Source: Leptospiraceae bacterium (lineage in GTDB: Bacteria; Spirochaetota; Leptospiria; Leptospirales; Leptonemataceae). From it: a stretch of 64,000 bases of DNA. The DNA lies in contig BPKM01000009.1 of the NCBI GenBank assembly GCA_026005135.1, positions 1 through 64,000 on the forward strand, in the 5' to 3' direction. Positions 1-64,000 of the stretch are shown here, piece by piece. Position 1 is the stretch's first letter. Each line of letters begins with the position of its first letter. The position numbers and the translations under genes were made by a program. The notes beneath the pieces are model-generated. The model was not told where the DNA came from. It saw only the letters and a program-made list of their open reading frames with translations, and did not search any database.

Positions 1-189
1 CTTGAACAATACCAGGCATTTCGTAACAATGGAGGAATTTATAGAATACCTTCTGATGATGGGAAATATCATAAAATTATTATAGGATGTTTTTTAAATA
101 AAGAAAATGCTCATAAGGTTTTAGAGGAATTAAAGCAAATTAATAAGAATCTATTTAGTGATGCTTCTATATTTCAAATTGAACCATAG
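1..189 (+). CDS. C-terminal fragment of a SPOR-like domain protein (runs off left edge)
   Basis: Frame 1 reads LEQYQAFRNNGGIYRIPSDDGKYHKIIIGCFLNKENAHKVLEELKQINKNLFSDASIFQIEP*, resembling a SPOR fold tail. Confidence 0.45.
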   Translation, partial: LEQYQAFRNNGGIYRIPSDDGKYHKIIIGCFLNKENAHKVLEELKQINKNLFSDASIFQIEP

Positions 190-810
190 TATGATCAATA
201 TAATAATGAGAATTTTTTATTATTTCTGTTTTATTTTTTAAAAAAATTGGTAAAAGAACAGTATTCCAGAACTCTTCTAATTCTTCTGTTGTAAAACCTT
301 TATTGATTTTTTGTAATTCTTCTTCTCTTTTAAAACGTCGTATTTTTGCTATTTTAACAGGACAATTCAAATATATTAAAAAATCTATAAAAGGATATAT
401 ATAATTTAAAGGAATTTCTTTAGAACCAATTAACCAACCTTCTAAAATTAGAATATCTAAATTGTAGGGGATTATTTCTATTAAACCAACATCATTATTT
501 GCTTTATTGAATCTTGGAAAATACAAAGATAAATTTTTTTTTTAATTTGATTCAATAATTGTAAAAGCCATACAATATTATGACTTTCAGGTTGAGAACG
601 CCATTTTAATGAAAAAAATTTACGATAACTTTTATAAATAACAAAATCATCTAAGGAAATACAAAGAACTTTTTTATTATATTTTAATAAGTTTTTTTTT
701 AAATAATTTGCGAATGTTGTTTTACCTGCACCAGATATCCCCGTTATACCAATAATTTTATAAGAATGATTTAAAATCATATGAATTAAATTTTCAATAG
801 AATCATTCAT
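167..810 (-). pseudogene. P-loop uridine/glycerate kinase-like NTPase split by a frameshift at a 10-nt homopolymer
   Basis: ORF 481-810 has the Walker A GITGISGAGKTTFANYL; ORF 167-526 continues in another frame (LDILILEGWLIGSKEI); junction at A10 (minus strand) near 534-543. Confidence 0.6.
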
Positions 811-815
811 ATTTT

Positions 816-1583
816 TTATTGAAATGGATCTTGATCCATTAAATCAATTACATGACCTATAATAATAAGAGAAGGATATTCTGCTTTTTCTTCTATGGAT
901 TTTTTATAAATATTTTTTAAGTTTCCTCGAATTACTTTTTGTTCTGGTAATGTTGCTTTACTAATAATTAATGCTGGTGTTTCTTCGCTTCTTCCTTCTT
1001 TAACTAAACGCTCTGCAATTCTTTCTAAATGGTACAAGCCCATATAAAATACCAATGTTATAGTAGGATCAGCTAATAATTCCCAATTATAATCTGGAAA
1101 ACCAGATTCATCTTCTGCATTAAAGGAACTATATCCAGTTAAAAATATTACCGAACGCCCCAATTCTCGATGGGTTAGAGGAACCTGTAATTCCGCAGCA
1201 GATGCAGATGCTGTTGTAATACCCGGAACTACTTTTATAGTAATCCCATGTTTTTTTAAATAACTTAATTCTTCTCCACCTCTTCCAAATATAAAGGGAT
1301 CTCCTCCTTTTAATCGAACGATAGTTTTTCCTTCTAAAGCATACTTTAATAATAATTCATTAATTTTTTCCTGAGGATAACTATGTTGTCCTTTTCTTTT
1401 CCCAACATAAATTTTTTCTTTTTGCTTTATCTCTGGCAATTCTAATAAAGACTCATGAACTAAACTATCATATAAGATTAAATCTGCTTGTTTTAATATA
1501 TTTAATCCTTTTACAGTAATTAATTCGGGATCACCTGGACCAGCACCAACAAGATATACAATGCCTTTTTTTACTTGATCCAT
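816..1583 (-). CDS. cobA: Uroporphyrinogen-III C-methyltransferase
   Basis: VYLVGAGPGDPELITVKG and VRLKGGDPFIFGRGGEE motifs of SUMT. Confidence 0.93.
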   Translation of the reverse strand: MDQVKKGIVYLVGAGPGDPELITVKGLNILKQADLILYDSLVHESLLELPEIKQKEKIYVGKRKGQHSYPQEKINELLLKYALEGKTIVRLKGGDPFIFGRGGEELSYLKKHGITIKVVPGITTASASAAELQVPLTHRELGRSVIFLTGYSSFNAEDESGFPDYNWELLADPTITLVFYMGLYHLERIAERLVKEGRSEETPALIISKATLPEQKVIRGNLKNIYKKSIEEKAEYPSLIIIGHVIDLMDQDPFQ

Positions 1584-1647
1584 TTCTTACCATAAAATTT
1601 TACTTTAAAAGTAGATAAACAAAAAAACAAATATATAGGTTAATTCA

Positions 1648-2331
1648 ATGATTATTAAAATAATTGAACTATTTACTATTTTTATTATTTTACCTTTTCT
1701 CTATGTTTATTTTGATCTGGATCATTACTTCAAAAATCAGATTTTTAATGGAAATTTAACAATCTTATATAAATTACATAAAATTCTTTTACTACAAATT
1801 ATTTTTATATATACGTTAATTATATATTATAAAAAAATACGAAATTTTTTGTATTTTAAAATACAATCCTTTAAAAATAATTTTTATTATGCAAAATGGA
1901 TTCTATTAAGATTTTTAGGAATTATAACTATTATTTTAACTTTTATATTTTATGTTTATCCAGAAAGATTATTTTATCCCTTAAAAACATTCCCTACATA
2001 TATATTGATAATTGTTATTATTATATATCCCTTATTATCAGTAATTCAACAAGAATTTATATTTAGAATATTTTTTTTCGAAAGGTATTATGCATTTTTT
2101 CAATCAAAATGGGAATTTTATTTTACTAATGCTCTTTTGTTTATGTTTATTCACATTATTTATAAAAATTATATAGCATTGATTTTTAGTTTTTTTGGAA
2201 ATTTCTTATTTCTTTCTACATTTTTTAAAACACGTTCTGTTTACTGGATAGTTCTGGAACATTCTATTTATGGACTTATAATTTTTTATACTGGCTTAGG
2301 TGATTTTTTTTATCAAACCCATAGTTTTTAA
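1648..2331 (+). CDS. CPBP-family intramembrane protease-like membrane protein
   Basis: Hydrophobic protein with QQEFIFR, FIHIIY and EHSIYG, resembling CPBP motifs. Confidence 0.5.
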   Translation: MIIKIIELFTIFIILPFLYVYFDLDHYFKNQIFNGNLTILYKLHKILLLQIIFIYTLIIYYKKIRNFLYFKIQSFKNNFYYAKWILLRFLGIITIILTFIFYVYPERLFYPLKTFPTYILIIVIIIYPLLSVIQQEFIFRIFFFERYYAFFQSKWEFYFTNALLFMFIHIIYKNYIALIFSFFGNFLFLSTFFKTRSVYWIVLEHSIYGLIIFYTGLGDFFYQTHSF

Positions 2332-2337
2332 TCCAAT

Positions 2338-2607
2338 ATGCATAAACAAAAAAATACATTATTACATATTTATACTAATCAAGGAAATTACGATAAGGTT
2401 AAAGAACTACTTGAACGTGGAATAAATCCAAACATTACTGGAAAAGGAAATTATACACCCTTAGAAATTGCTTCTTATAAAGGATTTAAAGAAATTGTTA
2501 TTTTACTTTTAAAATATGGCGCAACCTTACATAAAGATAATGCCCTTAAATTAGCGAAAGAATATCATCATTCCGAAATAATTGAAATTTTAGAAAAACT
2601 CCTCTAA
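2338..2607 (+). CDS. Ankyrin-repeat protein
   Basis: GNYTPLEIASYKGFKEIVILLLKYGA ankyrin pattern. Confidence 0.8.
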   Translation: MHKQKNTLLHIYTNQGNYDKVKELLERGINPNITGKGNYTPLEIASYKGFKEIVILLLKYGATLHKDNALKLAKEYHHSEIIEILEKLL

Positions 2608-2608
2608 T

Positions 2609-4384
2609 TTATTCTTTTTTGTAGATTTTTAAACATATATATGGATCAATTTGTTTTTCTAAGATAGTTTTATAATAAGAATGTTTTAATCTAAAATAAG
2701 GACTATTTTTTAGTTCGTTTTTACAACTATGGGTAATATAAATATAATTTTTAAAATCATACGATAAATCCATATATTTAGAATAATTTAAAACAAATCC
2801 TTTTTTGAATATTTTATATCGGATATGGACATCGATATCTGTTGGAATAAATAAATAGGGATTATTTAATTGTTTGCCATATTTTTTATATTCATGGAAT
2901 TCATTGAATATTAATGCTTTTGTATCTTCTGGTAAAATTTGAGCAATAATACGTGCAGGTTCAAATAATGATTTGTCTTTTCCTGCAAAACAGGTATTTC
3001 TTTTAGAAGGTGGATAAGAATAAATATAATATAAATTAGAAATTAAAATTACACCTAAACATAAGATAATAAAATATTTTAATTCTTCTCGAACATATAG
3101 AAAAATCAAACTATGAAATAAAAGAAGGCCTGGTATAATCTGAAAAATATATCTTGCTTGATGATTCGTTGTTAAAAATTCCAATATAAAAAAATGTATC
3201 CATAAGAATAAAATAATATTGATTACAGGATATTCAGCGAGATATTTCTTTATATTATATCGATACCTGATAAATAAATAATATAATAGTACAGCAAATG
3301 ATAATAACATTAAAATAGAAAATCCATAGGAATTGATAAAATAATCATAAAATATACTTCGAAAAAAACTTCTTCCTTTATCTATTGTATCGGCTTGTGC
3401 TCCTAAAAGGGAATGAAATCTATCTGGATGAGATAAGATGATAACACTAAATGGGAAAATAAAATATTTATAAAAAAAACCAAATATATTACTAAATAAT
3501 TGAATCTTATTTTTATATAAAAAAATGTTTAATTCAATAAAAGAAATTAATATGGATATATATATAAAATTTTTTATAAACTTAGTTTTTATTATTTCTG
3601 AAGAAATATAAGGAAAAACAATAACCATTAAAACTCCCATAACAGGAAGTAAAATAAATATTAATCGATAACTTTTATAATAAGAAATTAGACGATAAAT
3701 CTCTTTTAAAAATTTTTCTGGATCTCTTATAAATTCTATAATAATAAAAGAAATAGAAATTAAAACTCCATAGGGATATTTTGTTAAATAAATCAAAAAA
3801 CCAACAGTAAAAAATATCCATTTATCCTTTTTGTTATAACTCTGTTTTTTATAAATATGATAAATTAAAAATAAAAAAAATGTATATAAAAACATTCCCT
3901 GAATTTCTAACATAGAATTAAATAAATATTCTGGAATCTGATCTAATAAAAATAAAAATGTAATTGCAATATAGATTGATAAAAATATTATTATTTTATT
4001 AATAAGATTTTTTTTATATTTATCATTAAAATAATATAATGTACCAAAAAATAAAATAAGTATAGTAAATATAAAGAAAATTATGCTTACTCTTGTATCT
4101 AAAACAGGATCTGGTTTTCCATTAAATAAAATTATTATTATACTTATAATGCTTCTTAATGGTGGCCAGGTAGGAGAATCTAAAATAACTTTAAAAGCAG
4201 ATAAATAATCATTATAAAAAATATATTGAAAAAAATCAATAGCCTGAATCATTCGAATATTTGCATCCCATAATAACATATCCTTATTGGGACATTGTAA
4301 AAAATTCAAATTCAAAAGATATATAAATATAGTAGTAAATATCATTATTAAAACAAATTGAACAAAAATCATAAAATACTTCAT
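2609..4384 (-). CDS. Polytopic membrane protein, possibly glycosyltransferase-like
   Basis: 591 aa with many TM segments and an ArnT/PMT-like layout; no decisive motif. Confidence 0.4.
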   Translation of the reverse strand: MKYFMIFVQFVLIMIFTTIFIYLLNLNFLQCPNKDMLLWDANIRMIQAIDFFQYIFYNDYLSAFKVILDSPTWPPLRSIISIIIILFNGKPDPVLDTRVSIIFFIFTILILFFGTLYYFNDKYKKNLINKIIIFLSIYIAITFLFLLDQIPEYLFNSMLEIQGMFLYTFFLFLIYHIYKKQSYNKKDKWIFFTVGFLIYLTKYPYGVLISISFIIIEFIRDPEKFLKEIYRLISYYKSYRLIFILLPVMGVLMVIVFPYISSEIIKTKFIKNFIYISILISFIELNIFLYKNKIQLFSNIFGFFYKYFIFPFSVIILSHPDRFHSLLGAQADTIDKGRSFFRSIFYDYFINSYGFSILMLLSFAVLLYYLFIRYRYNIKKYLAEYPVINIILFLWIHFFILEFLTTNHQARYIFQIIPGLLLFHSLIFLYVREELKYFIILCLGVILISNLYYIYSYPPSKRNTCFAGKDKSLFEPARIIAQILPEDTKALIFNEFHEYKKYGKQLNNPYLFIPTDIDVHIRYKIFKKGFVLNYSKYMDLSYDFKNYIYITHSCKNELKNSPYFRLKHSYYKTILEKQIDPYICLKIYKKE

Positions 4385-4545
4385 TCTAAATACGACATTT
4401 TTTATTTAAGATCTAAAATCCAATATTTTTTGTTATATAGAAATGTAATCCAAATAATAGCTTTTAGAATAATAACGATATATACTTTATAACTCTTTTA
4501 TTTTAAAAATTCTTATAAATTCCGATAATCAAAATATATCCCTCT

Positions 4546-5428
4546 ATGCCAAAACATAAATTTACTCTAAAATACGACGAATTCTTTAAAATCGTAACCA
4601 AAAACTTCTTTGAACTACTAAACTGCAACGTTATCACCGAATACGAAATTCTTAAACTACCCAAAAAAGCAGATATCATTATCATTAAAAATCCAAATAC
4701 TAAAAAACTAGAATTATTTAAATATTTCAAATTATTCAACATTATATCTTTTAAATCCGAAAAAGATAAACCCTACCATAAAAGATTTTAACGACCTATT
4801 TATCTATCTTACGGGATTCTGTAATAGAGAAAAATCCGCTAACCTTAATAATACTACCATTACTCTTATAACACCAGACTTTACTAAATCATTCAAAAAT
4901 CTATTAAATAAACATGCCATTTTATTACAAAATGGTCTTTATAAATTTCATAATGATTTATTAAATATCTATTTTATCGAAATCAACCAACTTGATATTA
5001 ATGCATACGAAATAGAATATCTCTATATCTTCGCTAATCAAAATAAATTAAAAGAAGGTCTAAAAAATATAAAACTAATTCCCATTAAAGATAAAAAAAT
5101 GATTGCATTATTACAGGAAATGTATTATGTTAGATATAGTAATTTTGAAAAACAATTACCAGAGGGTATCAAAATGCCAAAAGTTTACGAAGCTGATATT
5201 ACTGATTTAGTAAAACCTCATTATGAAAAGGGTTTGCAGGAAGGTTTACAAAAAGGGAAACTTGAAGGAAAATTAGAAGGATTACAAGAAGGTGAAAAGA
5301 AAGGTGTATTAAAAGCAAAAATAGAAACAGCGAAGAAAATGAAAAAAGAAGGTTTGTCGATTGATTTAATTGTAAAAATAACTGGCTTATCTAAAAAAGA
5401 TTTAAAAAAATATAGAATAATTGAATAA
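4546..5428 (+). pseudogene. Rpn-like protein copy 1, frameshifted
   Basis: ORF 4546-4791 then 5099-5428; extra C in AAACCCTACCAT relative to AAACCTACCAT of copy 4. Confidence 0.8.
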
Positions 5429-5554
5429 TTTCTGCCCAATCTCCCTACCCATTGATTTTTAGATAGTAAATCAAATTTTATAATTTTTTCTCAAACTAAT
5501 CCTTCTTTTTCTTAACTTATCCTATAAATTCCGATAATCAAAATATATCCCTCT

Positions 5555-6413
5555 ATGCCAAAACATAAATTTACTCTAAAATACGACGAATTCTTTAAAA
5601 TCGTAACCAAAAACTTCTTTGAACTACTAAACTGCAACGTCATAACAGAATACGAAATTCTTAAACTACCCAAAAAAGCAGACATCATTATCATTAAAAA
5701 TCCAAATACTAAAAAACTAGAATTATTTAAATATTTCAAATTATTCAACATTATATCTTTTAAATCCGAAAAAGATAAACCCTACCATCAAAGATTTTAA
5801 CGACCTATTTATCTATCTTACGGGCTTCTGTAATAGAGAAAAATCCGCTAACCTTAATAACACTACCATTACTCTTATAACACCAGACTTTACTAAATCA
5901 TTCAAAAATCTATTAAATAAACATGCCATATTATTACAAGATGGTCTTTATAAATTCCATAATGATTTATTAAATATCTACTTTATCGAAATCAATCAAC
6001 TTGATATTAATGCATACGAAATAGAATATCTCTATATCTTCGCTAATCAAAATAAATTAAAAGAAGGTCTAAAAAACATTAAACTAATTCCCATTAAAGA
6101 TAAAAAAATGATTGCATTATTACATGAAATGTATTATGTTAGATATAGTAATTTCGAAAAACAATTACCAGAGGGTATTAAAATGCCAAAAGTTTACGAA
6201 GCTGATATTACGGACTTAGTTAAACCACACTACGAAAAAGGTTTACAAGAAGGATTGCAAAAAGGAAAACTGGAAGGTTTACAGGAAGGACAACTAAAAG
6301 CAAAAATAGAAACAGCAAAAAAAATGAAAAAAGAAGGTTTATCGATTGATTTAATTGTAAAAATAACTGGCTTATCTAAAAAAGATTTAAAAAAATACGG
6401 AATTACTGAATAA
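5555..6413 (+). pseudogene. Rpn-like protein copy 2, same frameshift as copy 1
   Basis: ORF 5555-5800 then 6108-6413; AAACCCTACCATCAAAG. Confidence 0.8.
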
Positions 6414-6538
6414 TTTCTGCCCAATCCCCTACCCATTGATTTTTAGATAGTAAATCAAATTTTATAATTTTTTCTCAAACTAATCCTTCTTTTTCTTAAC
6501 TTATCCTATAAATTCCGATAATCAAAATATATCCCTCT

Positions 6539-7360
6539 ATGCCAAAACATAAATTTACTCTAAAATACGACGAATTCTTTAAAATCGTAACCAAAAACTT
6601 CTTTGAACTACTAAACTGCAACGTCATAACAGAATACGAAATTCTTAAACTACCCAAAAAAGCAGACATCATTATCATTAAAAATCCTAATACTAAAAAA
6701 CTAGAATTATTTAAATATTTCAAATTATTCAACATTATATCTTTTAAATCCGAAAAAGATAAACCCTCTATCAAAGATTTTAACGACCTATTTATCTATC
6801 TTACGGGCTTCTGTAATAGAGAAAAATCCGCTAACCTTAATAACACTACCATTACTCTTATAACACCAGACTTTACTAAATCATTCAAAAATCTATTAAA
6901 TAAACATGCCATATTATTACAAGATGGTCTTTATAAATTCCATAATGATTTATTAAATATCTACTTTATCGAAATCAATCAACTTGATATTAATGCATAC
7001 GAAATAGAATATCTCTATATCTTCGCTAATCAAAATAAATTAAAAGAAGGTCTAAAAAACATTAAACTAATTCCCATTAAAGATAAAAAAATGATTGCAT
7101 TATTACAAGAAATGTATTATGTTAGATATAGTAATTTCGAAAAACAATTACCAGAGGGTATTAAAATGCCAAAAGTTTACGAAGCTGATATTACGGACTT
7201 AGTTAAACCACACTACGAAAAAGGTTTACAAGAAGGAGAATTAAAAGCAAAAATAGAAACAGCGAAGAAAATGAAAAAAGAAGGTTTGTCGATTGATTTA
7301 ATTGTAAAAATAACTGGCTTATCTAAAAAAGATTTAAAAAAATACGGAATTACTGAATAA
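6539..7360 (+). CDS. Rpn-like PD-(D/E)XK family protein copy 3
   Basis: 273 aa ORF; one tetrapeptide unit before LKAKIE. Confidence 0.8.
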   Translation: MPKHKFTLKYDEFFKIVTKNFFELLNCNVITEYEILKLPKKADIIIIKNPNTKKLELFKYFKLFNIISFKSEKDKPSIKDFNDLFIYLTGFCNREKSANLNNTTITLITPDFTKSFKNLLNKHAILLQDGLYKFHNDLLNIYFIEINQLDINAYEIEYLYIFANQNKLKEGLKNIKLIPIKDKKMIALLQEMYYVRYSNFEKQLPEGIKMPKVYEADITDLVKPHYEKGLQEGELKAKIETAKKMKKEGLSIDLIVKITGLSKKDLKKYGITE

Positions 7361-7485
7361 TTTCTGCCCAATCCCCTACCCATTGATTTTTCGATAGTAA
7401 ATGAAGTTTTTTAATTTTTTTTAAAACTAATCCTTCTTTTTCTTAACTTATCCTATAAATTCCGATAATCAAAATATATCCCTCT

Positions 7486-8319
7486 ATGCCAAAACATAAA
7501 TTTACTCTAAAATACGACGAATTCTTTAAAATCGTAACCAAAAACTTCTTTGAACTACTAAACTGCAACGTCATAACAGAATACGAAATTCTTAAACTAC
7601 CCAAAAAAGCAGACATCATTATCATTAAAAATCCAAATACTAAAAAACTAGAATTATTTAAATATTTCAAATTATTCAACATTATATCTTTTAAATCCGA
7701 AAAAGATAAACCTACCATAAAAGATTTTAACGACCTATTTATCTATCTTACGGGCTTCTGTAATAGAGAAAAATCCGCTAACCTTAATAACACTACCATT
7801 ACTCTTATAACACCAGACTTTACTAAATCATTCAAAAATCTATTAAATAAACATGCCATATTATTACAAGACGGTCTTTATAAATTCCATAATGATTTAT
7901 TAAATATCTACTTTATCGAAATCAATCAACTTGATATTAATGCATACGAAATAGAATATCTCTATATCTTCGCTAATCAAAATAAATTAAAAGAAGGTCT
8001 AAAAAACATTAAACTAATTCCCATTAAAGATAAAAAAATGATTGCATTATTACATGAAATGTATTATGTTAGATATAGTAATTTCGAAAAACAATTACCA
8101 GAGGGTATTAAAATGCCAAAAGTTTACGAAGCTGATATTACGGACTTAGTTAAACCACACTACGAAAAAGGAAAATTAGAAGGCTTACAGGAAGGACAAC
8201 TAAAAGCAAAAATAGAAACAGCAAAAAAAATGAAAAAAGAAGGTTTATCGATTGATTTAATTGTAAAAATAACTGGCTTATCTAAAAAAGATTTAAAAAA
8301 ATACGGAATTACTGAATAA
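7486..8319 (+). CDS. Rpn-like PD-(D/E)XK family protein copy 4
   Basis: 277 aa ORF; two tetrapeptide units. Confidence 0.8.
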   Translation: MPKHKFTLKYDEFFKIVTKNFFELLNCNVITEYEILKLPKKADIIIIKNPNTKKLELFKYFKLFNIISFKSEKDKPTIKDFNDLFIYLTGFCNREKSANLNNTTITLITPDFTKSFKNLLNKHAILLQDGLYKFHNDLLNIYFIEINQLDINAYEIEYLYIFANQNKLKEGLKNIKLIPIKDKKMIALLHEMYYVRYSNFEKQLPEGIKMPKVYEADITDLVKPHYEKGKLEGLQEGQLKAKIETAKKMKKEGLSIDLIVKITGLSKKDLKKYGITE

Positions 8320-8444
8320 TTTCTGCCCAATCCCCTACCCATTGATTTTTAGATAGTAAATTAAATTTTATAATTTTTTCTCAAACTAATCCTTCTTTTT
8401 CTTAACTTATCCTATAAATTCCGATAATCAAAATATATCCCTCT

Positions 8445-9290
8445 ATGCCAAAACATAAATTTACTCTAAAATACGACGAATTCTTTAAAATCGTAACCAA
8501 AAACTTCTTTGAACTACTAAACTGCAACGTCATCACCGAATACGAAATCCTTAAACTACCCAAAAAAGCAGACATCATTATCATTAAAAATCCTAATACT
8601 AAAAAATTTGAATTATTTAAATATTTTAAAATTTATAATATCATATCTTTTAAATCCGAAAAAGATAAACCTACCATAAAAGATTTTAACGACCTATTTA
8701 TCTATCTTACGGGCTTCTGTAATAGAGAAAAATCCGCTAACCTTAATAACACTACCATTACTCTTATAACACCAGACTTTACTAAATCATTCAAAAATCT
8801 ATTAAATAAACATGCCATTTTATTACAAAATGGTCTTTATAAATTTCATAATGATTTATTAAATATCTACTTTATCGAAATCAATCAACTTGATATTAAT
8901 GCATACGAAATAGAATATCTCTATATCTTCGCTAATCAAAATAAATTAAAAGAAGGTCTAAAAAACATTAAACTAATTCCCATTAAAGATAAAAAAATGA
9001 TTGCATTATTACAAGAAATGTATTATGTTAGATATAGTAATTTCGAAAAACAATTACCAGAGGGTATTAAAATGCCAAAAGTTTACGAAGCTGATATTAC
9101 GGACTTAGTTAAACCTCATTATGATAAAGGACTTGAAGAAGGAATTAAAAAAGGCTTACAAGAAGGAGAATTAAAAGCAAAAATAGAAACAGCGAAGAAA
9201 ATGAAAAAAGAAGGTTTGTCGATTGATTTAATTGTAAAAATAACTGGCTTATCTAAAAAAGATTTAAAAAAATATAGAATTACTGAATAA
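8445..9290 (+). CDS. Rpn-like PD-(D/E)XK family protein copy 5
   Basis: 281 aa ORF; three tetrapeptide units. Confidence 0.8.
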   Translation: MPKHKFTLKYDEFFKIVTKNFFELLNCNVITEYEILKLPKKADIIIIKNPNTKKFELFKYFKIYNIISFKSEKDKPTIKDFNDLFIYLTGFCNREKSANLNNTTITLITPDFTKSFKNLLNKHAILLQNGLYKFHNDLLNIYFIEINQLDINAYEIEYLYIFANQNKLKEGLKNIKLIPIKDKKMIALLQEMYYVRYSNFEKQLPEGIKMPKVYEADITDLVKPHYDKGLEEGIKKGLQEGELKAKIETAKKMKKEGLSIDLIVKITGLSKKDLKKYRITE

Positions 9291-9415
9291 TTTCTGCCCA
9301 ATCCCCTACCCATTGATTTTTAGATAGTAAATTAAATTTTATAATTTTTTCTCAAACTAATCCTTCTTTTTCTTAACTTATCCTATAAATTCCGATAATC
9401 AAAATATATCCATCT

Positions 9416-10273
9416 ATGACAAAACATAAATTTACTCTAAAATACGACGAATTCTTTAAAATCGTAACTAAAAACTTCTTTGAACTCCTAAACTGCAACG
9501 TCATAACAGAATACGAAATTCTTAATCTACCCAAAAAAGCAGACATCATTATCATTAAAAATCCTAATACTAAAAAATTTGAATTATTTAAATATTTTAA
9601 AATTCATAATATCATATCTTTTAAATCCGAAAAAGATAAACCTTCTATCAAAGATTTTAACGACCTATTTATCTATCTTACGGGCTTCTGTAATAGAGAA
9701 AAATCCGCTAACCTTAATAATACTACTATTACTCTTATTACCCCAGACTTTACTAAATCATTCAAAAATCTATTAAATAAACATGCCATATTATTACAAG
9801 ATGGTCTTTATAAATTCCATAATGATTTATTAAATATCTACTTTATCGAAATCAATCAACTTGATATTAATGCATACGAAATAGAATATCTCTATATCTT
9901 CGCTAATCAAAATAAATTAAAAGAAGGTCTAAAAAACATTAAACTAATTCCCATTAAAGATAAAAAAATGATTGCATTATTACATGAAATGTATTATGTT
10001 AGATATAGTAATTTCGAAAAACAATTACCAGAGGGTATTAAAATGCCAAAAGTTTACGAAGCTGATATTACTGACTTAGTTAAACCACACTACGAAAAAG
10101 GTTTACAAGAAGGATTGCAAAAAGGAAAACTGGAAGGTTTACAGGAAGGGCAACTAAAAGCAAAAATAGAAACAGCGAAGAAAATGAAAAAAGAAGGTTT
10201 ATCGATTGATTTAATTGTAAAAATAACTGGCTTATCTAAAAAAGATTTAAAAAAATACGGAATTACTGAATAA
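9416..10273 (+). CDS. Rpn-like PD-(D/E)XK family protein copy 6
   Basis: 285 aa ORF; four tetrapeptide units. Confidence 0.8.
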   Translation: MTKHKFTLKYDEFFKIVTKNFFELLNCNVITEYEILNLPKKADIIIIKNPNTKKFELFKYFKIHNIISFKSEKDKPSIKDFNDLFIYLTGFCNREKSANLNNTTITLITPDFTKSFKNLLNKHAILLQDGLYKFHNDLLNIYFIEINQLDINAYEIEYLYIFANQNKLKEGLKNIKLIPIKDKKMIALLHEMYYVRYSNFEKQLPEGIKMPKVYEADITDLVKPHYEKGLQEGLQKGKLEGLQEGQLKAKIETAKKMKKEGLSIDLIVKITGLSKKDLKKYGITE

Positions 10274-10398
10274 TTTCTGCCCAATCCCCTACCCATTGAT
10301 TTTTAGATAGTAAATCAAATTTTATAATTTTTTCTCAAACTAATCCTTCTTTTTCTTAACTTATCCTATAAATTCCGATAATCAAAATATATCCCTCT

Positions 10399-11220
10399 AT
10401 GCCAAAACATAAATTTACTCTAAAATACGACGAATTCTTTAAAATCGTAACCAAAAACTTCTTTGAACTACTAAACTGCAACGTCATAACAGAATACGAA
10501 ATTCTTAATCTACCCAAAAAAGCAGACATCATTATCATTAAAAATCCTAATACTAAAAAACTAGAATTATTTAAATATTTCAAATTATTCAACATTATAT
10601 CTTTTAAATCCGAAAAAGATAAACCCTCTATCAAAGATTTTAACGACCTATTTATCTATCTTACGGGATTCTGTAATAGAGAAAAATCCGCTAACTTAAA
10701 TAATACTACTATTACTCTTATTACCCCAGATTTTACTAAATCATTCAAAAATCTATTAAATAAACATGCCATATTATTACAAGATGGTCTTTATAAATTC
10801 CATAATGATTTATTAAATATCTACTTTATCGAAATCAATCAACTTGATATTAATGCATACGAAATAGAATATCTCTATATCTTCGCTAATCAAAATAAAT
10901 TAAAAGAAGGTCTAAAAAACATTAAACTAATTCCCATTAAAGATAAAAAAATGATTGCATTATTACAAGAAATGTATTATGTTAGATATAGTAATTTCGA
11001 AAAACAATTACCAGAGGGTATTAAAATGCCAAAAGTTTACGAAGCTGATATTACGGACTTAGTAAAACCACACTACGAAAAAGGTTTACAAGAAGGAGAA
11101 TTAAAAGCAAAAATAGAAACAGCAAAAAAAATGTTAAAAAAAGGATATTCCATACAGGACATTTGTGATATTACTGGCTTATCTAAAAAAGATTTAAAAA
11201 AATACGGAATTACTGAATAA
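10399..11220 (+). CDS. Rpn-like PD-(D/E)XK family protein copy 7
   Basis: 273 aa ORF; one tetrapeptide unit; alternative C-terminal segment LKKGYSIQDICDITGLS. Confidence 0.8.
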   Translation: MPKHKFTLKYDEFFKIVTKNFFELLNCNVITEYEILNLPKKADIIIIKNPNTKKLELFKYFKLFNIISFKSEKDKPSIKDFNDLFIYLTGFCNREKSANLNNTTITLITPDFTKSFKNLLNKHAILLQDGLYKFHNDLLNIYFIEINQLDINAYEIEYLYIFANQNKLKEGLKNIKLIPIKDKKMIALLQEMYYVRYSNFEKQLPEGIKMPKVYEADITDLVKPHYEKGLQEGELKAKIETAKKMLKKGYSIQDICDITGLSKKDLKKYGITE

Positions 11221-11345
11221 TTTCTGCCCAATCCCCTACCCATTGATTTTTAGATAGTAAATTAAATTTTATAATTTTTTCTCAAACTAATCCTTCTTTT
11301 TATTAACTTATTCTATAAATTCCGATAATCAAAATATATCCATCT

Positions 11346-21648: not shown

Positions 21649-22410
21649 TTATAATCCAATAACCGTTCCACCATCAATTCTTATTACATTTCCTGTAATA
21701 AAAGAAGCATCATCTGAACATAAAAATCTTACAACACGAGAAATATCTTTAACCTGTCCTGGTCTTCCGAGAGGAACAGATTTTCTTAATTCTTCTTTAA
21801 CTGCTTCTGGTAATGCATCTGTTAAATCAGTTTGTACATATCCCGGACATATTGCATTACATAATAAACCTTTCTTTGCATATTCTCTTGCAACAACCTT
21901 TGTAAAACCAATTAAACCTGCTTTACTTGCTGCATAATTTGCCTGTCCTACCTGTCCAATTAATCCAGAAACGGAACTTACATTGATAATCCTTCCACCA
22001 TCTTTTGCTTTAAGTAGCATAGGTAGAAATTCCCTTGTTACTAAGAAGGGTCCTTTTAAATTTACATTGATTACAATATCCCATTCTTCTTCTTTCATCC
22101 TCAATAAAAGATTATCACGCAAAATTCCAGCATTATTTACTAAAAAGTCTAAGCCACCAAATGCTGCTTTTACTTTTTCTGCTGCTTGTTTTACTTGATC
22201 ACTTTTTGTAACATCGCAAGCAATAGCTATACATTTTACATTATACTTTTCCGAAATCTCTTTTGCTGTTTTTTCGCAATCTTCCTGTCTAATATCAAGT
22301 ATAACCTGATTAGCTCCCCATTCTGCCAAATCTTCTGCTATTGCTCTACCAATTCCTCTTGCTGAGCCTGTTACTAAGGCTACTTTTCCTTCAAATGGTC
22401 TTGTTGACAT
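21649..22410 (-). CDS. fabG: 3-oxoacyl-ACP reductase
   Basis: VALVTGSARGIGRAIAEDL, NNAG, YAASKAG. Confidence 0.93.
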   Translation of the reverse strand: MSTRPFEGKVALVTGSARGIGRAIAEDLAEWGANQVILDIRQEDCEKTAKEISEKYNVKCIAIACDVTKSDQVKQAAEKVKAAFGGLDFLVNNAGILRDNLLLRMKEEEWDIVINVNLKGPFLVTREFLPMLLKAKDGGRIINVSSVSGLIGQVGQANYAASKAGLIGFTKVVAREYAKKGLLCNAICPGYVQTDLTDALPEAVKEELRKSVPLGRPGQVKDISRVVRFLCSDDASFITGNVIRIDGGTVIGL

Positions 22411-22626
22411 ATCCCCTTTTTTTAGAATTTGACTTAAAAATCAAGTTTTTTATATTTTTTAAAATAGATTTAGAATTACTTTTTATAAAATCTTATCAAA
22501 TAAATTTATGTTAACTAAAAAGACTTAAAGCGATAAATTATTATGAATATCTATTAAAAAAATTATGAACCTTTTATTTCATTTTGAGAAAAAAACTCAT
22601 AAAAAATAATAATAGATTCTAAATTT

Positions 22627-22702
22627 GGCTTTGTTGCATAAACATTAATTATTTGCTATTTATTAAGAATATTTATCAATATTTTAGATAATTTTTCACT
22701 TA
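22627..22702. mobile_element. Solo left end related to the MITE at 58431-58609
   Basis: GGCTTTGTTGCATAAacattaattATTTGCTATTTATtaagAATATTTATCAAtatttt matches the first ~75 nt of the MITE at 58431; no right end found. Confidence 0.6.
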
Positions 22703-22749
22703 TTTATTTTTGTGATTACGATCAACATAAACAATTATTTATCTTGATT

Positions 22750-23856
22750 CTAAGCCGATAAGATTTGTTTTTTTCGCATTTCTTCGAGTTTTTGTAATTT
22801 TTCGTGTTTTACGAGTTCTTCTAATAGGGGAAGGATATTTCCTTCCATAAATTCATCTAAATTATACATGGTAAAATTAATTCTATGATCTGTAACTCTT
22901 CCTTGGGGAAAATTATAGGTTCTAATACGTTCAGAACGATCTCCTGTCTTTACTTGATTTTTTTTAAGATCTGCTAATTCCTTATGTTGCTGTTCTTCGT
23001 GCATTTGTTTTAATCTTGCTCTTAAAATCTTCATTGCTTTTGCTTTATTTTTATGTTGTGATCGCTCATCCTGGCAACTTACAACAATTCCCGTTGGAAT
23101 ATGTGTAATTCTTACTGCAGATTCTGTTTTATTAACATGCTGACCACCAGCACCACTTGCACGAAAAACATCAATTCTTAAATCTTTTTCATCTATATGG
23201 AAATCAGACTCTTCTACTTCTGGTAGTACCGCTACTGTTACTGCACTGGTATGGATTCTTCCTCCACTTTCTGTTATAGGAATTCGTTGTACCCGATGTG
23301 CTCCTGCTTCTTGATGTAATAATTCATAAGCTCTATCCCCTTCTACGCTAAAAACAATTTCTTTATATCCTCCTAATCCTGTTTCTGATAAAGATAATAC
23401 CTCTACTTTAAAACCCATATCATCACAAAACTTACTATACATACGAAATAAATCTGCTGCAAATAAAGCTGCTTCTTCTCCTCCTGTCCCTGCTCGGATT
23501 TCCATAATAATATTTTTTCCTTCATTGGGATCTGGTTCTAATAATAAAGATTCAATTTCAAATTCATGCTCATTTAAATAGTTATCTAATTCCTCTAATT
23601 CCATTTCTGCTATTTCTTTTAATTCCTTATCTGCCTTAGGATCATTTAAAATCTCTTTTGCTTCTTCGTAAGCCTTGATTTTTTGTATAAAATTTTTTAT
23701 ATCATCAATATAAGATTGTAATTTACGATGTTCTTGTGATAATTCTTTAAATTTTTCTTGATTATTAATAATATCTGGTTGGCTTAATAAATTTTCTAAT
23801 TCATTATAACGATCCAGTTCTTTTTGTAAATGATCCCTTAATTGACTCCAGTTCAT
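22750..23856 (-). CDS. prfA: Peptide chain release factor 1
   Basis: Typical RF1 sequence incl. GAGGQHVNKTESAVRITHIPTG. Confidence 0.96.
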   Translation of the reverse strand: MNWSQLRDHLQKELDRYNELENLLSQPDIINNQEKFKELSQEHRKLQSYIDDIKNFIQKIKAYEEAKEILNDPKADKELKEIAEMELEELDNYLNEHEFEIESLLLEPDPNEGKNIIMEIRAGTGGEEAALFAADLFRMYSKFCDDMGFKVEVLSLSETGLGGYKEIVFSVEGDRAYELLHQEAGAHRVQRIPITESGGRIHTSAVTVAVLPEVEESDFHIDEKDLRIDVFRASGAGGQHVNKTESAVRITHIPTGIVVSCQDERSQHKNKAKAMKILRARLKQMHEEQQHKELADLKKNQVKTGDRSERIRTYNFPQGRVTDHRINFTMYNLDEFMEGNILPLLEELVKHEKLQKLEEMRKKQILSA

Positions 23857-23902
23857 ATACTTATCCTATTATAATATAAAAAAATTAATTGTAAATACTT
23901 TT

Positions 23903-25475
<1,573 letters not shown>

Positions 25476-25898
25476 TCATTTAATATATTTAAATTGATTT
25501 CTTAAATCATAATCTGTAATATGAAAAACAACATCATAAATATCCTGTTCTTCGGAAACTCTTTTAAAATATACTATTTTACCTTTTTTTTCGATCAATT
25601 TTTTAATCTGTTGTTTACCATTATAAGTTATATTAACATAAACAAATGGTTCCTGTAATAAATATTCTAAAGCTAAAGGGATAACTTCTTTCTTAGCTAT
25701 TTTTAACCCTTCAACATAATTACTTGCACGAATCTGAAAATAAACCTGATAGGTAGAACTGCTTATTAATCCAGTTCTTTTATATTCTTTGGGTAATCCA
25801 TATTTTAAGTAATATACTTCTTTTATATAATCCTTTTTAGATGCACAAAAAGAAAAAAAAATTATGAAGATAAATATTGCATAAATTGATCTGCCCAT
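25476..25898 (-). CDS. Putative lipoprotein
   Basis: Signal peptide with FFSFCASK. Confidence 0.45.
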   Translation of the reverse strand: MGRSIYAIFIFIIFFSFCASKKDYIKEVYYLKYGLPKEYKRTGLISSSTYQVYFQIRASNYVEGLKIAKKEVIPLALEYLLQEPFVYVNITYNGKQQIKKLIEKKGKIVYFKRVSEEQDIYDVVFHITDYDLRNQFKYIK

Positions 25899-26563
25899 TT
25901 TTTACAAAAATCAATTTTTTTATAATTGAATTCATCGTCATCTATTTTCTTATCCACAAGATTCTTCTGCTCTATGATATTTTTTATAGAATTCATTTTT
26001 AAATTTTTATATCCACAAGGGAAAATATAATTAAAAGTATTTAAACCATTGCAATAATTAATAGCAATACCAGACGAAGTAAATCCTTTACGAATTTCTA
26101 ATCCCATAGAAACTATTTTTTCATTCTTTTCTGTATATAAACCCGGCATATCTTCTTTATAGATTAAGGAAATTCCATATTCTAAATAGATTAAATCTTT
26201 TGTTATATTTATAATAATTTGAATAACATCTGTTATGGATATTTTTCTTTTTTTTAAATCTAAATGTATATATATAATAATTTGTCCTAATTCATGAGCT
26301 GTTAAATCTCCTCCTCGTTTAACATAATATATTTCTATTCCCTTTTTTTGAATAAATTCTTCTGGTATTTTAAAACTTTCTTTTTTATATTGAATACCAG
26401 CAGTTATAACAGGAAAATGATCACAAAATAAAAGATTTTCTTTACGCTTTTTTCTAAAATATTCCGCTAATTTTAAATATCTCTGATAAGAAAGTGTTTT
26501 AAAATAATAAATATCTATATTTTTAATTTTATTCATAATCTTTTTCTTTAACAAGAGGAACAA
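25862..26563 (-). CDS. lipB: Octanoyltransferase LipB
   Basis: VKRGGDLTAHELGQIIIY and IFPCGYKNLKMNSI. Confidence 0.85.
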   Translation of the reverse strand: MFLLLKKKIMNKIKNIDIYYFKTLSYQRYLKLAEYFRKKRKENLLFCDHFPVITAGIQYKKESFKIPEEFIQKKGIEIYYVKRGGDLTAHELGQIIIYIHLDLKKRKISITDVIQIIINITKDLIYLEYGISLIYKEDMPGLYTEKNEKIVSMGLEIRKGFTSSGIAINYCNGLNTFNYIFPCGYKNLKMNSIKNIIEQKNLVDKKIDDDEFNYKKIDFCKKWADQFMQYLSS

Positions 26564-27191
26564 ATCGAACTGGAATAATATTTTCTTCTATAAAATTGTT
26601 TTCGCCAATTTTTTTGATTTTTAATAAATCCTGATAAACAATTCCAACAGGTAAAACCATAATACCACCAATTTTTAATTGTTTCTTCCATGATTCTGGT
26701 ATTTTTTTAGGTGCAGCAGCTGAAATAATTCTATCAAAGGGAGCATATTCGGGTAACCCTTCATATCCATTTTTGCAAAAAAAATGAACATTCTTAACAC
26801 CAAATCGTTTTAAATTATTTTTTGCAAATTCTATTAATGATGGTACAATCTCTATTGTATATACTTCCTTTGCTAATTCTGACAATATTGCTGTTTGATA
26901 TCCACTTCCTGTACCAATTTCTAAAACTTTTTCATTTCCTGTAAGTTCCAGTAAATCTGTCATTAATGCTACAATATAAGGTTGAGAAATGGTCTGTCCA
27001 TAACCAATACTTAAAGGTCCATCTGTATAGGCATATGGTTTGTCTTTTTCTCTTACAAAATATTCTCTCGGAAATTTTCGCATTGCATTCAAAACATTTG
27101 TGTTGGTTACTCCTCTATATACAATTTGATTTTTTATCATATCTTCTAATACTTCTTTATTATATGGTAATGAATTAAAATGATTTGACAT
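26529..27191 (-). CDS. pcm: Protein-L-isoaspartate O-methyltransferase
   Basis: GYGQTISQPYIVALMTDLLEL, VLEIGTGSGYQTAIL. Confidence 0.93.
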   Translation of the reverse strand: MSNHFNSLPYNKEVLEDMIKNQIVYRGVTNTNVLNAMRKFPREYFVREKDKPYAYTDGPLSIGYGQTISQPYIVALMTDLLELTGNEKVLEIGTGSGYQTAILSELAKEVYTIEIVPSLIEFAKNNLKRFGVKNVHFFCKNGYEGLPEYAPFDRIISAAAPKKIPESWKKQLKIGGIMVLPVGIVYQDLLKIKKIGENNFIEENIIPVRFVPLVKEKDYE

Positions 27192-27228
27192 ATTATCCAG
27201 CTTTTAGTATATTAATGTTTTAGTTTTT

Positions 27229-28506
27229 ATGAATGATAATAATTTTATTTCTGGAACATTTTCAAGACTTTTTCGACTTGGCGAAACAGCAGGCCGAATT
27301 GGATATGCTTTTTTAAAAAATTTTGGTTCTTATCATAATATAGATCTGGATCAAATTATAAAAGCAGTTGATACTCTTTCTCGTCTAAAAGGCGCCCCAA
27401 TGAAAGTAGGCCAGATGTTAAGCCTGCATGAAGATTTATTACCTCCAGAAATTATTGAAATATTTAAAGTTTTACAAAAAGATTCTCCTCCAATGCCATT
27501 TTCTACGGTAAAAACAATCCTTGAACAAGAATTAAAAGAAAAATTATCTGATTTTGATTCTATCGAAGAAAAACCATTTGCTTCTGCTTCCATAGGGCAA
27601 GTACATAAAGCTACCTTAAAAACAAAAGAAAAAGTTATCTTAAAAATTCAATATCCCGGTATTCGAAAATCCATTCAATCTGATCTTACTACCATAAAAT
27701 TAATTTTATCTCCTTTATTTAAGGCATTAGAAATTCCTTTCGATCCAGTATGGGAAGAAATTAGAGAACGGTTATTAGAAGAAGTCGATTATATACATGA
27801 ATTAAATAATTTAAAAACTTTTCATCAATTTGTTTCTATTCCTGGTTTAGTTTTTCCTATATATTTTGGAGAATATTCTACTACAGAAGTTTTAACATTA
27901 AGTTTTGAAGAATCTTATAATTTTAATGAAGTAACAAAACATTCCCAATATCAAGAATATCATGAATCGTGGATATATATTTTATTAAAATTAATTATTT
28001 TTGGATTATTTCGATATAAAATTTTACATGTTGACCCTAATTCTGCAAATTTTGGTTTTCGAGAAAATCAGGTTATATTATACGATTTTGGATGTATAAA
28101 AAAAGTTCCAAACTCTATCTCTATAGCATACAAAAAAACAGCCTATGCAATTCTGAATCATGAATGGGATAAAGCATCTCATTACCTTTTTGAAGCTGGT
28201 ATTAAAACCAAAGATAATCAGCCTCTATCTGAAAAGTTTTTAAAGCCACATTTAGAAATTATAGAAGAAATTTTTCCAGATAAAGAAACCTACTTTGGAG
28301 AAGATTCTAAAATTTACCAACGTTTATTACAAATTGCAAGAGATAGCTGGAAAGAAGCAAAAGATATAATTTTTCCCAAAGATCTTGTTTTTATTCATCG
28401 AAATTTAATTGGACATTTTGGTAATTTAAGAAAATTGCGTGTTAAAAAGAACTGGAGAAAAGTATTTCTCGAACTTTTAGATCAAACCAATGAAAGCGAA
28501 AAGTAA
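27229..28506 (+). CDS. ABC1/UbiB-family atypical kinase
   Basis: KGAPMKVGQMLSL, PFASASIGQVHKA, HVDPNSANFGF. Confidence 0.9.
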   Translation: MNDNNFISGTFSRLFRLGETAGRIGYAFLKNFGSYHNIDLDQIIKAVDTLSRLKGAPMKVGQMLSLHEDLLPPEIIEIFKVLQKDSPPMPFSTVKTILEQELKEKLSDFDSIEEKPFASASIGQVHKATLKTKEKVILKIQYPGIRKSIQSDLTTIKLILSPLFKALEIPFDPVWEEIRERLLEEVDYIHELNNLKTFHQFVSIPGLVFPIYFGEYSTTEVLTLSFEESYNFNEVTKHSQYQEYHESWIYILLKLIIFGLFRYKILHVDPNSANFGFRENQVILYDFGCIKKVPNSISIAYKKTAYAILNHEWDKASHYLFEAGIKTKDNQPLSEKFLKPHLEIIEEIFPDKETYFGEDSKIYQRLLQIARDSWKEAKDIIFPKDLVFIHRNLIGHFGNLRKLRVKKNWRKVFLELLDQTNESEK

Positions 28507-28705
28507 TAAAAAAATTATTTATTATTCTTATGGAGTTGATCTATTTGGCTACTATTATTTAGAATCTACTTTAAAAAATAAAAATAAAATATCAAAAAAA
28601 TATAAAATTTATAATGATTCAATCCATTTTATCCTCTCCTTGGATAAGGAATTATATAAATATGATCAAAAAAATTATAATATAATAATACTAAATAAAA
28701 ATTAA
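28490..28705 (+). CDS. Hypothetical protein
   Basis: 71 aa ORF overlapping the end of the upstream gene. Confidence 0.35.
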   Translation: MKAKSNKKIIYYSYGVDLFGYYYLESTLKNKNKISKKYKIYNDSIHFILSLDKELYKYDQKNYNIIILNKN

Positions 28706-28898
28706 GATAACTTTTTACAATTTATACATTGCAGTTTATTTTTTAGATTACCTTATCGATATAACTTTTTACATTAGATTTAAAGTATATAATTTTAAAG
28801 AATCCTTCTGATATCTTATATCTTAATAATATTTTTTAATTTCATAATTTTAATACACTAAAATAGTAAGCGCTCAATTTATATTTTCGTAAATTATT

Positions 28899-29420
28899 TT
28901 ATGCACATAATATTTCAACATCTTCTTCTACTAGCTCCCTTGCTCTGTAAAATCGATGCTCTATCCTGATCTCTGTAACACTTGTTACAAATTCACTGCC
29001 AATCTCCCTTAACGGGACCCTCAATAGAGATACCTTATCATCAAATCTTCTATAACATTCCCATTCTATTAATAATCTTATAATATGACTTACACTATAT
29101 CCCGTCATCTCGGATATATCCTTTAATAATTGATGAATATTCTGACTTACTCTTACACAACAATGTTCATAATCATTACATACTATCTGATAAATTTTTT
29201 TACTGGTTTTCTTTTGATTTGCTAATCTTTTTAATCTTTCTATGTATTTAGAAATAAGAAATAAAAACATATCCGAATAGCTGGAATGATGATTTTTTAA
29301 ATCCTGTAAATCTTCTTTATAGGGGATATAAATCATAAAGTGTAAAATAGTCGTATTGTTTGATTCCTCTAGTTCTTCGTTAGGACTTTGGATATTCTTT
29401 CTAATATAAGTAGCCATCAA
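28899..29420 (-). CDS. DUF1564-like (Leptospira-type) putative DNA-binding protein
   Basis: FLFLISKYIERLKRL...KIYQIVCNDYEHCCVRVSQNIHQLLKDISEMTGYSVSHIIRLLIEWE pattern; recognition by eye. Confidence 0.5.
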   Translation of the reverse strand: MMATYIRKNIQSPNEELEESNNTTILHFMIYIPYKEDLQDLKNHHSSYSDMFLFLISKYIERLKRLANQKKTSKKIYQIVCNDYEHCCVRVSQNIHQLLKDISEMTGYSVSHIIRLLIEWECYRRFDDKVSLLRVPLREIGSEFVTSVTEIRIEHRFYRARELVEEDVEILCA

Positions 29421-29650
29421 TAATTATAGTCTAATTTTTATTAAAAATCTTACTAAAAAAATATAAGAAAATCAATTTTTTTTTATAAAATCACAATTTA
29501 GAAGTAAAATTAATAGGAACTATAAAGTATACGGTGTTTTTAGATCGCTTACCTAAAATATATAAAATGGAACGAAAAAAATCCATATTCTCCCAAAATA
29601 TGCTATATATTTATTGACTATTATTTGTATAGTATATAAATGGAATTTCT

Positions 29651-30091
29651 ATGGAAGACCATTATAATTATAAAATGTTTCGTAAAAATTCTCCTTATTT
29701 TAAAATTGATGAAGAACTTTATAATAAACTTTTACCTATCAGTTACTCTGGATTCCCCAGTCCTGCAGAAGATTTCTTAGAAAAACGAATTGATTTAAAT
29801 CAAATTTTAATTCGTAATCCTAAATCTACTTTTTTTATGAAGGTAAAAGGAAATAGTTTTGATAATCTTATACAGGACGAAGATATTATTCTTGTTGATT
29901 GTTCTCTTTATCCAGTGAATGGCGATTATATAATTGCAATTATAAATGGAGAATTTCATATAAGAAAACTAATCAAAAAAAATAATAAATATTATTTATT
30001 AAATTTAGAAAATCAGACTATAGAAGATACAGAAACCATTGAAATATGGGGAGTTATAACCTATGTTATCCATCCAGCAAGAAAAAAATAA
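29651..30091 (+). CDS. umuD: UmuD-like S24 peptidase
   Basis: FFMKVKGNSFDNLIQDEDIILVD and GDYIIAIINGEFHIRKL; next to umuC. Confidence 0.88.
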   Translation: MEDHYNYKMFRKNSPYFKIDEELYNKLLPISYSGFPSPAEDFLEKRIDLNQILIRNPKSTFFMKVKGNSFDNLIQDEDIILVDCSLYPVNGDYIIAIINGEFHIRKLIKKNNKYYLLNLENQTIEDTETIEIWGVITYVIHPARKK

Positions 30092-31367
30092 TAAAATTTT
30101 TGCTCTTGTAGATGCAAATAATTTTTATGCCAGTTGCGAAATAATCTTTAATCCAAAACTAAAAGAAAAACCCGTTATTGTTTTATCAAATAATGATGGT
30201 TGTGTTATATCTCGTTCTCCAGAAGCGAAACAATTGGGTATTAAAATGGGGCAACCTTTTTTCGAAATTCAGGATATAGTAAAAAAACATCGCGTTTATG
30301 TTTTTTCCAGCAATTTTCCTTTATATGCAGATATGAGTTATCGATTTCATGAATCATTAAATTTATTTTTCCCAGAAATAGAAGTTTACTCTGTTGATGA
30401 AAGTTTTATTGATTTAAGTAGCTTAAAAAAATATAATTTAACATCCTATTGTCTTTATGTAAGAAATGAAATCTTACGATGGCTAAAAATTCCTTCCTGT
30501 ATAGGAATAGGAAGAACAAAAACCCTTGCTAAACTTGCCAATAAATATGCAAAACAACATCCCGAATTACAAGGTGTTTTTAATTCTATCAATCGAGAAA
30601 CTATATTATTAAAAAATATGCCAATAGAAGAAGTATGGGGTATTGGTTCAAAATTATCACAATTCTTATATAAAAAGGGAATTCATACACCTTATGATCT
30701 TATTCAACAAAATGATTACTGGATTAAAAAACATCTTAAAATTAACGGTTTAAGAATGGTTTATGAGTTACGTGGAATTTCCTGTTATAACTTAGAATCT
30801 TATAATCCTCAGAAAAAAAATACAGTAGTTTCTCGATCTTTTGGAACATCTATATCAAATCTTGAAGATCTGGAAAAAATTCTTATGTCCTTTATTGAAA
30901 AATTATCAGAAAAATTAATTAAACAAAAACAACTGGCAACCTATCTTGGTATTTTTATTAAAAGTAATCCCTTTAATAAAAAAGAACCTTATTATTCTAA
31001 TTACAAGATTAAAAAATTAGAAACACCAACCAATAGTATCAGGATTTTATATCAAAATGCTAAAAAAATACTAAAAAATATTTATAAACCTGAAATTAAA
31101 TATAAAAAAATGGGAGTAATTGCATTAAATTTATGTTCGATAGATTCTTTTCAGAAAGATTTATTTGATAATCAGAATTATGATAAGGAACAATTACGAA
31201 ACGAAGCTATTCTGAAATTAATGCATTATTATAATCACTCTGGAAAGATTAAAATCCAATTTGCAAAAAATATTCAACTACCTAAGAATACATGGTTTCC
31301 CAAACAATATCATCTATCAAAAAGATATACAACAGATATTAACGAAATTCCAATTGCAAAAATCTAA
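30063..31367 (+). CDS. umuC: DNA polymerase V subunit UmuC
   Basis: FALVDANNFYASCE, VIVLSNNDGCVISRS, YSVDESFIDL, CIGIGRTKTLAKLAN. Confidence 0.95.
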   Translation: MLSIQQEKNNKIFALVDANNFYASCEIIFNPKLKEKPVIVLSNNDGCVISRSPEAKQLGIKMGQPFFEIQDIVKKHRVYVFSSNFPLYADMSYRFHESLNLFFPEIEVYSVDESFIDLSSLKKYNLTSYCLYVRNEILRWLKIPSCIGIGRTKTLAKLANKYAKQHPELQGVFNSINRETILLKNMPIEEVWGIGSKLSQFLYKKGIHTPYDLIQQNDYWIKKHLKINGLRMVYELRGISCYNLESYNPQKKNTVVSRSFGTSISNLEDLEKILMSFIEKLSEKLIKQKQLATYLGIFIKSNPFNKKEPYYSNYKIKKLETPTNSIRILYQNAKKILKNIYKPEIKYKKMGVIALNLCSIDSFQKDLFDNQNYDKEQLRNEAILKLMHYYNHSGKIKIQFAKNIQLPKNTWFPKQYHLSKRYTTDINEIPIAKI

Positions 31368-31439
31368 AAGTATTCACTTTCTTTGTAAATAGATGTAAAA
31401 AAATATCTGTAAAGATTCATTTTTTACGCAACCAAAATA

Positions 31440-31931
31440 TCAATGTCCTTCCAGAGCCTTCTGTACCTGAAATTCTATTTCCTTTTTTAGATTGGGTCCA
31501 GAAACATAATGTATACATTCACAATTTTTCCAGCTACCACCTCTCGGTGCACATTCCTTTGTCTGAACTCCCTTAATTACACCAGATCGTATGGAATTAA
31601 TAGCATAATTTGTAGCCTGGCCATCTAACATTCCAGATTGGGCTTCTACTGTTTCTCCAATCATTTTTCGAATCATATTATCTAATGCTTGTAATTTTGC
31701 TGCCTCCATACAGGTAGTTTTCATCATTTCCTGATCATCTTTTTCTATAGCATTTTCACTTGCTCTGGCAGATGTTCTTACATAAAAAGTATCTATTCCA
31801 TTTTCCGATCTCCAGCCTTCGAATTCTTCTCCTCCCGCAACATGTGTCGCAGAAGAACAATTCATAATATAAAATGATATTCCCCATATAATTAAAATAG
31901 ACAGGGTAATAAATATATTTTTTCTCATCAT
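31440..31931 (-). CDS. Putative lipoprotein
   Basis: Signal peptide with lipobox-like YIMNCSSA. Confidence 0.6.
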   Translation of the reverse strand: MMRKNIFITLSILIIWGISFYIMNCSSATHVAGGEEFEGWRSENGIDTFYVRTSARASENAIEKDDQEMMKTTCMEAAKLQALDNMIRKMIGETVEAQSGMLDGQATNYAINSIRSGVIKGVQTKECAPRGGSWKNCECIHYVSGPNLKKEIEFQVQKALEGH

Positions 31932-31976
31932 AATAATGTTATATAATTAGACGCTTATTATCGTCAATAAGTTTTT

Positions 31977-32945
31977 ATGAATTATATATATTTTTTATTC
32001 TTAGAATGTTTGATTATTTTTCCTTTCGTAATTGGTTTTTTTATTAAAGAAAAACTAAAATTAGAGGAATGGCAAAAAAAACAATTATCTGAAAGAATGC
32101 TTCGAATTAATTTGATTTATTTTGAGCCATTTATTATTATCTGGTACATTGGAAAATTAGAATTCAATTTATCTACCCTATATTTACCAATAGGTGGCTT
32201 GTTTTTAGTGTTTTTAGGTTTTTTATTTGGATATTTGCTTTCTATTCCTTATTCATTAAGGAATCGTATAACACTTATAGTTAATACTTCCCTCGCAAAT
32301 CATGGCTATACTATGGGAGGAATTATTTGTTATTTTATTTTAGGTGAAAAAGGTTTAAGTAAAGCTTTAATTTTTATCAGTTATTTTTATTTTTATTTAT
32401 ATGGATTTTTATTCCCCTGGATACAAAAAAAGCAAAATTACTATATAAAAAATCAATCTTTTTCGATAAAACAAAAAATAAAAGATTATCGATTATTTCC
32501 TTTATATGGATTAATTTTAGGCATACTAATTTTTATTTTTCAGCTACCATTACCTCAATCTTTTTATTTATCTTATATAATACAAATTATGGTTTATATT
32601 TCTATCATTATTTATTATTTTTCCTTAGGTATAAACTTAGAATTTAAGAAATTATCACTAAGAAAAAACAATATTGTAAAAAAGATCTTATTAATTAAGT
32701 TTATTATAATTCCATTGATAACATTTATTGTATTAAAAATTATACCAGAAAACTTACTATCACTATTTGATAAAAAAGTAATTTTTATTATGTCTTTTAT
32801 GCCTGGAGCGGTATATTCTATTGTATCCAGTATTATTTTCAATTTAAATATACAATTAACAATTCAGATATTCGTTTGGAGTACAATTACTTTTTTAATT
32901 GGAATCCTACCATTATTATATTTATTTTTAATAAAGTTATTTTAA
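31977..32945 (+). CDS. Polytopic membrane transporter (AEC permease-like)
   Basis: 10-TM-like hydrophobic protein with SLANHGYTMGG and MPGAVYSIVSS. Confidence 0.5.
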   Translation: MNYIYFLFLECLIIFPFVIGFFIKEKLKLEEWQKKQLSERMLRINLIYFEPFIIIWYIGKLEFNLSTLYLPIGGLFLVFLGFLFGYLLSIPYSLRNRITLIVNTSLANHGYTMGGIICYFILGEKGLSKALIFISYFYFYLYGFLFPWIQKKQNYYIKNQSFSIKQKIKDYRLFPLYGLILGILIFIFQLPLPQSFYLSYIIQIMVYISIIIYYFSLGINLEFKKLSLRKNNIVKKILLIKFIIIPLITFIVLKIIPENLLSLFDKKVIFIMSFMPGAVYSIVSSIIFNLNIQLTIQIFVWSTITFLIGILPLLYLFLIKLF

Positions 32946-33118
32946 GATTTCTCTTTTATTAAATGAAACGGTCTTTCAAATAATAAATAAAATATATATC
33001 CAAAACCACAGCAAATGCCCTTAATGCATGAAATGGAATACTATCCTGTTTACTTTTCTGAAAGATTTCTAAAAAATAAGACTTTTTGTGCATCTTTATA
33101 CTTTTATTATGATTTTTT

Positions 33119-33202
33119 GGGCAGGGGAGGATTCGAACCTCCGTAACCCTTCCGGGTGCCAGATTTACAGTCTGGTGCCATTAACCGCTCGGCCACCTGC
33201 CC
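33119..33202 (-). tRNA. tRNA-Tyr (GTA), class II with long variable arm
   Basis: GGGCAGGTGGCCGAGC...CCAGACTGTAAATCTGG...CCTGCCC cloverleaf. Confidence 0.95.
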
Positions 33203-33206
33203 AAAA

Positions 33207-33282
33207 TGGTGCTGCCTGTAGGATTCGAACCCACGACCTGCTGATTACAAGTCAGCCGCTCTACCAACTGAGCTAAGGCAGC
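33207..33282 (-). tRNA. tRNA-Thr (TGT) with encoded CCA
   Basis: GCTGCCTTAGCTCAGTTGGTAGAGCGGCTGACTTGTAATCAGCAGGTCGTGGGTTCGAATCCTACAGGCAGCACCA. Confidence 0.95.
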
Positions 33283-33394
33283 ATAATGCGTAAATCCAAC
33301 TTTATTTTTTTTATATGTACGTCAATTAAAATATACAATATTTTCTTCTATGGCAACAAATTATTATTAATAAAGAATTTCAACTTGATTTATC

Positions 33395-34765
33395 TTACAA
33401 CATTTCTTTTAATATTTTGAAAATTACTTCATAGATTTTTTTTAATTCCATTTTTTCTATAATATATGGTGGTACAATATATAAAATATTACCTAAGGGT
33501 CTAATTAATGCGCCATTTTTTACAGAAAAATCAATAACTTCAAGATTAAATGTTTTTAAAGCTTCTTTGGATATTTTTACTACTACAGCTGCAACAGAAC
33601 CAAAATATCTTGTTTCTTTAATTTTATGATTTACAGAAGATTGTTTTAATTCTTCTAAAAATTCTTTATGCCATTTTTCAATTAAAGAAATTTTATTTTT
33701 TATATCTAATTGTTCATATAATTCTATAGAAGAAATACTTATAGCACAACCTATGGGATTTCCAGTCATAGAATGGCCATGAAATAATGTATGTTGTTTA
33801 TTATCAGAATAAAATCCTTGATATACTTTTTCTTTACACATAGTAACAGCAAATGTTGCATAACCTGCGGGTAATCCTTTACTTAAAGCAAGAATATCTG
33901 GATAAATTCCTGCATGTTCATAGGCAAAATATGGTCCTGTTCTTCCAGCCCCTGTAAAGACTTCATCACATATCATAAAAATATTATAATTGTCACATAA
34001 TTCTCGAATTTTTTTTAAAACAATAGGATGATACATTAACATTCCAGCAGCACCCTGAATTAAAGGTTCTATAACAATACCACATACTTCTTTATGAAAT
34101 TTTTCAAAATAATTATCTAATTGTTTTAATAAAGGTTGTAATTCCTGTTTTGCTAACTGTTCATCAAACATTCCCATTTCTGAACTATAAGACATAGGTA
34201 TATGGATAACATTAAAAAGTAAAGGTTCATAAACTTTATGAAAATCAGAACGAGCACCAAGAGACATAGTTCCAAATGTATCGCCATGATAACCATTTTC
34301 TAAAACAAAAAACGTTTTTTTTTGGAACAACCCTTGATTTTGAAAATATTGATAGGCCATTTTCGCTGCAATTTCCATTGCAGTAGAACCATCATCAGAA
34401 TAAAATACTCGCGATAATGTATGATTGGACTTCTCGGATAACATCTTCGCTAATTTTAAAGCTGGTTCATGTTCCATACTTGCATAAATCACATGTTCTA
34501 AAATATCTAATTGTTTTTTAATCGCTTCTTTTAATGGTTTACAATTATGTCCATAGATGCTAACCCACCAAGAACTTATAGCATCAATAAATTGAATAGA
34601 ATTCCCATCATAATCATATCCATATAAATATACCCCTTCTCCTTTTTCGATAAAAAAGGGTTCTTTTGCAAGTTTCATTGGAGTAAAGGGCCACCAGATA
34701 TGTTGTTTGTGAATATTTCGAAAATACTGCAATTGATTTTTATCCATAAAAACCATTTTTATCAC
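33395..34765 (-). CDS. bioA: Adenosylmethionine-8-amino-7-oxononanoate aminotransferase
   Basis: WWPFTPM, DAISSWWVSIYGHNC, FYSDDGSTAMEIAAKMA, ICDEVFTGAGRTG. Confidence 0.93.
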   Translation of the reverse strand: MIKMVFMDKNQLQYFRNIHKQHIWWPFTPMKLAKEPFFIEKGEGVYLYGYDYDGNSIQFIDAISSWWVSIYGHNCKPLKEAIKKQLDILEHVIYASMEHEPALKLAKMLSEKSNHTLSRVFYSDDGSTAMEIAAKMAYQYFQNQGLFQKKTFFVLENGYHGDTFGTMSLGARSDFHKVYEPLLFNVIHIPMSYSSEMGMFDEQLAKQELQPLLKQLDNYFEKFHKEVCGIVIEPLIQGAAGMLMYHPIVLKKIRELCDNYNIFMICDEVFTGAGRTGPYFAYEHAGIYPDILALSKGLPAGYATFAVTMCKEKVYQGFYSDNKQHTLFHGHSMTGNPIGCAISISSIELYEQLDIKNKISLIEKWHKEFLEELKQSSVNHKIKETRYFGSVAAVVVKISKEALKTFNLEVIDFSVKNGALIRPLGNILYIVPPYIIEKMELKKIYEVIFKILKEML

Positions 34766-34948
34766 TTGTTATTATTAATAAATATTTTTATATATAATTT
34801 TGTTATATAAATTCAACAGTAATATTCATCACAAATATATCTTAAATAAAATTTTTATTTTTTAAATATATTTTTTTATTTACAAATATACCATTTTGAA
34901 TTTTAATTATCTATACCAGATATAATTCTGGTACTAAATTTTAAGGAG

Positions 34949-35329
34949 ATGTATATGAAATTCAAAAAAAAACTTTTATTAGGTATGGGATTTATATTAG
35001 GATTAATGGCTGGTAGTTCCCTTATTGCAGATACCGCTATTTATTTTTGCCAGGAAACATCTGCATATGGAGCTGCATGGGGTGTACCATTAGCGAGAGC
35101 AAGGCAAGTAGCAAAACAATATTGTGAACAAAATGGTGGAACCAACTGTCAGGAACTTATAAGCTGTAAAACAGGATTTGCTGCAATTGTAACAGATAAT
35201 GAAGGAACAATAGGTGCTTCCTGTGGTGCACGTACTCAACAAGAAGCAGATAAAGGAGCTATTGAAAGTTGTCAGCAATATAGTGAAAATCCTTCTGCCT
35301 GTACAATTAAACATCAATGGCGAGGATAA
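34949..35329 (+). CDS. Secreted Cys-rich DUF4189-like protein
   Basis: Signal peptide then ATSAYGAAWG...ARQVAKQYCEQNGGTNC layout. Confidence 0.5.
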   Translation: MYMKFKKKLLLGMGFILGLMAGSSLIADTAIYFCQETSAYGAAWGVPLARARQVAKQYCEQNGGTNCQELISCKTGFAAIVTDNEGTIGASCGARTQQEADKGAIESCQQYSENPSACTIKHQWRG

Positions 35330-35336
35330 ATATTAT

Positions 35337-35379
35337 TAAAAGAACAGGTATTCTTAATAGTACCTGTTCTTTTTTTATT
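35337..35379 (+). terminator. Rho-independent terminator
   Basis: AAAGAACAGGTA-ttcttaatag-TACCTGTTCTTTTTTT. Confidence 0.85.
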
Positions 35380-35429
35380 CTATAAAATTTTACGTTGCCA
35401 TAAAAAGGATTTAAATTAAATTATCTTTA

Positions 35430-36554
35430 ATGATACAACCATGGGATATAAAAAAGATATTTATTGATAATTCTTTAAATAAAGACCATAATCCAATAAT
35501 TCAAAATATCTTAAAAAATACACAAAATACATCTATCAAGATTGAATTTATTGATAATCCAAAAGAAATATTTGATTATTATTTAAAACATGGTTCTTTA
35601 TTCGAAAAAGATACACTTCTTGTTTATCGTCATCAGGGTAAATTTATTTCTTCCTGTCCAGGATCAGATGGAATGGTATGCTGTCAGTACTTTGTTATTA
35701 ATTTTGGGATAGGTTGTTTGTATGATTGTCATTATTGTTATCTACAAAACTTTATGAATCAACCATTAATGACTGTTTTTGGTAATTTAGAAGATCTTTT
35801 TTCCGAAATAGAAAAAAAGATTAAAGGAAAAAATTTTCATTTTCGTATTGGAACAGGTGAATATACAGATTCTTTAGCATTAGATCCTATTATAGAAATA
35901 TCTCCTATTTTAGTAAATTATTTTGCCCAATTAGAAAATGCTACCTTAGAATTAAAAACAAAATCAAATCATATCGAAAAATTATTAAATTTAAATCATA
36001 ACAATCATACAGTAGTTGCATGGTCTTTAAATCCTCCAGAAATTATTGATAAAATAGAACCGGGAACAGCCAGTTTAAAAGAACGTTTAGAAGCTGCAAA
36101 AAGAGTTCAGGAAGCTGGTTATAAATTAGCATTCCATTTTGATCCAATGATATATCATGATAATTGGGAAAAAAATTATAAAGAATTATTAGACCAATTA
36201 TTTGCTACAATTGATACAAATCGCATTGCCTGGATTTCTCTGGGAACTTTTCGTTATTCTATTGGGCAAAAAGAAATTATGCAAAAAAGATTTTTAGACG
36301 ATAATTTAACCAAACAAGAAATGGTTCAAGGAAGTGATAAGAAGTTCCGTTATTTTAAAACGATACGGCAAGAGATGTATGCTACAATTAAAAGTTATAT
36401 TGATAAAAAAGATCCAAAGTTATTTTCTTATCTTTGCATGGAAACACAATATATGTGGGAAAAAATTTATCAATTTGTACCTCAATCTTCCAAGAATCTG
36501 GATAGTTATTTCGAAAATCGTAGAATCTATATGGAGTCATTATCAAAAAGTTGA
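35430..36554 (+). CDS. SplB-like radical SAM protein (spore photoproduct lyase family)
   Basis: GCLYDCHYCYLQNFMNQP radical SAM cluster motif. Confidence 0.85.
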   Translation: MIQPWDIKKIFIDNSLNKDHNPIIQNILKNTQNTSIKIEFIDNPKEIFDYYLKHGSLFEKDTLLVYRHQGKFISSCPGSDGMVCCQYFVINFGIGCLYDCHYCYLQNFMNQPLMTVFGNLEDLFSEIEKKIKGKNFHFRIGTGEYTDSLALDPIIEISPILVNYFAQLENATLELKTKSNHIEKLLNLNHNNHTVVAWSLNPPEIIDKIEPGTASLKERLEAAKRVQEAGYKLAFHFDPMIYHDNWEKNYKELLDQLFATIDTNRIAWISLGTFRYSIGQKEIMQKRFLDDNLTKQEMVQGSDKKFRYFKTIRQEMYATIKSYIDKKDPKLFSYLCMETQYMWEKIYQFVPQSSKNLDSYFENRRIYMESLSKS

Positions 36555-38505
36555 TATTTTTTTTATTTTTATTATTCTATTTATAGGAAATTTTATTCCC
36601 ATTACATCGCAGGAAATCAGTAGAATTTATTATTATAAGAATATTTTACAAGATACTTCAATTCAAAATCAATCAAGAATTAATACAGAATGGGACGAAT
36701 ATGCACCTTTACCAATCTTTGGAGAGAAATATTTAATTTTTCAATCTCAACGTCCTGGTCCTTATGAAGAACATTCTTTATGGTATTCCTTTAATAAAAA
36801 CTATAAAGATCCTACTTCTGAACCAGAATGGACAGATCCTTTACCTTTAATTTTTCCTTTAGATAATAAACCAACAGAAACAATGAAAGCCCTAAATCAA
36901 AATGAATTTACAATCAATTCTGATTCCTTTATAGGACATCCTTCTGTTTATATAGAAAACAATCAAATAAAAGAAATTTATTTTACTTCCTTTAAAGATT
37001 CCCATTTAGAAGGTTATGCTCATTTAAATATATACGTAGCAAAATTTATTAATAATAGATGGCAGAAACCAGAACATCTTAATGAAATTAATAGTAATTT
37101 TGATGATTTAATGCCTTTTATTACAAAAGATGGTACAAAATTGTTTTTTGTTTCTAATCGTCCCGGAGGTTATGGAGGCTTTGATATATGGTATGCAGAA
37201 AGAGATCTTAAAACAGGAATATGGAGTAAACCAGTTAATTTAGGACCTAATATCAATACTGAATATGATGAAATAACACCATTTTTAACCCATAACCAGC
37301 AAAAATTAATATTTGCAAGTAATCGCCCTGGTGGTATAGGTGGTTTTGATCTTTATGTTAGCAATTTTAACGGTTTAGATTTTGATTTACCTATAAATTT
37401 AGGAGAACCCTTTAATTCTAAACAAAATGATGAAGCATTAAAAATTTCTGATAATAGCTTATGGACATATTTCTCTTCGGATCGTTTTGAGGTAAATGCT
37501 AAGGGTGGTTATGATATTTATCGTTTTTTAATTCCAAAAGAATTGGTTGAATTTTCCAAAATTATTCTTAAAGGAAAAATTTTAAATGCAGAAACTCAAG
37601 AACCAGTTAGTGTAGAAGCAACTATCTTAATTGAATTTGGTTTACAAAATTTAGTTATTAAATCAGATAGACGTTTTAAAAACGATGGTAAAACAATTGA
37701 TAATACTTTCAAAGCAGAATTATATTCTGGTAGAATCTATCGATTACAAATTAGTGCACCAGGTTATTATCCTTTAGAAACTTTATTGGATTATAAAGAA
37801 ATCTATACAGAAACAAAAACTGACGAAAGAATATTTTATCTTAAACCAATCAAACCGATTGAACCTATTATACGTTATATTCCAGGCATCGTTATTGATG
37901 AAGAGACTCATTTATCTTTACCAGGTTCGCAAGTAATTAAAATCGATTCTGATGGTAATATATTGGAACTAAAATTGGATCCCTATGCACAATTCACAGT
38001 ACCTGTTAGAAAAAATGAAAAATTTCAAATCAAAGCAAGCTCTCCTGGTTATGAAACAAAAATAGAAACATTTAAAGAATCTAAAGAACTCCAAAAAATC
38101 ATTATAAAATTAAAAAAAATTCAAGAACCATGCGAAGCAAAACAATTAGAATGTATCTGGAATACACGTATCTTTTTTGATCTTGATAGTGCAGAAATTA
38201 AACCCACAGAAAGAGAAAAAATTAAACTTATTGCAGAAATTTTAAAGTTATATCCCGATGTAAAAATAGAAATCCAGGGCCATACTGATCGCTCTTATCG
38301 TGGACCAAAAGAAAAATCATTTGAATATAATTTAAAATTATCCATAGAACGTGCCAATAATGTAAAAAAAGAATTAATGCAATTAGGGATTAACGAAAAT
38401 CGTTTAGTTGTAAAAGGTTATAGTTATACAAAACCCTTAGTAGAAGCACCAGATGCAATTAAAGGAGCTATTAATAGACGAGTAGAATTTAAAGAAATAA
38501 AATAA
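36334..38505 (+). CDS. PD40-repeat/OmpA-like C-terminal domain protein; true start uncertain, probably near 36550
   Basis: LFFVSNRPGGYGGFDIWYAERD repeats and C-terminal IEIQGHTDRS...RRVEF OmpA domain. Confidence 0.88.
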   Translation: MIRSSVILKRYGKRCMLQLKVILIKKIQSYFLIFAWKHNICGKKFINLYLNLPRIWIVISKIVESIWSHYQKVDIFFIFIILFIGNFIPITSQEISRIYYYKNILQDTSIQNQSRINTEWDEYAPLPIFGEKYLIFQSQRPGPYEEHSLWYSFNKNYKDPTSEPEWTDPLPLIFPLDNKPTETMKALNQNEFTINSDSFIGHPSVYIENNQIKEIYFTSFKDSHLEGYAHLNIYVAKFINNRWQKPEHLNEINSNFDDLMPFITKDGTKLFFVSNRPGGYGGFDIWYAERDLKTGIWSKPVNLGPNINTEYDEITPFLTHNQQKLIFASNRPGGIGGFDLYVSNFNGLDFDLPINLGEPFNSKQNDEALKISDNSLWTYFSSDRFEVNAKGGYDIYRFLIPKELVEFSKIILKGKILNAETQEPVSVEATILIEFGLQNLVIKSDRRFKNDGKTIDNTFKAELYSGRIYRLQISAPGYYPLETLLDYKEIYTETKTDERIFYLKPIKPIEPIIRYIPGIVIDEETHLSLPGSQVIKIDSDGNILELKLDPYAQFTVPVRKNEKFQIKASSPGYETKIETFKESKELQKIIIKLKKIQEPCEAKQLECIWNTRIFFDLDSAEIKPTEREKIKLIAEILKLYPDVKIEIQGHTDRSYRGPKEKSFEYNLKLSIERANNVKKELMQLGINENRLVVKGYSYTKPLVEAPDAIKGAINRRVEFKEIK

Positions 38506-38535
38506 TTTTTCGTCAAAAATAATAAAGGATTTTTT

Positions 38536-39603
38536 ATGGAAATAATTCAATATAATATAGAACCAATTAAAGAATCAAAACGTTTATGGGACTATGTTAA
38601 GGATCCTAAGATTATTACTAATTTCATTTTAGTTAAATTAAATAAACATTCCCTGTATTTAAAGAATAGCATTCCCCCAGCAGAATTTACACCTACAGAA
38701 GAAAAAGAAGGTGGTATTGAATTTTATTTTAATCCTTCAATAAAATTACAAGAACATGTTATATTATATTTAGATTTAAAACGTCATTTAGAATTTCATT
38801 TCCAGTTAATAAAAGAAATCTCTCCGGGAAGGGCTATATTAAAACCCGAAGAACTAAAAGTAAGTAAATTCCAACGTAGATATCATCGTATTCCAATTAA
38901 AGATGATGAAGTAATCGCTAATAATTTTCGTTTAAGTAAAAATAAAATATCTACCAATAATATACAATTTCAGATTACTGCAAAAGTTATTTTTCCACAG
39001 ATCGAAGAAAAGTATAAGGATCAATTTCCAGGTATGAAATTATTATTATCCAATGCAGAAAATTTACCAGAAGAAATAAAAAAACAGGAAATCAATACAC
39101 CTCAAATTATAAAAATTAATATTAAATATGTTTTTGTTTATCCAATTGTAGTATATCAGAAAAATAAATTTGTTCCCCTTATATATATTTTATTTCCTTA
39201 TTCTTCATCACCCCCAACAGAAGACAAAAAAACACAAATTTTAATTGAATTAGAAAAAATTGCAGATGAAACCTATGAAAAAATGATAGAAGCAAATACT
39301 ACTTTAATTAAAAAAAAACAAAGGGTCGTAAATATCTCTGAAGGAGGTGTTGCTTTAGAAATTACTGATGAAGAATTAAAATCTCTTATTCCTTATCAAG
39401 AAAATATTATTTTTGATCTTGTCTTTAAATTAGTAGCCCCCATAAGAATGGATGGAGAAATTCGATATATTCATAAACTAAAAAAAGAAGAAAAAGAAAG
39501 CCTGTTAGTAGGAATTGACTTTACAGGAGAAGGATATACAGATTTTCGTAAAAAGAATAGTGAATTATTAAAAAATCTAATATCAAAATTAAATTCAAAA
39601 TAA
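38536..39603 (+). CDS. DUF1577/PilZ-like protein
   Basis: KFQRRYHRIPI...VVNISEGGVALEIT...VGIDFTG. Confidence 0.6.
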   Translation: MEIIQYNIEPIKESKRLWDYVKDPKIITNFILVKLNKHSLYLKNSIPPAEFTPTEEKEGGIEFYFNPSIKLQEHVILYLDLKRHLEFHFQLIKEISPGRAILKPEELKVSKFQRRYHRIPIKDDEVIANNFRLSKNKISTNNIQFQITAKVIFPQIEEKYKDQFPGMKLLLSNAENLPEEIKKQEINTPQIIKINIKYVFVYPIVVYQKNKFVPLIYILFPYSSSPPTEDKKTQILIELEKIADETYEKMIEANTTLIKKKQRVVNISEGGVALEITDEELKSLIPYQENIIFDLVFKLVAPIRMDGEIRYIHKLKKEEKESLLVGIDFTGEGYTDFRKKNSELLKNLISKLNSK

Positions 39604-39607
39604 TCTT

Positions 39608-40942
39608 ATGAAAAAATTTCAATCTTATCCAGGAACCAGAGATTTTTATCCTTACGAAATGCAAATTAGAAATTGGTTTTTTGAAAAACAAAGAGAAGTT
39701 TGTAAAAAATATGGATACGAAGAATATTCTGCTCCCATTTTAGAATATACAGATTTATATCGTTCTAAATCTTCTGAAGAAATTGTAAATGAACAACTTT
39801 ATACCTTTATCGATAGAGGAAATAGAGAAGTTTCTATACGTCCAGAAATGACACCTACCTTAGCAAGAATGATTGCTAATCGAGATCAGAGTTATATTCC
39901 ACCTCTAAGATGGTTTAGTATTGCTAATTTTATGAGGTATGAACGACCAGGTAAAGGACGTTTAAGAGAATTTTATCAGTTGAATGTAGATTTAATAGGT
40001 AGTAACAGTATTTATGCAGATGTAGAAATTTTATCAATCGCAATGGATTTATTAAAATCTTATGGTGCAAATGAAAATCAATTTATTGTAAGATTTAGTC
40101 ATAGAGCTTTATTAGATTTATGGCTTAATATTGTTGATAAAGAAAAATTACGTCAAATAGGAAGAATTATAGATAAAAAAGATAAAATTTCTTCTGAACA
40201 ATTTAAAAAAGAATTAGAACAAATATGTAATATAGAAGAAATCCAAAAAATTGAAAAATTTTTAAATCTTAAAATTTCTTTAAACAAAGATATAACATCA
40301 AATGATATTGAATTAAACAATAATAAAGAACAAATTATTGAAATTTTAAACCATTTAAGAAATATCTTTAAGTATTTAAGTATGAGTCATAATACAATCA
40401 ATGTATTATTTGATCCTTCTATTGTTCGAGGATTTGATTATTATACTGGTTTAATTTTTGAAATCTATGATACGCATCCAGAAAATAGAAGAGCAATTTT
40501 TGGTGGTGGAAGATATGATAATTTAATTGGACAATTTAGTAAAGAATCTTTACCTGCAATAGGTTTTGGAATGGGTGATGTTACCTTAGAAGAATTTTTA
40601 AGAAATCACAATTTATTACCAGAAATAAAATACAAAAAAGGTTTTTATTTTTCCCTTTTTGATGAAAACTTATATCAGGAATATCTAAAAATAGTTCATA
40701 TTTTAAGAAGCAATGATATACCTGTAGAATTATCTTTAAATAGACCCAAAAAATTTGGAAAAGAATTTGAATTAGCAGAGAAAAAAGGATACTATTATGC
40801 AATTATTATAGGAGAAGATGAGCTAAAAAATCACGAAATAAAAATTAAAAATCTTAAAAATGGACAGCAATTTAATATTTCTTATGATAATGAAAAAAAA
40901 TTATCAGAAGAACTTCATCATCTCTTAGCAGAAATAATATAG
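39608..40942 (+). CDS. hisS: Histidyl-tRNA synthetase
   Basis: YPGTRDFYP, RPEMTPTLARM, RGFDYYTGLIFE, GGGRYDNLIG. Confidence 0.94.
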   Translation: MKKFQSYPGTRDFYPYEMQIRNWFFEKQREVCKKYGYEEYSAPILEYTDLYRSKSSEEIVNEQLYTFIDRGNREVSIRPEMTPTLARMIANRDQSYIPPLRWFSIANFMRYERPGKGRLREFYQLNVDLIGSNSIYADVEILSIAMDLLKSYGANENQFIVRFSHRALLDLWLNIVDKEKLRQIGRIIDKKDKISSEQFKKELEQICNIEEIQKIEKFLNLKISLNKDITSNDIELNNNKEQIIEILNHLRNIFKYLSMSHNTINVLFDPSIVRGFDYYTGLIFEIYDTHPENRRAIFGGGRYDNLIGQFSKESLPAIGFGMGDVTLEEFLRNHNLLPEIKYKKGFYFSLFDENLYQEYLKIVHILRSNDIPVELSLNRPKKFGKEFELAEKKGYYYAIIIGEDELKNHEIKIKNLKNGQQFNISYDNEKKLSEELHHLLAEII

Positions 40943-40972
40943 GGACCTCCTAAGAGGCTCCCTTAAATTCTT

Positions 40973-41977
40973 TTATTTCTTTTTAAGAAATTTCATCATT
41001 GCACGTAATTTTTGCCCTGTTTCTTCAATAGGATGTTTTTTCGCTTCTTCTCTTAATCGATTAAAATTAGGATATCCCTTTTGTGCTTCTTCGAGCCATT
41101 CCTTAGCAAATTTTGCCCCTTTATCTTTTTGTATTTCTGATAAAATTTGCTTCATATTTTGTTTTACATGATCATCAACAACACGAGGACCACGTGTTAG
41201 ATCTCCATATTCTGCTGTATCAGAAATAGAATGTCTCATATTTGCTATTCCACCTTCATAGATTAAGTCTGTTATTAATTTAACCTCATGTAAACACTCA
41301 AAATAAGCAATATCTGGATCATAACCAGCTTCTACTAAGGTTTCGAATCCCTTCATTATCAAAGAGGTTAATCCACCACATAAAACAGCTTGTTCGCCAA
41401 ATAAATCTGTTTCCGTTTCGTCTTTAAAAGTTGTTTCTAAAATACCTGCTCTACCTGCACCGATAGCAGATGCATGAGCTAAAGCTCGATCTTTTGCCTT
41501 TCCTGTTGCATCTTGATGTATTGCAATTAAAGCTGGTACACCTCCACCTTCTACATAAACTCTTCTTACTAAATGTCCAGGTCCCTTAGGTGCAACCATA
41601 TAGACATCAATATTCGAAGGTGGTTGTATAACTTCAAAGTGAATGTTAAATCCATGAGAAAAAACCAAAGCTTTTCCTTCTGTTAAATTTGGGGCAATAC
41701 TTTCTTCGTAAAGTTGTTTTTGCGTTTGATCTGGTGTTAATACCTGAATTATATCTGCCCTTTTACATGCTTCTGTAGGATGTAAAACTTCAAAACCATC
41801 TTCTTTAGCCTGAGATACAGAACGGGATTCTGGTCTTAAACCAATAATAACATTTAATCCAGAATCTCTCATATTTTGTGCCTGAGCATGTCCTTGACTT
41901 CCATAACCAAGTACTGCTATTGTTAAATCTTTTAAAATGCTTAAATCACAGGAATCATCATAATATATTTTAGCCAT
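40973..41977 (-). CDS. ilvC: Ketol-acid reductoisomerase
   Basis: [43 protein letters not shown]. Confidence 0.96.
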
Positions 41978-42206
41978 AGAAGTAGATTTTTTATGAATGT
42001 GTTTCCTTTCAAGAAAATATTAAAATTTTTAGTAAATACAAGTATAATAGAATCAAAAATAAAATGCTTAAAAATCAAAATTATACCTGTAAATATCCAT
42101 TTATTAGATAGTTTATAATTAAATCTAAAAAAATAAATTTTTCTTGCAATTTTAAGAAAGCAATTATAATATTTTAAAAATCCTCATAATAGGAGGTATC
42201 GCTAAT

Positions 42207-42635
42207 ATGAAAAGACTAATAAATAATACGATTTTATTAGTAGTATTTTTCTTATCGTGTAAAACATCATTTAGTCCAGATTTAGAAGAATTTTTAAATT
42301 AAATTTGTAATGAATTGGTAAATAAAAATGCTAATGGATATCTACAAATGATTTTAAAAGAGCAGCAAAATCAATACAAAGAATTAATATTAAATTCTGA
42401 ATTTTTTACTGGTGTAGAAGAATGCGAAATATCAGATTCTAAATTTGCAAATGAAAAGATTAACGAAAATGAGTATATGATCAGATTTTTTTTAAAATAT
42501 GCTCAAAATACATTTAGTCAGCTTGATCATTTTATTGTAAAAAGAAATGGAAAATGGTTTATTGATTTTCATAAAACCTATACACATGAAATGGAAAATA
42601 ATCCTAATCCATTTACTGGTAGGCAATATAAGTAA
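42207..42635 (+). pseudogene. Small lipoprotein with an in-frame TAA after residue 31
   Basis: MKRLINNTILLVVFFLSCKTSFSPDLEEFLN*ICNELVNKNANGYLQMILKEQQNQYKEL in one frame; good RBS AGGAGG upstream of 42207. Confidence 0.6.
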
Positions 42636-42684
42636 AACCAGTAAAAATATTTGACAACAATGTTGTAATTTTTATATTTGTAAT

Positions 42685-43836
42685 ATGATTCAAAGATATA
42701 TTCAAATACCAGAAGAACAGGAAGAGTTTTATCAATATTTAAACGATTATATTAAAAAAACAATTTCTGAAGAATATCAGAATACCGAACATGTTGTTTC
42801 AGAAGAAATTATTTATAAGCACATTCAGAACCTGATTGAATTTGGATTAATTTATTCACCAGTTAACAAAGAAAACGAATATTCAATCTGGAATTATTAT
42901 CAAAAAAATATCCTGATTAGTATAATCTCCCTATTAGAACTTGGTATAGTAAATGGTGGTTTAAGTTATATTACACATCAATATAGCTTATTTAATTATT
43001 GTTTGTCTTATATTAAAGAACATTATAATCAATCTTTTGAATTTCCTTTCTGGATATTATTACAGGGGAATTATGGTCTTGCTCGTAATTTACTTGCGAA
43101 ATACTTATTTTCTCAAGAAGATAAAGAATTATATATACAAAATCTTAAACATTATTTTGAACTTCCCGAATCCTTTATATTACAAATTCCCGATTTTTTT
43201 GAATATTTTTCTTTTTTTAATATTAATGATCAAAATATCCAGAAGAATAATTTAAATTTCAATATAGCCAAAATTCAATCTAAAAAATTATTAAATCCTT
43301 CTCATGGCTTAGAAGAAATCAAAACATATGAAATAGAATATAATACAATTATATCTATACCTGTAGATATTTCTTTATATATAGATTTATTCAGCAAACA
43401 ACTCTTAGGTAATTTATCAATAGCAACTGGACGATTGGTTTATGCATTCCAAAAGGCATTGAAATATACAAATGAAAGAATTCAAGGTGGGAAATTGATT
43501 TATAATTATCCAGCTATTCAGAACTTATTATTCAATGCAGATTCAACGATAGAAATAGCTTTAAATTCTTTATTTGCCTGTAATAAACTATCTTTTGATA
43601 AGGATCTTTTCTTAAAAGTATTAAGAATAAAAAAACAATTAATGCCTTTAATTTTACAGGGGGTTTCCGATTGCTTACAAACCCATGGGGGATATGGATA
43701 TATGCGTGATTATGGATTAGAAAAAGCATATCGAGATGTAAATCATTTAAAACAATATCTGGGTACATCTTTCGAAATTAGTCTATTTCTTGCTGAAGTT
43801 TATAAACATAAACAATCAAATTTACAGATAATATAA
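42685..43836 (+). CDS. Acyl-CoA dehydrogenase-like protein
   Basis: C-terminal THGGYGYMRDYGLEKAYRDVN. Confidence 0.75.
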   Translation: MIQRYIQIPEEQEEFYQYLNDYIKKTISEEYQNTEHVVSEEIIYKHIQNLIEFGLIYSPVNKENEYSIWNYYQKNILISIISLLELGIVNGGLSYITHQYSLFNYCLSYIKEHYNQSFEFPFWILLQGNYGLARNLLAKYLFSQEDKELYIQNLKHYFELPESFILQIPDFFEYFSFFNINDQNIQKNNLNFNIAKIQSKKLLNPSHGLEEIKTYEIEYNTIISIPVDISLYIDLFSKQLLGNLSIATGRLVYAFQKALKYTNERIQGGKLIYNYPAIQNLLFNADSTIEIALNSLFACNKLSFDKDLFLKVLRIKKQLMPLILQGVSDCLQTHGGYGYMRDYGLEKAYRDVNHLKQYLGTSFEISLFLAEVYKHKQSNLQII

Positions 43837-43857
43837 ATTTTATTAAGGAAGGTTTAT

Positions 43858-45201
43858 ATGGAAATAAAAACAAAAAATTCCGAATATGTTATAGAAAAAT
43901 TAGCAGATGAAGAAAAATTATCACCTAAATATTTTTTAAATCAAATTACACCATACATGAAATTTTTGATTCATTATAATCAAGATAAATTATGGGAAAT
44001 GGATACAAAACTTTTACCTAAAAGATTACAAAAATTAAGAAGAAATTATAAAGCTTTTGCAGAAAAACATTTAAAACCCAATGCTCTCGAAATTGATGTT
44101 TATAAAAATAAAGATATATTAGAAAAAATTAAAGTAGAAGCTGCAAAGGCTGGCTATTTTTCTGATTTATTACCTTCTCCTATTGGATCAGTTGATTGGC
44201 TTACCTATCGATATCCTTTCCACTGGATTGCTTCTATTAAATACGAAGAATTATGTGCTGCCTGTGGTGGTTTGGGATTGTTAATTGGAGCCCATTCTCT
44301 TGGAGTAGCTCCTATTATGGTATCTGGTGATATAAATATTATTTTAAGACATCTTTATCCAATATTAAGAAAAAATAAAAAAGGTATACCTACTTTAATG
44401 GCATTTGCTATTACAGAACCAGCTGGTGGTTCTGATGTAGAAGATACAGAAGGTGGAACAAGATATAAACCTGTTACAACAGCAAAGCGTGTAAAAGGTG
44501 GCTGGTTATTAAATGGTAGAAAAGTTTTTATATCTGATGGCGATATCGCACATGCAGTAACCGTTTTTGCAGCACTGGAAAATAAAGCTTTAGATTCCTG
44601 GACATGTTTTTTGGTATATGATGGAACACCTGGATTTTCTCGTGGTAGAAATGAGTTAAAAATGGGACAAAGAGCATCTTCAGCAACAGAATTAATTTTT
44701 GAAGACTGTTTTGTTCCAGATTCTCAGATCGTTGGTGGTTTAGAAAAAGGCTGGATGTTAAATCGTCTAACGTTAAATTATTCTCGTATTCCTGTTGGTT
44801 CTATTGCTCTTGGTATTGCCAGAGGTGCAATGGAACATGCAATAGAATTTGCTAAAAAAACTACCTTTGCTGGCAAAAAGCTAATAGAATATCAAGAAAT
44901 ACAAATGCAAATTGCTGATATGTTAATTTTAACCTCTGCTTCTCGTATGATGATCTGGCAATATGCAAAAACATGGAAAGCACATCAATCCTGGTCTTCT
45001 ATGATTAAAGTATTTTGTTCTGATTCTGCAATGAAAGTTTGTGAAACAGCTATGGATATTTTATCAAATCATAGTATTTATCATAAAAATTATGTAGAAA
45101 AACATTTTAGAGATGCACGATTAACTCAAATTTATGAAGGTACAAATCAAATTAATCGATTAGCAATTATCGAGGATCAAATGGACGAATTATTAAAATA
45201 G
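43858..45201 (+). CDS. Acyl-CoA dehydrogenase
   Basis: AFAITEPAGGSDVEDTEGGT, YEGTNQINRLAI. Confidence 0.93.
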   Translation: MEIKTKNSEYVIEKLADEEKLSPKYFLNQITPYMKFLIHYNQDKLWEMDTKLLPKRLQKLRRNYKAFAEKHLKPNALEIDVYKNKDILEKIKVEAAKAGYFSDLLPSPIGSVDWLTYRYPFHWIASIKYEELCAACGGLGLLIGAHSLGVAPIMVSGDINIILRHLYPILRKNKKGIPTLMAFAITEPAGGSDVEDTEGGTRYKPVTTAKRVKGGWLLNGRKVFISDGDIAHAVTVFAALENKALDSWTCFLVYDGTPGFSRGRNELKMGQRASSATELIFEDCFVPDSQIVGGLEKGWMLNRLTLNYSRIPVGSIALGIARGAMEHAIEFAKKTTFAGKKLIEYQEIQMQIADMLILTSASRMMIWQYAKTWKAHQSWSSMIKVFCSDSAMKVCETAMDILSNHSIYHKNYVEKHFRDARLTQIYEGTNQINRLAIIEDQMDELLK

Positions 45202-45202
45202 T

Positions 45203-46336
45203 TTAACATTTATTTTTTACCAAAGTAGCTACTATTTCTACATGATAAGTCCTAGGGAAAAAATCAAAAATAGCAAAATGTTTAATCTTATAGCCAGTTT
45301 TTTTTAGAATTTGAATATCTCTATTAAATGTAGCAGGATTACAAGAAGAATAAATCATAGGAATATTACAATTTTCTAAGGATTGTATTAATTTCTTTCC
45401 TATTCCTTTGCGTGGTGGATTTATGATTATAATATCATACTGATTATTTTTTATATTAACTCCATTAGAATATAAATCTTTATAAATAAACTGATTTTTA
45501 ATATGATACTTTTTATAATTTAACTTAGCAAATTTTAAAGAAATAGAATTGGATTCATAACCTTCTATGGAATTTAAATAATTTAAAAAATAAGAAGATA
45601 TAATACCTGTTCCACAAAATAATTCTAATACATTTACTTTTGATTTTTGTGTTAATAATAATACTTTATTTTTTATCCAATCTAACCATTCGCGCAATAA
45701 AAATCGATTCGTTTGAAGGAAACAATCTGTTGAAATTTCCCATTCTACTTCTGGCATTAATTTTATATTAAAAGTTTGATTTTCTATTATGTTATTATTT
45801 ATATAAAAGATCTTTTTCTCTTTTAGCTTATTAGATGGATTATTTTGCTTTTTAATATATTCATTTAACTTTTCTGGTAAATTATAGCATCCCTCTTCTG
45901 AAAAAGGAACGATTATATTTGAATATAATCGGAAAAAACCATATTTTTGATTTAGATAATGTATCTTTACCTGATTTCTATATTTATATTCAGGAGAAAA
46001 ATAGTAATCAAATTGTCCTGTTTCTAAATAAGGTTTTATTTCTGAAAATTCTTTTAATAATTCAATTTTTAATGCTATTTCTTCTTTATAATCAATATGA
46101 CGATAACTACATCCTCCACATAAAGGAAAAATAGGACAATCAATCTTTTTTCTTAATGGATTTTTCTGAATAATTTTTTTTACAATACCAAAACCATGAT
46201 GTTTATTTTCTTTTATAATTTCAAAATGAATAATTTCATCTGGTAATGCACCATGAATAAAAAAAGGTTTATTATTAAAATAGGTTAAGGTAAATCCATT
46301 TTGAACCCATTTTATCGTTCTAACAGGATCAGTCAT
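45203..46336 (-). CDS. RumA/TrmA-family RNA m5U methyltransferase
   Basis: CPIFPLCGGCSYRHIDY, LELFCGTGIISSYF, IINPPRKGIGKKLI, YSSCNPATFNRDI. Confidence 0.9.
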   Translation of the reverse strand: MTDPVRTIKWVQNGFTLTYFNNKPFFIHGALPDEIIHFEIIKENKHHGFGIVKKIIQKNPLRKKIDCPIFPLCGGCSYRHIDYKEEIALKIELLKEFSEIKPYLETGQFDYYFSPEYKYRNQVKIHYLNQKYGFFRLYSNIIVPFSEEGCYNLPEKLNEYIKKQNNPSNKLKEKKIFYINNNIIENQTFNIKLMPEVEWEISTDCFLQTNRFLLREWLDWIKNKVLLLTQKSKVNVLELFCGTGIISSYFLNYLNSIEGYESNSISLKFAKLNYKKYHIKNQFIYKDLYSNGVNIKNNQYDIIIINPPRKGIGKKLIQSLENCNIPMIYSSCNPATFNRDIQILKKTGYKIKHFAIFDFFPRTYHVEIVATLVKNKC

Positions 46337-46571
46337 CTTTATTTAAAATAGAGCTTTCATCAACTTCTTCTAATGTTTCTTTGCCATCATTATTAATGAT
46401 TTTATATATTTTACCTTCTGCTTTTTTTAAATATTCATAACATTGTTGTTTTAATTGGATACCTTCTTCGTATAATTTTAATGATTCCTCTAAGGTTAAT
46501 TCTCCACTCTCTAATTTATTTGTAATTTCTTCTAATCGTTTAATAGCTTCTTCGTATTTAAATTTTTTCAT
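46329..46571 (-). CDS. xseB: Exodeoxyribonuclease VII small subunit
   Basis: YEEAIKRLEEITNKLESGELTLEESLKLYEEGIQL. Confidence 0.95.
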   Translation of the reverse strand: MKKFKYEEAIKRLEEITNKLESGELTLEESLKLYEEGIQLKQQCYEYLKKAEGKIYKIINNDGKETLEEVDESSILNKDD

Positions 46572-46573
46572 TT

Positions 46574-47698
46574 TTAAACCAATCTTGAATAATATAATTT
46601 TGTCAATTCAATAAAGAAAGAATCTACAATTTGATTTCTTCTAGCAAAAATTTTTTCACAGTCTTTAAGAAAACGATCTAAATCATATTTATGCCCTCTT
46701 ATACCCCAGGAAAAGGGTGGTAAATAAGGGGGTGGACTTCCTCCAAAAACATTACATCCAATATCTATTACACTACCTGTATTAAGCATGGTACCAATCG
46801 AAGTTTTTACACAATCTCCAATAATAGAACCAAATTTAATTCGATTTGTATTGATGATAATAGGAGTATCGGTAAATTCCGGTATTCTTGCTTCTGGAAC
46901 AGAAATACGAACTTCTCCATAATTATTTTTTAGATCAGAAGTAGTTGTTAAAGCACCTAAGTTTACCCAATCACCAATTAAGGAATGTCCTACAAATCCT
47001 TCGTGATGTTTATTTGTAAAATTGCCAAAGATACTATTTTCTATTTCTCCTCCAACTCTACAATATTTCCCCAATATAACCCCACCTGTTATACGAACAT
47101 TATCAATATAACAATTTTCAGCTGCATAAAAAGGTCCTTCAATATAAGTAAAAGCACTAATTTTACAATTTTTATCAATAATAATAGGACCATTTCTTGC
47201 ATCGAGTACAACACCATAGGTAATATCTACACTTGGATGGATCCATATATCGGTATTATTCCCATGGATTTGTGCATATTTATGAGAATTATTATATTCT
47301 TCTCTTTTTAACTTTTTAAGATCAGCTAATATATTTTCTTCCACTTTATCTAAGATATGAATCAAATCAAACTCTAAGGAAGAACAAATTAAACTATCTT
47401 CAAATAGATCTTTTATATAGTTTAGTGAATCTTTTAAATTCTTTTTTGTTTTTAGTTCAGATGCAATTTCTGGATATACATCACAAAAAGATTTCCAATT
47501 ATTTTTATTACAAAAAATTTTCTCTAATTTTATTTCTGGATGAAAATATAATATCTCTTTATCTGAATGTTCTTGTTTAATTCTTTCAATTGCTGATAAA
47601 ATTCCATTGCGAAATTCAAAAATACTTTTATAACGTGCTAATATTCTACAATAAGGTAGATCAAATTCTATTAATATGATATTTTTAATTGTTTTCAT
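46574..47698 (-). CDS. GlmU-family left-handed beta-helix sugar nucleotidyltransferase-like protein
   Basis: Hexapeptide-like repeats (IENSIFGNFTNKHHEGFVGHSLIGDWVNLGALTTTSDLKNNYG). Confidence 0.75.
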   Translation of the reverse strand: MKTIKNIILIEFDLPYCRILARYKSIFEFRNGILSAIERIKQEHSDKEILYFHPEIKLEKIFCNKNNWKSFCDVYPEIASELKTKKNLKDSLNYIKDLFEDSLICSSLEFDLIHILDKVEENILADLKKLKREEYNNSHKYAQIHGNNTDIWIHPSVDITYGVVLDARNGPIIIDKNCKISAFTYIEGPFYAAENCYIDNVRITGGVILGKYCRVGGEIENSIFGNFTNKHHEGFVGHSLIGDWVNLGALTTTSDLKNNYGEVRISVPEARIPEFTDTPIIINTNRIKFGSIIGDCVKTSIGTMLNTGSVIDIGCNVFGGSPPPYLPPFSWGIRGHKYDLDRFLKDCEKIFARRNQIVDSFFIELTKLYYSRLV

Positions 47699-47699
47699 T

Positions 47700-49857
47700 T
47701 TATACTTTAAATAATAAATCAGAATAATCTGGCATGGGCCAGTAACTTTTATCTACTAATAATTCAATTTCATCTGTAATTTCTCTTAATTCTTTCATTC
47801 CTTTATTTAATACCTTATCTCTTAAATAACAGGCATGCTCATAAGTATTATCAAAATTTTTCTGTTGTTCTTCTTTCATAATTTCTTCAAGAGATAATAA
47901 TTTTTCATAAAAAATATTAAATTTTTCTAATAGTTGATTTAATAAATTTTCCTGTACTTTTGCTTCTTTATGAATTATCCTGTAAAGAATTAATACTATC
48001 TGCTAATTCCTTTATATAACGATTGATAGCTGGAAGAATCATCTGTTTTGCCATCATTATCATTGTATTTGCTTCTATACGAATGGTTTTAATATAATTT
48101 TCAAGAACAATTTCATAACGTGAATGTAATTCTCTTCTATTAAATACACCTATAGATTCGTACATTTTAATATTCTTTTCGCTAATAATTGCTTTAGCTG
48201 CATCAACAGTATTGGTAATATTCGGTAAACCTCTTCTTTTTGCTTCTTCTTCCCATTCTTTAGAATAATTATTTCCATTAAAAACTATTCTTTTATGTTT
48301 TTTATATATTTCTGCTACAATTTCTAAAATTGCATCAGTTAATTCTTTGTTCCCTTTTAATTTTTGTTCCAGCAAATCTGCAATTTCTTCTAAGACATAA
48401 GCAACAATACTATTTAAAGTAAAATTTGCTGCAGAAATCGAAGCAGTAGAAGGAACCATACGAAATTCAAATTTATTTCCTGTAAATGCGAAAGGTGATG
48501 TTCTATTTCTATCTGTTGTATCTTTGGGCAAATGAGAAAGTTGAGATATTCCTATTTTTAATTCTGAATTGTTATATTGTATTTTATCAATTTCTTTTTT
48601 TTCTATTTGTTCTAAAATTGATGTTAACATGTCTCCCAAAAAGATAGAAATAATTGCTGGTGGTGCTTCATTACCTCCTAAACGCAAATCATTTCCGGGA
48701 GTAGCAGCAGAAACCCTCAATAAATCAGAATATTCATCAACTGCTTTTATAACAGCAATCAAAAAAATTAAAAACTGTAAATTCTGATGTGGTGTTGAAC
48801 CAGGATCTAATAAATTAATTCCATCATCAGTCTGAATAGACCAGTTATTATGTTTTCCAGAACCATTTATATATGCAAAAGGTTTTTCATGTAATAAACA
48901 TACTAATCCATGTCTATTTGCTACTTTTTTTAAAGTTTCCATTATAATTTGATTATGATCAACAGCAATATTAGCATTTTCAAAAATGGGTGCAATTTCA
49001 TGCTGAGCTGGAGCAACTTCATTATGACGAGTTTTCGCAGAAACCCCCATTTTCCATAATTCCATATCTAATTCCTGCATAAAAGCACCAATTCGTTCTT
49101 TAATTGAACCAAAATAGTGATCTTCCATTTCTTGACCCTTAGGAGGTTTTGCACCAAATAATGTTCTTCCAGTAAAAATTAAATCAGGTCTTTTTTCGTA
49201 ATATTTTCTATCGATTAAAAAATATTCCTGTTCTGGACCTACCGTTGCAAATGCTCGCTTACTTGTTTCATTTCCTAATAATCTTAATACACGAATAACA
49301 CTTTTAGATAATACATCCATACTACGAAGTAATGGTGTTTTTTTATCTAAAGCATCGCCATTATATGAACAAAAAGCGGTTGGAATACATAATACTTTTG
49401 TTCCTTGACTTTCTTTAATAAAAGCTGGTGAGGTAATATCCCAAATAGTATATCCTCTTGCTTCGAATGTTGTTCTTAAACCACCTGATGGGAAGGAAGA
49501 TGCATCTGGTTCTCCCTTGATAAGTTGTTTACCAGATAACTTCGTTATAGCAATACCAGTTGTAATTGGTTCTAAAAAAGAATCATGTTTTTCTGCTGTA
49601 AAGCCAGTCATAGGCTGGAACCAATGGGTAAAATGAGTTGCACCATGTTTTAGTGCCCAGTTCTTCATTGCTTCTGCAATTTCATTTGCATGTTCCAGCG
49701 TTAAAGATTGATTATTCTCTATTGCATTGATATAAGCCTGAAATGTTTCCTTAGATAAATATTTTTTCATTCTTTTTATATGAAAGACATTAATACCAAA
49801 GATTTTCTCTAATTTTGAATTTTTATTTAAATCATTAATTAATTTCATAAAATCCAC
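47700..49857 (-). CDS. Type III glutamine synthetase, split near the 3' end by an apparent frameshift
   Basis: ORF 47968-49857 has GSIII motifs (HEVAPAQHEIAPIFENANIAVDHNQ, NGSGKHNNWS); GSIII-type tail IHKEAKVQENLLNQ...MKELREITDEIELLVDKSYWPMPDYSDLLFKV* follows in another frame to 47700. Confidence 0.88.
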
Positions 49858-49923
49858 GTTTTACTAATAAATGTTAAAAGCAATCTCAAATTTTTTTGTT
49901 TGATTTGATACAATAAAGCTTAT

Positions 49924-51771
49924 TTATTCTACCGTTACGGATTTAGCTAAATTCCTTGGTTGATCTGGTTCGCAATTTCGTTCTAAGGCTGTATAATATG
50001 CTAAAAGCTGTAAAGGTATTACAGTTAGAATTGGCGTTAAATAATCTGGTACATAAGGTATTTCAAAAACATAATCCGCAATTTCGGGAATTTGATCATC
50101 ACCTTCTGTTACAATTGCAAGAATTTTTCCTTTACGAGCTTTAACTTCTTGAATATTAGATACCATTTTTTCATAAACAGAAGTTTTTGGTGCTATACAA
50201 ACAACAGGAACTGTTTCATCAATTAGTGCAATAGGTCCATGTTTAAATTCGCCTCCTGCATATCCAGATGCATGGATATAAGAAATTTCTTTTAACTTTA
50301 ATGCACCTTCTAATGCAGTAGGATGATTATATTGTCTACCTAAAAAAATAAAATCTTTGGAATCTTTAAATCTTTTAGCCCATTCTTTTATTTGATCTGC
50401 TTTATTTAAAATATATTCCATTTTAGCTGGAAGTTTTCTTATTTCGTTAAAAATTTCTTCTCTTTCCTCTCGGGGTGTTAACCATTTAATACCAGATAAA
50501 TATAAAGCAAAATAAAGTAAATGTATTAATTCAGAAGTATATGCTTTTGTAGAAGCAACACCAATTTCTGGACCAGCCATTAAATCAATATAAGCGTCAG
50601 ATTCTCTTGCAATAGTAGATTCTGTTCTATTAACAAAAGATAATACCTTACAAAATCTTGCCTTAGCTTCATGGATACCCGCTAAGGTATCGGCTGTTTC
50701 TCCACTTTGTGAAATAGCTATTACTAATGTATCGCCTTCGGCTATTGGATTTCTATAACGAAATTCAGAAGATAGATCCACTTCTGTTGCTACTCTTGCA
50801 AATTGTTCTAAATATAATTTACCAACAAGACCAGCATGCCAGGATGTACCTGCACTTGTTATTAAAATTCTTGTTATTCTCCCTAAAATATCATTAGATA
50901 ATTTCATTTCATCAAATCGAACTTTTCCTTTTTCTCCTGTTCTTGCTTCTATTATTTTTCTGAATATATCTGGTTGTTCATATATTTCTTTTAACATGTA
51001 ATGTTCATAATTACCCTTATCTAAATGAATTGCCTGTAATTTTACTTTTTCCAGTTCTATTGTTACTGGTTCATTATTTCGATTAAAAACATAAATTTCT
51101 TTTTTTGTTATCCAACCCCATTCTTTATCTTTAAAAACATAATATTCTTTAGCTTGTGGAACAATTGCTACTATATCACTTGCCAGATAACTTTCCTCAG
51201 TATTTTTCCCATATAAAAGAGGAGAACCATCTTTCATAAAATAAATCTTATCTGGTTCATATTCAGATAGAATTACTATAGCATATTTACCTTCAATTTG
51301 CTCTATTACAGATGGAATAACATCTTTTAACAATTTTGTATTTTTTCTTTTCATTTCTTGTTCTAAAAGATGTACAATAGCTTCTGTATCTGTTTCTGTA
51401 CGAAATAAATGTCCTTTTTTGATTAATTCCGTTCTTATATGTAAATGATTTTCTATAATACCATTATGACATATAGCAATTTTTTGATTACAATCTATAT
51501 GAGGATGTGCATTCAATTTGGAAGGTTCCCCATGGGTTGCCCATCGTGTATGACCTATTCCAATATTTCCTTCTACTGGCTGAATTTTTAATAGGTTTTC
51601 TAAATTTTTAATTTTTCCCTTTTCTTTACGAACTTCTAATTCTCCATTATCTATTACTGCAATTCCAGCAGAATCATAACCTCTATATTCTAATCGTATT
51701 AGTCCTACTATTAATACTGAATTAACTGATTTATTACCTATATATCCTACAATTCCACACATAAGTTTCAT
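49924..51771 (-). CDS. glmS: Glutamine-fructose-6-phosphate aminotransferase
   Basis: CGIVGYIGNKSV, RLEYRGYDSAGIAV, C-terminal QPRNLAKSVTVE. Confidence 0.96.
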   Translation of the reverse strand: MKLMCGIVGYIGNKSVNSVLIVGLIRLEYRGYDSAGIAVIDNGELEVRKEKGKIKNLENLLKIQPVEGNIGIGHTRWATHGEPSKLNAHPHIDCNQKIAICHNGIIENHLHIRTELIKKGHLFRTETDTEAIVHLLEQEMKRKNTKLLKDVIPSVIEQIEGKYAIVILSEYEPDKIYFMKDGSPLLYGKNTEESYLASDIVAIVPQAKEYYVFKDKEWGWITKKEIYVFNRNNEPVTIELEKVKLQAIHLDKGNYEHYMLKEIYEQPDIFRKIIEARTGEKGKVRFDEMKLSNDILGRITRILITSAGTSWHAGLVGKLYLEQFARVATEVDLSSEFRYRNPIAEGDTLVIAISQSGETADTLAGIHEAKARFCKVLSFVNRTESTIARESDAYIDLMAGPEIGVASTKAYTSELIHLLYFALYLSGIKWLTPREEREEIFNEIRKLPAKMEYILNKADQIKEWAKRFKDSKDFIFLGRQYNHPTALEGALKLKEISYIHASGYAGGEFKHGPIALIDETVPVVCIAPKTSVYEKMVSNIQEVKARKGKILAIVTEGDDQIPEIADYVFEIPYVPDYLTPILTVIPLQLLAYYTALERNCEPDQPRNLAKSVTVE

Positions 51772-52000
51772 TTTTTTTTCTTTTTTTATACAATCAAGTT
51801 ATAATATCATTATTAAAATATTTTAATATTTTAAGACAAACCTATTAATTAGGATAGCATTATCGAATTTATACTATTACTTTAATTTTTTTTTTTGATA
51901 AAACAAAAAAATTCAATTTAAATTTAACGAACTATCAAATCTAAGCGTCATATATTAACAAAAGCAAAATCAATAAGTTTTGCTTATTAAAATATAATCA

Positions 52001-52189
52001 GGGTCGGTTGGGTGGGCGGGTTGACTAAAAACGCCGTTGGGTTTACAAAACGGCATCCCAACAATAAAGGGTCTTGGGTGGGTGGGAAAAAAACCGTCGG
52101 CGGGTCTCCCGACGACAACTGGAGGGTGGGCGGGCTGACAAAAAAAACGTCGCTGGGCTATGCACAGCGACAACAATAAAGGAGGAAAT
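52001..52189 (+). promoter_or_regulatory. Three tandem G-tract + hairpin modules in the 5' leader of the 52190 lipoprotein gene
   Basis: GGGTGGGCGGG (52010), GGGTGGGTGGG (52076), GGGTGGGCGGG (52134), each followed by an A-rich stretch, a GC hairpin (GCCGTT/AACGGC; GTCGG/CCGAC; GTCGCTG/CAGCGAC); ACAAC after modules 2 and 3, CCAAC after 1; AATAAAGG ends modules 1 and 3. Confidence 0.7.
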
Positions 52190-53966
52190 ATGAATAAAAT
52201 AACGAAAAACAAATGGTTAATATTAAGCCTTAGCTTATTAATAGGGATTAGCTTATCAAGCTGTGGTAAGAAAAAATCAGGTGCGCTGTTACTTCCAGAT
52301 TTAATTGAAGGTCAAGGGGGACCAGAAGTATCTCCAGATAATCCAAAAACAGCACAGGAAGAAACAACAACTCAAGAAGAAGCACCATCATTACAGGTTG
52401 TTGATGATACAGGAGCTGTGGATACAGGAACTATCAATAATAATACAACTTCTAACAATCAAGATTCTTCTACTGGTGTAATTGAAATACCCAATAATCA
52501 AATACCTCATGATAATTCTTCTGATTCTGGAAGTGATAATCAAGATTCTTCTAAAGAAGTAGTTGAAATACCCAATAATCAAATACCTCATGATAATTCT
52601 TCTGATTCTACTAGTGAAAATACAGCTATCAATAATTCAGAAATTAAGGAAGCTATAACAGATGAAGATGTAGCAGAAGATCCACAAGAAACTACAGTTG
52701 CAAGTGATACAGAAACTTCACAAGTTAGTGAAGAATCTAATAATGGAACAGAAGTAGCAAGTGATACAGGAAGCAATCGAAGAAGAAGCTATAAGTGAAG
52801 AAGATGCTCAAGAAGAAGTAGCAGCAGAAGAAGAGGAAGCAGAAGAAATAGCAGAAATTGAAGAATCAGACGATGGAGAAGGTGTAATTTCTAAAGAAGA
52901 TAAGGAAGGCAAAGAAAAAGATAAATCTGACAAAGAAGATAAAGAACATGGTAAATGCAAAGTTAAAATAAAAGAAATCGATACATCTAAAGGAAGATGG
53001 TATAACACAGAAGAATCTTTATTACCACATCCTAAAAAACAAGGTAAATTTATTAAAGCAAAAGGTATCCATACATACTGGGCAAATCAAAAACTCTTAG
53101 TAAAAGTAGATAATAATTGCGAAGGTGGTAAATATAAATTAGTTGTAGTAGCAAAAAACCTTGGTAAATTACCAGAATGGTACCATTATTTTAATGTTAA
53201 AGTATTTAACGAAAAAACTGGTGAAAACTTAGGTACTATGCTAATTCGTGCAAGCGATAAAAGCTACCATAGAGGTAGATTAATAATTACTCTACCAGAA
53301 GGAGAAAGTATATTGAATATTTTATGGACAAATGATGCATACAAAGAAGGTGAATATGATGCGAATATTCAAATCAAAAGAATAAAAATCAAAAAAATTA
53401 AACATCACAAAGAAAGAAAACAAATTTTATCTCGAAAAGGAAGTCGATTCTGCGATACACATGGAAGATGGTTTGTAGGAACCAATCCACCATCTGCATA
53501 TACATATTGGGCAAATCAAACAATATCTTATTGTCTTAGAACCCAAAAAGCAGGTAAATACGAAGTTATCGTAAGAGCTGGTAATGCCAAAAATGGTTAT
53601 CCTTTAATGCCAGAATATAAAGAATTTAAAATCTTGGTTGCAGCTAATGGTAACTCTAACTATATTACAATACCAGCAGAACAAGGTAAATATCATAAAG
53701 GTTCTACCACATTGGATTTACCAGAAGGTGATATTGTTCTAAATATTACATGGTTAAATGATAAATATCAACCTGATAAAGAACTTGATGCAAATATTGA
53801 AATTGTTCGTGTTCGTCTAAAACGAGTTGGTGATATTGAATCTCCAATATCAGCTTTCTTATTACAAAATCCAAATTTAACATACAAAGTAGTAATTCCT
53901 AGTATTATTTTGATTCTCGGTGCTCTTGGAATGATCTACTGGCTAAGAAAAGAAAAAGTAGCCTAA
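52190..53966 (+). CDS. Acidic repeat lipoprotein with two CBM-like domains and a C-terminal TM segment; split by an apparent 1-nt frameshift
   Basis: ATG at 52190 after AAAGGAGG; lipobox ISLSSCGKK; ORFs 52160-52798 and 52761-53966 fuse to ASDTEAIEEEAISEEDAQEE if one G is removed from GATACAGGAAGC; two YWANQ...LPEG...LNI.W.ND.Y...DANI.I repeats. Confidence 0.7.
52461..52612 (+). repeat. In-frame 81-bp (27-aa) direct repeat in the lipoprotein gene
   Basis: AAGATTCTTCT...GAAATACCCAATAATCAAATACCTCATGATAATTCTTCTGATTCT twice. Confidence 0.9.
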
Positions 53967-53998
53967 TTTATTAACATACCCCCACTAAATCTAAACAT

Positions 53999-54037
53999 GC
54001 TTCCTACCCAAAAATGTAGGAAGCTTTTTTTATTTAC
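53999..54037 (+). terminator. Rho-independent terminator
   Basis: GCTTCCTAC-ccaaaaat-GTAGGAAGCTTTTTTT. Confidence 0.88.
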
Positions 54038-54066
54038 AGAATTGACTCTAAAATCAATTTGGAAAT

Positions 54067-54579
54067 ATGTCTTCTAATAAAACAAAAAGAATTATAGAAA
54101 CTAAACCTTATATTACATGGGATATTTTAGAAAAATTATTACCACCTGAATGGTTTTTTAGTTTATACCCAACTTATTTAGCATCTGGGATAAGAATTAC
54201 CAAAGTAAGTAAAGATTATAAATATATTCGTGTTGAAATGAATTTAAATTTTTACAACAGAAATTATGTGGGTTCTCATTTTGGAGGATCTTTATTTGCT
54301 ATGACAGATCCATTTTATATGTTAATGTTTCTAAAAATCTTAGGTAAAGATTATATCGTATGGGATAAAAAGGCATGTATCGACTTTGTTAAAGCAACAA
54401 CAGAAAATGTTTATGCTGAATTTTCTATTACTGATGAAATTATTGATAATATAAAAGAAGAATTATCACAGAAAAAAAGCATAGAAAAAATTTTCCCGGT
54501 GGAAATTAAAACCAAATCAAATCAGGAATTAATTGCGAAGGTAGAAAAAACTTTATATTTTAGAAAAATAAAACGATAA
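54067..54579 (+). CDS. DUF4442-like hotdog-fold thioesterase
   Basis: NRNYVGSHFGGSLFAMTDPFYMLM. Confidence 0.7.
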   Translation: MSSNKTKRIIETKPYITWDILEKLLPPEWFFSLYPTYLASGIRITKVSKDYKYIRVEMNLNFYNRNYVGSHFGGSLFAMTDPFYMLMFLKILGKDYIVWDKKACIDFVKATTENVYAEFSITDEIIDNIKEELSQKKSIEKIFPVEIKTKSNQELIAKVEKTLYFRKIKR

Positions 54580-54582
54580 AGC

Positions 54583-55437
54583 CTAATTTTCATTTTTTTG
54601 TTCTTTATTTACCTGCTCTATATTTTCTTTAATTGTTCTTAAAATTAAGCCTTCTTCGTAATACTTCTTACCTGTTATTCTTTCTATATCAAGTTTTTGT
54701 ACACGGTCATACATATCTTTTAAAATTCCTTTTGTAATTTCCTTCATGATATTTCCGAAGACTTCGGTTTCCATAATTTCACTTATTACTTTACTGATTT
54801 CTTCTCCTGCATAATTTACAAAATTACTCATAAAAGGAACCTTAGATAATTCTCCCATCATAGTAGTGGAATATAAACTATTTTTTACCACTTCGGTTAA
54901 TTCTTTTTCGTATTTCTTAAAAGCAGCTTTTGCTAATTCAGCATAATTTAAACGAATCATTACTTCTTCTACTCTTTTTAAAGATTGTAAAAATACTGCA
55001 TCTGCAATTGTATCTACAATGATATCTCGAAAACGAAAAGTAATTTCTCTGGTTAATGTCTTAGAAATTTCTTCTCCAGCTTTTTCTAATTTATAAAAAG
55101 CTATTGCCAATTTTACACCTCGTAACAATAGAAAAGGTCTAAATAAAGGAATTGGTATCAAACCAATAATTTCGTACCAATGTGTTAACATGTAACTTCG
55201 TTTTTTCTCTTCTGTTTTTTCTTTTTTTACACGAATTACTAAATCTATGCCCCAGATGATGATAATAAAAATATCAAATCCATAAAAAAAGGCATTGTAT
55301 TTTTTATCCAGAAGAAATCCATATGTATTTATAATCATCAGTAAAACAATATCAATTGCTGCAAGAAGTAAAAGATTATAGTCTACTGGTCTACCAGGTA
55401 GATTACGAAAATATTTATTTAGGGTTTTATATATCAC
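54583..55437 (-). CDS. Membrane protein of unknown function
   Basis: 284 aa with N-terminal TM segments and a helical soluble tail. Confidence 0.5.
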   Translation of the reverse strand: MIYKTLNKYFRNLPGRPVDYNLLLLAAIDIVLLMIINTYGFLLDKKYNAFFYGFDIFIIIIWGIDLVIRVKKEKTEEKKRSYMLTHWYEIIGLIPIPLFRPFLLLRGVKLAIAFYKLEKAGEEISKTLTREITFRFRDIIVDTIADAVFLQSLKRVEEVMIRLNYAELAKAAFKKYEKELTEVVKNSLYSTTMMGELSKVPFMSNFVNYAGEEISKVISEIMETEVFGNIMKEITKGILKDMYDRVQKLDIERITGKKYYEEGLILRTIKENIEQVNKEQKNEN

Positions 55438-55449
55438 TTTTATAAATAT

Positions 55450-55782
55450 TTATTTTAATTCTATTTTATCAATCAAAAAATTATAAATAACACTAAATGA
55501 TAAACCTATAATAAAGGCATCAACTATTGCATAAAAAACATCAAATAATACACCATAAATATGCTGAACGAGAGTTAAATCTCCTTTTGTAATTAAAAAA
55601 GGATGCGGATGTATAGAATGGTACATTACCATAAATTCTATTCCATAATTTGCAGAAACCCTACTCCAGATAGTATTAATTAATATAAAAATTGCCCATA
55701 TAATAATGATTGTTATGGTAAAACTCTTTGGATAAATTTTCATAATTTTATTTTTTTTCATTCTTTGTAATATCGTCAACAT
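55450..55782 (-). CDS. Small membrane protein
   Basis: 110 aa, at least two TM segments. Confidence 0.45.
   Translation of the reverse strand: MLTILQRMKKNKIMKIYPKSFTITIIIIWAIFILINTIWSRVSANYGIEFMVMYHSIHPHPFLITKGDLTLVQHIYGVLFDVFYAIVDAFIIGLSFSVIYNFLIDKIELK

Positions 55783-64000: not shown

What the first reader, a model, noticed from the sequence alone, without database searches (positions are those of the whole stretch)
52001..52189. Triple G-tract/hairpin leader in front of an acidic lipoprotein gene
In a strongly AT-rich genome, this 190-nt leader has three tandem modules of the form GGGTGGGYGGG - A-rich - GC hairpin, with ACAAC after modules 2 and 3 and AATAAAGG ending modules 1 and 3. Stem sequences differ between modules while pairing is kept (GCCGTT/AACGGC, GTCGG/CCGAC, GTCGCTG/CAGCGAC), which argues for selected RNA structure. 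Each module adds a fourth GGG near the hairpin, so a four-tract G-quadruplex is possible. The last module runs into the Shine-Dalgarno. Possible roles: tandem riboswitch or thermosensor, or quadruplex control of translation. It matches no riboswitch class I recognise.
Basis: partly seen in the sequence, partly recalled or inferred. Interest (0 to 1): 0.8.

Follow-up and report, generated by a model that had tools for sequence, protein, structure and literature searches.

The report
Tandem quadruplex-hairpin gene-start leaders
An AT-rich spirochaete (Leptospiraceae-like) carries, just in front of about two dozen unrelated genes, repeated RNA-leader modules that each combine a four-tract guanine-quadruplex motif with a conserved hairpin, which looks like a natural, copyable cassette for tuning how strongly a gene is translated.

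Summary
The 52001-52189 leader has three G-box + hairpin modules ending at the Shine-Dalgarno (SD). A covariance model finds about 75 such modules in this 3.4 Mb, 26% GC genome, in tandem arrays of 1-8. They lie at 23 gene starts, always in sense and ending next to the SD (rplJ, recA, clpP, hsp20, ppdk, ccoN, ccoP, acs, lipoproteins). Three decayed copies lie elsewhere. A sister MAG (Leptospiraceae SKW199) has nine such leaders, four at the same genes (this lipoprotein, recA, ppdk, an acidic zinc-ribbon gene). The other 46 genomes searched in the class have none, and no Rfam family matches. The stem covaries strongly. The G-box is a self-contained four-tract quadruplex motif with variable loops (37 of 47 distinct boxes, against 4 of 46 chance GGGNGGG sites); the hairpin GGG is not needed as fourth strand. 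A riboswitch is unlikely, because the genes are unrelated. Best explanation: a cis-acting mRNA quadruplex/hairpin module that raises or insulates translation initiation. Its nearest known analogue is an engineered hairpin + RNA quadruplex 5'UTR that increases translation up to 12-fold (PMC11087576). Transcription, quadruplex formation and the direction of the effect are untested here.

The parts
52001..52020 (+). module 1 G-box GGGTCGGTTGGGTGGGCGGG (five G-tracts)
52033..52054 (+). module 1 hairpin GCCGTT / AACGGC with loop GGGTTTACAA
   Evidence: covarying stem
52069..52086 (+). module 2 G-box GGGTCTTGGGTGGGTGGG (four full GGG tracts)
52095..52114 (+). module 2 hairpin CGTCGG / CCGACG
52121..52134 (+). 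module 3 G-box GGAGGGTGGGCGGG
52149..52171 (+). module 3 hairpin GTCGCTG / CAGCGAC, apical GC pairs in the loop, followed by ACAAC-type tail
52178..52185 (+). Shine-Dalgarno AAAGGAGG directly after module 3; outside the hairpin
52190..52798 (+). acidic lipoprotein gene, first frame (202 aa from ATG 52190); continues after a frameshift
   Evidence: orthologue in sister MAG intact over at least 498 aa (L145)
52761..53966 (+). remainder of the lipoprotein gene in another frame, with CBM60-like carbohydrate-binding stretches
51951..51996 (+). imperfect hairpin just upstream of the array (AGCAAAA..TTTTGCT core); a similar one precedes the sister MAG's module
   Evidence: reading of L145; weak

Best explanation
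The leader is one member of a dispersed, cis-acting mRNA-leader family. Each module is a four-tract, short-loop G-quadruplex motif, an A-rich linker of about 10 nt, a 5-7 bp hairpin and CAAC(T/C)CTAA; the last module ends within about 10 nt of the SD. Co-transcriptional folding of the quadruplex(es) and hairpin leaves the SD single-stranded and puts a stiff, bulky barrier directly upstream. The barrier is proposed to raise and insulate translation initiation of the gene behind it, wherever that gene sits in an operon. Copy number and hairpin variants would set the strength. Shown: anatomy, covariation, four-tract rule, strict sense placement at the SD, conservation at four orthologous genes, lineage-specific gain at others. 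Inferred: transcription, quadruplex formation in RNA, increase rather than decrease of translation, tuning by copy number.
For: Covariance model R1 finds 83 matches (E<=1; about 75 at E<0.01) in this genome. Stem covariation: 101 double-change cells vs 26.9 shuffled, and it collapses when slid. Four-tract rule: 37 of 47 distinct boxes have at least 4 tracts, mostly [2,3,3,3], [3,2,3,3] or [3,3,3,3], loops 1-4 nt of T/A/C, against 4 of 46 chance GGGNGGG sites. All start-adjacent arrays are in sense; the gap from last G-tract to SD is 33-43 nt in 22 of 28 (median 39.5). Orthologous leaders in G003 for lipoprotein (L145), recA (L101), ppdk (L103/L158) and the acidic zinc-ribbon gene (L104); chance overlap of 9 and 23 genes would be about 0.07. 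Arrays sit inside short intercistronic gaps: 13 nt after the upstream ORF at ccoN, 60 nt after rplA at rplJ, 32 nt at G003 ahcy; the orthologue without the array has an ordinary short spacer with the SD kept. Genes behind arrays have codon usage nearer ribosomal-protein genes than background (p = 5e-5). Precedent: engineered hairpin + RNA quadruplex 46 bp upstream of the SD raises translation in vitro and in E. coli (PMC11087576).
Against: No transcript, probing or expression data exist here. In the published work the hairpin was 5' of the quadruplex, and quadruplexes about 20 bp from the start codon lowered translation, so the sign of the effect is uncertain; some sister-MAG leaders have the quadruplex only 11-13 nt from the SD. 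Many boxes have one GG tract, so a three-layer quadruplex would be imperfect. Two single-box leaders (clpP, L018) fold without a predicted quadruplex. Most arrays are not shared between the two species. Codon bias may reflect base composition.
Confidence: 0.5

Rival explanations
1. Transcription-level element: G-quadruplex or R-loop in the non-template DNA strand of the leader raises transcription (or re-initiation) of the gene.
For: G-tracts are always on the non-template strand; the authors of PMC11087576 state that non-template G4 enhances transcription.
Against: Placement is tied to the SD, not to a promoter; the hairpin and CAAC-CTAA spacing to the SD are conserved; arrays occur in intercistronic gaps as short as 13-60 nt.
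Confidence: 0.15
2. Binding array for a global RNA-binding regulator (tandem protein sites, positive or negative), the hairpin and G-box together forming the site.
For: Loop pattern GG-Y-T-(T/C/A)-.-C and CAAC tail conserved beyond what stem pairing needs; unrelated target genes suggest a regulon.
Against: Hairpin is missing at several leaders, including orthologous ones (L050 first leader, L084, L104, L105); no partner protein identified; box loops vary freely in letter.
Confidence: 0.15
3. Dispersed repeat family of the REP/MITE kind, tolerated upstream of genes, with little function of its own.
For: Hairpin-bearing, multicopy, clade-restricted, variable between species and strains; three decayed copies away from genes (L081, L151, L152).
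Against: All start-adjacent copies in sense and ending at the SD; conserved at four orthologous genes; covarying stems and the four-tract rule need selection; decayed copies are those not at gene starts.
Confidence: 0.12
4. Terminator array acting on antisense transcription (hairpin followed by U-tract on the minus strand) that shields gene starts.
For: 26 of 29 modules have a T-rich tail after the stem on the antisense strand; one scores as terminator-like in the window.
Against: Tails are often interrupted (GATTATCTTT, GTATTAAGTC) in a 26% GC genome; does not explain the G-box, which is kept where the hairpin is absent, nor the fixed distance to the SD.
Confidence: 0.05
5. Riboswitch or RNA thermometer.
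For: Structured leader touching the SD; one target is hsp20.
Against: No Rfam match; targets have no common metabolite; SD is not paired in the module; no conserved unpaired ligand pocket beyond the loop.
Confidence: 0.03

Closest known systems
Engineered hairpin + RNA G-quadruplex 5'UTR translation enhancer (Lee et al. 2024, PMC11087576)
   Same: Four-tract RNA quadruplex plus hairpin in the sense strand upstream of the SD; reported G4-to-SD distance 46 bp, here mostly 33-43 nt to the last G-tract; translation-level effect in bacteria.
   Different: Synthetic, single quadruplex, hairpin 5' of it; here natural, tandem (1-8 modules), hairpin between quadruplex and SD, dispersed over about two dozen genes. 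Enhancement not shown here.
Native bacterial rG4s found by rG4-seq (Shao et al. 2020, PMC6974567)
   Same: RNA quadruplexes with regulatory effect in bacterial mRNAs.
   Different: Isolated sites (e.g. in the hemL coding region), no module, hairpin, tandem array or fixed SD spacing described in the parts read (abstract and outline).
REP / MITE-type palindromic intergenic repeats
   Same: Dispersed short hairpin-bearing repeats, in tandem clusters.
   Different: Here oriented and placed at the SD, with covarying stems and a quadruplex motif; no transposase or target duplication established.
Tandem riboswitches and RNA thermometers
   Same: Structured modules in leaders, sometimes in tandem.
   Different: No Rfam match, no shared pathway, SD not masked.

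Membership tests
RNA G-quadruplex translation enhancer (as in PMC11087576) | Four G-tracts with short loops on the mRNA strand upstream of the SD | tested here: met
   37 of 47 distinct boxes vs 4 of 46 controls
RNA G-quadruplex translation enhancer (as in PMC11087576) | Adjacent hairpin | tested here: met
   Covarying 7-pair stem in most modules; absent in a minority of leaders
RNA G-quadruplex translation enhancer (as in PMC11087576) | K+-dependent quadruplex in the transcript | not testable with these tools
   Only predicted: MFE falls by 20 to 43 kcal/mol with quadruplexes allowed in several leaders, none predicted in two single-box leaders
RNA G-quadruplex translation enhancer (as in PMC11087576) | Raises protein output at equal mRNA | not testable with these tools
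   Codon-bias shift of target genes is indirect support only
Known riboswitch / RNA family | Match to an Rfam covariance model | tested here: not met
   Only 5S rRNA and two tRNAs in the window reach gathering scores
RNA thermometer | SD sequestered in a heat-labile helix | tested here: not met
   SD lies about 8 nt after the hairpin and is unpaired in the quadruplex-aware fold of the window leader
REP/MITE repeat | Multicopy dispersed palindrome | tested here: met
   About 75 modules
REP/MITE repeat | Placement independent of gene orientation and start | tested here: not met
   23 of 26 sites in sense at an SD; 3 decayed exceptions
REP/MITE repeat | Mobilising transposase, target-site duplication | not tested
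   Array-free orthologous spacers were seen but upstream sequence is too diverged to define junctions
Intrinsic terminator | GC hairpin followed by U-tract on the sense strand | tested here: not met
   0 of 29 modules in sense

The most novel reading that the evidence does not exclude
A natural class of bacterial leader RNA: a copyable quadruplex-hairpin cassette whose tandem copy number acts as a gain dial for translation, acquired gene by gene by one AT-rich Leptospiraceae clade.
Probability: 0.3. Interest if true: 0.85.

Novelty: new variant of a known kind. Interest (0 to 1): 0.72.

Why it matters
RNA quadruplexes in bacterial 5'UTRs are known mainly from isolated sites and engineered constructs. 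Here a genome appears to have evolved a similar design (quadruplex plus hairpin before the SD), multiplied it in tandem and spread it to unrelated genes. That gives a natural system in which 'do quadruplex leaders raise translation, and does dose matter' can be tested directly, and a portable set of graded expression leaders.

Tried and rejected
Exact module pattern in 85,462 species genomes: four contigs, two of them chance (Planctomycetota, Mycobacterium), two true (SKW199 and a contig of this same species under another label). The viral collection gave one chance hit in 69% GC DNA. Coding function of the repeats rejected: unit lengths vary (about 48-66 nt) without keeping frame. SD-decoy reading considered: some boxes (GGGAGGUGGGUGGG, -14.8 kcal/mol) pair with a generic anti-SD, but the core GGGUGGGCGGG pairs worse (-7.7) than real SDs (-8.7 to -12.0). 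Fourth strand supplied by the hairpin GGG rejected as a rule, because boxes already have four tracts and some hairpins lack GGG. Raw GGGNGGG counts are not diagnostic: genomes without the modules have similar numbers. A literature search for quadruplex leaders in Leptospira found nothing relevant.

Full report
OBSERVATION. GGGTGGGYGGG occurs three times in the window, all here. In the whole assembly GGGTGGGNGGG occurs 18 times, against about 0.04 expected from base composition; 16 are in leaders of this kind and two are in coding DNA.

A FAMILY. I pulled the DNA around GGGNGGG sites. Many were the same module in tandem in front of other genes. An alignment of 30 modules gave a seven-pair stem with 38 double-sided-change cells against 11.5 in shuffles. 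The covariance model R1 finds 83 matches at E<=1, about 75 of them at E<0.01, in this genome. On 80 distinct aligned matches the stem has 96.3% of cells paired and 101 double-change cells against 26.9 shuffled, and sliding the partner by 1-3 columns destroys it. The aligned copies are related to each other, so the shuffle figures are not probabilities; but at least nine different stem sequences keep pairing. No Rfam family matches.

ANATOMY. G-box; linker of about 7-14 nt; stem of usually GTCGNY-type with loop GG(Y)T..C; CAAC; (T/C)CTAA; then either the next G-box or the SD. The box itself holds four G-tracts: 37 of 47 distinct boxes have at least four tracts of two or more G (two more if a G6 run counts as two), 13 have four of three or more, with loops mostly of 1-4 nt in which T, A and C all occur. 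Among 46 GGGNGGG sites outside the modules only 4 have four tracts by a laxer rule. Fixed tract number with free loop letters is what a quadruplex needs and what a linear protein or anti-SD site does not. With quadruplexes allowed, the predicted MFE of the window leader falls from -58.4 to -78.4 kcal/mol, of the sister-species leader from -17.8 to -41.5, and of the rplJ leader from -75.6 to -118.8; in clpP and L018 none is predicted.

PLACEMENT. In this genome 23 sites end at an SD and start codon, all in sense. Targets checked by Pfam or by reading: rplJ (L10), recA, clpP, hsp20, ppdk, ccoN and ccoP, acetyl-CoA synthetase, AMP-binding enzyme, di-haem cytochrome c peroxidase, a 4Fe-4S protein, DctP, bactofilin, Mpo1-like, TetR, several lipoproteins. 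One array, at C5, is followed by an IS110-like transposase and looks like a duplicated ppdk leader hit by an insertion. Three weak copies (L081, L151, L152) lie in intergenic DNA without a start codon and are decayed. The gap from last G-tract to SD is 33-43 nt in 22 of 28 leaders. Several arrays occupy short intercistronic gaps: 13 nt after the upstream ORF at ccoN, 60 nt after rplA at rplJ, 52 nt at hsp20, 32 nt at the sister ahcy. This favours action on the mRNA over a promoter.

COMPARISON BETWEEN SPECIES. Of 48 genomes of the class, only this one and G003 have modules. G003 is the MAG 'Leptospiraceae bacterium SKW199', by identity of contig JAOACE010000023. G001 and G002, same genus, have none. 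G003 has nine such leaders, some with the G-box only. Four are at genes that also have them here: the window's lipoprotein beside divergent glmS (three modules here, one there, L145), recA (L072, L101), ppdk (array here, G-box only there; L122, L103) and an acidic zinc-ribbon protein (L014, L104). Chance overlap would be about 0.07 genes. Others are gained in one species only: rplJ and ccoN here, ahcy and etfA there; the orthologue without the array keeps a short spacer and its SD. A contig of this species filed under Sericytochromatia (L112; 97.7% identical over 1.95 kb) has the same seven-module array but a different last hairpin, with pairing kept on both sides.

FUNCTION. The target genes share no pathway. 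Their codon usage is nearer that of ribosomal-protein genes than of 94 background ORFs (Mann-Whitney p = 5e-5, 13 of 20 above the 90th percentile); the shift is small and partly a matter of A/T-ending codons. Lee et al. (PMC11087576) showed that an RNA quadruplex 46 bp upstream of the SD, with a hairpin, raises translation up to 12-fold in vitro, with the same trend in E. coli, without changing mRNA level, stability or SD accessibility, and proposed a physical barrier that biases ribosomes toward the start codon. They also cite loss of translation when a quadruplex lies about 20 bp from the start. The natural modules have the same parts at a similar distance, so enhancement or insulation of initiation is the best reading, at about even odds. 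Transcription, quadruplex formation and sign of effect remain inferred.

VERDICT.

Noticed in passing
window 52761-52798: The lipoprotein gene is split by a frameshift; its orthologue in G003 (L145) is intact over at least 498 aa. The acidic zinc-ribbon gene in L014 is likewise shifted here but intact in L112, so small assembly indel errors are likely.
   Followed up: partly
L112 (BPII01000034.1): Contig labelled Candidatus Sericytochromatia is 97.7% identical to this spirochaete's C3 contig: mis-binned.
   Followed up: yes
L109 (G000:C5:222300-225189): Array with ppdk-like upstream sequence is followed by a disrupted start and an IS110-like transposase reading frame: apparently a duplicated ppdk leader hit by an insertion.
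   Followed up: partly
L081 and L152: Two decayed single modules share about 80 bp of similar flanking sequence downstream, away from any gene start.
   Followed up: no
L153 770-3894 (G000:C6): Reading frames that look like type III CRISPR (Csm/Cmr-like) genes lie upstream of the rplK operon; not tested.
   Followed up: no
L144 start and L147 start (G003 C9, C22): Sister-MAG contigs break inside module arrays, so arrays in short-read assemblies are probably undercounted.
   Followed up: no
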